DNA of 64,000 nucleotides. It comes from Sphingobacteriaceae bacterium (GTDB lineage: Bacteria > Bacteroidota > Bacteroidia > B-17B0 > Aurantibacillaceae). Both the position numbers and the translations under genes were made by a program. Every line of letters starts with the position of its first letter. The stretch's first letter is position 1. Below are positions 1 to 64,000 of this stretch, in pieces. The notes under the pieces are model-generated. The model was not told the origin of the DNA, ran no database searches, and worked only from the letters and a program-made list of their open reading frames with translations. The stretch lies in NCBI GenBank assembly GCA_002319075.1, contig NVQB01000001.1:4030001-4094000 (forward strand), read 5' to 3'.

Positions 1-3000
1 AACAAGTTCAGTAACCTTGATATTAATTGTCACGCTTATAAAATTAAGTTTGAGAAGTGCAATACGGCAGCAGCCATAGATAAATTTCAAGCTGGACCAG
101 ATTACGAGAATTTTTTTCTCGGAGGCGATAAAACAAAATGGAAAAGTGGGGTAAAAAACTATCATCAGATTTTCTTAAGGAATTTATATCCGGACATAGA
201 TTATGAACTCATTACCGCGGTGAATGGCCTTAAATATAATTTCCATGTAAAAGCGAAAGCTGATCCTTCCTTAATTAAGATGCGCTACCAGGGGATAGAC
301 AAACCAAGATTAAAAGACGGGACTTTGGTTTTATCGCTATCTGTAAACGAGGTCATAGAGCAAAGACCTTATGCTTACCAGCTAATTAATGGAGTAGTAA
401 GGGAAGTGAAATGCGACTATCGATTGAGAGATAATGTAGTAAGTTTTGAATTTCCTGAAGGCTATGATAAAAACCACGAATTGATAATCGACCCAATCCT
501 TGTTTTTGCAGCTCAATCGGGCTCAAATGCCGATAATTTTGGAATGACCGCTACTTATGATAACCAGGGAAACTTATATTCAGGAGGCACCATTTTTGAT
601 GTAGGTTATCCCACAACTACCGGAGCGTACAGCTCTTCTTTTAATGGCCCTGCATACTACGGTAATACGGATGTGGTAATTACTAAATACAGCTCGAGTG
701 GAAGCAGTTTGTTATTTTCCACCTATTTTGGAGGCGGGTTTACTGAAACAATTCACAGTATGATTGTGGATGGATCTGGTGATCTTTGCATTTACGGTGT
801 AACAAGCAGCAGTAATTTTCCAATGCTATCAAACAGTTATGATCCTACCTTTAATGGGGGGTCATTTATAATGTTTGTAGCAAATGGTCAACGTTTTGTA
901 AACGGAACAGATATTTATGTTTCAAAATTTAATTCTTCCGGAACCAGCCTCCTTGCTTCCACCTATATTGGAGGAAGTGCTAACGACGGATTAAATCATA
1001 GCAATTCAGCGTCAGGTTTCTACCAGGTGCCCGCAACACCACCTGCAACAGGCGTTATAACAGTGGCCGAACCCGATTATGTAAATTTGCAATATAATTA
1101 CGGCGACCAGTGCAGGGGCGAAATACAAGTAGATTTGCTTGGCAATATTTACATTACAAGTTCTACCCGCTCTTCCGATTTTCCAACTACCAATGGGTTT
1201 GACAGCAACTTAGGAGGAACACAGGATGGGATATTGGCGAAATTTAATTCGGGCCTTAGTTCTTTACTTAACTCTTCATTTATTGGCGGTAGCGGATTAG
1301 ACGCCGGCTACGGTCTTATTGTGAAAGATAATTTTGAAGTCTATGTCACCGGTGGCACAACCAGCAACAATTTCCCGCATGCATCTGGTGGCTATCAGTC
1401 TGCCTATCAGGGTGGAGCGGCGGATGGTTATGTAATTCGGGTGAATCCTGCCGGAAATAGTGTTATGAATGGCACCTATTTCGGGACCTTTCAATATGAT
1501 CAGTCTTTTTTTATTCAGTCCGACAAATATGATAACGTTTACATTTATGGACAATCCCTCGGTAATATTCCTGTGGTTGTGGCGTCAAATGCAGCAAGCG
1601 TTTTTTCCGTTTCTGGCACGCATCAGTTTATTTCGAGATTTAATGCATCGTTGAATGTTTTAAATTTGTCTACAGTCTTTGGGAATTATTCAAACACTAC
1701 TGACATTTCTCCTTCAGCTTTCGCAGTAGATAAGTGCAATAATATTTACATTTCAGGGTGGGGAGGTAATGTTATAGGAAATCCTTCTCCTTTGTCAAAC
1801 ATGCCCTTGATGATCCCCACCCAATCAAGTACAGATGGCTTTGATTTTTATTTTATGGGTCTGGATTCAAATGCCGTGAATCTTCAATATGGGTCTTATT
1901 TTGGAGGCAGCTTTAGCGATGAGCACGTAGATGGAGGTACTTCCCGTTTTGATCCGGGCGGACGCATTTATCAGTCGGTATGCGCGGGTTGCGGAGGGAA
2001 TGATGATTTCCCGGTGACACCGGGAGCATGGCCCAATACCCCGGGAAATCCGAACCATTCAAATAATTGCAATAATGGCGTTATTAAACTAGATTTTCAA
2101 TTGCAACTTACTATTGCAACAATCTCTACAAATACTTTATCAGGCTGTTCTCCGCTAACCGTTACCCTTACAAACGCTACTCCGGCAGGTGCAAACTCAA
2201 CTTATACCTGGGATCTTGGAAATGGGAATACCACGTCCAGCAATATTAATCCGGTGGTAACCTATACAAATCCGGGTACATATACCGTTCAGTTAACTAT
2301 AGAAGATAATACAACGTGTAATAAAATCGACAGAACTAAAACATATATTACTATTCTTCCAAAACCTTCCACCACTATTACTTTAACCGGAGGCGCCTGT
2401 ACCACTACTATTCAGGCTACGCAGGTAACAACCGGTAACCTTGCAGCCAATCCTTATTTATGGAATTTCGGGAACGGAAATACAAGCACTTTGAGTGCTC
2501 CCGGGTACACCTATCCGAGTAATGGAACATATACGGTCAATCTAACGGTTACAGATGCAAGTGGTTGCGTGGAGATACAAACTAAAACTATTACCATATT
2601 CGATTTTTCTCCTGGAGCCCTTAGCACTGCAAGCCTTTGTTATGGACTAAGCACTAATATTATGGCCAGCGGAGGAACAAGTTATACCTGGATACCGGCC
2701 ACTAATCTTAATAATCCTTTCATAGCGTCACCACTCGCAAACCCATTGGCTAATACCATCTACACAGTAACCATTTTAAATAACACTTCAGGATCGAATT
2801 GTCAGAAAACCCTTACCACCCAGGTACTGGTTCTGCCAACACCAACTGCAGGCTTTACTTACAGCGCTAACCCTTGTGGCGGAGATGTACGTTTTTATGA
2901 TCAATCAGAAGACGATATCGTAAAATGGAACTGGATACTTGCCCCTGCGAAAACAAGTACACTTCAGAATGCTTATAATTTTTATCAGAATGGTGGAACG

Positions 3001-3846
3001 TTCACAGTAAGTTTGGAGGCAACAAACAGTTCTGGCTGCAAAGATCTTGCCGATACGGTTATAACATTGCTAAAACCACCACCTGTTTCTGTAAGCTCCA
3101 CATCAGCGGTATGCCGCGGAGAACAAGCGCAATTGCACGCAACCGGGGGGATAAGCTATCTTTGGACGCCTTCGCAAACACTTGATTTTCCAAGCTCTTC
3201 AGATCCAGTAGCAACTCCCACAATTACAACCGACTATTCTGTAACGATAACAACTTCTGATATTGTAAACAATCAAAACTGTAAATTCTTATTAATCGCT
3301 GCAGTGAGGGTAGATGTTTTATCTGCTACCCAAATCGGTGCCTTTGCGAATCCTACATTAATTGATGTGGGGGATAATAGTACCTTGACCTATGTAGGAG
3401 ATCCCGGTGCTTTTGTTACCTGGCTACCACCGGGAAGTACAAAGCCAGCTACAGGTTATACCGTTACCGCGTCGCCTGTTATCCCTACAACCTATACGGC
3501 TTCTGCACGACGTGGAGAATGCGAGGAAGATGTAACTGTTCATGTAGATGCCTATACGGAAGGTTGTATCGAAAGTGACGCGTTTATTCCAAATACATTT
3601 ACACCAAATGGTGATGGAGAAAATGATCTTTTCCGTGTGAAGGGATTAAAATTGTATGAAGTCAACCTCGCTATTTATAATCGTTGGGGAGAAAAGGTGT
3701 TCGAAACCAACGACCTTGAAAAAGGCTGGGATGGTAAATACAAAGGTAAAGCTGTTGATGTGGGGGTATTTGGCTGGTACCTGAAAGTGAAGTGTTTAAA
3801 CGGCGCCGAAACTTTTAAAAAAGGAAATGTGACTTTGATCCGATAA
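1..3846 (+). CDS. Large secreted SBBP/PKD protein with gliding-motility (T9SS type B) C-terminus, 5' partial
   Basis: The frame is open from base 1, so the real start lies upstream and about 1281 residues are visible. The first ~70 residues plus the next ~90 resemble the N-terminal domain found in front of SBBP beta-propeller proteins. A long beta-propeller-like part follows with repeated (S/T)T-Y-(F/I)-GG and D-N-(I/V)-Y-(I/V)-(S/T)-G motifs. Then come at least two PKD-like Ig domains (motifs YTWDLGNG and YLWNFGNG) and more Ig-like repeats. The last ~90 residues (FIPNTFTPNGDGENDLF, NRWGEKVFE, GWDGKYKG, FKKGNVTLIR) are the gliding-motility-associated C-terminal domain, a T9SS type B sorting signal. 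Inferred role: a very large surface or released adhesin-like protein. The exact function is unknown. An internal ATG or GTG is not the start, because homology-like sequence continues upstream of any of them. Confidence 0.9.
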   Translation, partial: NKFSNLDINCHAYKIKFEKCNTAAAIDKFQAGPDYENFFLGGDKTKWKSGVKNYHQIFLRNLYPDIDYELITAVNGLKYNFHVKAKADPSLIKMRYQGIDKPRLKDGTLVLSLSVNEVIEQRPYAYQLINGVVREVKCDYRLRDNVVSFEFPEGYDKNHELIIDPILVFAAQSGSNADNFGMTATYDNQGNLYSGGTIFDVGYPTTTGAYSSSFNGPAYYGNTDVVITKYSSSGSSLLFSTYFGGGFTETIHSMIVDGSGDLCIYGVTSSSNFPMLSNSYDPTFNGGSFIMFVANGQRFVNGTDIYVSKFNSSGTSLLASTYIGGSANDGLNHSNSASGFYQVPATPPATGVITVAEPDYVNLQYNYGDQCRGEIQVDLLGNIYITSSTRSSDFPTTNGFDSNLGGTQDGILAKFNSGLSSLLNSSFIGGSGLDAGYGLIVKDNFEVYVTGGTTSNNFPHASGGYQSAYQGGAADGYVIRVNPAGNSVMNGTYFGTFQYDQSFFIQSDKYDNVYIYGQSLGNIPVVVASNAASVFSVSGTHQFISRFNASLNVLNLSTVFGNYSNTTDISPSAFAVDKCNNIYISGWGGNVIGNPSPLSNMPLMIPTQSSTDGFDFYFMGLDSNAVNLQYGSYFGGSFSDEHVDGGTSRFDPGGRIYQSVCAGCGGNDDFPVTPGAWPNTPGNPNHSNNCNNGVIKLDFQLQLTIATISTNTLSGCSPLTVTLTNATPAGANSTYTWDLGNGNTTSSNINPVVTYTNPGTYTVQLTIEDNTTCNKIDRTKTYITILPKPSTTITLTGGACTTTIQATQVTTGNLAANPYLWNFGNGNTSTLSAPGYTYPSNGTYTVNLTVTDASGCVEIQTKTITIFDFSPGALSTASLCYGLSTNIMASGGTSYTWIPATNLNNPFIASPLANPLANTIYTVTILNNTSGSNCQKTLTTQVLVLPTPTAGFTYSANPCGGDVRFYDQSEDDIVKWNWILAPAKTSTLQNAYNFYQNGGTFTVSLEATNSSGCKDLADTVITLLKPPPVSVSSTSAVCRGEQAQLHATGGISYLWTPSQTLDFPSSSDPVATPTITTDYSVTITTSDIVNNQNCKFLLIAAVRVDVLSATQIGAFANPTLIDVGDNSTLTYVGDPGAFVTWLPPGSTKPATGYTVTASPVIPTTYTASARRGECEEDVTVHVDAYTEGCIESDAFIPNTFTPNGDGENDLFRVKGLKLYEVNLAIYNRWGEKVFETNDLEKGWDGKYKGKAVDVGVFGWYLKVKCLNGAETFKKGNVTLIR

Positions 3847-3885
3847 TTCTTATATTTTTTTCTATTCTGTAAGAAAAAAATTATG

Positions 3886-3893
3886 TAAATTTG
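3886..3893 (+). promoter_or_regulatory. Putative -7 box TAAATTTG for tRNA-His
   Basis: TAAATTTG matches the Bacteroidota sigma-A -7 consensus TAnnTTTG. It lies 26 bases before the tRNA, which would allow a short 5' leader. No clear -33 TTG element is seen at the usual spacing. Confidence 0.45.
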
Positions 3894-3919
3894 CCAACCT
3901 TAACTGAAAGGTTAAACAC

Positions 3920-3994
3920 GGTAGGTATAGCTCAGTTGGTTAGAGCATCGGTTTGTGGTACCGAGGGTCGTGGGTTCGAGTCCCATTACTTACC
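3920..3994 (+). tRNA. tRNA-His (GTG)
   Basis: A full cloverleaf can be folded. The acceptor stem is 3921-3927 with 3987-3993, including one G-U pair. G-1 at 3920 faces C73 at 3994, as expected for tRNA-His. The anticodon stem is TCGGT/ACCGA with loop TTGTGGT, giving anticodon GTG. The T-arm contains GGTTCGAGTCCC. The 3' CCA is not fully encoded (CAA follows C73), so CCA would be added after transcription. Confidence 0.95.
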
Positions 3995-4011
3995 CAAGCA
4001 AAAACAAAAGT

Positions 4012-4037
4012 AACCCCGCTCCGCGGGGTTTTTTTAT
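4012..4037 (+). terminator. Rho-independent terminator of tRNA-His
   Basis: A perfect 8-bp stem AACCCCGC/GCGGGGTT with a 3-base loop is followed directly by a run of T. It sits 17 bases after the tRNA. Confidence 0.85.
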
Positions 4038-4062
4038 TTTAATCTAGTCGTGTCGAAAGCTT

Positions 4063-4344
4063 GCTTTCGTAAGCGAATGGATTAAAATAAAAACGACGAA
4101 GTCGACTTTAGTTTTTGCTTGGGGGAACCCGCGTAATATCGGGACCGGCGTAGCCAATCCCATTAAAATTCATTAACGTGCTTTCGTAAGCGAATGGATT
4201 AAAATGAAAACGACGAAGTGCGGCAGCGGACATCCTCGCTCAAACTTTTACAAAAGGTTTGCCGTGTTTTTGCTTGTAGGAAGCCGCGTAATATCGGAAC
4301 CGGAGTAGCCAATCCCATGAAATTCCTTGACGTGCTTTCGTAAG
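4063..4344. repeat. Mosaic of two intergenic repeat units downstream of tRNA-His
   Basis: Unit A (40 bp) occurs at 4063-4102 and 4180-4219 with a single mismatch, and its first 11 bases recur at 4334-4344. Unit B (53 bp) occurs at 4111-4163 and 4266-4318 with a few mismatches. The order is A-B-A-insert-B-A(partial). The first 13 bases of unit B copy 1 (4111-4123) are the exact reverse complement of 3993-4005, the tRNA 3' end and trailer. I see no gene between 4038 and 4391. Confidence 0.75.
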
Positions 4345-4391
4345 GAAAAAAAAATCAAATTCTTTAAATAGAAGAGAGCGCTGGAGCTTTT

Positions 4392-4610
4392 CTAATCTGA
4401 AAATCTCATACTTGGAACAATAGTTCGTTCAATGGATTGAAGAGCCGCCCTTTTAGCGCCATCCATCGTTGTGATTTTTTGTCCGCCAGCCTGGTTGGTG
4501 CTCCTGCGTAAATCTGGTTTTAGCGGATCAATATAAGATACGATTCCATCTTCAAGTATCACCTCGTAATTTTTGTTCCGGAACTGAACATTGGTTTTTT
4601 GAATGGTCAT
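4392..4610 (-). CDS. Small hypothetical protein (72 aa)
   Basis: The ATG start is at 4610. The protein is soluble, with no signal peptide or membrane segment. The first half is beta-like (VQFRNKNYEVILEDGIVSYI). The second half contains TTMDGAKRAALQSIERTI, probably a helix. I do not recognise the family. It lies between the repeat mosaic and the GyrI-like gene, on the same strand as the latter and 112 bases downstream of it. It could be a real small orphan gene or a chance frame. The composition looks protein-like, so I lean towards real. Confidence 0.5.
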   Translation of the reverse strand: MTIQKTNVQFRNKNYEVILEDGIVSYIDPLKPDLRRSTNQAGGQKITTMDGAKRAALQSIERTIVPSMRFSD

Positions 4611-4722
4611 GACGCTAGTGGTTAGTTTTTACTATTTTAAAAGTACAGTCTCATTTCGCGAAAAGGAAAAAGGTTATAAACCGGTATCCGAGAGTTTTCA
4701 ACTTTTGTTATGATTTTACCTC

Positions 4723-5199
4723 TTATTTTTTTCGGATAGGGATCCAAATCTCTTCTTCTGAGGCGGGGTCGTTGTTTTTGTATTTTGCTCCGAGGACCTC
4801 GAAATGCGGACGACTATCAAGCAAATATTCTGATTGCGGTAACCAGGTTCCTAAAATATATTGAAAGATGGACGGATCTGTGTTTAAGCCTTTGTAATGA
4901 AATACAGCGTACAAGCCTTCGGGTAAAATGAAACTCTCCATTCCTTTCGGCACCTGTTGATCATTGGAAACTTCTAAAGCAGCCCATTTTGTAAATTCTT
5001 TTTTTGGATCAAAATATTTGAAAAAATCCGCACCGTAAGATTGAACGGAATAAAGGTGGCTGCCAACAACATTTTGTATTTCTTCTTTTCGCGGCATAAA
5101 GCTTCCCCAAAGCTGAGGAGTAGTGTTCCCTGCAAAACTCATCGACCTTTGCATTCCAATAAGTTTTTTACTTTGAAGAGTTGTAATTTCCGGTAACAT
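4723..5199 (-). CDS. GyrI-like / AraC effector-binding domain protein
   Basis: A 158-residue stand-alone GyrI-like (SOUL/AraC effector-binding) domain without a DNA-binding part. Typical features are the start PEITTLQSKKLIGMQRSMSF, the central GMESFILPEGLYAVFHYKG and the end HFEVLGAKYKNNDPASEEEIWIPI. Family members bind small hydrophobic ligands, and some hydrolyse cyclopropanoid toxins or inhibit gyrase. Which of these applies cannot be read from the sequence. It lies downstream of topA on the same strand, separated by a strong hairpin at 5236-5270. The link to topoisomerase function is therefore only positional. Confidence 0.8.
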   Translation of the reverse strand: MLPEITTLQSKKLIGMQRSMSFAGNTTPQLWGSFMPRKEEIQNVVGSHLYSVQSYGADFFKYFDPKKEFTKWAALEVSNDQQVPKGMESFILPEGLYAVFHYKGLNTDPSIFQYILGTWLPQSEYLLDSRPHFEVLGAKYKNNDPASEEEIWIPIRKK

Positions 5200-5235
5200 A
5201 TTCTGAAGTGTCTTTTTCTTTTATGGAATGAAAAT

Positions 5236-5270
5236 ACAAAATCCGTTTCTTGTTTGGAAACGGATTTTGT
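5236..5270 (-). terminator. Strong hairpin between topA and the GyrI-like gene
   Basis: A perfect 14-bp stem (5236-5249 with 5257-5270) encloses a 7-base loop. On the minus strand it is followed by ATTTTCATT, only a weak T-run. It begins about 23 bases after the topA stop, so it is most likely the topA terminator, perhaps a partial one. Confidence 0.65.
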
Positions 5271-5292
5271 AAGTGTATATAAATTCCACTAA

Positions 5293-7950
5293 TTATTTTT
5301 TCTTTTTAGCAGCCGCCTTGCGTGGAGCTGCTTTTTTGCTGGCGGCTTTCTTCACCGTGGTTTTTTTTGGAGCTAATTTCTTAACCACTCCTTCTTTTTT
5401 TGGTGCTGCTTTTTTAGCTGCTCCGGTAATTTTTTTGGCCGACCCTTTTTTTCCTTTTTTATCAAAGGCTCCAGGCAACTGAATTTCAATCATCTTCTTC
5501 ACATCTTCCAATGTTAAAGTACTGATCTCTTCAGGTGTGTATTTTCCGCCTTCTTCTTTAATAAGTTTCAGCATGTTTTTACCGAAACGGATAAATGGTC
5601 CCCAACGGCCGTTTTCTAAAGCGATTTTATCTTCGGGCCATTGTTGAATAAAACGGTTGGCTTCTTTATCTAATTTTTTACCTACCAGTTCGTCAATGTC
5701 TGACTGCGATAAATTATCAAAATTGTAAGCGCGTGGTACATTTATAAATAAATCTCCGTGTTTAATAAACGGACCAAAACGTCCTTTGCCTTTAGTAATA
5801 GGCTTTCCATGAGAATGTGCAATCGGTGCATCTGCCAGTTCTTTTTCAGTGATCAATTCTACCGCGCGATCCATATCTACTTTTAAAGGATCTTCTGTTC
5901 TTGGAATTGAAATATAGGCTTCACCCCATTTTACATAAGGACCAAAACGTCCAACACCAATCACCACTTCTTTTTCTTTGTAAAGACCAAGATTCATTGG
6001 TAATTTAAAAAGATCGAGAGCTTCTTCTAAAGTTAAATTTTCAATACTTTGTTCTTTTCTTAAACTGGCAAAAGTTGCTTTCTCTCCTGTTTCTTCGTTG
6101 GTTTCGCCTATTTGCGCCAGCGGCCCAAATCTTCCAATTCTAACGATAACCGGCTTGCCGCTTTTAGGATCTTTTCCTAAAGCACGTTCTCCACTGGCAC
6201 GTTCACTGTTTTCGCTGGTGTTTTCTACAGTCTTATGAAAAGGTCTGTAAAATTCTTCCAGCATGTCGGTCCATTTAATTTTTCCCTCAGCGATCTCGTC
6301 AAATTCTTCTTCCACGCGGGCAGTAAAATTAAAATCAAGAATGTTTGGGAAATATTGAATTAAAAAATCGTTTACCACTGCTCCGATATCGGTTGGAAAT
6401 AATTTATTTTTTTCAGCCCCTGTATTTTCGGTTTTGTTTTCTTTTGTAATGGTTGTGCCTTCAAAAGTCAGCATGGTATAATTACGCAATGTTCCTTCAC
6501 GATCCGTTTTCTCAACATAATTACGTTTTTGAACCGTGCTGATAGTTGGTGCGTAGGTACTCGGACGACCAATACCAAGTTCTTCTAATTTTTTTACCAG
6601 GCTCGCTTCGGTGTAACGAGCAGGATGATGCGTGAATCTTTCGGTAGCTGTAATTTCTCTTACCAGCAATTTATCCCCTTGATTCATTGGAGGAAGAATC
6701 GATGAATTTTCTTCGTCTTCGGTTTCATCATCGTCCTTGCTTTCCATGTATACTTTTAGAAAACCATCGAACTTTAAAACTTCCCCTTGAGCTACGAATT
6801 GTTCGGGAGTAGTGCTGATTCCAACTTTTACGGTTGTTTTTTCAAGTTCAGCATCGGCCATCTGACTGGCAATGGTGCGTTTCCAGATTAAATCATAAAG
6901 ACGTTGTTCATTGCGTTCCCCATCAATTTCTGAAGTAGAAATATAAGTGGGACGGATGGCCTCGTGAGCCTCTTGTGCGCCTTTACTTTTGGTTTTGTAT
7001 TGACGAGGATTGTGATATTTTGCTCCGTAATTATTTGTAATAGCCTCTTTTGCTTGTGACATGGCGGTTTCCGAAAGGTTCACTGAATCGGTACGCATGT
7101 AGGTAATCTTTCCTGCTTCGTATAAACGCTGTGCTACAACCATTGTTTGCGAAACACTAAACCCTAATTTACGGGAAGCTTCCTGTTGTAAGGTTGAGGT
7201 TGTGAAAGGCGCACTAGGTGTACGCTTTGCAGGTTTTGTCTCAATACTATTGATGGCGTAGATAGCACCTTTGCATTTTTCTAAAAAAGCATTGGCTTCT
7301 GCTTCCGTTTTAAAACGGTTGTCTAATTCTGCTTTTAAAACACCTTTTCCCCCTACACTAAATTGCGCAGAAACTTTAAATGCTGAGGTAGATTGAAAGC
7401 TTTTAACTTCGCGCTCACGTTCTACAATTAACCTTACTGCTACAGATTGCACACGTCCCGCAGATAAACTCGGACGGATTTTTTTCCATAAGATAGGCGA
7501 TAATTCAAACCCTACCAGGCGGTCTAAAATACGACGGGCTTGCTGTGCGTTTACCAGGTTTATGTCTATTTCACGGGGATTTGCAATTGCTTTTTGAATG
7601 GCCGGCTTTGTAATTTCATGAAAAACAATACGCTTGGTTTTGCTTTTTTCAAGTCCCAAAGTCTCGTATAAATGCCAGCTGATAGCCTCTCCCTCACGGT
7701 CCTCATCGGATGCGAGCCATACCATATCGGCACCTTTACTTAGTTTCTTTAATTCGGCAATTACCCGCTCTTTATCTGGCTGTACTTCGTATGTGGGTGT
7801 GAAATTCTTTTCCAGGTCAATCCCAAAGCCCTTTTTTACCAGGTCACGTACATGTCCAAAACTCGATCTTACCGTATAATCTTTCCCTAAAAATCCTTCT
7901 ATGGTTTTTGCTTTTGCGGGGGACTCAACAATTACTAAATTTTTGCTCAT
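5293..7950 (-). CDS. topA: DNA topoisomerase I with basic C-terminal tail
   Basis: Type IA topoisomerase (885 aa), which relaxes negative supercoils by transient single-strand breakage. The Toprim domain is at residues 1-110, with the catalytic Glu in NLVIVESPAKAK and the acidic motif SDEDREG (81-87). The active-site Tyr is Y284 in ITYMRTDS. After ~residue 600 come several C-terminal repeats (GRFGPLAQIG, GRFGPYVKWG, GRFGPFIKHG, GRWGPFIRFG) in place of zinc fingers, as is usual in this phylum. The final ~55 residues are almost only Lys, Ala and Pro, resembling histone H1, and probably bind DNA. It is divergent from miaB. An 8-bp hairpin lies in its leader at 7972-7992. Confidence 0.97.
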   Translation of the reverse strand: MSKNLVIVESPAKAKTIEGFLGKDYTVRSSFGHVRDLVKKGFGIDLEKNFTPTYEVQPDKERVIAELKKLSKGADMVWLASDEDREGEAISWHLYETLGLEKSKTKRIVFHEITKPAIQKAIANPREIDINLVNAQQARRILDRLVGFELSPILWKKIRPSLSAGRVQSVAVRLIVEREREVKSFQSTSAFKVSAQFSVGGKGVLKAELDNRFKTEAEANAFLEKCKGAIYAINSIETKPAKRTPSAPFTTSTLQQEASRKLGFSVSQTMVVAQRLYEAGKITYMRTDSVNLSETAMSQAKEAITNNYGAKYHNPRQYKTKSKGAQEAHEAIRPTYISTSEIDGERNEQRLYDLIWKRTIASQMADAELEKTTVKVGISTTPEQFVAQGEVLKFDGFLKVYMESKDDDETEDEENSSILPPMNQGDKLLVREITATERFTHHPARYTEASLVKKLEELGIGRPSTYAPTISTVQKRNYVEKTDREGTLRNYTMLTFEGTTITKENKTENTGAEKNKLFPTDIGAVVNDFLIQYFPNILDFNFTARVEEEFDEIAEGKIKWTDMLEEFYRPFHKTVENTSENSERASGERALGKDPKSGKPVIVRIGRFGPLAQIGETNEETGEKATFASLRKEQSIENLTLEEALDLFKLPMNLGLYKEKEVVIGVGRFGPYVKWGEAYISIPRTEDPLKVDMDRAVELITEKELADAPIAHSHGKPITKGKGRFGPFIKHGDLFINVPRAYNFDNLSQSDIDELVGKKLDKEANRFIQQWPEDKIALENGRWGPFIRFGKNMLKLIKEEGGKYTPEEISTLTLEDVKKMIEIQLPGAFDKKGKKGSAKKITGAAKKAAPKKEGVVKKLAPKKTTVKKAASKKAAPRKAAAKKKK

Positions 7951-7971
7951 ACCTTATATATATGTGTCAAT

Positions 7972-7992
7972 TTTTTGGGGTAGACCCAAAAA
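7972..7992 (-). promoter_or_regulatory. Hairpin/palindrome in the topA 5' leader
   Basis: TTTTTGGG at 7972-7979 pairs perfectly with CCCAAAAA at 7985-7992 around a 5-base loop. It overlaps a second short inverted repeat (TAGAC/GTCTA, 7981-7997). It lies 22-42 bases before the topA start. It may be an operator or a leader structure. Function is inferred only from position and symmetry. Confidence 0.4.
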
Positions 7993-8122
7993 GTCTATTT
8001 TAAAATTGGCAAAGAAAAAAAATAATTCAGTTAAAATGCAAGCTAATCTCATTTTTAAATAACAATTTACAAGAATTTACGCTTAAAAACGTTAAAAATA
8101 TGTCAAATTGTCACTTATTTAG

Positions 8123-8130
8123 TATTTTTG
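8123..8130 (+). promoter_or_regulatory. -7 box TATTTTTG before miaB
   Basis: It matches TAnnTTTG. The predicted transcription start (about 6-7 bases downstream) falls within a few bases of the ATG at 8141, so the mRNA may be nearly leaderless. Confidence 0.5.
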
Positions 8131-8140
8131 CCCCTTGAAA

Positions 8141-9577
8141 ATGAATTCAGAGAATAAAATTATAGACGAAAAAGTTCAGGGAACACCTTTCATGGTCGAA
8201 ACTAAAAATCCGGCAGGGAAGAAAATGTTTTTGGAAAGTTATGGTTGCCAAATGAATTTTGCGGATAGTGAAATTGTGGCTTCCATTTTAATGGATAAGG
8301 GCTATAGCACAACCAACAAATTTGAAGAGGCCGATGTTATATTTTTAAATACTTGTGCTATCCGCGAAAATGCGGAATTACGTGTGCGTAACCGTTTGAA
8401 CGATTTTAAGAAAGCAAAAAAGGCAAATCCAAAATTATTAGTAGGCGTTCTTGGTTGCATGGCAGAGCGTTTAAAATCGCAATTTTTGGAACAGGAAAAA
8501 CTGGTTGATATTGTTGTTGGTCCTGATGCCTACAGAGATTTACCCGGACTTATAGAAGAAGCAGAAGATGGACACAAAGCCATTAACGTTATATTAAGCA
8601 AAGAAGAAACCTACGCTGATCTTACTCCGGTGCGCCTTGGAAGCAATGGTGTAAATGCCTACATCAGTATTATGCGCGGTTGCGATAATATGTGTAGTTT
8701 TTGTGTAGTTCCGTTTACAAGAGGGCGCGAGCGCAGCCGGGATCCTGAGAGTATTGTGGCAGAAGCCGCAGATCTTTTCAGCAAAGGTTACAAAGAAGTT
8801 ACCTTATTAGGTCAGAACGTAGACAGTTATCTATATACAGGTGGCGGATTAAAAAAAGAAACACTTACCGAGGAGCAAAAAGCAAGCTCCGTAAGTTTCG
8901 CTCAGTTACTGGAACGCGTGGCATTAGTAGATCCAAAATTACGTGTACGTTACTCTACATCACATCCAAAAGATATGACAGACGATGTACTCGAAGTCAT
9001 TGCCAAATACCATAACATTTGTAATTACATTCACCTGCCGGTGCAAAGTGGAAGCAGCAGAATTTTAAACATGATGAACCGCGGTTATACGCGCGAATGG
9101 TATTTAGATAGAATGGCGGCCATTAACAGGATCATTCCTGGTTGCGGTATCAGTACGGATATCATTACCGGTTTTTGTTCAGAGACAGAAGAAGAGCATC
9201 AGGAAACTATCAGCTTAATGAAAGAAGTTCAATTCGATTACGCCTATATGTTTTCTTATAGCGAACGTCCGAAGACTCTTGCAGAACGTAAGTATGCGGA
9301 TGATGTTCCGGAAGAAGTAAAAAGTCGTAGACTTGCTGAGATTGTTGAATTGCAAAGAAAGAATAGTGGAATCAAAACGCAGTTAGGATTGGGGAAAGTT
9401 CACGAAGTTTTAGTGGAGGGATTTTCGAAAAAATCGGATCAGGAATTGATGGGAAGAAATCCACAAAATACCGTAGTTGTTTTTCCAAAAGGAAATTATA
9501 AAAAAGGAGATTATGTGAATGTGCTGGTAACTAAGTGCACGACTAGTACATTGATAGGAGAGGCAGTAACAGAATAG
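8141..9577 (+). CDS. miaB: tRNA-2-methylthio-N6-dimethylallyladenosine synthase MiaB
   Basis: Radical-SAM methylthiotransferase (478 aa) that adds a 2-methylthio group to i6A37 of tRNAs reading UNN codons. The N-terminal UPF0004 domain carries the auxiliary cluster cysteines ([31 protein letters not shown]). The radical-SAM motif is CxxxCxxC in [25 protein letters not shown] domain forms the C-terminus. I chose the ATG at 8141. A TTG two codons earlier (8135) is possible but adds nothing recognisable. The preceding -7 box at 8123-8130 fits a very short leader. It is divergent from topA. Confidence 0.96.
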
Positions 9578-9578
9578 G

Positions 9579-9615
9579 GAATCACGATTTAAGAGCCAAG
9601 AAGCAAGAAAGATTG
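9579..9615 (+). repeat. Left imperfect inverted repeat flanking the four-helix-bundle gene
   Basis: A run rich in GAATC/CAAGAA motifs that aligns imperfectly, in reverse complement, with 10041-10073. The outer GAATCA and the inner AAGATTG ends agree best. It begins 2 bases after the miaB stop codon. Confidence 0.5.
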
Positions 9616-9671
9616 TTTGACATAAAGTTTAAAACTCAATTAAAACGGATAATAACTAAAAATCATCGGTC

Positions 9672-10031
9672 ATGGCGCACAACTTTTTAAATTTAATGAT
9701 TTGGCAAAAATCAATGGACTTAACGGATTTGGTTTTCTTTTATAATAAAAATATGCCTTCAGATGAGCGGTTTAATCTGACAGATCAAATGAACAGAAGT
9801 TCTTGCTCCATTCCTTCAAACATTGCAGAAGGTTCAGGTAAAAGAACAAAGAAGCATTTTGCTGAATTTCTTTCTATCGCAATTTCTTCAGCTTATGAAT
9901 TGCAAACTCAGTTATTGATTTGTCAAAGAAGAAATTATGGTAAAAAAGAAGAATTGGAGAAATGTTTAGTGTTAGTAGTTGAAATACAAAAAATGATTTT
10001 TTCATTTAAAGAAAAAATTGAAGGTAATTAA
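9672..10031 (+). CDS. Four-helix-bundle protein (23S rRNA intervening-sequence family)
   Basis: 119 residues matching the TIGR02436-type four-helix-bundle family, first described in 23S rRNA intervening sequences. The hallmark is QMNRSSCSIPSNIAEGSGK, followed by helix FAEFLSIAISSAYELQTQL. Related folds include the accessory protein Avd of diversity-generating retroelements. The cellular role of the stand-alone chromosomal copies is not established. It lies between miaB and a sigma-54-type regulator with its own AT-rich leader, and imperfect inverted repeats sit on both sides (9579-9615 and 10041-10073). No rRNA is present here. The flanks suggest an inserted unit, which is inference. Confidence 0.85.
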   Translation: MAHNFLNLMIWQKSMDLTDLVFFYNKNMPSDERFNLTDQMNRSSCSIPSNIAEGSGKRTKKHFAEFLSIAISSAYELQTQLLICQRRNYGKKEELEKCLVLVVEIQKMIFSFKEKIEGN

Positions 10032-10040
10032 TAACCAATG

Positions 10041-10073
10041 CAATCTTGAATCTTGATTCTATCTTCTTGATTC
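10041..10073 (+). repeat. Right imperfect inverted repeat flanking the four-helix-bundle gene
   Basis: Reads CAATCTTGAATCTTGATTCT and onward. Its reverse complement resembles 9579-9615. It also contains an internal direct repeat of ATCTTGATTC-like words. Confidence 0.5.
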
Positions 10074-10101
10074 AGTATGGCGGTGGTTTAGAAATCTTAG
10101 A

Positions 10102-11328
10102 ATGAATACTCAGGAATTAAAACAAAAATTCGGAATTATAGGAAATAATGTGTTGCTTGAACGTGCTGTAGATATAGCCCGCCAGGTAGCACCCACTGAT
10201 CTTAACGTTGTAATAAACGGAGAGAGCGGAACTGGTAAAGAAGTATTTCCACAAATCATACATCAAAACAGTTCAAGAAAACACGGTCCGTATATAGCGG
10301 TTAACTGTGGTGCAATTCCCGAAGGAACAATAGACAGTGAATTATTCGGTCACGAAAAGGGAGCATTTACAGGAGCCACAGAAGCCCGTAAAGGTTATTT
10401 TGAGGTGGCTAACGGAGGAACTATTTTTTTAGATGAAGTAGGAGAGTTGCCGCTGGCTACACAAGCGCGCTTATTGCGTGTGTTGGAAAGCGGCGAATAT
10501 ATAAAAGTAGGAAGTAGTAAAGTTCAGAAAACAGACGTGCGTGTGGTAGCTGCAACTAATATTAATTTTTACCAGGCTTTGGAAAAAGAAAAATTCAGGG
10601 CCGATCTTTATTACCGCTTAAATACGGTTCCTATTTATCTACCGCCGTTACGTGAACGAAAAGATGATATCCATTTATTGTTTCGCAAATTTGCAAACGA
10701 CTTTGCGGCTAAGTACAGCATGCCTGTATTGCGCCTGATGAGTGATGCGGAGCAAGTGCTTGTTAATTATTATTGGCCGGGAAATATACGCCAGTTAAAA
10801 AACATCGCAGAGCAGGTTTCCATTATTGAGAAAAGCAGGGAGATAAATGCCGAAACACTTTTAAAGTATTTACCCCAATATAATTCTACCAATGTGCCAA
10901 CCGTTATGAAGACGGAACCTAGTTTCTCGAACTTTGAAAACGATCGCGAAATTATTTTTAAAGTGTTACGGGATAACCGCACCGAAATTAACGAATTAAA
11001 GAAAATCGTTTTTGACCTTGTATCGGGAAATGGGGGCAAAGTAAATAATGAAACTGTGCAGATTTTAAACAGACCTTACGAGTCGAATGAAAATCAGAAC
11101 GCTTCTGGTACCGGACTTACTATTCATACACCATTAGGACTTCCAAACACCAATAACCCGCAGGTAATTGAAGTGGAAGAAACTCTCTCTTTGCAGGATA
11201 AGGAGATTGACATGATAAAAAAGGCGTTGCGTAAACACAAAGGAAAACGCAAAAACGCAGCAAAAGAATTAGGGATCAGCGAAAGAACACTTTATCGTAA
11301 AATAAATGAATATGCCATTGAAGAATAA
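10102..11328 (+). CDS. Sigma-54-type AAA+ transcriptional activator without receiver domain
   Basis: 408 residues. The AAA+ central domain occupies about residues 10-235, with Walker A GESGTGKE (40-47), the sigma-54 contact loop GAFTGA (87-92) and Walker B GGTIFLDE (105-112). A Fis-type helix-turn-helix is at the C-terminus (RKNAAKELGISERTLYRKI). There is no N-terminal response-regulator domain, so activity may be controlled by another protein or may be constitutive. It is immediately upstream of an LptE-like lipoprotein, a TPR-like gene and secG on the same strand, an arrangement I associate with Bacteroidota envelope genes. Its targets cannot be read from the window. Confidence 0.93.
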   Translation: MNTQELKQKFGIIGNNVLLERAVDIARQVAPTDLNVVINGESGTGKEVFPQIIHQNSSRKHGPYIAVNCGAIPEGTIDSELFGHEKGAFTGATEARKGYFEVANGGTIFLDEVGELPLATQARLLRVLESGEYIKVGSSKVQKTDVRVVAATNINFYQALEKEKFRADLYYRLNTVPIYLPPLRERKDDIHLLFRKFANDFAAKYSMPVLRLMSDAEQVLVNYYWPGNIRQLKNIAEQVSIIEKSREINAETLLKYLPQYNSTNVPTVMKTEPSFSNFENDREIIFKVLRDNRTEINELKKIVFDLVSGNGGKVNNETVQILNRPYESNENQNASGTGLTIHTPLGLPNTNNPQVIEVEETLSLQDKEIDMIKKALRKHKGKRKNAAKELGISERTLYRKINEYAIEE

Positions 11329-11371
11329 ATTTTCTTCAGCAAAATGATCTCAGTATATTTCAAAAGCAAAA

Positions 11372-11881
11372 ATGAACCTAAGAATATTAAAATACGCGCT
11401 CTTTTTTTTAGTAGGAATTTTGTTTTCCTGCAAGCCACAGGTGTCGCTTAGCGGGGCTACTATTCCGGTAGAAGCGAAAACCGTGAGTGTTGGTTTTTTT
11501 ACGAATAACACGAGTTTGGGTGCGCCCAGTTTATCGCAGCGTTTTACGGAACGTTTGCGCGATATGGTGTCACAACAAACATCACTCGCCCTGATGCCGA
11601 AAGACGGCGATTTGCAGTTCGACGGATATATCGCAGACTATCAGGTAACACCTGTAGCCATTCAGAGTAACGATCAGGCTAGTTTGAATCGCCTTACAAT
11701 CAGTGTGCAGGTCATCTATCATAATAAATTTGATAAGACTAAAGATTTCGAGCAGTCTTTTGTACGCTACGCAGATTACTCCAGCGCTCTTAGCATTTCA
11801 TCAAAAGAGGCCGAGCTTGTGCAGGAAATTTACAGGCAGATCACAGAAGATGTATTTAATAAAGCTTTTAATAACTGGTAA
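11372..11881 (+). CDS. lptE: LptE-like LPS-assembly lipoprotein
   Basis: 169 residues with a lipoprotein signal: hydrophobic segment YALFFLVGILF followed by lipobox FSC, giving the lipidated Cys at about residue 20. The mature part (SVGFFTNNTSLGAPSLSQRFTE and a second beta-alpha unit ending in AELVQEIYRQITEDVFNKAF) resembles Bacteroidota LptE. In that family the protein plugs the LptD barrel that inserts lipopolysaccharide in the outer membrane. Placement between the sigma-54-type activator and secG agrees with the usual neighbourhood of lptE in this phylum. The next gene begins 6 bases downstream. Confidence 0.75.
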   Translation: MNLRILKYALFFLVGILFSCKPQVSLSGATIPVEAKTVSVGFFTNNTSLGAPSLSQRFTERLRDMVSQQTSLALMPKDGDLQFDGYIADYQVTPVAIQSNDQASLNRLTISVQVIYHNKFDKTKDFEQSFVRYADYSSALSISSKEAELVQEIYRQITEDVFNKAFNNW

Positions 11882-11886
11882 TATAG

Positions 11887-12930
11887 ATGCAGCCTGCCGA
11901 GCTTATAAAATACATTCAAAATCCTTCTTTGTTAGATAAAGAAAGTGTAAAACATCTTCAAAAACTAGTCCACGATTTTCCGTATTTTCAATCGGCACAT
12001 GTTTTATTGAGTATGGCTTCCCGTAAATGGGACGCTTCTATTTATCAACAGAGCCTTAAAAAAACAGCGATAGTTACAACTAACCGCGCGCATTTATTTA
12101 AACTTATTCACCAGGTTGAAAATGAAGTTCCGGTAGCTAGTAGTAACCAGCAAGGTGAAGTTGTTGAGGCAAAACAGAAAGTTGACACTCACCAGGAAGA
12201 TTCTAAACAAGAGCTCGACATTTTAAAGGCAACCGAAATTTCGACCGAACCAGTTATTGCCGTTAAAGTTGAGGAGCTGGAATCTGAACCACTTGAGAAA
12301 AAAGAAATTGAACAGGAAATAAAAGTAAAACCTGTTTTGAATGCAGAAGAAATCTTAGAACGTGAGATTGGTAAAGAGGTTGTAAATTCTTTTGTGGAGA
12401 AAGAAATTTTAAAAACACCCGAGCTAAATAAAACTCCTGTTAAAGTAGAAGATCCTGAAAGTTTTGCAGACTGGTTATCGTTTCTTAAAAAGAACAATGG
12501 TCAATCCTACAAACAAATTGAAGAGCAGGTAAGCTTTGAAAAGGCAAAACAGGATGCCAAACATACGCCGGTAGTTAAAGCCGAGAAAACTGCGGAAGTG
12601 CAGGAAAAAGACTCCGATAGTGTTGTAAATCCAAAAGAAGAAGTACAGGCCCGTAAGCTAAAGAATAAAGCTATTATTGATAAAATCATTGAAAGCAGTC
12701 CTGGAATTATCCGTCAGAAAGAAGAACAAAGATTTTATGCCCCTGATATTAAAGCTAAAGAAAGTCTGCTCGAGAACGAGCATTTGGTTACCGAGACGCT
12801 TGCTAAAATTTACGCTTTGCAGGGAAGTGTTAATAAAGCGATCCGCGCTTATGAGATCTTAAGTATAAAATCTCCCCAAAAAAGAGCCTATTACGATGGA
12901 CTTATTCAAAAATTGAAGAATAATGCCTAA
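11887..12930 (+). CDS. TPR-like protein with a charged central region
   Basis: 347 residues in three parts. An N-terminal helical domain (LIKYIQNPSLLDKESV, FPYFQSAHVLLSMAS) comes first. The middle ~150 residues are very rich in Glu, Lys and Val, probably disordered or coiled. The C-terminus resembles one TPR pair (LAKIYALQGSVNKAIRAYEI, then SPQKRAYYDGLI). It has no signal peptide and is probably cytoplasmic. It starts 6 bases after lptE and is therefore co-transcribed with it. I do not know a function. The conserved position between lptE and secG suggests an envelope-related role. Confidence 0.75.
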   Translation: MQPAELIKYIQNPSLLDKESVKHLQKLVHDFPYFQSAHVLLSMASRKWDASIYQQSLKKTAIVTTNRAHLFKLIHQVENEVPVASSNQQGEVVEAKQKVDTHQEDSKQELDILKATEISTEPVIAVKVEELESEPLEKKEIEQEIKVKPVLNAEEILEREIGKEVVNSFVEKEILKTPELNKTPVKVEDPESFADWLSFLKKNNGQSYKQIEEQVSFEKAKQDAKHTPVVKAEKTAEVQEKDSDSVVNPKEEVQARKLKNKAIIDKIIESSPGIIRQKEEQRFYAPDIKAKESLLENEHLVTETLAKIYALQGSVNKAIRAYEILSIKSPQKRAYYDGLIQKLKNNA

Positions 12931-12967
12931 AAGCCTGAGAACCAAAGGTCCCGAATTGCTCAAAAAA

Positions 12968-12998
12968 TTTGAAATTTCCAGAAAATGTGCTTACTTTG
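12968..12998 (+). promoter_or_regulatory. Putative secG promoter (-33 TTTG, -7 TACTTTG)
   Basis: TTTG at 12968-12971 and TACTTTG at 12992-12998 are separated by 20 bases. The -7 box has one base fewer between TA and TTTG than consensus. About 42 bases remain to the secG ATG. Confidence 0.45.
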
Positions 12999-13040
12999 CA
13001 CCTCTTATTAAATTTAATATAACCAATAAAAAATAACAAC

Positions 13041-13394
13041 ATGTTTTTCTCGATTATAACAATCATAGTTTGTGTATTACTAGTTTTAGTAATCTTAGTT
13101 CAAAACTCAAAAGGTGGTGGCATTCAAAGTCAGTTTGGTGCAGCTACACAAATTATGGGTGTTAAAAGAGGTACTGAATTTATTGAAAAAGCAACCTGGG
13201 GTTTAGCTATCGTATTAATCCTTTTAAGCGTTTTAATGTCACCACAAGGTACAGTTGTAGATACTACTTCTGAAGAAGGTGGATCAGTTGCAAAAAGAAA
13301 AGCTCAAACAGCTCCGGCATTGCCTGCACAACAACAGGCTCCTGCAGCTCAACCAGGTGCACAACCAGGCATGCCTGTTGAACCAGGAAAATAA
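13041..13394 (+). CDS. secG: Preprotein translocase subunit SecG
   Basis: 117 residues. Two transmembrane helices (about residues 2-20 and 52-68) flank the conserved loop VQNSKGGGIQSQFGAATQIMG. SecG assists SecYEG during protein export. The C-terminus (residues ~80-117) is a cytoplasmic or periplasmic extension rich in Gln, Pro and Ala, common in this phylum. A good promoter precedes it and a strong terminator follows at 13412-13440, so it can be expressed separately from the lptE genes. Confidence 0.95.
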   Translation: MFFSIITIIVCVLLVLVILVQNSKGGGIQSQFGAATQIMGVKRGTEFIEKATWGLAIVLILLSVLMSPQGTVVDTTSEEGGSVAKRKAQTAPALPAQQQAPAAQPGAQPGMPVEPGK

Positions 13395-13411
13395 TTTTAA
13401 TATGTAATTTC

Positions 13412-13440
13412 AAAAGCCATCCTTTTTGGATGGCTTTTTT
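13412..13440 (+). terminator. secG terminator
   Basis: A perfect 11-bp stem AAAAGCCATCC/GGATGGCTTTT with loop TTTTT is followed by more T. Confidence 0.88.
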
Positions 13441-13447
13441 GTTTTTA

Positions 13448-13455
13448 TACCTTTG
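13448..13455 (+). promoter_or_regulatory. -7 box TACCTTTG before aspartate kinase
   Basis: It matches TAnnTTTG exactly and lies 14 bases before the ATG at 13470. The predicted leader is short, leaving no room for a riboswitch. Confidence 0.5.
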
Positions 13456-13469
13456 CTCAAAATTAAGTT

Positions 13470-14741
13470 ATGCAGGTTTTTAAGTTTGGTGGTGCTTCGG
13501 TTAAAGATGCAGAATCCGTAAAAAATGTCTCTTCTATTTTAAAACGTTTTGCAAAAGAACCAACGGTTGTAGTGATTTCTGCAATGGGTAAGGTCACTAA
13601 TAAGTTAGAAGAACTTACAAATGCCTATGTGCATAAATCTGGCTCCACAGAAACACTGCTTGAGGAAGTAAGGGAGTATCATGCGGATATTTTAAAGATT
13701 TTATTTCCTGATAAAAAACACAGCATTTACAACGATGTGGAAAATGTATTTGTAGAATTGTTATGGATTCTTGAAGAAGAGCCATCATTTTCCTATAATC
13801 ATCATTACGATCAGATTGTTTCACAAGGGGAAATATTGTCTACCAGAATTGTCTCAGCTTACTTAAATACGGATGGCGTTAAAAATAAATGGCTCGACGC
13901 AAGGGGGATTTTGCAAACGGATAATTCTTACCGGGAGGGGAAAATAGATTATGACTTAAGTTCTACTTTAGTTCAGACGCAACTTTTACCTGCTTTAAAA
14001 ACGAATGAAATGGTCCTTACACAGGGCTTTATTGGCGGCACTTCCGAAAATTTTACAACTACCTTAGGAAGAGAGGGAAGTGATTACACGGCAGCCCTGC
14101 TGGCTTATTTTACAGATGCCAGGCAGGTTGTAATTTGGAAAGATGTGCCGGGTGTTTTAAACGCAGATCCAAAATATTTTAAGAATACAAAAAAGATAGA
14201 TGTATTAACCTATCATGACGCGATTGAGTTGACCTATTTTGGAGCGTCAGTTATTCATCCTAAAACAATTAAACCTCTGCAGAATAAAAATATTCCCCTG
14301 TACGTAAGGTCTTTTTTAAAGCCTGAAGAGCCTGGAACGCTTATTAAAGATGGCGAAAAAGGAAATACTATTACCAGTTATATTTTTAAAGAGAACCAAC
14401 TACTTTTATCTATTCAACCTAAAGATTTCAGTTTCATAGCGGAAGATAACCTGAGCGGCATCTTTAATTTATTCTCCAAACACAATGTGCACATTCACAT
14501 GATGCAGAATTCTGCCATTAGCTTTAGTGTTTGCACGGATAATGATATTCAAAAGATAGAGCCTTTAATAAACGATCTTCAGCAGCATTTTAAAGTTTTG
14601 TACAATACAGATGTGCAACTAATGACTATTCGTAATTACGACCAGGAAACCATTGCAAAACTGAGTGAGAACAAATTGATCTTAATAGAGCAGAGAAGCC
14701 GAAACACACATCAAATGGTTATGAAAGAGGAGCGCTCCTAG
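13470..14741 (+). CDS. Aspartate kinase
   Basis: 423 residues, monofunctional aspartokinase, which phosphorylates L-aspartate in the first step toward Lys, Thr, Met and diaminopimelate. The N-terminal motif is QVFKFGGASVKDAESVKNV. Kinase motifs include TQGFIGGT, TLGREGSDYTAALLAY and WKDVPGVLNADPK. A C-terminal regulatory ACT region (QPKDFSFIAEDNLSGIFNLF, VHIHMMQNSAISFSV) suggests feedback control by an amino acid. There is no homoserine dehydrogenase fusion. It is convergent with rfbB, with an imperfect inverted repeat between them. Confidence 0.93.
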   Translation: MQVFKFGGASVKDAESVKNVSSILKRFAKEPTVVVISAMGKVTNKLEELTNAYVHKSGSTETLLEEVREYHADILKILFPDKKHSIYNDVENVFVELLWILEEEPSFSYNHHYDQIVSQGEILSTRIVSAYLNTDGVKNKWLDARGILQTDNSYREGKIDYDLSSTLVQTQLLPALKTNEMVLTQGFIGGTSENFTTTLGREGSDYTAALLAYFTDARQVVIWKDVPGVLNADPKYFKNTKKIDVLTYHDAIELTYFGASVIHPKTIKPLQNKNIPLYVRSFLKPEEPGTLIKDGEKGNTITSYIFKENQLLLSIQPKDFSFIAEDNLSGIFNLFSKHNVHIHMMQNSAISFSVCTDNDIQKIEPLINDLQQHFKVLYNTDVQLMTIRNYDQETIAKLSENKLILIEQRSRNTHQMVMKEERS

Positions 14742-14800
14742 TTTTTGGTTTCTTGTTCCTGTTAAATTTAATCAGAAACAAGAAACCCGGAACAAAAACT
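14740..14800. terminator. Imperfect inverted repeat between convergent aspartate kinase and rfbB
   Basis: The arms AGTTTTTGGTTTCTTGTTCC and its near reverse complement (CAGAAACAAGAAAC, then AACAAAAACT) are separated by an AT-rich loop. It could act in both directions. The stem has bulges and poor T-tracts, so efficiency is uncertain. Confidence 0.5.
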
Positions 14801-14802
14801 CC

Positions 14803-15855
14803 TTAACGCTTTACGTATTGTGATTCGTAGTAATGTGCGTAGTTACCTGAAGTAACGTTATTTAACCACTCGTCGTTTTTCAAATACCAGTCTACAGTGC
14901 GGTCTAAACCTTGTTCGAATGTTACTGAAGGAACCCAGCCAAGATCTTCTTTTAATTTAGTAGCATCAATAGCATAACGCATATCGTGACCAGCACGGTC
15001 TTTTACAAACGTGATGAGTTTTTCATTAGTGCCTTCAGGGCGACCTAATTTTTTATCCATCACTTTACACAGCAAACGAATAACGTCAATGTTAGTCCAT
15101 TCGTTGTGACCGCCAATGTTATAAGTACTTCCTAATTTTGCTTTGTGAAAAACAGTATCAATTGCCGTAGCGTGGTCCTCTACAAAGAGCCAGTCACGCA
15201 CATTTTCACCTTTTCCATAAATAGGTAGAGGCTTATTCATTTTGATATTGTGAATGCAAAGGGGAATTAATTTTTCAGGAAAATGGTTTGGTCCGTAATT
15301 ATTACTGCAATTTGAGATCACCACAGGTAAACCATAAGTGTCGTGGTAAGCACGCACAAAATGATCGCTGCTGGCTTTTGAGGCTGAGTAGGGACTATGT
15401 GGATCGTATGAGGTCTCTTCTGTGAACATTCCCGTTTCGCCCAGTGCTCCATATACCTCGTCAGTACTTACGTGATAAAATTTTGTGAATTTAGAAGTGT
15501 CTTCTTTGTAAAGTTCTTTCGCGGCGTTTAAAAGATTCACGGTGCCAATAACATTGGTCATCACAAACTCTAAAGGATTTGTAATGCTTCTGTCTACATG
15601 ACTCTCTGCAGCGAGGTGAACTACTGCATTGTATTGCTCTTTTAAAAAGAGTGCATTTATAAAAGGAGCATCAACGATGTCGCCCTTAATAAATGTATAG
15701 TTCGGCTTATTCTCAATATCGGTAAGGTTTGCCAGGTTGCCCGCATAAGTTAGTTTATCTAAATTATGAATAGTGTAATCTGGATATTTGTTTACGAATA
15801 AACGCACCACGTGCGATCCGATAAATCCTGCTCCTCCTGTAATTAGAATCTTCAT
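14803..15855 (-). CDS. rfbB: dTDP-glucose 4,6-dehydratase
   Basis: 350-residue extended SDR enzyme converting dTDP-glucose to dTDP-4-keto-6-deoxyglucose, the branch point to rhamnose and other deoxysugars. The NAD-binding motif GGAGFIGSH is at residues 7-15, HVSTDEVYG precedes the catalytic YSASK, and SNNYGPNHFPEKLIPL is characteristic of RfbB. It is the last gene of a four-gene minus-strand operon of nucleotide-sugar enzymes, 43 bases after the dehydrogenase. Companion rfbA, rfbC and rfbD genes are not in the window. Confidence 0.95.
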   Translation of the reverse strand: MKILITGGAGFIGSHVVRLFVNKYPDYTIHNLDKLTYAGNLANLTDIENKPNYTFIKGDIVDAPFINALFLKEQYNAVVHLAAESHVDRSITNPLEFVMTNVIGTVNLLNAAKELYKEDTSKFTKFYHVSTDEVYGALGETGMFTEETSYDPHSPYSASKASSDHFVRAYHDTYGLPVVISNCSNNYGPNHFPEKLIPLCIHNIKMNKPLPIYGKGENVRDWLFVEDHATAIDTVFHKAKLGSTYNIGGHNEWTNIDVIRLLCKVMDKKLGRPEGTNEKLITFVKDRAGHDMRYAIDATKLKEDLGWVPSVTFEQGLDRTVDWYLKNDEWLNNVTSGNYAHYYESQYVKR

Positions 15856-15898
15856 GCTTGTTGTTTTAACTTGTTAAACTTTAGGGCTCCTTTTTGTT

Positions 15899-17191
15899 TT
15901 ATAAACTCCAGTAATTAAGAGTTTTTATTTTGTCTTTATAGATGCCTTTAACATCTACTAAAATTCCTTTTTTAGAAAGAATGGAGTCGAAGTATTTTTC
16001 ATCAAGGGTTTTATATTCCTTATGATTTACGGCTACAATTACCCCGTCGTAACCTTTAGCGAGCTTATTTAAACCAAAACCATATTCGTGTTTTAATTCT
16101 TCAGAATCAGCATGTGGATCAACGATCTCTACCTTTACACCAAAAGACTTTAATTCTTTTACAATGTCAGCTACCTTACTGTTACGGATGTCGCTTACAT
16201 CTTCTTTAAATGTAGCACCCATAACAAGGACTTTTGATTTTGAAATGTTTTTGCCGGCAGCAATGATTTTTTTAACGCAGGTTTTGGCGACATAAAATCC
16301 CATGCTGTCGTTTACGTAACGTCCGCTATTGATTACGCGTGCGTGGTAACCTAAAGATTCGGCTTTGTGAGTGAGGTAATAAGGATCAACACCAATGCAA
16401 TGTCCACCTACTAAACCCGGAGAGAATTTTAAGAAATTCCATTTTGTTCCGGCCGCTGCTAAAACATCGTAAGTGTTGATATTCATTTTATTGAAAATGA
16501 TCGAAAGCTCATTCATCAAAGCAATGTTTACGTCACGTTGGGTGTTCTCAATAATTTTTGCAGCTTCGGCTACTTTAATACTTGAGGCGCGGTGTGTGCC
16601 TGGTTCCACAATGATCTCGTAAGTTTTTGCAATGTTTTCAAGACTTTCTTTATCGCAGCCAGAAACGATTTTTAAAATTTTTGTAATGGTGTGTTCTTTA
16701 TCACCCGGATTAATACGCTCAGGAGAATAACCTACTTTAAAATCTTTTACAAATTTTAGTCCTGAGTGTTGTTCTAAAACAGGAATACAATCCTCTTCCG
16801 TACAGCCCGGATAAACTGTAGATTCATAAACAACATAATCTCCTTTTTTAAGAACCTTCCCAACAGTAGTAGAAGCACCAATCAAAGGTTTTAAATCAGG
16901 TAAATTATGCTCATCAATCGGAGTAGGTACGGCAATAATAAAAAAGTTAGCTTTTTTTAAATCTTCAAGTTTATGTGTGAAAAGTATATCAGCGTTCGCG
17001 AAATCTTTTTTAGTGAGTTCGTTACTCGGATCAATTCCTTTTTTCATCATATCTACACGACCCGCATGAATATCGAATCCAATGACTTTGATTTTTTTTG
17101 CGAAAGCTAATGCAATAGGTAAACCTACATAGCCAAGGCCGATAACTGCTACCGTTGCTTCTTTTTTCAGTATTTTAGTATAGATGCTCAT
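15899..17191 (-). CDS. UDP-N-acetylhexosamine 6-dehydrogenase (TviB/WbpA/WbpO-like)
   Basis: 430 residues. The N-terminal Rossmann motif is AVIGLGYVGLPIALAFA. The catalytic Cys265 is in GGHCIGVDPYYLTHKAE, and the C-terminal UDP-binding domain contains GATFKEDVSDIRNSK. The enzyme oxidises C6 of a UDP-sugar to a uronic acid with two NAD+. Sequence style and context with WbpB- and WbpD-like genes favour UDP-GlcNAc or UDP-GalNAc as substrate rather than UDP-glucose. It lies 31 bases downstream of the oxidoreductase gene and 43 upstream of rfbB. Confidence 0.88.
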   Translation of the reverse strand: MSIYTKILKKEATVAVIGLGYVGLPIALAFAKKIKVIGFDIHAGRVDMMKKGIDPSNELTKKDFANADILFTHKLEDLKKANFFIIAVPTPIDEHNLPDLKPLIGASTTVGKVLKKGDYVVYESTVYPGCTEEDCIPVLEQHSGLKFVKDFKVGYSPERINPGDKEHTITKILKIVSGCDKESLENIAKTYEIIVEPGTHRASSIKVAEAAKIIENTQRDVNIALMNELSIIFNKMNINTYDVLAAAGTKWNFLKFSPGLVGGHCIGVDPYYLTHKAESLGYHARVINSGRYVNDSMGFYVAKTCVKKIIAAGKNISKSKVLVMGATFKEDVSDIRNSKVADIVKELKSFGVKVEIVDPHADSEELKHEYGFGLNKLAKGYDGVIVAVNHKEYKTLDEKYFDSILSKKGILVDVKGIYKDKIKTLNYWSL

Positions 17192-17222
17192 AAGAGGGAA
17201 TAATTTTAAAAATGGGGTTTAT

Positions 17223-18257
17223 TTATTTTATAACGTTAGTAGGTCTTAATGCGTAAATGCGTTCAATGATATCAACCACTTTTAATCCTTCAAGGGCATT
17301 GGTAGAAATCTTGTTGGTACCCTGTAAAGTACGTACAACATTCTCTATCACGCTGTGGTGATTGTTGGCCGAGCCCTTGTAGGAGCCGTAATCATTGGCA
17401 GGATTTGTTTCACCAAGAACGGGCATGGTATAATCTTTAATATTGCAAACCTCTATTTGGTCCATGTATTGACCTCCAACTTTCACGCTTCCTTTGCTGC
17501 CAACAATGGTAAGTGATGATTCCAGGTTTTTATCCCAAACGGCAGTAGAGTAGTTGATACAGCCCATTCCGCCATTCACAAAATCAAAGCTCACAAAACC
17601 ACTGTCTTCAAAAGCCGTTGTTTTTTGATGATTAAAATCTGCAAATTTAGCCTGGATGTTTACAATATCACCAAAGATCCAATACATAATATCGATCCAA
17701 TGACTGAATTGTGTAAACAAAGTTCCGCCATCCAGATTCTGAGTGCCTTTCCAGTTGCCTGGTTTGTAATAACGTTCGTCGCGATTCCAGTAACAGTTTA
17801 GCTGTACCATGTAAATATCGCCAATGATTTTATTTTCTACTACTTCTTTTAGCCAAACACTTGGCGGTGAATAACGGTTCTGCATCACACAGAAAACCGT
17901 TTTGTGATGATGCAAAGCAGAGTAAATAATTTTCTCACAATCAGCTTTACTAAGAGCCATTGGTTTTTCTACAACCACGTGTTTATTTTGTTCCAATGCG
18001 GCTAATGCGTGTTCGGCATGTAATCCATTGGGTGTACAAACATTTATAACTTCTACTTCAGGATGCGCCTCTAATAAATCAGGAACGGAAGTATAAAATT
18101 TTTCATTAAGGTTTTCTAATCCTAATTTTTCTTTTGGAAGCAGGTCGCAAACAGCAACAAGCTCGCAATCAGGGTTTCTTCTCACCATTTCAGCATGACG
18201 TTTACCAATATGTCCCTGCCCGATGACTGCGAATTTTATTTTATTTTTTTGCTCCAT
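17223..18257 (-). CDS. Gfo/Idh/MocA oxidoreductase, WbpB/WlbA-like
   Basis: 344 residues. The NAD-binding fold begins FAVIGQGHIGKRHAEMV. The family motif VVVEKPMALSK contains the Lys expected in the active site. A C-terminal alpha/beta substrate domain (NLDGGTLFTQFSHWIDIMYW) follows. In the context of a UDP-HexNAc dehydrogenase and a WbpD-type acetyltransferase it is probably the UDP-GlcNAc-uronate 3-dehydrogenase. The specificity comes from the neighbours, not from a unique residue I can point to. It is separated from the acetyltransferase gene by 74 bases containing two small hairpins. Confidence 0.85.
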   Translation of the reverse strand: MEQKNKIKFAVIGQGHIGKRHAEMVRRNPDCELVAVCDLLPKEKLGLENLNEKFYTSVPDLLEAHPEVEVINVCTPNGLHAEHALAALEQNKHVVVEKPMALSKADCEKIIYSALHHHKTVFCVMQNRYSPPSVWLKEVVENKIIGDIYMVQLNCYWNRDERYYKPGNWKGTQNLDGGTLFTQFSHWIDIMYWIFGDIVNIQAKFADFNHQKTTAFEDSGFVSFDFVNGGMGCINYSTAVWDKNLESSLTIVGSKGSVKVGGQYMDQIEVCNIKDYTMPVLGETNPANDYGSYKGSANNHHSVIENVVRTLQGTNKISTNALEGLKVVDIIERIYALRPTNVIK

Positions 18258-18274
18258 TTTATTCTATGAATACT

Positions 18275-18324
18275 ATCACAATTGGTGATGAGTTAGTGTT
18301 TGTGACATCACAATTTGCGATGTC
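18275..18324. repeat. Two adjacent small hairpins inside the nucleotide-sugar operon
   Basis: ATCAC-AATTG-GTGAT (18275-18289) and GACATC...GATGTC (18304-18324) share the words ATCACAAT and GATG. The second stem has 6 perfect pairs plus one more after a mismatch. They lie between the acetyltransferase and oxidoreductase genes. There is no T-run, so they are not obvious terminators. Confidence 0.4.
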
Positions 18325-18331
18325 AAAGTAA

Positions 18332-18913
18332 CTATGAAATACGCTTAACTAAATTATTTTCTAATTTATACTTCTGCCCGCTTTCTTTGCAGGTAGCATT
18401 TCCTTCTTTGTCAAAATCTAATTTATGTCCAAACTCGCTCATCCAACCGGTTTGACGGGAAGGGTTTCCAACAACTAAAGCATAATCAGGAACAGTTTTT
18501 GTAACTACTGCCCCGGCACCTATAAATGCGAACTGACCGATGTCGTGCCCGCAAACAATAGTAGCATTTGCTCCAATAGAGGCGCCTTTTCCAACATGTG
18601 TTTTTGCGTATTCCGCTTTACGGTTAACTGCACTTCTTGGATTGATGACGTTTGTAAAGACCATCGAAGGTCCCAAAAAAACATCGTCATCGCAAATAAC
18701 GCCGGTGTAAATAGAGACATTATTTTGAACTTTAACATTGGCGCCAAGCACTACATCAGGAGACACCACCACATTCTGACCTAGATTGCAGTTTTTTCCC
18801 AATTTACAATTGGGCATTACGTGTGAAAAGTGCCAGATTTTTGTGCCTTCACCAATTTCACATCCTTCATCAATAATTGCCGTAGGATGCGCAAAATAAT
18901 TTTTAGTCTCCAT
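18332..18913 (-). CDS. WbpD/WlbB-like N-acetyltransferase (left-handed beta-helix)
   Basis: 193 residues built from hexapeptide repeats (AIIDEGCEIGEGTKIWHFSH, VVVSPDVVLGANVKVQNNVS, KGASIGANATIVCG, FAFIGAGAVV). The region FTNVINPRSAVNRKAEY is typical of UDP-2-acetamido-3-amino-2,3-dideoxyglucuronate N-acetyltransferases. It would add an acetyl group at N3 in the WbpA-B-E-D pathway to di-N-acetylated uronic acid. It is first in the operon. The aminotransferase WbpE that should act just before it is not in this window. Confidence 0.85.
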   Translation of the reverse strand: METKNYFAHPTAIIDEGCEIGEGTKIWHFSHVMPNCKLGKNCNLGQNVVVSPDVVLGANVKVQNNVSIYTGVICDDDVFLGPSMVFTNVINPRSAVNRKAEYAKTHVGKGASIGANATIVCGHDIGQFAFIGAGAVVTKTVPDYALVVGNPSRQTGWMSEFGHKLDFDKEGNATCKESGQKYKLENNLVKRIS

Positions 18914-19010
18914 CTTTTTTTAGGAGTACAAAAGTAATAAAATAGCCCTGATGTAAAAATATAATTTACCTTAGGATGTGGCTGAAAATAAGGTCTTAAG
19001 ATTATTTTAA

Positions 19011-19018
19011 TATATTTG
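19011..19018 (+). promoter_or_regulatory. -7 box TATATTTG before the YfhO gene
   Basis: An exact TAnnTTTG match lies 15 bases before the ATG at 19034, in the divergent gap with the acetyltransferase gene. Confidence 0.5.
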
Positions 19019-19033
19019 TAAACTTTAGAAATT

Positions 19034-21718
19034 ATGAGCTTTAACTATAAAAAATACCTTCCGTATGCCGCAGCAATTGTGGTTTTTGCGATCATTACCT
19101 TAATATATTTTAAACCCCTGTTAAGCGGTAAAGAATTGAGGCAGGATGATATTGCCCGCCACAAAGGAATGAGCAAGGAAATATCGGACTTTAGAAAACA
19201 GAATAACGCAGAACCCTTGTGGACGAATTCCATGTTTGGAGGGATGCCGGCTTACCAGATCTCAACCAAATATCCAGGCAATTGGTTAGGGTTCCTGGAC
19301 GGTACTTCTGAGCATTCCGGGTTATTCAAACTCTTTCTTCCAAAACCAAGCGGCTATTTGTTTTTGTATTGCCTTGGGTTTTTTATTTTGCTGTTGTGTC
19401 TGGATGTAGCGCCATGGCTGGCACTCTTGGGAGGAGCGGCTTATGCCTTTAGCTCCTATTTTCTGATCATTATTGAAGCAGGACATAACTCAAAAGCCAA
19501 TGCTCTTGGGTATTTGCCAGCCCTAATTGGAGGCGTGATTCTTTTATTTAAAGAGCGTTATTGGCTGGGTATGGCAGTTACAGCCCTATTTACAGCGATG
19601 GAACTCAATGCTAACCACGTTCAAATTTCCTATTACGGCTATATTTTAATTGGTTTTATTGTTTTAGGCTATTTCTTCACAGCACTCAAAAACAAAGCAA
19701 TGCCCTCGTTTTTTAAGGCCTGCGCACTCCTATTGCTAACCACGGTTATAGGATTTTTACCTAATGCCGGAAATCTTTTAAGCACGAACGAATATGGCAA
19801 ATACAGCACCCGTGGTAAAACTGAATTAACAATCAAATCTAATATTAAAAAAGATAAAAAAAGCCTTGATGAGTCGCCCTCAGGTGGCAATGAAATAGCT
19901 TCTGAACCCTTAAAAGAACAGTACGAAAAAAATACGACTACAGGTCTGGATGCTGATTATGCCACTCAATGGAGTTATGGTATAGGAGAGACCTTTACGT
20001 TTTTAATCCCAGATTTTAAAGGAGGGGCAAGTGGGGCTATTGCTTCAGCAGATCCAAAAGCGCTTAAAAAAGTAAACCCTGAAATGCGTGAGGATGTGGC
20101 CCGTTCGAGCGCCTACTTCGGAGATCAGCCATTTACAAGCGGACCTGTTTACATTGGAGCAATCATTATGTTCCTGGCGTTCTTAGGGATGTTTATTGTT
20201 AAGAACCCTATTAAATGGCCCTTGTTTTTTGCCACACTTCTTACCATTGCCCTGGGCTGGGGAAGTAATTTTATGAGTCTGACCGATTTCTTCATGCACA
20301 ACATTCCCGGGTACAATAAATTCCGTGCGGTAGCCATGATCATGGTGGTTGCAGAGCTTACTATTCCCTTGTTAGCTATATTGGCTGTTGCTGAAGTATT
20401 AAAAATAAAAAGCTGGGATCAAAAAATCTTCCTTCGCCTGATCAAAAAAGAAGTAGCACTTAAAAAATTAGTGATTATTTCTGCGGCTGTATTGGGAGGT
20501 TTTTGCATACTAGGCTATTTCGTTCCTGATCTTGTAAACACTTTTCACGCGTCTAATGAAGACAGAGATATGATCAGGCAGATTGCCCGACAAGGAACTT
20601 CGGAGGAGCAGGCGCGTCAATACGTGGGGCAAGTCCTGCCCGAAATCGAGAAAGCCAGAACTGCCATCTTTCAATCGGATGCTATTCGTTCTTTCATTTT
20701 TATCGCTTTAGGATTTCTGCTGATCTTCCTGTACTACACTAAAAAAATCAAAAGTGAATTATTTTTAGGGGTTCTCGGACTCTTTATCGTTATTGATCTT
20801 TGGACGGTTGATACGCGTTACCTGAATGCCAAGTCGTTCGTGAGCAAAGAGCAAAATGCAGAGATGATTGCGACAAAAACGCGCGCCGATGAGGAAATTC
20901 TAATGGATAAAACATTAGATTACCGTGTCTTAAATTTAAGTGTAAATACTTTTAACGATGCCTCCACTTCTTTTTACCATAAATCTATTGGTGGTTACCA
21001 TGGAGCCAAACTTAAAAAATATGCTGAACTGATCGATTTTCAATTGGAGAACTCTTACAATCCTGATACGGAAATTCAAAGATTTTATAAAAATGCTGGT
21101 AAAGCTTTTCAGAGTGATAGCGCTACAGATGCTCTTCTTTCAAGCCTCCAGGTAATTAATATGCTTAACACCCGTTATTTTATTTTACCGGGTGGCGAAG
21201 GACGCGAAGAAATGCCTTTATTAAACAAAGCGGCAAATGGAAATGCCTGGTTCATCAAAAATCTGTTTGTAGTGCCCACTGCAGATGATGAAATTTTAGG
21301 TTTACGTAAACTCAATACAAAAACTCAGGCAATTACTACTGAGAAGTTTACAAAAACAGATAAATTAAATGCTGCTTATCCGGGCGAAGGTCGTATTAAA
21401 CTTATCTCTTACCAACCCAACGATCTGGTTTATGAAAGCGAGGCTAAGCAGGATGAATTTGCTGTGTTTTCTGAGATATATTATCCCGAAGGATGGAATG
21501 CTTACATAGATGGACAGTTAAAACCACACATTTCTGTCAATTACATTTTACGAGGTATGAACATTCCGGCAGGTAAACACACCATCGAATTTAAATTCGA
21601 ACCATCCACTTATACCAGGGCCAACACTATTGCGTTAATTGGTTCTATCCTTCTGCTGATAACGGTTGCGGCCGGAGTGTACTTTCACTACAAGAGGAAC
21701 AATGTTATTGTTAGTTAA
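19034..21718 (+). CDS. YfhO family multi-spanning membrane protein
   Basis: 894 residues with an N-terminal membrane segment (YLPYAAAIVVFAIITLIYF), then a loop with the acidic pair in LRQDDIARHKGMSKEI. Many more transmembrane helices follow, and a C-terminal extracytoplasmic beta-rich domain ends with a final helix (ANTIALIGSILLLITVAAGVYF). The family is thought to be GT-C-like glycosyltransferases acting on lipid-linked sugars, including lipoteichoic-acid glycosylation in Gram-positives. The substrate here is unknown. Being divergent from the nucleotide-sugar operon makes a cell-surface glycan role plausible (inference). Confidence 0.85.
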   Translation: MSFNYKKYLPYAAAIVVFAIITLIYFKPLLSGKELRQDDIARHKGMSKEISDFRKQNNAEPLWTNSMFGGMPAYQISTKYPGNWLGFLDGTSEHSGLFKLFLPKPSGYLFLYCLGFFILLLCLDVAPWLALLGGAAYAFSSYFLIIIEAGHNSKANALGYLPALIGGVILLFKERYWLGMAVTALFTAMELNANHVQISYYGYILIGFIVLGYFFTALKNKAMPSFFKACALLLLTTVIGFLPNAGNLLSTNEYGKYSTRGKTELTIKSNIKKDKKSLDESPSGGNEIASEPLKEQYEKNTTTGLDADYATQWSYGIGETFTFLIPDFKGGASGAIASADPKALKKVNPEMREDVARSSAYFGDQPFTSGPVYIGAIIMFLAFLGMFIVKNPIKWPLFFATLLTIALGWGSNFMSLTDFFMHNIPGYNKFRAVAMIMVVAELTIPLLAILAVAEVLKIKSWDQKIFLRLIKKEVALKKLVIISAAVLGGFCILGYFVPDLVNTFHASNEDRDMIRQIARQGTSEEQARQYVGQVLPEIEKARTAIFQSDAIRSFIFIALGFLLIFLYYTKKIKSELFLGVLGLFIVIDLWTVDTRYLNAKSFVSKEQNAEMIATKTRADEEILMDKTLDYRVLNLSVNTFNDASTSFYHKSIGGYHGAKLKKYAELIDFQLENSYNPDTEIQRFYKNAGKAFQSDSATDALLSSLQVINMLNTRYFILPGGEGREEMPLLNKAANGNAWFIKNLFVVPTADDEILGLRKLNTKTQAITTEKFTKTDKLNAAYPGEGRIKLISYQPNDLVYESEAKQDEFAVFSEIYYPEGWNAYIDGQLKPHISVNYILRGMNIPAGKHTIEFKFEPSTYTRANTIALIGSILLLITVAAGVYFHYKRNNVIVS

Positions 21719-21825
21719 ATGGCATATATTGTTGATTACGTCAGATAAATAACTGACAGAAAGACTCTAAATTTGATCTGGAACAGAAATTGTATAGTAA
21801 TAAGCAATCATAAAAAAATAAAGTT

Positions 21826-22143
21826 ATGGCATTAGAAATCACAGACGCAAACTTCGAAGAATTGGTTTTAAAAAGTGATAAACCAGTATTAGTAGATTTT
21901 TGGGCAGAATGGTGTGGACCATGTAGAATGGTTGGACCAGTAGTTGAAGAACTATCAAAAGAATACGAAGGTAAAGCAGTTATCGGAAAAGTTAATGTGG
22001 ATTTAAATTCAAACATTAGCGCGAACTACGGAATCCGTAATATCCCAACACTTCTTTATTTTAAAAACGGTCAGTTAGTTGACAAACAAGTGGGTGTGGT
22101 TCCAAAATCAGCTTTAGCAGCTAAGTTGGACGCTCAAATGTAA
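21826..22143 (+). CDS. trxA: Thioredoxin
   Basis: 105 residues, full-length cytoplasmic thioredoxin. The active site WCGPC is at residues 29-33 in [15 protein letters not shown], and the cis-Pro is in [15 protein letters not shown]. No signal peptide. It lies 107 bases after the YfhO gene and is followed by a strong terminator, so it probably forms its own transcript. Confidence 0.97.
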
Positions 22144-22161
22144 AATCAAACATATCTTAAT

Positions 22162-22196
22162 AAAAAATCCCGTCTCTAAAAAGGCGGGATTTTTTG
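22162..22196 (+). terminator. trxA terminator
   Basis: An 11-bp perfect stem AAAAAATCCCG/CGGGATTTTTT with a 12-base loop ends in a T-run. The A-run/T-run symmetry lets it also serve the convergent protease gene. Confidence 0.85.
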
Positions 22197-22215
22197 TTTG
22201 TATACAGTCTGAGAT

Positions 22216-24315
22216 TTAGTTGACAATAATTTTGCGACTCATCTTAACCCCATTCATTTCTAAATTAATAAAGTAAAGGCCAGGAGCTAATTCAGAATGC
22301 GTGTTTATTCGCAGCTCGTGTGCTCCCTGGTAATAGGTGCTTTGCGGCAGTGACAGCAGCTGGGTGCCGCTTAGAGAGCTTACAGTGTAACTTATTTTGG
22401 CGGGATCGGATAACTGAAAACTTAAATTAAACTCAGAAGATGAAGGATTGGGATAAACAGTTAAGTCTATAGCTTTTGTAAGTTCATTCATCCCAACAGG
22501 CGTTTGAAAGTTTACTTCATCCAGGTAAAAACGGTTGCCGTAGCCATTGCCACCAGCATCTTCCTGGAAATAAAAACGCAAGATTACATTCTCGTCGGAT
22601 AGAAAGGGGAAGAATTGTGGTTGTTGTGTTAGAATTTTTTCTTTCCATTGTTCAGGCTCAGGATAAAATAATGCCGCGCTTATCCCTCCTGAATTTTGCG
22701 ATAAAGTGGTGAGTGCGGGTGACCAAACATCCGTCCAGCTGCCACCGCAATTGCGACTTGCCTGCACTTTAAAAATATCTTTAGTGCTGTTGTATTTCAT
22801 AGCGTAGGCATATTTGAAACTAAACTGTGCGCCCTGGTTGTGTTTAAAATCATAAGAAGGACTCTGAAGGATCTCTACAGAATTTGCACTCAAAAGTTCT
22901 CCCGGAACATACATGCCATTTGATCCTTGAGAAGCCTCAGTTATTACGGCCCATTTGTAGTTGGGGGTTGTGGGATTAATAACCGTCCAGTTTGCAGGGG
23001 GTGCCACCGAGGAGGCTTCGAAGCTTTCTGAACTACCCGAGTTTATTTGCGTAACCCCATCCGCTACTGTTATGGTAATAGTTTTTAAACTGCTGCCATT
23101 TGCATTCGCTACTAAACAACTAATGTGCGTTTGTCCGGTAGTTGTGAAAAGAACAGAAGTGGAAGACGCAGAACTGTTAGCAAGTATAGCGCCGTTATCA
23201 GCGCTCCACGAATAACTCGTTGGGGCTGCATTAAAGGTGAAACTTGACAAAGATAATGTTCTGCCCGAACAGGCTGTAAAAGACGGCGCCGCCACTATAG
23301 CATGGTCGGGAGCACAATTTGTTCCGGGATTTGTGACTCCGGTAGCCTGAAGATTCGTGGGAGCGGATAAATTATTTCTTCCGTTCACAACAGAGTTAAC
23401 GCAGGTTTGCATCCTGTTAGATTGTCCAATAGTATACATCCTCTGGCAGTAGGCATATTCCATATAATTCTGAACGTTCTCCACAATGCCCTGGTTGCAA
23501 GGAGCAGAAGTGTTAAGGTTACAGGAAGTGTATCCCTTAGTAATGGGTGTATCGTTTACACCATCGTCTCCACAGGCCACTCCTGGAGAGTTGGTTCCTC
23601 CCCAAACATGATCCAGGTCAAACCAATGTCCCACCTCATGTGTCAGAGCTCTCGAAAGATAAGAACTACCAGTACCTATGCTTCCAACGTAATTACTTAA
23701 AATTACAATGGCATCCATTGCAGAAGGAACGCCTGAGCCAGGTAAATACGTGTATCCCGCAGCACCTGCAAACATAGACCTCACCACGTAAATGTTCAAA
23801 TACTTATGCGGTGGCCAGGTGTAAGCATACTGAGAAAAATTTCCATTCCAATCGGTATTCGGGTCATAATGACGTATAATTCCATTAGTACAATTTCCAT
23901 TAGGATCTTTAGTTGCCAGTACAAAATCAAATTGCGGATTTCCGATCAAGTGTTTAAACGGCCCCACCACACTTGACGTATCTGCGTTATTCGCATTAAA
24001 ATCGCGAGTAAGAATATTTACCGCGTCAATAACCTGGGCATCTGAAATATTCTCACCAGTACCGGTATGTAAAATGTGGAATACCACCGGTATAGTGTAA
24101 ACGCCTGCTGACAAGCTTTTTCCGGCAAGGTGCCCATTGGACTGAACGAGAACCTTGTCTTTTTCTGCCAGATTTTTTTTATGCTTTTCAAAATCTTCTT
24201 TTAATTCCGGATGCTTTGTAAACCATTCATTTTGTTTTTCAGTAGTATAACAAAAGTTTTGGGCCAATAGATTGCAGCCCAATATGCAAAGCAAGGATGA
24301 AAAGATTTTTTTCAT
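22216..24315 (-). CDS. Secreted M43 (pappalysin-like) zinc metalloprotease with T9SS type A signal
   Basis: 699 residues. The signal peptide (FSSLLCILGCNLLAQ) is followed by a propeptide-like charged stretch. The metzincin catalytic motif HEVGHWFDLDH is at 226-236 (HExxHxxxxxH), with CGDDGVNDTP and VQNYMEYAYCQRMYT as in cytophagalysins. Then come a PKD-like domain (~340-420) and a jelly-roll-like domain (~430-600). The C-terminus (LTVYPNPSSSEFNLSF ... LAPGLYFINL) is a T9SS type A sorting domain. It is probably secreted or surface-bound for protein degradation. It faces trxA convergently. Confidence 0.93.
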   Translation of the reverse strand: MKKIFSSLLCILGCNLLAQNFCYTTEKQNEWFTKHPELKEDFEKHKKNLAEKDKVLVQSNGHLAGKSLSAGVYTIPVVFHILHTGTGENISDAQVIDAVNILTRDFNANNADTSSVVGPFKHLIGNPQFDFVLATKDPNGNCTNGIIRHYDPNTDWNGNFSQYAYTWPPHKYLNIYVVRSMFAGAAGYTYLPGSGVPSAMDAIVILSNYVGSIGTGSSYLSRALTHEVGHWFDLDHVWGGTNSPGVACGDDGVNDTPITKGYTSCNLNTSAPCNQGIVENVQNYMEYAYCQRMYTIGQSNRMQTCVNSVVNGRNNLSAPTNLQATGVTNPGTNCAPDHAIVAAPSFTACSGRTLSLSSFTFNAAPTSYSWSADNGAILANSSASSTSVLFTTTGQTHISCLVANANGSSLKTITITVADGVTQINSGSSESFEASSVAPPANWTVINPTTPNYKWAVITEASQGSNGMYVPGELLSANSVEILQSPSYDFKHNQGAQFSFKYAYAMKYNSTKDIFKVQASRNCGGSWTDVWSPALTTLSQNSGGISAALFYPEPEQWKEKILTQQPQFFPFLSDENVILRFYFQEDAGGNGYGNRFYLDEVNFQTPVGMNELTKAIDLTVYPNPSSSEFNLSFQLSDPAKISYTVSSLSGTQLLSLPQSTYYQGAHELRINTHSELAPGLYFINLEMNGVKMSRKIIVN

Positions 24316-24467
24316 GAACTAAAATTAAATTTTGTTTTTGAGGAGCATTAAAGATACTTAAAATTAAGGCAAGGTTATCGCTTTTTTACCTTTTGTGAAT
24401 TTAGATAAGCCGCAAATAAAGGGCCACTAAAACCCCAAAATAGTTTTTTCAATTCCAGTCAATCTGT

Positions 24468-24475
24468 TATATTTG
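24468..24475 (+). promoter_or_regulatory. -7 box TATATTTG before the E1 dehydrogenase gene
   Basis: An exact match to TAnnTTTG, 17 bases before the ATG at 24493. Confidence 0.5.
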
Positions 24476-24492
24476 TAATAATATCATTTATC

Positions 24493-26901
24493 ATGGGAAA
24501 ACAAGACAGCGCAGCAAGGACAAGCAATTTAAGCTTCGAAGAATTTAAAACGATAGTACTTAGTGATTTTAAATTAGTGAACGAAAGTCGCCAGGCAAGT
24601 TTATTAGGAAGAAAAGAAGTGTTGACGGGAAAAGCTAAATTCGGAATTTTTGGAGATGGAAAAGAAGTAGCACAAGCTGCCATGAGCAAGGTATTTAAAA
24701 ACGGCGATTTCAGAAGTGGTTATTACCGTGACCAGACTTTTATGTTTTCGATTGGAGCTTTAACCATTCAACAATGGTTTGCCGGGTTATACGGACATAC
24801 AGATCTTTCTCACGAACCGATGAGCGCCGGGCGCCAGATGGGAGGTCACTTTGGTACGCATAGCCTTAACGAAGACGGAACTTTTAAAGCTCTTGTGAAT
24901 CAAAAAAACTCAAGCAGCGATATTTCTCCAACAGGCGGGCAAATGCCGCGTTTATTGGGATTAGCCTATGCATCACATTTTTACAGAATAAACAAAGAGT
25001 TACAAACGGAACCTTTTACAAACTATAGTAACAAAGGAAATGAAGTAGCTTTTGGAACAATTGGTGATGCTTCAACAAGCGAAGGATTATTCTGGGAAAC
25101 AATCAACGCCGCCGGAGTACTGCAGGTGCCAATGCTGATGAGTGTTTGGGACGATGGTCATGGGATTTCTGTTCCTAAAAAATATCAGACTACAAAAGAA
25201 AGTATCAGCGAAATTCTAAAAGGATTTCAAAGAGAAAACGGTGGAAAGGGATTTGAAATATTAAAGACCAAAGGATGGGATTATGCACATCTTTGCGAAA
25301 CTTATGAAAAGGCGGTAAAGATCTGTCGTGAAGAACACGTACCTGTTCTTGTTCACGTAGAAGAAGTAACTCAGCCACAGGGGCACAGTACAAGCGGCTC
25401 GCACGAGCGTTATAAATCCAAAGAACGTTTAGACTGGGAAGTAGAGTTTGATTGTATTAAACAAATGCGTCAGTGGATCTTAACTAACGCGCTTGCTAAT
25501 GAAGAAGAATTAGTGAAGATTGAAGAAGATGCAAAAGAGGCTGTTAAACAGGCGAAATCAGCAGCCTGGAGCAATTACCTTGATCCGATCAAAGCAGAGA
25601 TAACCGAAGTAACAGCTATTTTTGATGAAATGGGTGGCGACGATATAGGAGCTATTAAGAAAGAATTACAAAGCATTAAAGAACCAAACAGAAGGGACAT
25701 TCATTCGGCTGTAAAAAATGTTTTGAGAACCACATATAAAAACAGTTCGGCGGCAAGAGAAGCACTCATAAACTGGTTGGAAACTTCACGTCGTCAAAAC
25801 AGTGACCGTTACAGTTCTCACCTGTATTCACAATCACCAATGAAAGTGCAGAATATTTCTACAAAAGCTGTAGAATATGGAGAAGATAAGGTAATGGATG
25901 GGCGTGAAATACTGCGTGAAAATTTTGACGCCATCCTTAAAAAATATCCGGAGGTAATGATCTTTGGTGAAGACTCAGGGAAAATCGGCGGGGTGAACCA
26001 GGGCCTGGAGGGTTTGCAGTTAAAATATGGCGAACACCGTGTTTTTGATACAGGAATTCGTGAAGCAACCATTATGGGGCAAGCTATAGGATTAGCACTG
26101 CGTGGACTCAGACCTATTGCCGAAATTCAATACTTAGATTATTTGTTATACGCTTTACAGCTGATGAGCGATGATCTTGCAACTTTACAGTGGCGCACAA
26201 AAGGAAAACAAAAGGCTCCTGTACTAATCCGTACCCGTGGACACAGGCTCGAAGGCGTTTGGCACAGTGGCTCGCCAATGGGAATGATAGTGCATGCCTG
26301 CCGTGGTATAAACGTTTGCGTGCCGCGCAACATGACCATTGCGTCTGGTTTTTATAACACTTTACTTGAGGCGGATGAACCAGCATTAGTTATCGAACCT
26401 TTAAACGCTTACCGTTTAAAAGAAAAACAACCTTCTAATTTTGGAGAATACAAAGTTGCTTTGGGCGTTCCTGAAATATTAACTGAAGGAAAAGACGTGA
26501 CATTGGTAACTTATGGCAGTTCGGTTCGTATTGCGCAGGAAGCTTTAAAACATTTGGAAAAACATGGCATTTCAGTAGAACTTATCGATGTGCAAACGCT
26601 TATTCCTTTCGATATACATAAAAGCTTAGTTGAATCTGTTAAAAAGACTAACAGGCTAGTGGTTTTAGACGAAGATGTTCCGGGTGGAGCAAGTGCTTAT
26701 ATTTTGCAAAAAATCATGGAAGAACAAGGTGCTTATAAATTTCTTGATTCGGCACCCCTTACAATTGCTTCAAAAGAGCATAGGCCGGCTTATGGCAGTG
26801 ATGGCGATTATTTCAGTAAACCGAATGCAGATGATGTTTTTGATATGATTTACCGACTTATGCACGAGAGTAACCCTGCGCAATTTCCGGTGATTTATTA
26901 A
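24493..26901 (+). CDS. Fused alpha/beta E1 component of a 2-oxoacid dehydrogenase
   Basis: 802 residues. The N-terminal half is an E1-alpha domain (TPP motif GDASTSEGLFWETINAAG, DDGHGISVP, then QPQGHSTSGSHERYKS). The C-terminal half, from ~residue 460, is E1-beta (GEDSGKIGGVNQGL, FDTGIREATIMGQAIGLALRG, RTRGHRLEGVWHSGSP, VTYGSSVRIAQEALKHLE). In two-gene systems these are separate subunits. The fused form is common in Bacteroidota and is usually assigned to branched-chain 2-oxoacid dehydrogenase or an unspecified oxoacid. E2 and E3 are not adjacent, so the substrate is uncertain. Confidence 0.92.
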   Translation: MGKQDSAARTSNLSFEEFKTIVLSDFKLVNESRQASLLGRKEVLTGKAKFGIFGDGKEVAQAAMSKVFKNGDFRSGYYRDQTFMFSIGALTIQQWFAGLYGHTDLSHEPMSAGRQMGGHFGTHSLNEDGTFKALVNQKNSSSDISPTGGQMPRLLGLAYASHFYRINKELQTEPFTNYSNKGNEVAFGTIGDASTSEGLFWETINAAGVLQVPMLMSVWDDGHGISVPKKYQTTKESISEILKGFQRENGGKGFEILKTKGWDYAHLCETYEKAVKICREEHVPVLVHVEEVTQPQGHSTSGSHERYKSKERLDWEVEFDCIKQMRQWILTNALANEEELVKIEEDAKEAVKQAKSAAWSNYLDPIKAEITEVTAIFDEMGGDDIGAIKKELQSIKEPNRRDIHSAVKNVLRTTYKNSSAAREALINWLETSRRQNSDRYSSHLYSQSPMKVQNISTKAVEYGEDKVMDGREILRENFDAILKKYPEVMIFGEDSGKIGGVNQGLEGLQLKYGEHRVFDTGIREATIMGQAIGLALRGLRPIAEIQYLDYLLYALQLMSDDLATLQWRTKGKQKAPVLIRTRGHRLEGVWHSGSPMGMIVHACRGINVCVPRNMTIASGFYNTLLEADEPALVIEPLNAYRLKEKQPSNFGEYKVALGVPEILTEGKDVTLVTYGSSVRIAQEALKHLEKHGISVELIDVQTLIPFDIHKSLVESVKKTNRLVVLDEDVPGGASAYILQKIMEEQGAYKFLDSAPLTIASKEHRPAYGSDGDYFSKPNADDVFDMIYRLMHESNPAQFPVIY

Positions 26902-26910
26902 AAAAAACTG

Positions 26911-26918
26911 TATTTTCG
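26911..26918 (+). promoter_or_regulatory. Near-consensus -7 box TATTTTCG
   Basis: It differs from TAnnTTTG by one base and lies 39 bases before the DUF4468 gene. Confidence 0.35.
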
Positions 26919-26956
26919 TAGCCTTAAATTATACCGAGGTATATTACACAAAAACA

Positions 26957-27541
26957 ATGGCAAAGAATTTTAAACTAAACATCCTTATTGCGGCATTTAT
27001 TTTTATTTCTTCGTTTGCTTTCGCACAAACGCCTGAGCCTGCGAAACAAGAAGATGAGTTTGCGAATAAAAAAGTAGAAACCAAAATAACGGAAGTTATT
27101 CCGACAGATTCATTAGCCGGCGGCGAACTTGTAAAGCGTGCTGTAGCCTGGATAAAAGTTGAAAGTCTGAAGTATAAAAAATCTGCAGGAACCACAACGG
27201 GAACTAAAGTGGAATGTGTTGCCAGTTTTCCGGTAAAACCTAAAGAGCTTAATCCGCAGGTAGATTACACCGGTAAAGTTACCATGAAAGTGGTGATCGA
27301 ATGCAAAGACAGTAAGTACCGTTACACCATCTCTGATATTAAACACATCAGTAAAAGTGGAAATGTTAACGGCGGAAGCGTTGATAACGTGGTTCCTGAT
27401 TGCGGAAGCATGGGCATGAACGATATTATTTGGAAAAGATTAAAGGGCGAGATGATGCGCGGCGCAGGTCTTGTTGCGAGTGATTTAAAAGTCGGGATGT
27501 CTGTTATAGCTACCGATAAAAAGGCCGAAGACGAGTGGTAA
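26957..27541 (+). CDS. DUF4468-like secreted protein
   Basis: 194 residues with a cleavable signal peptide (ILIAAFIFISSFAFAQ). The mature part has the DUF4468/TBP-like-fold pattern: an amphipathic region LVKRAVAWIKVESL, then YTGKVTMKVVIECKDSKYRYTISDIKH. Such proteins are common, uncharacterised periplasmic or outer-membrane-associated proteins of Bacteroidota. It is preceded by a near-consensus -7 box at 26911-26918 and is convergent with rarA. Confidence 0.75.
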   Translation: MAKNFKLNILIAAFIFISSFAFAQTPEPAKQEDEFANKKVETKITEVIPTDSLAGGELVKRAVAWIKVESLKYKKSAGTTTGTKVECVASFPVKPKELNPQVDYTGKVTMKVVIECKDSKYRYTISDIKHISKSGNVNGGSVDNVVPDCGSMGMNDIIWKRLKGEMMRGAGLVASDLKVGMSVIATDKKAEDEW

Positions 27542-27618
27542 TTATAGGTAATGCTGCAAAGCGGCAAATGTTTCTTTTTACACACATTGTCCATCTCACT
27601 TCCTACACTTTCCATTAG

Positions 27619-28890
27619 TTAATACCCATACTTCTCCTGCCACAACTTTTTGAGATAAGCCCTCTGTTCTGCTTCACGCGCGTTGTTACCGGGCTCATAA
27701 AATTTTTTCCCGCTTAATTCTTCAGGTAAAAATTCTTGTTCTGCAAAGTTGTTTTCAAACGAGTGAGCGTATTTGTAATCTTTTCCATAATCAAGATTCT
27801 TCATGAGTTTTGTAGGAGCATTTCTCAATTGTAAAGGCACAGGAAGATCGCCGGTTTGATCTACGGCAGCAGAAGCTTCTGCAATACCCATGTAGCTGGC
27901 GTTGCTCTTTGCACTGCAGGCTAAGTAAGTAACGCACTGCGCAAGGATAATCCTGGCTTCAGGCATGCCGATTACTTTTACCGCGTTAAAACAATTATTG
28001 GCAAGCAATAAAGCATTCGGATTTGCATTACCAATATCCTCACTCGACAGGATTAAGAGTCTTCTGGCTATAAAAGAAGGATCCTCACCGCCTTTTAGCA
28101 TGCGCGCAAGATAATAGAGCGCGGCGTTGGGATCACTTCCCCTGATTGATTTTATAAACGCAGAGATAATATCGTAATGTTGTTCTCCATTTTTATCATA
28201 TAAAGCAAGGTTTTGTTGAATGGTATTTAAAACAAGTTCGTTGGTTATAATAATCTCGGCTGAAGCAGAACTGTTTACTACAATTTCAAGAGCATTTAAA
28301 AGTTTCCGCGCGTCTCCGCCACTTACCCGCACTAACGCCTCATGCTCTTGTAGATCGATTTTTTTCGCAGACAAATACTCATCATCACGGATAGCGTTCT
28401 GTAAAAGACTTACAAGTTCTTGTTCTTCCAAAGATTTTAAAACATAAATCTGACAGCGCGATAATAAAGCGGGAATTACTTCAAAAGAAGGATTTTCTGT
28501 AGTGGCGCCGATTAAAGTCACCACACCTTTTTCTACCGCACCTAACAGCGAATCTTGTTGCGATTTGCTAAAACGGTGAATCTCATCTATAAATAAAACA
28601 GGTTTACTTTGATTAAATAAATTATTGTCGCTTGCCTTTTCAATCACTTCACGCACATCTTTTACCCCGCTGTTAATAGCACTTAACATGTAAAATGGTC
28701 GTTTTAATTCTGCAGCAATAATAAGTGCCAGAGAGGTTTTACCAACACCCGGAGGACCCCATAGAATAAGGGAAGGCAACAGGTTTTGTTTTATGGCGCT
28801 GCGCAGGGCGCTGTTTGAACCTATGATGTGTTGCTGACCTATATACTGGTCGAGGGTTTTGGGGCGTATACGTTCGGCTAAAGGCTGCAT
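27619..28890 (-). CDS. rarA: Replication-associated recombination protein RarA/MgsA
   Basis: 423-residue AAA+ ATPase related to clamp loaders, acting at stalled replication forks. Start motif [19 protein letters not shown]. Walker A GPPGVGKT (45-52), Walker [16 protein letters not shown], sensor 1 [12 protein letters not shown]. The C-terminal tetramerisation part has [15 protein letters not shown] and [10 protein letters not shown], and the end matches MgsA_C ([19 protein letters not shown]). It is divergent from the small hypothetical at 28967 by 76 bases. Confidence 0.96.
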
Positions 28891-28966
28891 TTATATTAAT
28901 TATATTTAACGGTTAAGTAAATAATAAATTCCTATTTTTACGTATAAAATTTCTACAAAAATTGTT

Positions 28967-29518
28967 ATGAGTAAATTAAAAGCAACTTCTTTCCGAACGG
29001 GCGTTTTGGGTATTGTTCTCTTATTAACCCTTGCAGCATTTAAAGGTGAGAAAGATTCTTTACATAAAAGAACTTTTAACATCATGTTGGATGAATTGAA
29101 AGATGGAGTTCCCGTAAAAGCGGGGAAAAAAGGGATTGCCGATAAATTTTATTTTAAAGAAGGGAAAGTTTTCAGCGATTTTTTAAATGAAAAATTTGGT
29201 TACAAATGGATGCGTTACCGTATTAACAAAGATTCTATTTTTACCGATTCTACAGACACAGAAGTACGTTGGTTAGAAGTTGAGTCGTCAGCAACCAACG
29301 AAGACAATCAAACAGTGATGATAAATTTTACTTCAGTTGAATGGGATCTGGATGGAACTGTCAAGATTACAAAAAACGATAAGATTAAAAAATACTATGA
29401 TATTGTTGGACGCGAAAAAGGCGGAAAGCCTAAGAAGCCAAAAAAACCAAAAGCGAATAAAGTTTTTGAAATTGTTGAGCCAGGAACAGAACCAAGCACT
29501 GAGGAAAATCGTAAGTAA
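28967..29518 (+). CDS. Hypothetical exported or membrane-anchored protein
   Basis: 183 residues. One hydrophobic segment near the start (TGVLGIVLLLTLAAF) acts as a signal peptide or anchor. The mature part has a hydrophilic alpha/beta-like body (KFYFKEGKVFSDFLNEKFGYK, TEVRWLEVESSA, VEWDLDGTVKITK). It ends in a Lys/Pro tract, PKKPKKPKANK, before an acidic tail. I do not recognise the family. The msrA gene follows after 4 bases, so the two are co-transcribed and might share an envelope stress role. Confidence 0.7.
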   Translation: MSKLKATSFRTGVLGIVLLLTLAAFKGEKDSLHKRTFNIMLDELKDGVPVKAGKKGIADKFYFKEGKVFSDFLNEKFGYKWMRYRINKDSIFTDSTDTEVRWLEVESSATNEDNQTVMINFTSVEWDLDGTVKITKNDKIKKYYDIVGREKGGKPKKPKKPKANKVFEIVEPGTEPSTEENRK

Positions 29519-29522
29519 GAGC

Positions 29523-30215
29523 ATGAAAAACCTATCAGGCATAAAAATAGCTGTAACGATGGTTGCAGCTATTTTTTTTATCACCGCATGCGGACAGAAT
29601 AAACCACAGGAAACAAAAAAACTAAGTATGAAAACAGAAGAAACAAGCACTAAAACCCCAAACATTCCGGCCATAAATTCAGGCATAGATACAGCAACTT
29701 TCGGAGCAGGTTGTTTCTGGTGCATCGAAGCAGTATTTCAACGTCTGAATGGCGTAATTAGCGTAAAGAGTGGCTACAGTGGGGGACATGTGAAAAATCC
29801 ATCGTATCGCGAAGTTTGTAATGGAACAACAGGACATGCTGAGGTAGCGGAGATCGTATACGATAAAAGTAAATTGAGCTTTGATGAATTATTAGAGGTT
29901 TTTTGGAAGACTCACGATCCAACTACTCTAAATCAACAAGGTAATGATCACGGAACCCAATACCGCTCGGCTATTTTTTATCATACGCTTGAGCAGAAAG
30001 AAAAAGCAGAGAAATATAAAAACGAATTAAATGCGGCAAAGGTTTATCCTGATCCCATTGTTACAGAGATAGTTCCTTTTGAGAAATTTTACGTGGCAGA
30101 AGACTACCATCAAAATTATTACAATCAAAATGGCGAACAGGGCTATTGCAAATTTGTAATTCAACCAAAGGTGGAGAAATTTGAAAAGATCTTTAAAGAT
30201 AAGATGAAGCACTAA
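29523..30215 (+). CDS. msrA: Lipoprotein peptide-methionine (S)-S-oxide reductase MsrA
   Basis: 230 residues from the ATG at 29523. A longer frame begins at 29337 inside the upstream gene, but it lacks a coherent N-terminus. The signal peptide ends in lipobox ITAC (lipidated Cys23). The MsrA domain begins at ~58, with catalytic Cys64 in GAGCFWCIEAVFQRL. Other motifs are GYSGG, EVCNGTTGHAEVAEI, HDPTTLNQQGNDHGTQYRS and EDYHQNYY. It repairs oxidised methionine, here probably in periplasmic or outer-membrane proteins. Most MsrA are cytosolic, so the lipid anchor is worth noting. It is followed by a strong terminator. Confidence 0.93.
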   Translation: MKNLSGIKIAVTMVAAIFFITACGQNKPQETKKLSMKTEETSTKTPNIPAINSGIDTATFGAGCFWCIEAVFQRLNGVISVKSGYSGGHVKNPSYREVCNGTTGHAEVAEIVYDKSKLSFDELLEVFWKTHDPTTLNQQGNDHGTQYRSAIFYHTLEQKEKAEKYKNELNAAKVYPDPIVTEIVPFEKFYVAEDYHQNYYNQNGEQGYCKFVIQPKVEKFEKIFKDKMKH

Positions 30216-30253
30216 GGGGTTTCGGGATATTTATTCGGATTGTTATTAATTAA

Positions 30254-30285
30254 AAAAGCGGAAGAGACATCTTCCGCTTTTTGTT
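30254..30285. terminator. Bidirectional terminator between msrA and efp
   Basis: A perfect 12-bp stem (30254-30265 with 30270-30281), loop GACA, with A-run on the left and T-run on the right. It serves the convergent msrA and efp genes. Confidence 0.88.
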
Positions 30286-30334
30286 TTAAAATCCTAAGTC
30301 TAATCTATTGCTTAAAAACTATTAACTATAAAAC

Positions 30335-30898
30335 TTATTTCTTAATACGTTCAACATATTCACCTGTGCGGGTGTCGATTTTCACCCAGTCGCCTTCGTT
30401 TAAAAATAAAGGAACACGAATTTCTGTACCGGTATCAATTTTTGCAGGTTTTAATGTGTTAGTCGCTGTATCGCCTTTTAATCCTGGTTCTGCATAGGTA
30501 ATCTGAGCCTCTACAAAAGTCGGAGCTTCAGCGAGGATAGCATCATCGCCTTCAAAGCTGATCTTTACTTCCATACCTTCTTTTAAGAAACGTCCGCTAT
30601 CACCAAACATTAACAAAGGAATATGCACTTGTTCAAAAGACTCATTATCCATTACCACAGCAAATTCTCCTTCGGTATAAATAAATTGCATCATGCGAAA
30701 TTCCACACGTACAACTTCTACGCTTTCACCGCTTCTGAAACGGTTTTCTGTTTGTTTGCCATTTTTTAAGTTACGCATTTTAGCCTGGTAAAAAGCACGT
30801 AAGTTACCGGGAGTGCGGTGTTGGTAGTCTGTAATTTGAACCAGTTCTCCGTTAAAGCGGATGATTGAACCTACATTGATGTCGCCTGTATCTGCCAT
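30335..30898 (-). CDS. efp: Elongation factor P with Asn at the modification site
   Basis: 187 residues with the three beta-barrel domains of EF-P, which helps ribosomes through polyproline stretches. The C-terminus KGDTATNTLKPAKIDTGTEI and VPLFLNEGDWVKIDTRTGEY is diagnostic. The domain I loop reads HRTPGNLRAFYQAK. Aligned to E. coli PGKGQAF, the modified Lys34 is replaced by Asn32 in this protein's numbering. Neither Lys nor Arg stands at the tip. Such forms exist in this phylum from memory. Their modification, if any, is unclear to me. It is downstream of accA on the same strand with a palindrome between. Confidence 0.95.
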   Translation of the reverse strand: MADTGDINVGSIIRFNGELVQITDYQHRTPGNLRAFYQAKMRNLKNGKQTENRFRSGESVEVVRVEFRMMQFIYTEGEFAVVMDNESFEQVHIPLLMFGDSGRFLKEGMEVKISFEGDDAILAEAPTFVEAQITYAEPGLKGDTATNTLKPAKIDTGTEIRVPLFLNEGDWVKIDTRTGEYVERIKK

Positions 30899-30925
30899 GT
30901 TTTTTTATTTTAATTTTTATTTATT

Positions 30926-30941
30926 CCCGATAGCTATCGGG
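30926..30941. repeat. 16-bp perfect palindrome CCCGATAGCTATCGGG
   Basis: Lies between accA and efp. A degenerate relative (TCGGATAGCTATAGGA) occurs near 36032-36047. Similar palindromes are, to my recollection, frequent in Bacteroidota genomes. There is no T-run on the minus strand, so it is not a typical terminator. Confidence 0.6.
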
Positions 30942-30970
30942 GTTAAGCTTTATGATATTAATTTTTCTAA

Positions 30971-31942
30971 TTAGAGATCCTCTTCAGAAAGGTCGTGAAC
31001 TACCCCCATTGCTGAGAATTTTTCAATACGTTGATCTATGCGTTCCTCTGGTTTTAATTTCCCCAAAGTTGCCAGATGTTTTTTAATTTCTTCTTTTACG
31101 GTTGCAAAAATCAGTTCATGGTTGCGGTGAGCTCCTCCAAGGGGTTCAGGGATGATGCCATCAATCAAACCATTTTTACTCATGTCGTGCGAAGTTAATT
31201 TTAATGCTTCAGCGGCTTTTTCTTTAAAGTTCCAGCTTCTCCATAAAATAGACGAACAAGATTCGGGAGAAATTACAGAGTACCAGGTGTTTTCCAACAT
31301 TAAAACCTTATCGCCAATACCAATTCCCAATGCACCTCCACTGGCTCCTTCGCCAATGATAATGCAAATTACCGGAACCTTTAACTGAACCATTTCCAAA
31401 AGATTACGGGCAATGGCTTCTCCTTGTCCGCGTTCTTCAGCTTCCAGCCCGGGATAAGCACCCGGTGTATCAATAAAAGTAACGATGGGTTTATTAAATT
31501 TTTCAGCCATTTTCATAAGACGTAGGGCCTTACGATAGCCTTCGGGGTTGGCCATTCCAAAACGTCTGATCTGGCGCATTTTTGTATTGATACCTTTTTG
31601 CTGACCTATGAACATTACTGTTTGTCCGTCAATCTCTCCAAATCCACCAACCATAGCTTTGTCATCGCCCACAGTTCTGTCGCCATGCAGCTCCATAAAA
31701 CTTTTGTTGGAAACCGCATCTATATAAGCTAAAGTGTAGGGTCTTTCAGGATGACGGCTTACCTGTACTCTTTGCCAGGCGCTCAGGTTCGAATAAAGTT
31801 CCTGCGTCTTCTCGTCCATGTGCATTTCCAACTCTTTGATTTTGTCCGATAAATCAACTTTGCTTTTAGAAGCTACTTCCTTAAGCTTTATTAATTCGGC
31901 TTCCATCTCCTGAATTGGCTTTTCAAAATCCAAATACGTCAT
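30971..31942 (-). CDS. accA: Acetyl-CoA carboxylase carboxyltransferase subunit alpha
   Basis: 323 residues. It transfers CO2 from carboxybiotin to acetyl-CoA together with AccD, the first step of fatty-acid synthesis. Motifs include the start [62 protein letters not shown] and [14 protein letters not shown]. The length is normal. It lies 72 bases upstream of efp, and the accA-efp order is probably one transcript. Confidence 0.96.
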
Positions 31943-32179
31943 TCTTTATTTTAAATTAGTTAGGGCGCAAAGATAGAAATTTTTAAAAAATAGGGCGGGT
32001 TCTGTTACAGGCTTAAAATACTGATAATCAGTATACAAAGAAAAAGAATTAAAAAGCTTGACGTGCTTAGAGCATAATTTGAAACCACTTAAGCAATAAG
32101 ACCTGCAACTTATCAAACATTTAGCTCCGATAATTGTACTCAGGTATTTTTTTAAGTATCTTTATAAATCTCTTATTCT

Positions 32180-32992
32180 ATGAAAAATTTATTCAAAGTT
32201 ATCGTGTTTGTGCTTCCTGCAATGTTGGTGTTTCCTTCTTGCGAAAAAGATAAAAAAACAGTTGAAGACCCTGGAGTGCCAGCGCCAATAGCTGGAGGAT
32301 CTTCCACAATTTCGGCAACCGGTACCATGAAGGTTGAGTTTCATAATATGGTGGATTCTGATCCATTAGAGTATGGTAAGATGTATAAAAATCCACATGG
32401 TGATCCTTATACCATTAGCAAATTCAATTATTATATCAGCAACATTGTTCTTACTAAAAATGATAATTCAAAAATCACAATTGCCAATCAATACCAGATA
32501 ATCGAGCAGGCAGATGATACAACGCGCACAATTAAACTAAAAGGTGTTCCCGAAGGTTCTTATAAGGCAATTCGTTTGATTTTAGGTGTTGACAGTGCGC
32601 GCAATAAATCAGGGGCGCAGTCTGGTGGTCTTGACGTTAATTATGCTTCTGATATGTACTGGGGCTGGAACCAGGGTTATATTTTTCTGAAGTTAGAAGG
32701 TACATCCGATTCGTCAGCTACAAAAAGTATTACTTTTCACATGGGTGGGGCAAGCGGTGTCTATAAAACACAGCGCGAAATAAATATCGATTTTGTAGCA
32801 GCTGAGGCAAATGTTACAAAGACTTCTACACCGACATTGCATTTGAACGTAGATGTAAATGAGATGTTTAAAAGTCCGGCTTTAATAGCTTTCTCTGTAA
32901 ATTCGAACGCGCAATCAGCAGGCACAAAGATCGCAAAAACCATCGCTGATAATTATGCGGATATGATTAAATACGGTAGTATCAAAAATTAA
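32180..32992 (+). CDS. MbnP-like lipoprotein
   Basis: 270 residues. Lipoprotein signal with lipidated Cys21 (VFPSC) followed by EKDKK. The mature domain has the MbnP family pattern: MKVEFHNMVDSDPLEYGKMY near residue 50, FNYYISNIVLTK near 82, and the aromatic signature YWGWNQGYIFLKLEG at 160-174 (Trp161 and Trp163). In methanotrophs MbnP binds copper, and a Trp is converted to kynurenine by its partner MbnH. The stop codon overlaps the start of the MbnH-like gene (TAATG at 32990-32994), showing tight coupling. The copper role here is inferred from the family. Confidence 0.85.
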   Translation: MKNLFKVIVFVLPAMLVFPSCEKDKKTVEDPGVPAPIAGGSSTISATGTMKVEFHNMVDSDPLEYGKMYKNPHGDPYTISKFNYYISNIVLTKNDNSKITIANQYQIIEQADDTTRTIKLKGVPEGSYKAIRLILGVDSARNKSGAQSGGLDVNYASDMYWGWNQGYIFLKLEGTSDSSATKSITFHMGGASGVYKTQREINIDFVAAEANVTKTSTPTLHLNVDVNEMFKSPALIAFSVNSNAQSAGTKIAKTIADNYADMIKYGSIKN

Positions 32993-34038
32993 TGATCAAA
33001 AAATTCATACTTGCATCTCTTCTTATAGTTTCAGTGATTTCCTGTAAAGTAGATCCTAAAATTCCTGTTGCCGACAACCTTGTACTAACCGTGCCTGAAG
33101 GGTGGCCGCAACCGCATTATAATTTTGAAGAGAATCCGATTACGCAGGATCGTTTTATTTTAGGCCGTGCTTTATTTTATGAGCCCATGCTGAGTGTTAC
33201 AAACTCTATATCCTGCGGCACTTGTCACCAGGACTTCGCTGCGTTTGCCAATAAAGGTCATATTACAAGTCACGGGGTGGTTGTAGATGGCGTGGAGCGC
33301 GAGGGTACACGAAACAGTCCCGGACTTTTTAACCTGGCGTGGCATCCCACCTTTATGTATGATGGAGGAAGTAGTCACATTGAGTTACAGCCTGTAGCTC
33401 CCATTACCAACACGCTGGAAATGGCAGAACAGATTCCTTCGGTAATTGCTAAGTTGCAGTCTTCACAAAAATACCGCAGCCTTTTTAAAAATGCTTATGG
33501 TGATGAAGTTATAACAGGTCAGAGACTTTTAAAATCTTTGGCTCAGTTTATGGGATTAATAACTTCTTCAAACAGTAAGTTCGATCAGTATAAACGTCAC
33601 GAAAAAAATGTTCAGTTAACTTCTGAAGAAGAAAGAGGATATGGCTTATTTCAGGCTAATTGTGCTTCGTGTCATAAAGAACCGTTATTTTCGGATTTTG
33701 AGTTCAGGAGTAATGGCTTAGCGATTAGCCGGGTTTACAAAGATAGTGGCAGGGCTCATGTAACATCACTTCCTGAAGACCGTTATAAATTTAAAACGCC
33801 AAGTCTTCGTAACGTGGCGCTTACTGATCCTTATATGCACGATGGGCGTTTCGCTACTTTAGAACAATGCCTCGATCACTATACCAATCCGGCGAAGCAG
33901 ACAGAGAATCTTGATCCGTTATTAAAAAATCCTCTGCCTCTTACTCCACAGGATAAAAAAGATATCATTTCCTTTCTGCATACCCTCAGCGATTTTGAAT
34001 TGATAAAAGATCAGCGTTTTGCAGATCCTAATCACTAA
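32992..34038 (+). CDS. MbnH-like di-heme cytochrome-c peroxidase family lipoprotein
   Basis: 348 residues. Lipobox ISC puts the lipidated Cys at 18. There are two heme-c motifs, CGTCH (75-79) and CASCH (224-228), in the usual places of the MauG/CcpA superfamily. Other typical stretches are RFILGRALFYEPMLSVTNSI, RNSPGLFNLAW, DGGSSHIELQ, FKTPSLRNVALTDPYMHDGR and LEQCLDHY. It is periplasmic-facing. The one-base overlap with an MbnP-like gene identifies it as the probable partner that oxidises MbnP. The overlap is seen directly. The reaction is from the family. The pairing is inference. Confidence 0.88.
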   Translation: MIKKFILASLLIVSVISCKVDPKIPVADNLVLTVPEGWPQPHYNFEENPITQDRFILGRALFYEPMLSVTNSISCGTCHQDFAAFANKGHITSHGVVVDGVEREGTRNSPGLFNLAWHPTFMYDGGSSHIELQPVAPITNTLEMAEQIPSVIAKLQSSQKYRSLFKNAYGDEVITGQRLLKSLAQFMGLITSSNSKFDQYKRHEKNVQLTSEEERGYGLFQANCASCHKEPLFSDFEFRSNGLAISRVYKDSGRAHVTSLPEDRYKFKTPSLRNVALTDPYMHDGRFATLEQCLDHYTNPAKQTENLDPLLKNPLPLTPQDKKDIISFLHTLSDFELIKDQRFADPNH

Positions 34039-34055
34039 AAAAAGTAAGTACTACT

Positions 34056-34430
34056 ATGAACAAATTATTTTTTCTCAGCGCCCTGCTTATTATCGGTATC
34101 AGTTTTTCCTGCAAAAAAAATCAACTGGGAGGGAAGTCAACTGTGAGTGGAGTTGTGGCTCATCACTCTAAACCAATTGCCCGAGCAACAGTCTTTATTA
34201 AATTTAATACAAAAGAATTTCCCGGATCTGACACTACGGCTTACGACGATAAAATACGTGCCGACGAAAATGGTAATTATTCTTTTAAGTGTTACAAGGG
34301 CGACTACTATTTGTACGGATTCGGTTATGATTTTGGCATTGATCCTCCTTACACAGTGGTTGGTGGCGTTCCGGTTCATATTCGTAACAAAGAAGACCTC
34401 GAAATCAATGTGGCTGTAACGGAAGATTAA
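34056..34430 (+). CDS. Small lipoprotein with carboxypeptidase-regulatory-like fold
   Basis: 124 residues. The signal peptide ends with FSC (Cys19). The mature part fits a single CarboxypepD_reg or transthyretin-like beta-sandwich: STVSGVVAHHSKPIARATVF, then DENGNYSFKCYKGDYYLYGF. It starts 17 bases after the MbnH-like gene and is probably in the same operon, making it a possible third component. No metal-binding motif is evident apart from the adjacent His pair HH near residue 36. Function unknown. Confidence 0.72.
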   Translation: MNKLFFLSALLIIGISFSCKKNQLGGKSTVSGVVAHHSKPIARATVFIKFNTKEFPGSDTTAYDDKIRADENGNYSFKCYKGDYYLYGFGYDFGIDPPYTVVGGVPVHIRNKEDLEINVAVTED

Positions 34431-34436
34431 CTATTT

Positions 34437-35204
34437 ATGCCACTAAAAATTACTTTTTTAGGAACAGGTACTTCACAGGGAGTTCCCATGATCGGATGTC
34501 ATTGCGAAGTCTGCAGCAGCGAAGATTCACGCGATAAACGTTTACGCTCTTCTATTTTAATAGAGACTGAAAAAACAAGAATTGTTATCGATTCAGGACC
34601 GGATTTCAGACAACAATTGCTGCGTGAAAAAACTAAAAAGTTAGATGCAGTTGTATTTACGCATGAGCACAAAGATCATATTGCAGGATTGGATGAAGTG
34701 AAAGCTTTTAATTTTATTCATAAAATGCGAATGCCTGTGTATGCCACGGAGCGTGTACAACAGGCTTTAAAACGTGAATTTGCTTATATTTTTGCTGATG
34801 AAAAATATCCTGGTATTCCCGAAATTGATCTTTATGAATTTAATAACGAAACTTTTGCCGTAAATGATATTGTTTTGGAGCCCATTAATGTTTTGCATTA
34901 TAAGCTGCCTGTAAAAGGATTTCGCGTAAATAATTTCGCTTATATCACCGACGCTAATTTTATTGCAGAAACGGAAAAGAAAAAATTACAAAACCTGGAT
35001 GTTCTTGTTTTGAACGCACTGCGCAGGGAACCACATATTTCTCACTTTACTTTTGAGGAAGCGATTGCTATGGTTCAGGAATTAAAACCTAAAAAGGCCT
35101 ACTTCACGCATATTTCGCATCAGTTGGGATTGCATGAAGCATTGAATAAAGAACTGCCGGCTAATATTGAGTTGGCTATGGATGGGCTGCAATTGCTAGT
35201 GTGA
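34437..35204 (+). CDS. MBL-fold metallo-hydrolase (PhnP-like)
   Basis: 255 residues. The metallo-beta-lactamase fold has the start ITFLGTGTSQGVPMIGCHCEVC, with two Cys as in PhnP-type phosphoribosyl cyclic phosphodiesterases. The metal motif HEHKDHIAG (HxHxDH) follows, with IDSGPDFRQQLL, YITDANF and the C-terminal FTHISHQLGLH. It probably hydrolyses a cyclic phosphodiester or nucleotide, with the substrate unknown. It starts 6 bases after the small lipoprotein, so it may be co-transcribed with the MbnP/MbnH operon even though the function looks unrelated. It is cytoplasmic. Confidence 0.88.
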   Translation: MPLKITFLGTGTSQGVPMIGCHCEVCSSEDSRDKRLRSSILIETEKTRIVIDSGPDFRQQLLREKTKKLDAVVFTHEHKDHIAGLDEVKAFNFIHKMRMPVYATERVQQALKREFAYIFADEKYPGIPEIDLYEFNNETFAVNDIVLEPINVLHYKLPVKGFRVNNFAYITDANFIAETEKKKLQNLDVLVLNALRREPHISHFTFEEAIAMVQELKPKKAYFTHISHQLGLHEALNKELPANIELAMDGLQLLV

Positions 35205-35214
35205 TGTCTGGCAA

Positions 35215-35826
35215 TTAGGCCGCAACACGCTGCAGAATAATCAAACAAGGTTTATCAGAAGTCACCTTTACAATGTGTCCTAAATTCAGAGGAACTGCAT
35301 AATAGTCTCCTGCTACTAATGAATATGTCTTTTGATCAGTAACAATATCGCAACTGCCTTCAAGAATCAGGAATTTTTCAATTTCTTTATCGTGTATTTC
35401 GTAAGGAGTTGAGGTTACTAATCTGACAATCGCAGTCATTTTAGAAACTTCGTGACCAATAATTTTAAGTTCAATGTCTTCTGTACTTTCTGAAAGATCG
35501 AGGTCTTTTCTCATTAACCACTCTGAAAAGTCTTCCGCTGTTGATTTTTCAGACAATTCAGGTGGAAAAGCCGGTGCTTCACCAAGCGTTAAACGTTCTG
35601 TATAATCTATAGTGCCCATTAAAAGTGCTTTGACATCGCTTTTAGGAGCTGGTACTTTTTCCTGGGCTACCGTTAGCAGAGCTTCCGTAATAGCATCTAG
35701 TTCTTCATGAATTTCTGGATACGAAGTTGCCCACTTCCTGATAGAAAGATTTTCTTCCTCAGAAGTTAAGCCCAGAATGTATAATTCGAGAATGCCTGAC
35801 TCTAAAAACTCTTTTATATTTTTCAT
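35215..35826 (-). CDS. Anti-sigma-factor-like protein with C-terminal cupin
   Basis: 203 residues. The N-terminal ~70 residues (EFLESGILELYILGLTSEEE, then KWATSYPEIHEELDAI) match the cytosolic anti-sigma domain seen in Bacteroidota RskA/ChrR-type proteins. The C-terminal half is a cupin barrel (EKFLILEGSCDIVTDQKTY, VAGDYYAVPLNLGHIVKV). Histidines are few and the metal site looks incomplete. ChrR-like proteins normally sit beside an ECF sigma factor. None is present within this window, so this is an orphan. It is convergent with the MBL gene by 10 bases. Confidence 0.75.
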   Translation of the reverse strand: MKNIKEFLESGILELYILGLTSEEENLSIRKWATSYPEIHEELDAITEALLTVAQEKVPAPKSDVKALLMGTIDYTERLTLGEAPAFPPELSEKSTAEDFSEWLMRKDLDLSESTEDIELKIIGHEVSKMTAIVRLVTSTPYEIHDKEIEKFLILEGSCDIVTDQKTYSLVAGDYYAVPLNLGHIVKVTSDKPCLIILQRVAA

Positions 35827-36157
35827 TTTGTCTATACTCTAAGTGCGGTTTAAGCATTCACCGTGTGCGCAGTGCTTAATCTGATTTTTCCCTGGTTGTG
35901 TGTGGCAAATAGGGCGGTAAAATAGGATTAATTTATACTTATTACAAAGATACGATAAGGAAGGCTGCCTGGATTTAGTTTTTTTGGATTATTGTCGTTT
36001 GATTTACCACTCATTCTCACATTATCCAAAGATCGGATAGCTATAGGATACATTGATTCCACAATGAAACCTAAGCTGCCCTGGAAACAGGAATTATTTT
36101 TTCCTTTATTTCAATAGTAAGCCAATCTCTGGGGCCTGGCCATCTGTGGCAGGATTT
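35827..36157. other. Intergenic region without recognisable gene
   Basis: 331 bases, AT-rich. It contains the degenerate GATAGCTAT palindrome near 36032-36047. A tiny plus-strand frame (36064-36117, 18 codons with stop) has no support as a gene. No promoter of good quality was seen for the minus-strand anti-sigma gene. Confidence 0.5.
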
Positions 36158-36565
36158 TTAATCGAATTTAAAAAAGAAAAATACAAGCGCCGCCCATTCC
36201 GGATCTACATTTCGGGCGTAACCAATGGTACTGTGTGAAGCGTTTTCTACCGTTCCATCTTTGCGTACATATCCTTGTGTAGAATGCGATGCGTTTTCAA
36301 TTGTACCGTCAGCCCGCACGTAACCAACAGTACTGTGACTGCTATTTTCGATGGTGCCATTCGATCTGATGTATCCAATAGTTGTGTGTGAGGCGTTTTC
36401 AATAGTGCCGTCTTTGCGTATATAGCCTTTGGTAGCGTGACTGCTATTTTCGACAGTTCCATCAGCACGTACATACCCTGTTGTAGAATGACTACTTGAT
36501 TCAATGGTTTGGGCCAAAGAACTAAGAGCTAAACACAAAAATGAAATTAAAAATATCTTCCTCAT
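36158..36565 (-). CDS. Small secreted protein of six 17-residue tandem repeats (beta-flower-like)
   Basis: 135 residues. The signal peptide (FLISFLCLALSSLAQ) is followed by six consecutive 17-residue units starting at residues 20, 37, 54, 71, 88 and 105. The consensus is T(I/V)EN(A/S)SHSTxGYxRxDG. The end is hydrophobic, EWAALVFFFFKFD, as in proteins ending in a last beta-strand or membrane contact. The repeat resembles the short beta-rich units annotated as beta-flower folds in Bacteroidota, but that is recollection and not verified. It is probably a closed beta-repeat ring exported through Sec. Function unknown. Confidence 0.8.
   Translation of the reverse strand: MRKIFLISFLCLALSSLAQTIESSSHSTTGYVRADGTVENSSHATKGYIRKDGTIENASHTTIGYIRSNGTIENSSHSTVGYVRADGTIENASHSTQGYVRKDGTVENASHSTIGYARNVDPEWAALVFFFFKFD
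36203..36508 (-). repeat. 51-bp coding tandem repeat, six copies
   Basis: The DNA encoding the six 17-residue units. Copies are similar but not identical in nucleotide sequence, with changes mostly at third positions and at the variable residues. It could shrink or grow by slippage or recombination. Confidence 0.75.
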
Positions 36566-36671
36566 TCATAATAAAGATATAAAATCATCCTGATGACGGT
36601 AAAGTTTTTTTGGTGTTTTACACCGCGAAAGAGCAACTATACGCTATATCCTCATAGATACCGACTTTTTG

Positions 36672-36877
36672 TTTTTTTATAATCTCTTTGCGCTCCTTGC
36701 GTCTCTGCGCTAAAAATTCAGGTGGATTGATAAATTTAGTATGTAGATGCTTTCTATATTCTCTTTGCGCCCCTTGCGTCTCTGCGCAAAAAAAATCCAG
36801 ACGAAAGCGAACAATTTAGCATGTTGATTTTTTTTTATATTTTCTTTGCAATCTCTGAGTCTTTGGGCAAAAAATCC
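36672..36877. repeat. Three-copy intergenic tandem repeat, 77-82 bp period
   Basis: The core TCTCTTTGCGCNCCTTGCGT plus TCTCTGCGC and an A-run occurs at 36683-36716 and 36760-36795. A decayed third copy lies at 36841-36877. The spacers also match (AATTTAGTATGT, AATTTAGCATGT, AATTTACATCAT). The last spacer runs into the start codon of the GAF gene at 36902. The 336-base gap 36566-36901 holds no gene. Confidence 0.75.
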
Positions 36878-36901
36878 TTTGAGTTTCTATAAATTTACAT
36901 C

Positions 36902-37378
36902 ATGGCAGAAGATCTTATACTTAAAGCAACTACAAAGGAAGATAAATACAAAGAACTTCTTCCCCAGATCAGAGCTTTGGTGGAAGATGAAGCAGATGTT
37001 ATTGCAAATCTTGCGAATATTTGTGCTGCTTTAAAACAGAGTTTTGATTTTTTTTGGGTGGGGTTTTATCTTGTGAAAGAAGACCAATTGGTACTCGGAC
37101 CGTTTCAGGGACCCGTTGCATGCACACGCATTCATAAGGGCAAGGGCGTTTGCGGCACTTCCTGGGAAAAGAATGAAACCGTAATTGTTCCCGATGTAGA
37201 GCAGTTTCCGGGACATATTGCCTGTAGCGCACTAAGCAAAAGCGAAATCGTTATTCCATTAGTGAATTCAAAAAATAATGTCTGTGGTGTGTTAGATGTG
37301 GACAGTGATACACTAAATTCATTTGATACCACCGACGAACTCTACTTGAAACAAATTCTTTCCTTTTTAAAATTTTAA
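36902..37378 (+). CDS. Free methionine-(R)-sulfoxide reductase (GAF domain)
   Basis: 158 residues, a single GAF domain. Cys74, Cys84 and Cys108 (VACTRIHKGKGVC, then HIACSA) have the same spacing (10 and 24) as the catalytic cysteines 84, 94 and 118 of E. coli fRMsr. The typical WVGFYLV and LGPFQGPVACTRI are present. It reduces free Met-R-sulfoxide, using thioredoxin. It complements MsrA elsewhere in the window. ligA begins 12 bases downstream and is probably co-transcribed. Its upstream region is the 77-82 bp repeat. Confidence 0.93.
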   Translation: MAEDLILKATTKEDKYKELLPQIRALVEDEADVIANLANICAALKQSFDFFWVGFYLVKEDQLVLGPFQGPVACTRIHKGKGVCGTSWEKNETVIVPDVEQFPGHIACSALSKSEIVIPLVNSKNNVCGVLDVDSDTLNSFDTTDELYLKQILSFLKF

Positions 37379-40225
<2,847 letters not shown>

Positions 40226-40236
<11 letters not shown>

Positions 40237-41587
40237 AACACAAACACTGTAAAGTTTTAACGGGTTCGGTAGTTTTATAATCCGGAAGATTTTCTTTCTC
40301 CATAAAATAAACACTTAAAGAAGTTATCCTTTTTTTCTTGTGACTTTTGTTCCATTCTTTTACAAGATAAGCACAATACAAGGGACGTAAAAAAGTGTAG
40401 TGATCACTCTGCATATTTTCAGCTAACTTCCGCCAACGGTCGCTGCTGTAATTGCTTACTATGCGTTTTGGTTTCGAGTAATCCACGTAGTCCTGGTTGC
40501 GGCGCAAGTCCCACTGTCGCCCGATAGAATCTCTCCCATGATACACAAACCAGCCATCTTTTTGAAGCACCCCCGGTGAAAACATGCCCCAGTATTGATT
40601 TAAACGTAAAGAGTTTCCTACATAAGCCAATTCATCTTCCGGCTCGAAGGGAAACCATGGTGTAGTTGAGAGATTAATGAAGAGGCAGAGAAAAATTAAA
40701 AACCCACAGAGAATCGCCCGGCTCCAGCTTACAAAAAAAAGTTTTTCAGTCTTTATGATAAACGAAGTTTTTTTTATCCGGAAAAACTTTTCAAGACGGT
40801 CCATGGCAAATGCGGGGAGCAGTGCGACGGCGGAAACTATTCCAATGATGAAAAATAATCCGACATAGAGCGTCAAACCAATGCCGAGGTGAATGACAAC
40901 TAATAGCAGGAAAGCGATGAAACGCAGGCGACCATTTTTAGAAGGAAGTAAGATTAAAGGAGCGATCAAATATTCGCTATATAGAACAAACCAGGTAAGG
41001 CATTTTAAAAGAAGTGGATAGTGGTAGATCCATTCCCCTAAAGGAAGGCGGAGCTGTTCAAGACTCAAAGCGTAATACATAGCACTGCCTTCGCTATGCC
41101 ATTGCGGACTATATTTTAAGTTGGCGGAAAAAAAATAAACCGATGCTATAAGAAGAAAATAAGCAAAATTAACCAGCAGGTTTTGCCGTTTAGACATACT
41201 GATTTGTTTAGCATCAACAGCGTAAAAACTTTGCCAGGGTAGAAATATTCCCCACATTAAAACCAGTCTTAAAAGATCGTCACCGGCCTGTAATACAAAG
41301 AGATTGCGGTTATGCAGTGAGATAGTCATGAGCCAGACAAGCAAGGTAAAAAACCTTGTTTTAAAACCAACAAGCAGGCACAGGGCAAATACAAAATGCA
41401 GCGCAAATAAAATAACTTCAAAGGCATAAGAACCATTTTGAGTATGAAGACTCCAGTAGCCCGTGTTCCATCCAAAATTATGAATAAGCTCTGTTGGCCA
41501 GATACCTTCATCGGTATAATGCGCTTTAAGATCAGCAAAACGAATCAGAAGATCTGTTAGCACTATCAGCGCTATGCCAATACGCAT
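40226..41587 (-). CDS. HTTM-domain integral membrane protein
   Basis: 453 residues to the ATG at 41587. Several transmembrane helices, with the HTTM (vitamin-K-dependent gamma-carboxylase-like) pattern: RIGIALIVLTDLLIRFADL, HYTDEGIWP, LLRLVLMWGIFLPW, RLNQYWGMFSPGV and WFVYHGRDSIGRQWDLRR. Bacterial members are uncharacterised. The family usually has some 15-25 residues before the RIG motif. Here the frame upstream stays open for 36 codons and encodes KHYALDLRALSL, but has no ATG, GTG or TTG. A rare start or a small N-terminal loss is possible. It is linked by overlap to the methyltransferase gene. Confidence 0.82.
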
Positions 41588-41674
41588 GAGAGATAGCGCC
41601 CTTAAATCAAGCGCGTAATGCTTAAGAAAAAAGAAACGTATTTTAAGTAGTTTAAACAGAGCTCTGAAAATAAA

Positions 41675-41697
41675 AAAAGCAGAATAAATCTGCTTTT
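41675..41697 (-). terminator. Terminator of the 41720-42247 lipoprotein gene
   Basis: A 9-bp perfect stem AAAAGCAGA/TCTGCTTTT with a 5-base loop. On the minus strand it is followed by T-rich sequence. It lies between the lipoprotein gene and the HTTM gene. Confidence 0.75.
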
Positions 41698-41719
41698 AAA
41701 AATTTGGTTTTATTCAGGA

Positions 41720-42247
41720 TTAGTTGCAGCCTAAAACACCTGTAACTGTGACCTGTGGAAAATTAAAATCTTTTTGAGTACAAACTACATTTATCAAATT
41801 CGCATTTATAGAAGTGGAAGAGGTGCTAACTATAACTGAGCCACTTTTACCAATCCAATAAACCCCTGCCGGCTGATTAGGAGCATTTAAAACCGTCATT
41901 TGGCAAGTTCCGCTACCAGGAATCTGAGAGATAGCATAAGTACCACTTGTAATGGCAGTATTAAAAACCAATATAACATCAATATTATCTTTAGTACCTT
42001 TTAAGGATAAACTTTGGGAAGACGCGCAGGTAGGATTACTCCAGCCAATGTCGCCTACTAGTAAACTTGTATTTTGCGTTGCTGGACTTGTAAAGGTTGT
42101 AGAGCCAGTTACAGTTTGGTTATTTGGATAAGGATTACCTGTAGCACTGTAATCAGGCTTAATCGCGCTTGAACTGTTTTTATCTTTACAGGAGAACGTG
42201 AAGCTGATAACAATCGCTAACCCGATAAAAGCCAATAGGTTTTTCAT
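41720..42247 (-). CDS. Hypothetical lipoprotein
   Basis: 175 residues from MKNLLAFIGLAIV (42247). A start six codons earlier at 42265 is less natural for a signal peptide. The lipobox TFSC is followed by KDKNSSS and a Ser/Thr/Asn-rich linker. The mature domain is beta-rich with several Cys (NPTCASSQSLSLKG, GSGTCQMTVLN, NVVCTQKDFNF, GVLGCN at the very end), likely forming disulfides. I do not recognise a family. It has its own terminator and is probably transcribed alone. Confidence 0.75.
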   Translation of the reverse strand: MKNLLAFIGLAIVISFTFSCKDKNSSSAIKPDYSATGNPYPNNQTVTGSTTFTSPATQNTSLLVGDIGWSNPTCASSQSLSLKGTKDNIDVILVFNTAITSGTYAISQIPGSGTCQMTVLNAPNQPAGVYWIGKSGSVIVSTSSTSINANLINVVCTQKDFNFPQVTVTGVLGCN

Positions 42248-42351
42248 AGAAGATACTTGATACACTCAAAAATAGTTAAAAATTACGGATCTGGCAAATT
42301 TTTCAGGATCCGGCAACATTACTCTTGAATTTACATGTGTTAGACTGTTTT

Positions 42352-43521
42352 TTAGTAAAAAGTCTTCTTAAGTATAAAGTTTTGCTTAAGAACCGGACTG
42401 ATTCTATAACGGTCTTCTTCATAAAAATCTTTAAGAGCAGAGAGTTGTTTTACCACATTATCTACCCCAAGCTCATCGGCCCACTTTAATAAACCTTTTG
42501 GATAATTTACCCCTTTTGTCATGGCCAGGTCAATATCTTTTGCCGAAGCAACTTTTAAATAGAGAGTATCGGCTGCTTCATTAATTAACATTACCAGGAT
42601 GCGTGTAAAAATTTGTTGTCCGAGAGTTTTATCTTCTTTTGCTTTGGGTAGCTCAGCTCCCGATGAGTAATCGTAAAATCCACGTCCGCTCTTTCTGCCA
42701 AGAAACCCAGCTTCTAAAAGACGTTTTTGTGAAAGTGCAGGTTTAAATTTGGGGTCGAAATAAAATTGCGTCCATACGGTTTCCGTTACTACGTAGTTTA
42801 CGTCGTGGCCGATAAGATCCATTAATTCAAAAGGCCCCATTTTAAATCCACCAATTTCTTTCATGGCCCAATCGATGGTAGGCATATCGGCAATCCCTTC
42901 TTCGTATATGCGCAGAGCTTCACTGTAAAAGGGACGAGCAACACGATTAACAATAAAGCCCGGAGTATCCTTTACCACAACGGTTACCTTTCCCCAGCTG
43001 TCAATTAACGCTTTAGAGGCGTCGGTAATTTTTTCGTCCGTAGCAATCCCGGGAATAATTTCTACCAGAGGCATGAGTGTGGCGGGATTAAAAAAGTGGA
43101 TCCCAATAACCCGTGACGGCTTGGTGCACGCTGAACCTATAGAAGTTATGGAAAGAGAAGAAGTGTTAGACGCAAGCACGCAGCTTTCTTTTACAATTTT
43201 TTCAAGCGAGGTAAATACCGATTTTTTAATGTCCAGTTTTTCAACAATGGCTTCAATAATGAGATCACCATCAGCAAGTTCTTGCAGATCGTTCACAAAA
43301 TGAATGTTGCTGAGAATACTGCTTTGTTGTTCGGGACTTATTTTTTGTTTTTCGGCAAGTTTAGATAAAGAGGCTTTTAGATTGCCACTTGCTTTATCGA
43401 GTGCACTCTGATTGTTGTCGTAAATTTTTACTTTGTGACCTGCCGTGGCCGCCACTTGTGCAATACCGCTGCCCATTGCCCCGCTACCTATTACACCTAT
43501 AATTGAATTTTTTGAGAACAT
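42352..43521 (-). CDS. 3-hydroxyacyl-CoA (3-hydroxybutyryl-CoA) dehydrogenase
   Basis: 389 residues. The Rossmann motif IGVIGSGAMGSGIAQVAATA is at residues 8-27. SNTSSLSITSIGSACTKPSR and the catalytic HFFNPATLMPLVEII follow, then DTPGFIVNRVARPFYSEALR and the NAD-dependent C-terminal domain repeated after residue 290 (ILVMLINEAADTLYL, GVNYPKGLLKWADELG). It oxidises L-3-hydroxyacyl-CoA in beta-oxidation or phenylacetate catabolism. Two C-terminal domains in tandem resemble PaaH/PaaC. Its start is 3 bases from the stop of the upstream choice-of-anchor gene on the same strand, so read-through is likely. Confidence 0.92.
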   Translation of the reverse strand: MFSKNSIIGVIGSGAMGSGIAQVAATAGHKVKIYDNNQSALDKASGNLKASLSKLAEKQKISPEQQSSILSNIHFVNDLQELADGDLIIEAIVEKLDIKKSVFTSLEKIVKESCVLASNTSSLSITSIGSACTKPSRVIGIHFFNPATLMPLVEIIPGIATDEKITDASKALIDSWGKVTVVVKDTPGFIVNRVARPFYSEALRIYEEGIADMPTIDWAMKEIGGFKMGPFELMDLIGHDVNYVVTETVWTQFYFDPKFKPALSQKRLLEAGFLGRKSGRGFYDYSSGAELPKAKEDKTLGQQIFTRILVMLINEAADTLYLKVASAKDIDLAMTKGVNYPKGLLKWADELGVDNVVKQLSALKDFYEEDRYRISPVLKQNFILKKTFY

Positions 43522-43524
43522 AAA

Positions 43525-45390
43525 TTAATTGATAATTATTTTTTGATTTGTTTTAGAAGAGCCTGAAATGATTTCTACAAAATAAATTCCTTTCGGAATA
43601 TCCTGCAGAGACACCGTTGCTTTTTGAAAATTGTTTTTCATACAGATAACTACTTGTCCAATCTTATTATACAGACAAAAATCAAAGGAAACTGCAGACT
43701 CAATATTTATAACACTTTGAGCAGGATTTGGATAAATGTGCACAGTATTGTTTTCAGAAAAAGCAGCAGATAAACCGGTAAAAAATGAAACACAAGCAAT
43801 TGTTTCGGAAGTGCAACCAATAGCATCTTTGAGCTGAGCCGTGTAACAGGCCGGCGCAAGGTTCTGAACAGACGTTGTATGAACACCTGAAGGGAGCCAT
43901 GTGTAAGTGTAGGGTGCTATGCCTCCGCTTACTGTTACAGAGGCCGCGCCATTCGTACAAGTGTTGCAGTCGGCATTGGTAAAAGTTATAGCGCCGTTCA
44001 AAGTATTAGGGCTGATTAAAATAGTTTGTGTGGAGCTTGCAGAATTGGTGGCATTGGACGCCAGTAATGTTATAGAGAAGATGCCCGCAGTGTTAAAGGC
44101 AAGACTCAAGTTAGTTGTGCCCGTGCCTATTGCCGTACCACCTGTATAACTCCAGGTATAACTTGTAGCGCCTGAACTGGTATTGGAAAAGTTTGCAGTA
44201 GCTCCTACACAAAGTGTTTGTGCCCCTGTGGCAAATCCTGCTGATACCGGTTGGTTTTCGTAGAGTGCTGTTTTTAAAAGAAAGATTCCGTTGCTCTCAT
44301 CTAAAGCGAAAATTGTTTTACTAGGAAAATAAGGATAGGCGCCCCATTGTCCTTCGTAGTCGTTATTTGAGGGCCAGGTATTATTATTGCCGCCTGCAGC
44401 AGGGTAAGTGTCAAAATAGCCTGCTAAAAACGGACTGGCTGGATTCGAAATATCGAAGAGCTGAAGACCATCCTGATAACTGCTTACAAAGCAATACTGA
44501 TTATTAACGATGAAGGGATTGTGTGGTGTAGTTTGCGGAAACTGATTAGTGGTTGCCAAAACCTGGATGTTAGAAAGGTTAGTCACATCTGCTACTTTAA
44601 TAGGCATACCTACTGGAATCTCATCTGTAAACACAAGGGTTTGTCCATCGGGTGTAAGTGCACTGCTGTGGTTGTAGCCTGACGAAGGATAAGAGGTAAG
44701 CGAACCTAATTGTGTAAAGGTGTTTGCAGAGGTTAATTTGTAAATGTATAAACCCTGGTAACCACAGGAGGCATAGATGGTATCGTTACGCACAAACATG
44801 TCGTGTACATAATTGATCAGAGGATAGTCTTGTGAAAGTCTTCTGATAAGGGTCGGACTCGCAGGCGTAGCAAGGCTATACACATCCATACTTGAAAAAG
44901 TAGAGCTTCCCGAAGTGGTAGCGGCAACATAAAGTTTGTTTCCGTCTACCCATAAAGTATGGCCTCTTTTGAACAAAAGCTGGCTGTCGTAAACCTTGTG
45001 CACGCTGTCAGGCAGGTATTGCATATCGAAAATCTGGAAACTGTTTGTACCCGGATCATCGCTTATTACGTAACAGTAGTTTAAATATGTTTTTACTTCT
45101 CTCCAGGTACATCCTTGTTTGCCGGCACGAAAGCTTGATACAGTTGGTGTGGCAGGACTGCTAATGTCTACCCAAAAAGTACCACTGGATGAACAGGCTA
45201 TGGCGTACTCTTTGTTTTTTGAGGCCTGGTACCAGCCCCAGCAGCCTGAATACTTATTTCCATATTGGTTTAAATTTGTTTCGGGATCAAGATGTCCCAC
45301 CAAAGTGAAATTGGATGCCGCATAAGTTTGCGCTTTGCTGTGAATAACAAACAAACTCAGGAAACATATATAGAGCAATTTAAATTTCAT
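43525..45390 (-). CDS. Choice-of-anchor B surface protein with PKD, SprB-like repeat and T9SS signal (copy 1)
   Basis: 621 residues. Signal peptide (FLSLFVIHSKAQ). The choice-of-anchor B/LVIVD beta-propeller is at ~25-380 (NKYSGCWGWYQASKNKEYA, GCTWREVKTYLNYCYVISDD, FVSSYQDGLQLFDISNPASP). A PKD domain sits at ~385-465 and an SprB-like repeat at ~470-540 (GGIAPYTYTWLPSGVHTTSV). The type A sorting domain is at ~550-621 (VHIYPNPAQSVINI, IPKGIYFVEI). It is probably displayed on the outer membrane by T9SS. It lies 10 bases after copy 2 and is clearly paralogous to it. Confidence 0.9.
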   Translation of the reverse strand: MKFKLLYICFLSLFVIHSKAQTYAASNFTLVGHLDPETNLNQYGNKYSGCWGWYQASKNKEYAIACSSSGTFWVDISSPATPTVSSFRAGKQGCTWREVKTYLNYCYVISDDPGTNSFQIFDMQYLPDSVHKVYDSQLLFKRGHTLWVDGNKLYVAATTSGSSTFSSMDVYSLATPASPTLIRRLSQDYPLINYVHDMFVRNDTIYASCGYQGLYIYKLTSANTFTQLGSLTSYPSSGYNHSSALTPDGQTLVFTDEIPVGMPIKVADVTNLSNIQVLATTNQFPQTTPHNPFIVNNQYCFVSSYQDGLQLFDISNPASPFLAGYFDTYPAAGGNNNTWPSNNDYEGQWGAYPYFPSKTIFALDESNGIFLLKTALYENQPVSAGFATGAQTLCVGATANFSNTSSGATSYTWSYTGGTAIGTGTTNLSLAFNTAGIFSITLLASNATNSASSTQTILISPNTLNGAITFTNADCNTCTNGAASVTVSGGIAPYTYTWLPSGVHTTSVQNLAPACYTAQLKDAIGCTSETIACVSFFTGLSAAFSENNTVHIYPNPAQSVINIESAVSFDFCLYNKIGQVVICMKNNFQKATVSLQDIPKGIYFVEIISGSSKTNQKIIIN

Positions 45391-45400
45391 GTTGCCTTTA

Positions 45401-47281
45401 TTAATGGTGAATGATTAATTTCCTGCTTTTTATAACATCATTTTCTGTGACAGAAATAATATAAGTTCCATCTAAAAACGCCTTGGTATCGAGCACTTCA
45501 TCCACAGGTCCCGAAAATTTCTTTTCAAATATAAGCTCACCTAAAATGGATTTTATTTGTACAACCGTTGATCCACCTGAAAGATAACGGAGCGTTATTT
45601 GGTTGGAAGCAGGGTTCGGATAAATTGCAGGTCCCGCATCGCCGCTGAGCATTGGTATTCCTACTTCTGTATAATAATCAATACACACACTTTCCGTTGT
45701 TTTGCACTTGTATGCATCCTGGATAGTTACGGTGTAGCATCCTGGTAGAAGATTTTTTGGTTTCGCAACATGACTTCCCCCTGGCATCCATGTATAGGTG
45801 TAAGGACTTGTTCCACCAGTCGCGGTAACAGCTGCCATACCCGTTGTACAAGTGCTGCAGCTAGCCTGTGTGTACGTTGTGGTAGCGGAAATCCCCGAAT
45901 TTATAACTGTAATGGTTTTTGTTACAGAGGCGTAGGTGGCTGCGTTTGCCGCCAATAAGGAAACTGTGTAAGTTCCAGTTGTTGGAAAAGAAATGCTGGC
46001 ATTTCCTAAAGTAGAGGTTGCAACAGTGCCGTTTTGAAAGGTCCACGTGAAAGTGTTAGCGCCCTGGGAATTGTTATAAATTTCAAGGGAATTGCCTAAA
46101 CAGATTTTAGCGGGCAAATAAAAGTCTGCTGTTACCAAAGGTTCTGTAAATAAGGTTGTGCGGAGTAGAAAGGCTCCGTTGGTTCGGTCGAGGGCAAAAA
46201 TATTTCCACTTGGCAGATATGGGTAAGAACCCCATTGGCCGTCATAAGTAGAGCTACTCGACCACACATTGTTATTTCCTCCCGATTGAGGATGTGTATC
46301 AAAATAGCCTGCTAAAACCGGTGAGGCGGGTGTGGAAATATCAAAGAGCTGAAGGCCGTCCTGGTAGCTACTCGCAAAACAGTAAGTGTTGTTTCCCATA
46401 AATGGGTTGTGCGGTGTGGTTTGTGGAAATTGGTTAATGGTAGCCAGTACCTGGATGTTTGAGAGATTGGTAACATCCGCTACTTTAATAGGAAGTCCGG
46501 AAGGAACTTCATCCATAAATACAAGTGTGCGTCCGTCGGGCGTAATAGCACTGCTATGGTTGTAGCCTGACGAAGGATAGGAAGTTAATGAGCCTAACAA
46601 AGAAAAAGTATTTGCCGCTGTGAATTTGTATACGAATAAGCCCTGGTACCCGCAGGAAGCATAGACAGTATCATTCCGCACCAGCATATCGTGCACGTGA
46701 TTAATGGTCGGATAGTCTTGTTCGAGTTTACGAAGCAAAACAGGAAGCTCAGGATTGGCAAGGCTGTATACCTGCATACTGGAAAAAGAATTTCCAAGTG
46801 TGGCAGAGCCAATGTATAGTTTATCGTTGGTAATATGAAGTGTGTGGCCTCGGGAAAATAACGTTTGTCCGTCGTAAACCTTGTGAACACTGTCTGGGAG
46901 ATAATGCATGTCGAAAATCTGCAAACTGTTGCTGCCCGCATCATCACTTATGACGTATAAATAATTGCGGTACGATTTTGCTTCACGCCAGGTGCACCCT
47001 GATAATTTTCCGGCTTTGTATGCAGAAACAGATGGAGTAGCCGCAACAGTCACGTCAATCCAATAGGTTCCGCGATGTGAGCAGGCAATAGCAAATTCCT
47101 TGTTTTTAGTGGGATGAAACCAGCCCCAACAGCCAGAATACTTTTGATTATCGGGATTAAAGGTAGTTTCGGGATCGGTTACACTTACCAGCGTAAAATT
47201 GGATGCTGAATACTGCGCACTTATTTTTATCGTAAAAAAAAGAACACAACAGCTAATAAAAAGGTAATTTTTAAGTTTCAT
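45401..47281 (-). CDS. Choice-of-anchor B surface protein with PKD, SprB-like repeat and T9SS signal (copy 2)
   Basis: 626 residues with the same domain order as copy 1 along the whole length: signal peptide, LVIVD propeller (QKYSGCWGWFHPTKNKEFA, GCTWREAKSYRNYLYVISDD), PKD (NTFTWTFQNGTVAT), SprB-like repeat (GGTSPYTYTWMPGGSHVAKP) and type A sorting domain (AIYPNPASNQITLRY ... FLDGTYIISV). Its C-terminus (QIKSILGELIFEKKF, VIKSRKLIIHH) is closer to copy 3 than to copy 1. So the propeller groups with copy 1 and the tail with copy 3, which suggests recombination between copies. It lies 25 bases downstream of copy 3. Confidence 0.9.
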   Translation of the reverse strand: MKLKNYLFISCCVLFFTIKISAQYSASNFTLVSVTDPETTFNPDNQKYSGCWGWFHPTKNKEFAIACSHRGTYWIDVTVAATPSVSAYKAGKLSGCTWREAKSYRNYLYVISDDAGSNSLQIFDMHYLPDSVHKVYDGQTLFSRGHTLHITNDKLYIGSATLGNSFSSMQVYSLANPELPVLLRKLEQDYPTINHVHDMLVRNDTVYASCGYQGLFVYKFTAANTFSLLGSLTSYPSSGYNHSSAITPDGRTLVFMDEVPSGLPIKVADVTNLSNIQVLATINQFPQTTPHNPFMGNNTYCFASSYQDGLQLFDISTPASPVLAGYFDTHPQSGGNNNVWSSSSTYDGQWGSYPYLPSGNIFALDRTNGAFLLRTTLFTEPLVTADFYLPAKICLGNSLEIYNNSQGANTFTWTFQNGTVATSTLGNASISFPTTGTYTVSLLAANAATYASVTKTITVINSGISATTTYTQASCSTCTTGMAAVTATGGTSPYTYTWMPGGSHVAKPKNLLPGCYTVTIQDAYKCKTTESVCIDYYTEVGIPMLSGDAGPAIYPNPASNQITLRYLSGGSTVVQIKSILGELIFEKKFSGPVDEVLDTKAFLDGTYIISVTENDVIKSRKLIIHH

Positions 47282-47306
47282 CAGATAGGGATTAATGATT
47301 TGATGG

Positions 47307-48773
47307 TTAATGACTCACGAGTAATTTTTTTGTCCTGGTAATTTCGTTTTCGGTTATGGAAATAAAATAGGTACCATTTTGCAGATCTTTTACATCAAGG
47401 TATTCGTTGACATTACCATCGAAGTGTTTTTCGAGAATAACCTGCCCTAGTATATTTTTTAATTCAAGTTTTGTTTTGCTTTGAGAAGAATAGTGAACAG
47501 CAATTTGTGTGGCCGCAGGATTTGGATAGATGATGAGTTCTGCATCTGCCGGTTCTGTTTTTTCAAGGCCAACAAAATTCTGCAAAGTAGTGGAGAAGGC
47601 TGGTGCTGCATTTAAAACAAACATTCCGTTTTGCATGTCGTTAGCGATAATAACACCGCTTGGTAAAAAAGGGTAGGCGCCCCAGTTGCCCCGGTAAGCC
47701 GTTGTTCCGTAATTGCCAATGTTATAGCCGCCTTGCGGATGGGTGTCAAAATAGCCTACAAGATTAATCTCGTTTGGTTTAGAAATATCGTAGATCTGTA
47801 AACCGTCCTGGTAACAGGAAACCACGGCGAATTTACCCCGGATGTATGGATTGTGCGGTGTTGTCAGGGGCATGGGATGCCAGTCTTTTAGGGGCTGAAT
47901 ATTTCCGAGGTTCTGTACATCTACAAAATGAATGGGAAGGCCTTCCGGAACTTCATCGCAGAAAATAAGATGTTTGCCATCGCCTGTCAAAAAACTGGAG
48001 TGATTGTAACCGTGCGTGGCATAGCCAATGTAAGAGCCAAGCTGGGTAAATTTGTTCAGAGCGTTTTCCCATTTAAAAATAAAAAGCCCCTTGTTGCCAC
48101 AGGAAGCAAAAATGGTATCGTTGCGCACATACATATCGTGCACATAGTCGATCAAAGGAAAGTCCTCATCTAATTTTCTCAGTAATACCGGAGCTTCGGG
48201 GTTCGCAAGACTAAAAATCGCCATGGATGTAATAGATAAAGGCAACTTCTCTATCATAGCGCCGATGTAAAGTTTATCCTGATCAATCCAAATGGTATGT
48301 CCTCTTCTAAAGAGGGTTGAGTCGTTAAAAACCACATGAATACTGTCCGGTAAATACTGCAGGTCTACAATCTGAAAACGTTTGGCCTGGTCGTCGTCGC
48401 TAACAATGTAACAGTAATGCGAATAGGTTTTCATTTCCCGGTAAGTACTCTGAGGAGCTCCGGCAAGAAAACCACAAAGGGTTGGACTGGCAGGCGAAGT
48501 TACATCGTAAAAAAAAGTTCCGTTACTGGCGCCCGAAATTCCATACTCTTTGTTTTTGGAAGCCTGGTACCAGCCCCAGCAGCCTGAGTAGCGGCGGCCA
48601 TCATAACCCATGTCGCCTACATTGGGTGCCGATATACTTAGGAGGTTGATGTTAAAGCTTTGAAAGATCTGTGAAGGGGATGCAAAAGATGAAAATAAAA
48701 TCAGTGCAAACAAACTATTTTTCTTCAGTTGTTTTGCTTTACTATAAAGAGCATGGTATATCTTTGATTGCAT
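47307..48773 (-). CDS. Choice-of-anchor B surface protein, short form (copy 3)
   Basis: 488 residues from the ATG at 48773. A longer frame begins at 48881, but its first 36 codons precede both the likely signal peptide (KKNSLFALILFSSFASPSQ) and a good -7 box at 48791-48798. LVIVD propeller as in the other copies (RRYSGCWGWYQASKNKEYG, YREMKTYSHYCYIVSDD, VSCYQDGLQIYDISKP). It then passes directly to a type A sorting domain (LIIYPNPAATQIAVHY, LKNILGQVILEKHF, LQNGTYFISI) with no PKD or SprB insert. First gene of the three-gene cluster. Confidence 0.88.
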   Translation of the reverse strand: MQSKIYHALYSKAKQLKKNSLFALILFSSFASPSQIFQSFNINLLSISAPNVGDMGYDGRRYSGCWGWYQASKNKEYGISGASNGTFFYDVTSPASPTLCGFLAGAPQSTYREMKTYSHYCYIVSDDDQAKRFQIVDLQYLPDSIHVVFNDSTLFRRGHTIWIDQDKLYIGAMIEKLPLSITSMAIFSLANPEAPVLLRKLDEDFPLIDYVHDMYVRNDTIFASCGNKGLFIFKWENALNKFTQLGSYIGYATHGYNHSSFLTGDGKHLIFCDEVPEGLPIHFVDVQNLGNIQPLKDWHPMPLTTPHNPYIRGKFAVVSCYQDGLQIYDISKPNEINLVGYFDTHPQGGYNIGNYGTTAYRGNWGAYPFLPSGVIIANDMQNGMFVLNAAPAFSTTLQNFVGLEKTEPADAELIIYPNPAATQIAVHYSSQSKTKLELKNILGQVILEKHFDGNVNEYLDVKDLQNGTYFISITENEITRTKKLLVSH

Positions 48774-48790
48774 AGGAACAAGTATATATA

Positions 48791-48798
48791 CAAATATA
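48791..48798 (-). promoter_or_regulatory. -7 box TATATTTG upstream of the choice-of-anchor B cluster
   Basis: Exact TAnnTTTG on the minus strand, 17 bases before the ATG at 48773. It supports that start over the longer frame. Confidence 0.5.
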
Positions 48799-49060
48799 GT
48801 TTTTTTGACCTGAAAATTCTTTAAGGGTAGGAGCTTTTTGATAAGTGGTTGTCTTAAATTTAAAACTCCTTTAAGGAGCATCTGGATGGAACTAAACCAT
48901 CAACTTTCTTTATTCGAACAGTCAGCATAAACTAAAATCGATCTAAGAATTAGCAATTTAAATTTTAATTAAACTGAATATAGGAGAGCGCTCAAAAAGC
49001 AAGGTAACGCGGTACTGTAAACAAATGGCACATTGCTTCATAAGCCTCCGTTAAGCTTAT

Positions 49061-50821
49061 CTAAAACAAAGCCGTTAGCCCAAAATGAATTTTGCCATTA
49101 CGAAGGTCAAAGCCATTGCCAAATTGGTTTCCGAGACCGTAGTTTAAAGAGAGGATACCCGCTTTGGTTTCGAAATTAATACCTGCGCCAAGACTCACTG
49201 GAATATCGCTAATGTATTGATGATTGCTGTTGTTCTCGTACCATGCACCTTCTGCAAAAAGCAAAAGGTTAGAGTTTTGAGAAAAAAGAAAACGGTATTC
49301 CAATGTGGGAATTATGTAAGACGAGGCGAAAATACTTTCTTCGTCAAAACCTCTCAGTGTTTTTAATCCGCCAATACGAAAAAGTTCGTTTTTGAAAATG
49401 GTGGAGTTTCCAAATACGGACGCGCCCTGCACGCCAAATTTAATGACGCTGTTTCCCTTCAGGTTAAAATAAAAAGCAAGCGTTCCATCTACCTGGAATT
49501 GCGTAGAACGTAAAAGTAAATCATCGTAAACTACCTCGTTTATTTTCGGATTTTTTTTTATGTTACGGTTACCGGTTTGGGCATTGAGGGCGAATGCTGC
49601 ACCCTTACGGGGATTAAAACGGTAATCTAATTTTTCGACAAAGATTCCGGCGCCATAAGAGTTTGTGGAAATATCTGCATACTCGGGCAAACTGCTCACA
49701 AAATCGAGGCCGCTGGTTGAAATGAGATTGGTTGCGCGTTGTTTGTAGAAGATCTTGAAGTTGTTGAGACCACTAAAATAATATTGCAAACCTATGTTAT
49801 TTGTAATGTCGATAAAGGTGGTGTCTTTACGGTATATTTTTAAAGCGTAATCTACACCTACAGGTGTTCCAAATAAAAACGGATAAATTACCCTGCCACT
49901 AAAATCCTGTGTTTGCGATTGCAGGCGACGCCATTCCAGATCAAAGGTTTCGCCGTTGCGAAGTATGCCATTAATGAGTTTTAATTTCACATCGCCGGTA
50001 ATAACTGTTTTTTTTGTGTTGGCATCGGGCAGCAAGCCTATTATCCCGTCAAACTGAGAGGCGTCTTTTTTGTCGAGAAATAAAATTAATTTGTTCGTAC
50101 GGTCGCTGAGTTGCACGCGCTGTGTTTGTTTTTCGGTAACAAAAGGAAGCTGACGTACTTTTTGTGAAATGCTGGCTATAACCTCTTCGTTGTAGGGCAT
50201 ATCACGCTTTATAGAAAGGTAACGGTTTAAAAAACCCTGGTTTATTTTAGCAGTACCCACTATACGAATGGAATCAATTTTAAAAAATTTATTCTTCCTT
50301 ACATTCAGAACCGCAGAAAGTTTATTGTCGTTTGTAGTAACGCTATCAAGGTTTACCGAAGCAAAGGGGTAACCGTGATTTTCATAATACAAAATTATTT
50401 TTTCAAGACTCCTTGCCACTTCTTTGTACCTAAAAGATTTATTGAAGTATAATTTTTCGCTGATGCCCAATTTGGAGGCCAGGCTGGGATCGAGATTTCC
50501 CAAACGCAGGTGTGCTGTTTTAAATAAGCCGTTGGCTGATATGTTTGCGGTAACAGTAGTACTGTCTGAAAAAATACTGTCGGCCGAAGCCAGCAAATAG
50601 CCCTTGTATTGCAGGGTTAGTAGAATGTTATCAATCTCTTTAAAGGCGTCGGTTTTGGAAGCATGTTTTTTTGTGTAGTTGAGTTTGGTGACCGCATTTT
50701 TTTTTTCGGACGTCAGTACTTTCAAAAACACAGCTTGCCCATGCATAGTTTGCACAAAAAACAGCAAAAGCAGAAATCTAAAATATTTAATAGAAGTAGT
50801 CACCACAAAAGGTCCCGACAC
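49061..50821 (-). CDS. Omp85 (BamA/TamA-like) outer-membrane protein
   Basis: 586 residues. Signal peptide (IKYFRFLLLLFFVQTMHGQA). POTRA-like domains occupy ~25-260 (FKEIDNILLTLQYKGYLLAS, FKIDSIRIVGTAKINQGFLN). The C-terminal 16-strand barrel pattern has LRGFDEESIFASSYIIPTLEYRF, which contains the Omp85 RGF-type motif, and ends LRNGKIHFGLTALF with a terminal Phe. It is shorter than BamA and probably belongs to a TamA-like or two-partner transporter branch. The start is GTG. GTG codons at 50806 and 50803 are alternatives. It is divergent from the T9SS gene at 50885. Confidence 0.85.
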   Translation of the reverse strand: MSGPFVVTTSIKYFRFLLLLFFVQTMHGQAVFLKVLTSEKKNAVTKLNYTKKHASKTDAFKEIDNILLTLQYKGYLLASADSIFSDSTTVTANISANGLFKTAHLRLGNLDPSLASKLGISEKLYFNKSFRYKEVARSLEKIILYYENHGYPFASVNLDSVTTNDNKLSAVLNVRKNKFFKIDSIRIVGTAKINQGFLNRYLSIKRDMPYNEEVIASISQKVRQLPFVTEKQTQRVQLSDRTNKLILFLDKKDASQFDGIIGLLPDANTKKTVITGDVKLKLINGILRNGETFDLEWRRLQSQTQDFSGRVIYPFLFGTPVGVDYALKIYRKDTTFIDITNNIGLQYYFSGLNNFKIFYKQRATNLISTSGLDFVSSLPEYADISTNSYGAGIFVEKLDYRFNPRKGAAFALNAQTGNRNIKKNPKINEVVYDDLLLRSTQFQVDGTLAFYFNLKGNSVIKFGVQGASVFGNSTIFKNELFRIGGLKTLRGFDEESIFASSYIIPTLEYRFLFSQNSNLLLFAEGAWYENNSNHQYISDIPVSLGAGINFETKAGILSLNYGLGNQFGNGFDLRNGKIHFGLTALF

Positions 50822-50884
50822 TTACCGGGCGCAAAAAAAAGAGTATATTTATAAGACTCCAAAGTATTACAAAAATAATCAAAC

Positions 50885-51958
50885 ATGAAGAGAAATTATT
50901 TTCTATTTGTATTAAACGTTTGTGCAGGCTTTATTATTGCGCAATCACCTATCACGCTCGGCAATTCGAACATGCCTGGTGGTAACGATACACTGCGTTT
51001 TACCAATTTCCAGGTAAATTCAGCTGGAAATTATACACAAACCGGCACCAATTTTAGCTGGAATTTCAGTTCACTCGTGTCAACAAGCGAAGGTATTCGC
51101 AGCTTTAAGAGTGCCCTTCAAACACCTTATGCATTCTTCTTCTTAAGTACTTCTGCCTATGGTGAAAAATTAGCTGATACTATTGGCGCCGGGCCACTGA
51201 CCTTAACTAACTATTATAATTTTTACAAGAAACAAACGAGTCCGAATGCGTTTATTGCCGATGGAGTGGGGATGACTTACAGCAGTTTGCCCATTCCTAG
51301 TTATTATTCGGATAAAGATGAACTCTACATGTTTCCAATGACCTATCCTAAATACGATAGCACAACCTTTAAGTTTACCACTTCTACCGGCGGATTTATT
51401 CCGGTTAATTACTCTAAAGTAGGCTATCGTGTAACGGTTGTAGATGGCTGGGGCACAGTAACCACGCCTTACGGGACAGAAAATTGTTTACGGTTAATTA
51501 CCACTCAGTATGCCATGGATTCTATTAAAAATACCATTATTCCTATTCCTTTGGGCTTTCCCAATTACCAGAGAAGCTACCAGTGGCTGACCTTAAACAG
51601 TAAAATACCCTTCGTAGAAATTACGGGTAATCTTGTGGGCGGGACCTTCACGCCAACACAGTCGCGTTACAGGGGGTATGCGAAAGAATCCACGCCTACT
51701 TCTTTAAATGAGGAGGAGCTTCAAAAAGTCATTCTTTATCCTAATCCGGTAAAAGATAAATTAAACATCGAAGGTTTTGTTACTTCTAACCTTAGCTATG
51801 AAATTTTTGCCAGTGATGGAAAGCGGGTAAAAACCTTTAATCCGGCATCTTTTGCGCTTGAGAGCCAGGTGGATGTTTCTACCCTTGCAGCGGGAATTTA
51901 CTTCTTAAAAATTACAGATGATCAGACAAAAAAATATTTAAAATTCATCAAAGAATAA
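50885..51958 (+). CDS. Secreted protein with T9SS type A sorting domain
   Basis: 357 residues. Signal peptide (FVLNVCAGFIIAQ). The central ~250 residues are beta-rich, with repeated aromatic and Gly pairs (SWNFSSLVSTSEGIRSF, DGVGMTYSSLPIPSYY, VVDGWGTVTTPYGTENCLRL). The end is a type A sorting domain (VILYPNPVKDKLNIEGF, LAAGIYFLKI, KKYLKFIKE). The central domain is common in T9SS cargo but I know no activity for it. It is divergent from the Omp85 gene with a 63-base gap. Confidence 0.82.
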   Translation: MKRNYFLFVLNVCAGFIIAQSPITLGNSNMPGGNDTLRFTNFQVNSAGNYTQTGTNFSWNFSSLVSTSEGIRSFKSALQTPYAFFFLSTSAYGEKLADTIGAGPLTLTNYYNFYKKQTSPNAFIADGVGMTYSSLPIPSYYSDKDELYMFPMTYPKYDSTTFKFTTSTGGFIPVNYSKVGYRVTVVDGWGTVTTPYGTENCLRLITTQYAMDSIKNTIIPIPLGFPNYQRSYQWLTLNSKIPFVEITGNLVGGTFTPTQSRYRGYAKESTPTSLNEEELQKVILYPNPVKDKLNIEGFVTSNLSYEIFASDGKRVKTFNPASFALESQVDVSTLAAGIYFLKITDDQTKKYLKFIKE

Positions 51959-52007
51959 AAAGGCGATTTTTCGACCAAAATTTATTTGATTCTAATATAA
52001 ATCTGAT

Positions 52008-52015
52008 TATTTTCG
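52008..52015 (+). promoter_or_regulatory. Near-consensus -7 box TATTTTCG
   Basis: One mismatch to TAnnTTTG, 20 bases before the ATG of the His-rich protein at 52036. Confidence 0.4.
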
Positions 52016-52035
52016 CACCATAAAACTTTAAACTT

Positions 52036-52347
52036 ATGTCAGGCCATTCTCACGACGAACACCACTCTATGGAGCAAAAACCAGTATCTTTTACGGTACC
52101 TTTCTTTTTAGCTGCTGCTTTTGTATTAGCAGTTGTTCTGTTTTTAAGTCTATGCGATCCTAAGCCTCATCACGCCGGAGCGGAAGGTCACGGAGCGCAT
52201 GGTACAGAGGCGCACCATGAAGCGACGGGAGAAGCAAGTCCTGAAGTTGCAGCACCTGCTCATCACGAAGCTGCCGCGCATACAGAAAGCACAGACTCAA
52301 TGCCCGCTGAAACTGCAGTTCCTGCAGCTGAGCCAGCGCATCACTAA
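52036..52347 (+). CDS. Small single-pass membrane protein with His-rich tails
   Basis: 103 residues. The N-terminal tail is SGHSHDEHHSMEQ. One transmembrane helix follows (VPFFLAAAFVLAVVLFLSLC, ~20-42). The C-terminal tail is Ala/Glu/His-rich (PKPHHAGAEGHGAHGTEAHH ... EPAHH). Histidine is about one residue in six. This could bind divalent metals such as Cu, Zn or Ni, or help cytochrome or metalloprotein assembly. Neither is shown. It has its own near-consensus promoter and a strong terminator, so it is monocistronic. I do not recognise a named family. Confidence 0.75.
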   Translation: MSGHSHDEHHSMEQKPVSFTVPFFLAAAFVLAVVLFLSLCDPKPHHAGAEGHGAHGTEAHHEATGEASPEVAAPAHHEAAAHTESTDSMPAETAVPAAEPAHH

Positions 52348-52371
52348 AATTCTTTTAGTTTGAAATAATTG

Positions 52372-52400
52372 AAAGCCACCTTTATAGGGTGGCTTTTCTG
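52372..52400 (+). terminator. Terminator of the His-rich membrane protein gene
   Basis: 9-bp perfect stem AAAGCCACC/GGTGGCTTT with a 7-base loop and a following T-rich stretch. Confidence 0.82.
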
Positions 52401-52671
52401 TTTTGAGGGGATATTTAATTCGTTTTTGTAGAGTGTCTTATTCCTCTTTATGAGATTTTCGGGATTATTATTTCACAGGCTGACCAACGTAAAGAAAAGT
52501 AAGCTAAGTATTGCGATTCGGATACTTCCAGGGTGAATAAAACTGTTTCTTAAATGTGTTTTCACTTAAACTCCTAAAGCTGCTAACGTTTGAGTTTTTA
52601 AGTAAGACAATTTTTTGCTTTGTTTACATCACTGTCTTCTTTGGGGGGAACAGGAGCCTGATCACTTACCG
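52401..52671. other. Intergenic stretch with no recognised feature
   Basis: About 270 bases between the terminator and the end of the ABC gene. I see no coding frame, no tRNA and no strong hairpin. A poly-G run (GGGGGGAAC) near 52641 is the only odd feature. Confidence 0.5.
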
Positions 52672-54456
52672 CTAACCACCAACCTCTTTTTTGCGCTCGC
52701 CGATTTGTTGTCTCCACATGGCGTAATACAATCCTTTTTCTGCAATCAAATCTTCGTGTTTACCTTTTTCAATAATGTTTCCTTGTTCAAGAACATAAAT
52801 TGTATCGGCGTGCATGATGGTAGATAAACGGTGTGCGATTAAAATGGTGATCTGAGATTTTGTCGCGCTTAAAGTACGCATGGTTTCTGAGATTTCTTCT
52901 TCTGTAATAGAATCTAAAGCAGATGTAGCTTCGTCAAAAATTAGTAGTTTCGGATTTCTTAGTAAAGCGCGCGCAATGGATAAACGTTGTTTTTCTCCAC
53001 CACTCAGTTTAATTCCACCTTCTCCTATCGTTGTGTAAATGCCGTTTCCCGCACGATTTAACAGAGTGTAACAGGCCGCTTTTTTTAGAACTTCCAGTAA
53101 TTCGTCATCGGTAGCTGTTGGACGCACAAATAATAAATTGTCTTTAATTGTTCCACTGAAGAGCTGTGAATCCTGCGATACAAGTCCTAGTTGCATACGA
53201 AGTTCTGTCAAATTTATTTTTGTAGATTCTATTCCGTTGTAAAGCACTTCTCCTTTATTCGGCTGGTATAGACCTAATAAAAGTTTTACTAACGTTGTTT
53301 TGCCACTACCGCTCGGACCAACAAAAGCAATCGTCTCACCTTTCTTAATATTCAGGTTGATGTTTTTTACCGCGTAACCCTTATCTAGATTATGGCCAAA
53401 GAAAACGTCGTGAAAAGAAACCGTTTCAATTTCTCCTAATTTCGATGGACTTGTTGGAACAACTTCGGACTCTGAATTTACAAGCTTAGCAAAATTATCC
53501 ATGCTTACTTTCGTTTCGTTGTATACAGCAATTACGTTTCCTAATTCCTGAAGCGGATTAAAAATGAAGAAAGAGAAGAACATTAAAGTAATTAGATCTC
53601 CGACTTTAATCACTCCCTGAAATACAAAACAATAAAGTGCGAAGATTAATAGTGTTCTAACAAGATGAACGGTTGTGCCCTGAATAAAACTAAGAGAACG
53701 GATAAAACGCACTTTTTTTAATTCCAGTCCCAGAATTTTTAAGGTGGTAGCATTTAAACGTTTTTCTTCTTGCTCAACAAGACCAAGACTCTTTACCAGT
53801 TCAATGTTACGAAGTGATTCTGTAGTAGCTCCGGCAAGCGCTGTAGTTTCTCCTAAAATTTGTTTGGAAATGGTTTTAATTTTTTTTCCTAAAAAAGAAC
53901 TAATACTTGCAATGATAGGAACAGTAGCTAAATATAGTGGACCAAGAGCCCAGTGAATGTTAATAGCATAAACAAAAACGAAAATAACGCCTATTAAAGA
54001 TTGAAATACAAGTGTGATAAAAAGGTTTACAAATTTTTCTGTATCTGTTTTTACTTTTTGAAGTTTTCCAAGCGTTTCGCCACTGCGCTGGTCTTCGAAA
54101 TCTTTGTACGGGAGGGATAAGGCTTTTTTAATTCCGTCGGTATACATTTGGGCACCGGTTCTCTGGATGACGATGTTGGTAAAATAATCCTGGAAGTTTT
54201 TTGCAATACGCGACATCATGGCTGCGCCAATAGATAAGCCAAGGAATACCGAAATATTACGCATAAAATCGTTGATGTCAGCACCAACTTTCCAGAAATA
54301 GGTTCCTTCACTTTCGTGTGGCGATCCGAACTTATTAATTAATTTTCCGGTAATGATAGAATCGCAAAGAGAAAAACATTGATTGATCGTTGCCAAAATC
54401 AACGCAAAGATCAAAAGTTTTTTATGTTGTTTTAAGTAGGTTAAAAGAATTTTCAT
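52672..54456 (-). CDS. ABC exporter, fused permease and ATPase
   Basis: 594 residues, half-transporter of the MsbA/LmrA type. Six-helix permease at ~1-320 (LLIFALILATINQCFSLCDS, TLVFQSLIGVIFVFVYAI). The nucleotide-binding domain has Walker A VGPSGSGKTTLVKLLLG, signature LSGGEKQRLSIARALL, Walker B KLLIFDEATSALD and the H-loop AHRLSTIMHAD. It works as a homodimer unless a partner exists elsewhere. The substrate may be lipid, peptide or drug, and the sequence does not decide. It is probably monocistronic. Confidence 0.93.
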   Translation of the reverse strand: MKILLTYLKQHKKLLIFALILATINQCFSLCDSIITGKLINKFGSPHESEGTYFWKVGADINDFMRNISVFLGLSIGAAMMSRIAKNFQDYFTNIVIQRTGAQMYTDGIKKALSLPYKDFEDQRSGETLGKLQKVKTDTEKFVNLFITLVFQSLIGVIFVFVYAINIHWALGPLYLATVPIIASISSFLGKKIKTISKQILGETTALAGATTESLRNIELVKSLGLVEQEEKRLNATTLKILGLELKKVRFIRSLSFIQGTTVHLVRTLLIFALYCFVFQGVIKVGDLITLMFFSFFIFNPLQELGNVIAVYNETKVSMDNFAKLVNSESEVVPTSPSKLGEIETVSFHDVFFGHNLDKGYAVKNINLNIKKGETIAFVGPSGSGKTTLVKLLLGLYQPNKGEVLYNGIESTKINLTELRMQLGLVSQDSQLFSGTIKDNLLFVRPTATDDELLEVLKKAACYTLLNRAGNGIYTTIGEGGIKLSGGEKQRLSIARALLRNPKLLIFDEATSALDSITEEEISETMRTLSATKSQITILIAHRLSTIMHADTIYVLEQGNIIEKGKHEDLIAEKGLYYAMWRQQIGERKKEVGG

Positions 54457-54594
54457 GCTATAAAATAATTTGCAAATGTAGGAAGATTTAGTTCATCCTT
54501 TTTTAGAAAGAGGCGACTAATGTTAAATTATCTTACAGGTAAATTTATTTACATTCAGCGTTCCCACTTCCAGGAGAATACTGTTAAGCTGATA

Positions 54595-55347
54595 CTATTT
54601 TACGTTTAGCATAAAGATTGTAGGGTAGGGAGTTCCAAAAGAAGTATAAACAAAGGCATTTAGTCTGTCGCTTTTGTAACGCGCGCCTTTGGCTGAAACC
54701 GGGTAAATTTTCATGTATACTGCTGAATCTTTTTTGAAAGTGTAGGTGTATTTTAAAAGTTGATAACTGAAAAACCGTCCGTAGTCTGTGGAGTCTGCGA
54801 TAGATGCGAGTGCATAATTCTCGTAGGAGTCGGGATTTGCAAGATCTATTTTAGAAGATTTTCCAATAATTGCGACGATGTTTGCGTTTTTATTTAAAGA
54901 AGCGGGACTCGCGTTGTAAAAAATGCCGCCAACAGATCCATTAAACCAGGTAGTATCTTTAGCATAAGCCGCACTTAAAGTAAAGGCAGGTATATCAGAA
55001 ACACTTGCGTTGTAGGTGGTAGTGTCTTCAAAATTATAATGAATGTTTTCGGTCTTGATGAGTCCGCAACCGGGTTTTTTAACTGCCAGGGTATAAGTAC
55101 CGGAGGGAACATTTGTAAGCTTGTAAATTCCGGAGGTATCTGTAATGCCAGTGAAATTGGTACCTTCGAGGCTTACAGTTGCAGTATTTAAGCCAGAAGT
55201 ATATTTGGTGCCGAATTGATCGTAGTGTGTAATTTTCCCGGTGACCGTGCCTGTTGTGATAGTGGGTGTTTCCGGTTCGGTTTTATCTTCTTTTTTGCAG
55301 GAAATCAGGATGGCAAAACAAAGTATAGTAAGAAGGATTTTTTTCAT
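54595..55347 (-). CDS. Lipoprotein with carboxypeptidase-regulatory-like domain (paralog A)
   Basis: 250 residues. The signal peptide ends with lipobox ISC (Cys17) followed by KKEDKTEPE. The Lys plus acidic residues right after Cys resemble the lipoprotein surface-export signal described in Capnocytophaga (C-x-K-D/E-D/E). A beta-sandwich domain follows (GTVTGKITHYDQFGTKYTSG, SLEGTNFTGITDTSGIYKL) and a second beta-rich part. It is paralogous to the next gene upstream (55469-56251). Surface exposure is inferred, not shown. Confidence 0.8.
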   Translation of the reverse strand: MKKILLTILCFAILISCKKEDKTEPETPTITTGTVTGKITHYDQFGTKYTSGLNTATVSLEGTNFTGITDTSGIYKLTNVPSGTYTLAVKKPGCGLIKTENIHYNFEDTTTYNASVSDIPAFTLSAAYAKDTTWFNGSVGGIFYNASPASLNKNANIVAIIGKSSKIDLANPDSYENYALASIADSTDYGRFFSYQLLKYTYTFKKDSAVYMKIYPVSAKGARYKSDRLNAFVYTSFGTPYPTIFMLNVK

Positions 55348-55424
55348 GACGATCCAAATTTAAAGATACTTTTCGCAGTATTAAAATGCGGTTGCTCTTT
55401 TCTTACAAGTGGTTAAAATAAAAA

Positions 55425-55455
55425 AGCATGAGGAATTGTCCCCATGCCTTTTAAA
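55425..55455 (-). terminator. Terminator of paralog B lipoprotein gene
   Basis: The stem GCATGAGG/CCCCATGC has one mismatch, with T-run (TTTTTTA) on the minus strand. It separates the two paralogous lipoprotein genes. Confidence 0.7.
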
Positions 55456-55468
55456 AATATAGAAAATA

Positions 55469-56251
55469 TTAAGGTTTTGTAATGGTAAAGGTTGTAGGTA
55501 TTGGTGTACCGCCGCCCGTAAGAACTTGTTTATTTAAAACGTAGTTGTAATACCCCGAACCGGTGTTTGACATTGGATAAATCTTAACATAAATAATATC
55601 GCCGCTATTGAACGTATTAAAACCACCATTACCGTAGTTGAACATCTGGTACGAGGTAGTTGTATTGGCTGGGATGTTCATGTAGTAATCAAATTCATAG
55701 GTAGAAGGATCTGAAATATCCACGGAAGCTGTCTTGCCAAAAAGTGCTACAGCAGCTCTTTGTTTAGTATTGGTCGCGTAATATAATCTGGTAAGTACTC
55801 CAGAATTTGAAAACTGCGTGGTGTCTCTGGCATAGCCGCCTGTGAATGTGTAAGAGGCTTTATCGTAAACATTTTCATTCATATATAAGGTTCCTGCTCC
55901 TGCAAAAACTATTTGATTGATCTTGTTAAGTCCTGAATTAGGCCTGTCGTAAACCAGATCCAGCACACCTGCGCCAACATTAGTGAGGGTGTAATTCCCG
56001 CTCGCGTCTGTTACAGTGGAAATGGTAGTTCCTTCAACGCTTACTGTAGTTGTATTTAGATTTGTGGTATATTGAACATTGTATTGGTCGTACTGTTTCA
56101 CTTTACCAGTTACAATTCCGGTTCCGGCACCACTGCCTGAACCTGCGGGGCCTTGCGGACCGGCAGGACCTTGTGGACCCTCTGGTCCGGTTGTTTTTTT
56201 ACACGAAGCTAAAGCTGCCACACAGCACACTGCCAAAATAATTTTTTTCAT
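55469..56251 (-). CDS. Lipoprotein with collagen-like stretch and carboxypeptidase-regulatory-like domain (paralog B)
   Basis: 260 residues. The lipobox ASC gives lipidated Cys17, followed by KKTTGPEGPQGPAGPQGPAG, a short collagen-like Gly-X-Y run of six triplets, and a Gly/Ser linker. The rest parallels paralog A: TGIVTGKVKQYDQYNVQYT, then SVEGTTISTVTDASGNYTL and GAGVLDLVYDRPNSGLNK. The Gly-X-Y stretch probably acts as a spacer or trimerisation element between membrane anchor and domain. The family has no known activity. Confidence 0.8.
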   Translation of the reverse strand: MKKIILAVCCVAALASCKKTTGPEGPQGPAGPQGPAGSGSGAGTGIVTGKVKQYDQYNVQYTTNLNTTTVSVEGTTISTVTDASGNYTLTNVGAGVLDLVYDRPNSGLNKINQIVFAGAGTLYMNENVYDKASYTFTGGYARDTTQFSNSGVLTRLYYATNTKQRAAVALFGKTASVDISDPSTYEFDYYMNIPANTTTSYQMFNYGNGGFNTFNSGDIIYVKIYPMSNTGSGYYNYVLNKQVLTGGGTPIPTTFTITKP

Positions 56252-56401
56252 AGGTTTTTTTTAGGTTTAGAGCGGTAAAAATATCCTTTTAAATCTTTCA
56301 TACAAGGGACTTTCGTCGAATAAACCAGAATTTAATTCACAAAAAGCGTGTAATTAAAAATGGCTTAACTTTCAATGGAGTTTTAACCCGTTTCCCTAAA
56401 T

Positions 56402-56434
56402 AAAAAAAGGAAAGGCAGAGCCTTTCCTTCAATT
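56402..56434 (-). terminator. clpB terminator
   Basis: A perfect 8-bp stem (56409-56416 with 56420-56427) with a 3-base loop. On the minus strand it is followed by TTTTTTTATTT. It begins 19 bases after the clpB stop. Confidence 0.85.
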
Positions 56435-56452
56435 TTTCCTGTATAAACTACA

Positions 56453-59065
56453 TTAGACTGTTGGTACAGATTGGTTTCTGAAAACCAATGTATTATCAAA
56501 CATATCTAAAATTATCTCATTGTCCTTGTTCACTTTTCCAGCAAGCAATTGTTTTGATAATTCATTTAGAATTTGTTTTTGCATCACACGTTTCACGGGT
56601 CTTGCGCCGAACTGAGGGTCGTATCCAAGTTGGGCCAGCCAATCGAGGGCTTCGTCGGTAGCCGAAATTTTCAGATTTTGTTCAGCCAATTGTTTGCGAA
56701 TGCCTTCAAACTGAATTTTCACAATTTCAGAAACATTTTCCCTGTTTAACGGTTCGAACATAATCACTTCATCAATCCTGTTCAAAAATTCTGGGCGGAT
56801 AGATTTTTTCAAAAGGTCATAAACCTCAGATTTTGTTTTTGCTAAAACTTCATCTCTGTTAATTTCAGTCATCTTTTCAAAATTTTCCTGAATCAAATGC
56901 GAACCAATGTTACTGGTCATGATAATGATGGTGTTTTTAAAATTCACCGTTCTTCCTTTGTTATCGGTTAAACGTCCGTCATCTAAAACCTGCAATAAAA
57001 TATTAAAAACATCAGGATGCGCTTTTTCTATCTCATCTAACAACACAACACTGTATGGTTTTCTGCGCACTGCTTCCGTTAATTGTCCACCTTCTTCATA
57101 ACCCACATAACCTGGAGGCGAGCCTATTAAGCGGCTTACGGCGTGACGTTCCTGGTATTCGCTCATGTCGATACGCGTCATTGCATTATCATTGTTGAAT
57201 AAAAAATCGGCCAATGCTTTTGCTAATTCTGTTTTACCAACACCGGTAGTTCCTAAGAAAATAAAAGAACCAATCGGGCGTTTAGCATCCTGCAAGCCGG
57301 CGCGACTTCTGCGCACAGCGTCTGAAATACTTTCGATGGCTTCGTGCTGGCCTACCACGCGTTTGTGTAGTTCCACTTCCAGGTTCAGTAATTTATCTTT
57401 TTCGCTTTGCAGCATACTTTTTACCGGAATTCCCGTCCAAGCGCTAATTACGGAGGCAATATCTTCGCTATCCACTTCCTCTTTTAATAATTGCGAGCCA
57501 CTGTCTTTAGCGGTTTGCAAAGTACTTTCGAAGGCTACCAATTTAGCTTCAGCATCTTTTATCTTACCATAACGAATTTCTGCCACCTTACCGTAGTCGC
57601 CTTGCTTTTCGAGGTTGTTAGCCTGCGTTTTAAGATCTTCAATTTCAGCTTTGATCTTCTGTACATTGTCGATCATCTCTTTTTCCGATTGCCAGCGAGC
57701 TCTCAGGGCCGAACGTTTATCTTGTAGTTCAGCGATTTCTTTATTTAGTTCTTTTACCTTATCATCTGCATTTTCACGTTTTATTGCTTCACGTTCAATT
57801 TCCACATGCATGATTTTTCTTTCCACTTCGTCTAATTCAATTGGCATAGAGTTGATCTGCATTCTTAATTTAGACGCTGCTTCGTCCATTAAGTCAATAG
57901 CTTTATCTGGAAGAAAACGGTCGTTGATATAGCGCTGCGATAATTCAACTGCTGCGATAATGGCTTCGTCTTTAATACGCACATGATGATGCGTTTCGTA
58001 TTTTTCTTTAATTCCACGCAAAATAGAAATGGCATCTTCTGCACTCGGTTCATCTACCATTACTTTTTGAAAACGACGTTCTAAAGCTTTGTCTTTTTCA
58101 AAATATTTTTGATACTCATTTAAAGTCGTAGCACCTATTGCTCTTAATTCACCGCGTGCTAAAGCAGGTTTCAAGATATTTGCTGCATCCATCGCACCTT
58201 CGCCACCCCCGCCGGCACCCACCAAAGTATGGATCTCATCAATGAATAAAATAATTTCCCCATCGGCACCGGTCACCTCTTTTACAACCGATTTTAAACG
58301 CTCTTCAAACTCCCCTTTAAATTTGGCACCTGCAATTAAAGCGCCCATGTCTAAAGAAAAAACCTGTTTTGTTTTTAAATTTTCGGGTACGTCACCGTTA
58401 ATAATTCTATGCGCGAGTCCTTCTGCTATAGCTGTTTTACCAACGCCAGGTTCACCTACAAGGATGGGATTGTTTTTTGTACGGCGCGATAAAATTTGTA
58501 GTACGCGGCGAATCTCTTCGTCTCTTCCAATCACCGGATCCAGTTTTCCGTTTTGTGCCTGTTGATTTAAATTGATCGCGTATTTATTTAAAGAGTTGTA
58601 AGTTTCTTCGGCAGACTGACTTGTAACACGTTCGCCTTTTCTTAATTCGGTAATGGCAGCTTTGACTTCTTTTTCTTTCAAACCCGCGTCTTTCATGAGA
58701 TTTGAAGTGCTGTCACCAGCGTGTAATAAACCTAGTAACAAATGTTCTATAGATACAAACTCATCGTTGTACTCTTTTAAGTAAGTGGTAGCCTTTGCCA
58801 TAGCTTTGTTTGCAGCTACGGATAAATGGGGTTGCCCGCCGCTAACTTTGGGATAAGAGTTGATAACACTATCCACCATCTTGCCAAAGGAGGAAGGGTT
58901 GACGTTTAATTTTTTTAGAATAAAAGGGGTTACGTTTTCATCTACTTCCAGTATTCCTTTTAATATATGTGCAGGTTCAATGGCTTGCTGTCCGTTATTG
59001 GTGCTGAGCTGCACAGCCTGTTGGATGGCTTCCTGCGATTTAATTGTATAATTGTTAAGGTTCAT
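56453..59065 (-). CDS. clpB: ATP-dependent disaggregase ClpB
   Basis: 870 residues, full-length Hsp100. The N-domain is at 1-150. The first AAA+ module has Walker A GEPGVGKT at 204-211 and LFIDEIHTLVGAGGGGEGAM. A coiled-coil M-domain sits at ~400-530 (LNKEIAELQDKRSALRARW). The second AAA+ module has Walker A GTTGVGKTELAKAL and RIDMSEYQERHAVSRLIGSP. The M-domain distinguishes ClpB from ClpA or ClpC. It rescues aggregated proteins with DnaK. I see no clear heat-shock operator in front of it. It has its own terminator. Confidence 0.97.
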   Translation of the reverse strand: MNLNNYTIKSQEAIQQAVQLSTNNGQQAIEPAHILKGILEVDENVTPFILKKLNVNPSSFGKMVDSVINSYPKVSGGQPHLSVAANKAMAKATTYLKEYNDEFVSIEHLLLGLLHAGDSTSNLMKDAGLKEKEVKAAITELRKGERVTSQSAEETYNSLNKYAINLNQQAQNGKLDPVIGRDEEIRRVLQILSRRTKNNPILVGEPGVGKTAIAEGLAHRIINGDVPENLKTKQVFSLDMGALIAGAKFKGEFEERLKSVVKEVTGADGEIILFIDEIHTLVGAGGGGEGAMDAANILKPALARGELRAIGATTLNEYQKYFEKDKALERRFQKVMVDEPSAEDAISILRGIKEKYETHHHVRIKDEAIIAAVELSQRYINDRFLPDKAIDLMDEAASKLRMQINSMPIELDEVERKIMHVEIEREAIKRENADDKVKELNKEIAELQDKRSALRARWQSEKEMIDNVQKIKAEIEDLKTQANNLEKQGDYGKVAEIRYGKIKDAEAKLVAFESTLQTAKDSGSQLLKEEVDSEDIASVISAWTGIPVKSMLQSEKDKLLNLEVELHKRVVGQHEAIESISDAVRRSRAGLQDAKRPIGSFIFLGTTGVGKTELAKALADFLFNNDNAMTRIDMSEYQERHAVSRLIGSPPGYVGYEEGGQLTEAVRRKPYSVVLLDEIEKAHPDVFNILLQVLDDGRLTDNKGRTVNFKNTIIIMTSNIGSHLIQENFEKMTEINRDEVLAKTKSEVYDLLKKSIRPEFLNRIDEVIMFEPLNRENVSEIVKIQFEGIRKQLAEQNLKISATDEALDWLAQLGYDPQFGARPVKRVMQKQILNELSKQLLAGKVNKDNEIILDMFDNTLVFRNQSVPTV

Positions 59066-59240
59066 AACTGCTATTTTTTATAAGAGACAATCACATTTTG
59101 TTCCAGAGAAAAAGTACTGAAATTTAGTCCGGTTTTTCCATTTTCACCTGTCTAAATGACTTATTAAGAAGGATTTGTATGCCGAATTAACAGGCATTGG
59201 CAATTGTTTTTCATTTCCTTGAGGAAAATAAATTCACAGC

Positions 59241-61550
59241 CTAGAAAGGATAGCCAATGGCAATGTTAAGCACAAGGTTCTGGCCTCTCCAGGCTCTATC
59301 GCGGAAATTAATCTGCTTCACCACCCAGCCATTATTTTCCTGCACGTATGGTCTGCGCAAAGGCATACCTAAATCGAAACGCAATACAAAATAGGTGATG
59401 TCGAGACGTAAACCAAATCCAGTGCCCAGGGCAAGTTGTTTGTAGAAAGTACTGAAATTAAATTCGCCACCCGGTTGTTCGTTGTTTTTGTGAAGCAGCC
59501 AGATATTGCCGGCATCGAGAAACACGGCTCCTTTTAAAACGCTAATGATGGTAAAACGGTATTCAGCATTTGCCTCAAATTTAATGTCACCTGCCTGGTC
59601 TAGAAAAGCTTTGTTGCGTAAACTATCTGGTTTTCTATAAATTCCCGGACCAACTGTACGGGGTAAAAAAGCACGGATACTGTTAGATCCGCCGCTGAAG
59701 AACTGTTTGATGTATGGCATGGTTCGTGAGTTGCCATACGGGATGCCTGCCCCGGCGAGAACGCGGGTGGCGACGTTACTGTTTTTATTGATGATATAAT
59801 GGTAGCGTCCGTCGGTTGAGATTTTTGAATATTGAGAATATCTGTAACCAAACAAAGTATAGGGATTATCTTCGGAGGGCCTTCTGCCCGTGGCCAATCT
59901 CTGAATGAAATAAGCGCTGTTTCCGGAGATGTCGGCAGTGATATTAAAATAATACTGATGCTGCAGTGAGCTATTCACAAGTGAATTGTAAGTGAAAGCA
60001 TAATTTCCTCCTAATGTAAATTGCTCTTCAAAGCTTTGTCTTAAAAATGGATTTTCAATAAGGAGGTCGTCAAATATTTTGGTGGTATTTATAAGGCGGG
60101 CAAAATTAATCGCGATAGGATTTAATTCGTGCTCTTTGCGAATGGTTTCTTTCCATGTATAACCGTAAGAAAAGTTAACCGCATTCATGTTAAAGTATTG
60201 TACCCGGTTTAAATTACGGAAGCCAAGGTCGAATTTTGTGCGGGGAACAAATTGTGTGGAAACATTTTTTATAGTAACAAAAGGAATGACAAATTGCGGA
60301 AGGTAAAGCTGCGTGTTAGCACCGACTTCATAAGAGTTCAGTCCTTTTTGCGCGCCCGAGAATTGAGTTTCGTAATTGGTATTCAGGTTGAGGATAAGTA
60401 ATTCGGCTCCCCTGAATAAGTTTCTGTTTTTATAACTCGCAGTAAGAGCCGGACCAGTGTAGTTATTAGATTTTGTTACGGCTTCCACTTCTAATTGCAG
60501 AGATCTGCGTGGTGTGGGAGTCATATTAATATACACGTTTAACCTTCCAACACCATCCATAATAGTATCGGTAAAACGCACGTTAACGTAGCGAAAAACG
60601 CCCATTCCCATTAAACGGCTTACCGTTAAACTATAGGCTTTACGACTGTAAGGATCATTCTTGCGCAAAAACACATGTCGTGTTACCGCAGTTGGAATAA
60701 ACATACTGTCTTTATTCAAATAATAATACCCATCAATTTTCACAGTGTCACTTATCGCCCTGGTTACTGTATCCTTAAGGCGGAAAGAAGGATTAATGTA
60801 GATGTTGTTGAGATAGTAGCGCACGGTAGCTTTGTACGGAATATCTTTTTTTAAAGTTACTTTTACATTAATAGTTTTATTTCTAAGATTTGTATCTGCT
60901 TTAAATAAAATGTAATCTGGATTGAAATAATAAAACCCTTCATTTTTCACAGCGGCGTCAATGCGCGAACGTTCTCCTTTTAACAGATCAAGGTTATATT
61001 GTACACCAGGTTTTATAAAAGTTTCTGATTCAGTATCTTTAACTCTGATACTCATTTCGTCTTTTTCTTCAGGAAAAACGGCCTGGTTGATGGAGTAAGG
61101 TTTGGTGACCATCACCGTATAATTTACAGAAACCGTTTTCTCTTTTTCCTTTACTTCAAAACGGGAATTGGCATCAAAATAACCCAGGTTATTTAAACGG
61201 TTTACCATGATATCCGACACTACCGTTGGATTTCCGGGATCATATAAAACAGGTGGTTCACCAATTTTATTTTTGATCATTTTTTTAAATTTCTTTTTAG
61301 GGTTTTCGCCGGCCTTGTAGTAAAACCAAAGTTTAAAACGAATTCCTAAAATGGTTTGATTCGGTTTTGGCCTCAAAACCTTTTCCATTTCTGATTTTAT
61401 TTGTTTTTTATTAACCTGATCATTTGAATTCACGGTTATTTTGGCTCCAGTGTATAGTTTTTCGCCAGGCTTTAAATACTTTGTTGTATTGCAGCGTGCA
61501 GAAAAAAGGATCATTCCCACTAAAAGAAATATTTTAAAAATTCTTGTCAC
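59241..61550 (-). CDS. TamA-like Omp85 outer-membrane lipoprotein
   Basis: 769 residues. Starts with GTG at 61550. The signal ends with SARC (lipidated Cys21), followed by the typical NTTKYLKPGEKLYTGAKI. POTRA-like domains occupy ~25-400 (VSDIMVNRLNNLGYFDANS, RKAYSLTVSRLMGMGVFRYV). The C-terminal barrel has FFSGGSNSIRAFLPRTVGPG, with the Omp85 loop-6 motif region, and ends QNLVLNIAIGYPF with terminal Phe. The start codon abuts the stop of the upstream TamB-like gene with no gap, which supports TamA/TamB pairing in export of envelope components. A lipidated Omp85 is a Bacteroidota feature. Confidence 0.88.
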   Translation of the reverse strand: MTRIFKIFLLVGMILFSARCNTTKYLKPGEKLYTGAKITVNSNDQVNKKQIKSEMEKVLRPKPNQTILGIRFKLWFYYKAGENPKKKFKKMIKNKIGEPPVLYDPGNPTVVSDIMVNRLNNLGYFDANSRFEVKEKEKTVSVNYTVMVTKPYSINQAVFPEEKDEMSIRVKDTESETFIKPGVQYNLDLLKGERSRIDAAVKNEGFYYFNPDYILFKADTNLRNKTINVKVTLKKDIPYKATVRYYLNNIYINPSFRLKDTVTRAISDTVKIDGYYYLNKDSMFIPTAVTRHVFLRKNDPYSRKAYSLTVSRLMGMGVFRYVNVRFTDTIMDGVGRLNVYINMTPTPRRSLQLEVEAVTKSNNYTGPALTASYKNRNLFRGAELLILNLNTNYETQFSGAQKGLNSYEVGANTQLYLPQFVIPFVTIKNVSTQFVPRTKFDLGFRNLNRVQYFNMNAVNFSYGYTWKETIRKEHELNPIAINFARLINTTKIFDDLLIENPFLRQSFEEQFTLGGNYAFTYNSLVNSSLQHQYYFNITADISGNSAYFIQRLATGRRPSEDNPYTLFGYRYSQYSKISTDGRYHYIINKNSNVATRVLAGAGIPYGNSRTMPYIKQFFSGGSNSIRAFLPRTVGPGIYRKPDSLRNKAFLDQAGDIKFEANAEYRFTIISVLKGAVFLDAGNIWLLHKNNEQPGGEFNFSTFYKQLALGTGFGLRLDITYFVLRFDLGMPLRRPYVQENNGWVVKQINFRDRAWRGQNLVLNIAIGYPF

Positions 61551-64000
61551 TTATAAATTTTCAGTTGCTTGTTTTTGCGCTTCCTGTTGCTCCTTTTTTT
61601 CCTGTTTTTCTTTTTCCAACTTCTCTTTTTTCTTCAGACGTTTCATTTCCTTTCTTTCCTTTTCTTTTTTTGGTTTTGAAAATAATTGTTTGAAGGTGTT
61701 GAAATTTCTGGTATAAACTACTCCCGCAGCGGTTTTGGTTAATTCTCCTTCAATTGGATTTTCATATTGATTTTCGCGGGAAGCTTCTAATTTATAACGG
61801 CCATCTTCTGTAAGTTTGTAGTCAATGCTGATGTTTCCAGCCACATCATTGGCTGAATTTTGAGATGCTTTTTCTCCTTCAAGGTCAACATTCCCCCCAA
61901 CACGCACAGTTACTTTCTCATTGAACAATTGTTTGGAAACACCTACTTGTAATTGTGTTCGGCCTTCTGCTTGTCCTGTAGAATAATCTTCAAAGGAATT
62001 AACACCCAGATCAAGATTTACAAAATTGACATATTTATCAGAGAGCGAACTTAATTGTTGTGTAAGAGCTTTACTGGCTGTAGACCTGGAGGTAGAAGAC
62101 AGTCCGCCGCCGCCGCTGCTCTCTAAAGGATTCTCACCTATAAATCTTCGTAAAGTAAGTAAGGCAAATACTTGTTTATTTAATTGTGTTTCGTCTTCGC
62201 GCAAATTTGCAAGTTTTGTATTTACCGCTCCATTCAATGCGCCGCGGTCGCCCGGCGCCAGCTCAATATCGAAACTTATTTCAGGCGATGACAGAAATCC
62301 ATTCATTTTTAGGTACACCATAAAAGTCAGCAGATTTCTGTATTTATTTTTCTCCATTTCAGAAAGTCCTGCTAATTCATTTTGCACTAAATCTAATGGT
62401 GATGTTTTAATCGTGTATATGGCGGTTAAATCTACATAAGCATCCAAAGGATCGCCCGACCAGGTAACCGAACTTCCAGGTTGGATTTTAAAACTTCTTT
62501 TTACAACGTTTTCCAGAGATAAAAAATAGCCTCCGTCTTCAATATTGTATTTACCCGAGAGACTTGTTTTACCGCTGCGATCCAACCCAAAGTCTAAAAG
62601 TCCACCACCCGTGATATACAGAGAATCTCCTGTACTACGGTCTACAATCATTTTTAACTGTACCGATTTGTCAAAGTTTACAGAAGCATTTAATTCAATG
62701 CCTTTTATTTTGGAATCAGCGTCTATCGAATCGTTGCGACGCGCCATAATGCTGATGTCTTTTTCGGAAGGATTAATAAATTCAACCACACCTTTGCTCT
62801 CGTTTTTACTCACCTGACTTTCTGGTTTCACATAAGTAACAGACGAGCCTTTGTTCAATTTTATTTTCGCGTCTACCGTTGGCGCATCTGTTGTTCCTTT
62901 GATTTTGATATCGCTGTCCAGAATAATCTTACCATAATATAAAGGATTGTCTTCACGCGTAGTGTTCAAAGCCAGGAAATCGTTTGTTTTCAAACGCAAA
63001 TCCAGTTCTATGTTTTTCAGATCGCGAATGTCTATATCTCCATTTAAAGTAGCAGTATGATCTAAAGTGTCTTTTAGTGTAAAATTATTGAATTGTATTT
63101 TTTTAGATACAAAATCTATTTTCGAATCTGTGACCTTGAGGTAAGAGTCAATGAATTTTGGTCTGAAACCTGCGTCCTTAAATCGAAGAGAGCCTTCTAT
63201 TCCGGGCAGCGTGGCGGGACCTTTTACATTTAATTTTCCATTAATGTTTCCCGACATATTTGTAAGCTGGCCAAAAGTGAAAGGTTCCACACTCGCAAGG
63301 CTAAGATTTCGAATGTCCACTATCATATCAAGATCGTTTGTTTTTGAGGCTCTGTAAAATCCTTTCATAGCGATGTCGTTACCGTTGCCCTGAACATTGA
63401 GCTCAACATCATATTTTGCAGGATCTTCGTAATTACTAGCTTTTAACTTTATAGTTCCAACAGGTACTGATTGAAAGACAAAATCTTTTATAACAAGGTC
63501 TGATTTAAAAGCTGAAGCGTTATTTTGTTTCTCAAGAATAACGTTTCCATTTATAGTTCCCTTTGCGAGCTCTTTTTTATTCTCCATCATGCGTGAGAGC
63601 GTAGTAATTTCAAAGTTTTTGAAAGTTATTTCTAAAGGGCTTTGTGGTTTTTTTTCTTTGCTATTTACGCCAAGCGACTGCGGACCATTGGATAGCACTA
63701 CATTATTGGCATACATGCCTTCTTTTCCAAAATGCAGGTAGTTAGCCTTGTCAATAGACCAGTTTTCGGCGTCCAAAATTAACTTGGGATCTAATTTTAA
63801 TTCAAAATCTTTATTCAAGCTTTTTAAAACGCCGCCAATAGCAAAAAGTTTTGCACTGTCGTCTTTTGCAATATTAAATTGAAAACCGAGAGTGTTGTTT
63901 TTTAGTTCACCTCCAAAATAAACGTTTTCAAATTTTAAAGTAGGATTCGAAACTTCTGCAAGAGTTAGGGCATAATTTAGTTTTTGAGGATCAGACTTAA
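61551..64000 (-). CDS. TamB-like translocation/assembly protein, N-terminus beyond window
   Basis: The frame stays open to the window edge, with the first complete codon at 63998, so only the C-terminal ~815 residues are seen. Repetitive beta-strand sequence (NLRFKDAGFRPKFIDSY-type, GKIILDSDIKIKGTTDAPTV, SGKYNIEDGGYFLSLENV) resembles the DUF490/TamB domain. The C-terminus before residue ~740 has YKLEASRENQYENPIEGELT. The last ~45 residues are almost only Lys/Glu (charged coiled coil). TamB spans the periplasm and moves lipids or proteins with an Omp85 partner. Here that is the directly following gene. Confidence 0.85.
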   Translation of the reverse strand, partial: KSDPQKLNYALTLAEVSNPTLKFENVYFGGELKNNTLGFQFNIAKDDSAKLFAIGGVLKSLNKDFELKLDPKLILDAENWSIDKANYLHFGKEGMYANNVVLSNGPQSLGVNSKEKKPQSPLEITFKNFEITTLSRMMENKKELAKGTINGNVILEKQNNASAFKSDLVIKDFVFQSVPVGTIKLKASNYEDPAKYDVELNVQGNGNDIAMKGFYRASKTNDLDMIVDIRNLSLASVEPFTFGQLTNMSGNINGKLNVKGPATLPGIEGSLRFKDAGFRPKFIDSYLKVTDSKIDFVSKKIQFNNFTLKDTLDHTATLNGDIDIRDLKNIELDLRLKTNDFLALNTTREDNPLYYGKIILDSDIKIKGTTDAPTVDAKIKLNKGSSVTYVKPESQVSKNESKGVVEFINPSEKDISIMARRNDSIDADSKIKGIELNASVNFDKSVQLKMIVDRSTGDSLYITGGGLLDFGLDRSGKTSLSGKYNIEDGGYFLSLENVVKRSFKIQPGSSVTWSGDPLDAYVDLTAIYTIKTSPLDLVQNELAGLSEMEKNKYRNLLTFMVYLKMNGFLSSPEISFDIELAPGDRGALNGAVNTKLANLREDETQLNKQVFALLTLRRFIGENPLESSGGGGLSSTSRSTASKALTQQLSSLSDKYVNFVNLDLGVNSFEDYSTGQAEGRTQLQVGVSKQLFNEKVTVRVGGNVDLEGEKASQNSANDVAGNISIDYKLTEDGRYKLEASRENQYENPIEGELTKTAAGVVYTRNFNTFKQLFSKPKKEKERKEMKRLKKKEKLEKEKQEKKEQQEAQKQATENL

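Follow-up and report, generated by a model that had tools for sequence, protein, structure and literature searches.

Three consecutive lipoprotein genes in an uncultured member of the Bacteroidota raise the question of what an MbnP/MbnH-type pair does in the envelope of such a bacterium, and what a third, small lipoprotein encoded directly behind it contributes. The genes lie in the window, i.e., the whole stretch of 64,000 nucleotides that was analysed. It appears somewhat probable that they encode an envelope copper system in which MbnH makes a kynurenine-copper site on MbnP and the third, His-His lipoprotein handles copper next to MbnH. With a peroxide-type oxidant acting at its pair of c-type hemes, MbnH would convert Trp161 of MbnP to kynurenine, and the kynurenine, together with Met159 and His187, would complete a Cu(I) site. 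The His36-His37 pair of the third protein would handle copper beside MbnH, the protein most likely serving as a carrier or as a docking subunit for MbnH on MbnP. That the tryptophan is oxidised, that either lipoprotein binds copper, and what the third protein does are inferred from families, folds, conserved residues, and gene linkage.

The three genes form one tight run, and their open reading frames, with the short overlap and gap given in Table 1, are as described in an earlier, sequence-only reading of this DNA. By eye, each product opens with a signal peptide that ends in a lipobox cysteine. A gene that looks accA-like by eye lies upstream in the opposite direction. The MBL-fold hydrolase gene downstream is probably read through from the trio, and the same gene follows the third gene, directly or one gene further on, in 16 of 79 related loci; it is not thought to be a part of the copper system. 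No copper gene adjoining the trio was seen in the window, which was inspected by eye rather than by a family scan over its whole length. MbnB (TIGR04159) was not found in the bacterium's own genome (5.65 Mb, two contigs), which agrees with the earlier statement that methanobactin genes are absent; the same search gave a sub-threshold match in 1 of the 14 named control genomes. Further along the window (36158-36565), a 135-aa secreted-type protein carries repeats like SSHSTxGYxRxDGTIEN, and a similar gene occurs in 7 of the 79 related loci.

Table 1. Genes and residues of the locus, with their positions in the window
Feature	Position	Strand	Remarks
MbnP-like lipoprotein gene	32180..32992	+	270 aa
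M159-Y-W161-G-W163, MxWxW motif of MbnP	32654..32668	+	alignment with other MbnPs
H187 of HMGG, predicted Cu ligand of MbnP	32738..32740	+	aligned with HLG of methanotroph MbnP
MbnH/MauG-type di-heme lipoprotein gene	32992..34038	+	348 aa; one base shared with the MbnP gene
First CxxCH heme motif, C75-H79, of MbnH	33214..33228	+	alignment
Y123 of MbnH, at the inter-heme Trp position of MauG and bCCP	33358..33360	+	alignment and residue spacing
Second CxxCH heme motif, C224-H228, of MbnH	33661..33675	+	alignment
Third lipoprotein gene	34056..34430	+	124 aa; 17 bases after the MbnH gene
H36-H37, invariant His-His pair of the third lipoprotein	34161..34166	+	alignment of copies
MBL-fold hydrolase gene	34437..35204	+	6 bases downstream of the third gene

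The MbnP-like protein and its predicted copper site

By profile and predicted fold, the product of the first gene is an MbnP. It matches PF20243 with an E value of 3e-52 and 177.6 bits, above the gathering cut-off of 27; its score against the MbnP_like_WxW equivalog TIGR04052 (53 bits) is below the curated cut-off of 140, and it is therefore not filed as that equivalog. Among PDB structures, the best fold match of its AlphaFold2 (AF2) model (pLDDT 87) is 7l6g, the MbnP of M. trichosporium (VIA Z 18.0, rmsd 2.7, 205 aligned residues), which was also returned by Foldseek (E 5e-9), and the second-best match has a Z of 6.6. A sequence search of the PDB gave nothing significant for this protein, i.e., 7l6g came only from the fold search.

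The sole tryptophans of the protein, W161 and W163, are those of its YWGWNQGY motif. M159, W161, W163, and H187 occupy the MxWxW and His columns that the protein shares with the MbnPs aligned to it (two Methylocystis, Ideonella, Trichormus, and Deinococcus); in the Met column, Trichormus has Leu. According to a PNAS paper on MbnP from 2021, the first Trp of WxW is reportedly converted to kynurenine, with His and Met serving the Cu(I) site. The ligand roles predicted here for Met and His, and the choice of W161 as the predicted kynurenine site, follow that work; the corresponding column is Trp in 27 of 28 MbnPs from outside the order. The sequence-only reading had predicted kynurenine at W161 or W163, and this prediction, narrowed to W161, stands as a prediction of chemistry.

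The MbnP/MbnH pair is ordinary in Bacteroidota and represents a form of a known system. MbnP was found in 25 of 99 sampled Bacteroidota genomes and in 56 of the 61 genomes of the family; outside the order, an MbnH-like gene lies beside MbnP in each of the 28 loci that were fetched for 31 MbnP hits. The predicted copper histidine is kept in 78 of 78 MbnPs that adjoin an MbnH vs. 14 of 20 others (p 3.7e-5), and all four residues (M-W-W-H) in 71 of 78 vs. 13 of 20 (p 0.007); since the rows are related and not independent, these p values overstate the contrast. The former group consists of 46 near relatives, four further proteins of the order, and 28 from outside it, whereas the latter consists of 15 near relatives and five further proteins of the order, and includes L030, which stops close to the end of its contig, and a second MbnP in L023, which is one gene away from an MbnH. 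Among the 61 distinct MbnPs near that of the window, none of the 46 with an MbnH next door deviates at any of the four residues, and 8 of the 15 others keep them all. Most of the seven exceptions lack the second Trp as well as the His and still have the first Trp (TWGK, PWGK, AWGR, VWGK, and DWGQ); L158 reads MMMQ, and in L029 (HWWH) Met alone is changed. The logic of the predicted kynurenine-copper site recurs across Bacteroidota, with a natural contrast in that the predicted copper His is missing only from MbnPs that have no neighbouring MbnH.

The proposition that every MbnP beside an MbnH has M-W-W-H is true of the 46 near relatives and fails more widely. Outside the order, the His is present in 28 of 28 such proteins, the first Trp in 27, the second Trp in 24, and the full set in 23 (L210, L211, L213, L216, and L218 deviate), and among the four further proteins of the order the full set is present in two (L226 and L229 deviate). 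A divergent MbnP type beside MbnH has Met for the second Trp (MWMH; L216:1336-2157, L218:1426-2157, L226:1210-1944, and L229:3757-4518). Four MbnPs near a third gene and without MbnH (L151, L153, L158, and L160) read PWGK, AWGR, MMMQ, and VWGK, respectively; all four lack the second Trp and the site's His, and only L158 lacks the first Trp as well. The bacterium's own genome contains a second MbnP-MbnH pair (L005:7485-11998), preceded by genes that by eye encode a YHYH-like protein, a small periplasmic-type protein, and a sigma-factor-like protein. It also contains a third MbnP (L004:8992-9756) without MbnH beside it, in which WAW and HVGG are kept and upstream of which, on the other strand, a TonB-receptor-like gene starts at approx. 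1.4 kb.

The di-heme protein and its inter-heme position

The di-heme protein is MbnH-like and lies outside the TIGR04039 (MbnH) equivalog, which is its best NCBIfam match (206 bits) and is scored below the curated cut-off of 362.85. It matches CCP_MauG (PF03150) with an E value of 3e-47, and H79 and H228 align with the heme motifs of MauG and methanotroph MbnH. The earlier recognition of an MbnP/MbnH-type pair is supported by PF20243, the 7l6g fold, PF03150, and the two CxxCH motifs. The best PDB sequence match of the protein is the di-heme enzyme 6e1c (E 2.5e-36), which we take to be MbnH, and the bCCP 1iqc is nearly tied with it (6e-36).

This near tie would suit a plain bacterial cytochrome c peroxidase that removes H2O2 and of which the two lipoproteins are chemically independent. 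An axial tyrosine had been considered as a mark of MauG-type vs. bCCP proteins. Y297 aligns with the Tyr of MauG and methanotroph MbnH, in a column that is presumably that of MauG Tyr294, and the same column is Tyr in four other di-heme genes of the bacterium's own genome. In two records named cytochrome c peroxidase, it is Tyr in one and His in the other, and the mark was dropped; because the column fails to separate the groups, the probability of a plain peroxidase is slightly raised. Such an enzyme nevertheless seems very unlikely, given that MbnP and MbnH adjoin in all the loci fetched outside the order, that the MbnP histidine is lost only away from MbnH, and that TIGR04039 is the best NCBIfam match. 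In public plasmid records, three MbnH-like di-heme genes (L176:3477-4637, L177:3288-4559, and L178:3387-4538) bear the label 'methanobactin export MATE transporter MbnM', which is apparently a name error.

The inter-heme Trp is absent from the MbnH of the window. Its Q133, P137, and E143 align with Methylobacterium MauG, the counterparts there being Gln103, Pro107, and Glu113 (and Tyr294 in the axial column); Y123, which precedes them by 10, 14, and 20 residues, respectively, is by this spacing placed at MauG Trp93. Q133 itself is replaced by Met or Phe in 10 of 57 MbnH rows of the order. Sequences longer than 420 aa entered the MbnH alignment with their last 420 residues. In a tree of 68 MbnH rows, a 40-row clade with support of 96/89 and 39 distinct sequences has His or, in the window, Tyr at the inter-heme position. 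His occupies it in 38 other rows of the clade (L001 repeats the window, and the two PT_Y rows are one sequence), and the third gene is next door in every one of the 40 rows. MbnP lies directly upstream of each of the 16 Trp-type MbnHs in the order's MbnH clade; the Trp-type rows L007 and L011, di-heme genes of the bacterium's own genome without MbnP, fall outside that clade and were left out of the 16. Outside the order, the position is Trp in 21 of 28 proteins, with two Phe, two Ala, three Arg, and no His among the other seven, which weakens the inter-heme Trp as a defining feature of MbnH.

According to PMC6405878, the inter-heme Trp of MauG is midway between the hemes and is needed, whereas BthA has Ser257 at that position and still forms bis-Fe(IV). 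Both belong to the same superfamily as the MbnH of the window, and BthA likewise does without the inter-heme Trp; however, the enzyme of the window has Tyr there, and the substrates of MauG and BthA differ. The window offers an enzyme with Tyr where the work on MauG, as presented in PMC6405878, holds Trp to be essential.

The third lipoprotein: predicted fold and gene linkage

The third lipoprotein matches no family above its cut-off (DUF6795 is below), no CarboxypepD_reg/transthyretin-like family at E 0.01, and no PDB entry by sequence. Its AF2 model (pLDDT 91, pTM 0.77) gives a VIA Z of 10.7 to 1qmu and 10.4 to 3e8v, and the protein is, as modelled, a sandwich of the transthyretin/carboxypeptidase-regulatory type. 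The His-His pair is present in every copy (0 of 152 ORFs, or 88 distinct proteins, lack it; an earlier tally of 99 included truncated copies). Residues M1, C19, K21, G26, H36, H37, A44, K49, P56, G82, Y84, D92, G103, and G104 are invariant in 40 aligned proteins, and 79 of the 88 have no Trp. Two copies contain one in-frame stop (G044:C97:5676-6020 and G028:C31:26025-26414).

Within its order, the protein has matches in 85 of 87 genomes at E 1e-3, 75 of these at 1e-20 or better, vs. 4 of 395 genomes in a phylum sample, where the match is strong only in the bacterium's own genome. It is lineage-specific, strong matches having been found in only one order of MAGs. Among 61 family genomes, 30 of 87 hits are located 1115-1212 bp downstream of an MbnP domain on the same strand, a recurrence that exceeds what chance would give. 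For the linkage analysis, 80 of 108 relatives were kept, which gave 79 loci from public Bacteroidota contigs, 74 of which were judged (one duplicate and four cut loci were left out). The third gene directly follows MbnH in 42 of the 74, comprising 31 MbnP-MbnH-third loci, 8 MbnH-third loci without MbnP upstream, and 3 whose upstream side is cut. Four further loci are MbnP-third without MbnH, and 28 have neither gene directly upstream, including L161 and L168, where the pair is one gene further up. The count is 8 rather than 10 because the sequences of L077 and L126 begin where a contig does, and an MbnP missing there does not count; near three MbnHs denoted 'P-' (L092, L161, and L168), the third gene is nearby and not directly adjacent.

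The sequence-only reading had asked whether the third gene invariably accompanies the pair, and these counts show that it does not. The pair itself, the lipoprotein nature of the products, the failure to find MbnB, and the kynurenine prediction from the same reading stand. To these are added the restriction of strong third-gene matches to one order, copies of the third gene in efflux and SCO loci, and the loss of the inter-heme Trp in the MbnH of the window. Relatives of the third gene lie beside CusA/CzcA-type permease genes in L143, L146 (both above the TIGR00914 cut-off), and L145 (a fragment), in loci that also contain an RND adaptor gene; some others are near an HMA-domain protein. The second copy in the bacterium's own genome is in a run with a SCO1/SenC protein. 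The CusA/CzcA and SCO surroundings count in favour of a copper-related role; 12 of the 79 loci, some of them cut, have none of the listed neighbour types. Hitchhiking of the third gene was judged unlikely because its linkage recurs and its mean column identity is 52%, compared with 57% for MbnH and 39% for MbnP (in different row sets).

Alternatively, the third protein could be a structural subunit without a metal, which anchors MbnH in the membrane or assists in its loading. One of the best fold matches is 6hif_Y, a transthyretin-like chain from the hydrazine dehydrogenase complex (Z 10.3, rmsd 2.2, 80 aligned residues), and third genes follow MbnH more often than an MbnP without MbnH (42 vs. 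4 of the 74 loci). However, the fold is common, with 45 of 999 chains reaching a Z of at least 8 against the model, and both the strict conservation of the His-His pair and the copies beside CusA/CzcA-type genes without MbnH speak against such a subunit, which makes this role quite improbable.

About equally improbable is that MbnH and the third lipoprotein are the working couple, in which MbnH oxidises the His or a conserved Tyr (e.g., Y84) of its partner or docks to it, with MbnP as a separable second client. The eight MbnH-third loci without MbnP directly upstream and the complete linkage of the 40-row His/Tyr clade to the third gene, set beside 16 of 16 Trp-type MbnHs with MbnP, point in this direction; however, missing MbnP in 8 of 37 vs. 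0 of 16 gives only p 0.09, and most third proteins contain no Trp. Moreover, in G055 and G034, MbnH stays with the third gene (in G055 at a contig end), and the MbnP, in which WxW and His are intact, is encoded at another site next to a leader-like gene and OM333, a gene of approx. 333 aa without a family whose outer-membrane place is a guess, which suggests that MbnH may act in trans. That MbnP has been lost from genomes in which it is absent beside MbnH is unsupported, as there is an MbnP hit in G011, G029, G034, G048, G055, and G059, and only G057 (84% complete) of these seven genomes has none. It is somewhat less doubtful, though still unlikely, that MbnPH has been rebuilt in this one uncultured order, with an MbnH without inter-heme Trp and the His-His lipoprotein, as a client or copper relay, forming the core and MbnP being separable. 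The observations that count against the preferred copper system are that no copper gene was seen by eye next to the trio, the Tyr in place of the inter-heme Trp, the scores below the TIGR04039 and TIGR04052 cut-offs, the MbnPs beside MbnH that deviate from the full M-W-W-H set, the 28 of 74 third genes without a partner directly upstream, and the 12 of 79 loci with none of the listed neighbours. The third protein is a named candidate component for reconstitution.

Known systems and leader-like proteins of relatives

A few methanotroph proteins are known to carry a kynurenine next to their copper site. The set in the window resembles MbnP/MbnH of Methylosinus trichosporium OB3b in the MbnP fold, the MxWxW motif and His, the closest di-heme structure (6e1c), and the pairing of the genes. 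Unlike the OB3b pair, it consists of Bacteroidota lipoproteins, comes without a detected MbnB, has Tyr or His for the inter-heme Trp, and includes a third lipoprotein. MopE/SACCP and CorA/CorB of methanotrophs, as described in PMC3912023 and PMC3621798, likewise combine a surface copper protein, whose copper is flanked by a kynurenine, with a neighbouring di-heme gene; the analogy with the window lies in the copper-protein gene beside a di-heme gene, the kynurenine of the window being predicted. New here are a lineage-specific lipoprotein with a His-His pair, the association of this lipoprotein with MbnH, and the substitution at the inter-heme Trp position. Among the literature matches listed, in which subscription papers are thinly covered, no description of the third gene or of a Bacteroidota MbnPH was found, which weighs little.

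CruR (DUF2946) of Bordetella pertussis is an upstream ORF that senses copper, contains CXXC, and has a terminal RAPP; its operons include MbnPH-like genes (PMC9426467). In relatives, an exported-type family of approx. 125 aa (36 members, alignment A6; e.g., L100:3602-3976, L191:663-1055, and L219:1495-1857) heads MbnP, SCO, or TonB-receptor genes. Its members have a hydrophobic N terminus and a C...CxGxC motif, and in 36 of 36 copies, some of them near-identical, Pro-Pro lies 2-7 residues from the C terminus and 63-71 residues past the Cys motif. Pro-Pro played no part in picking these proteins; among 430 other ORFs of similar length, a set that contains spurious ones, 25 have it in their last 14 residues. 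None of the 36 members matches DUF2946, and the assignment to that family was rejected; a leader-like gene was looked for next to the trio of the window and was not found. The likeness to CruR consists in the heading of MbnP operons, the Cys motif, and the terminal Pro-Pro, and by this analogy the leader-like proteins are candidate copper-sensing leader peptides of Bacteroidota. The leader-like gene adjoins MbnP in 11 of the 28 loci outside the order. On a Deinococcus radiodurans plasmid (L180:2531-6044), MbnP, a MauG-like protein, a hypothetical protein, CopC, and CopD are encoded in one run.
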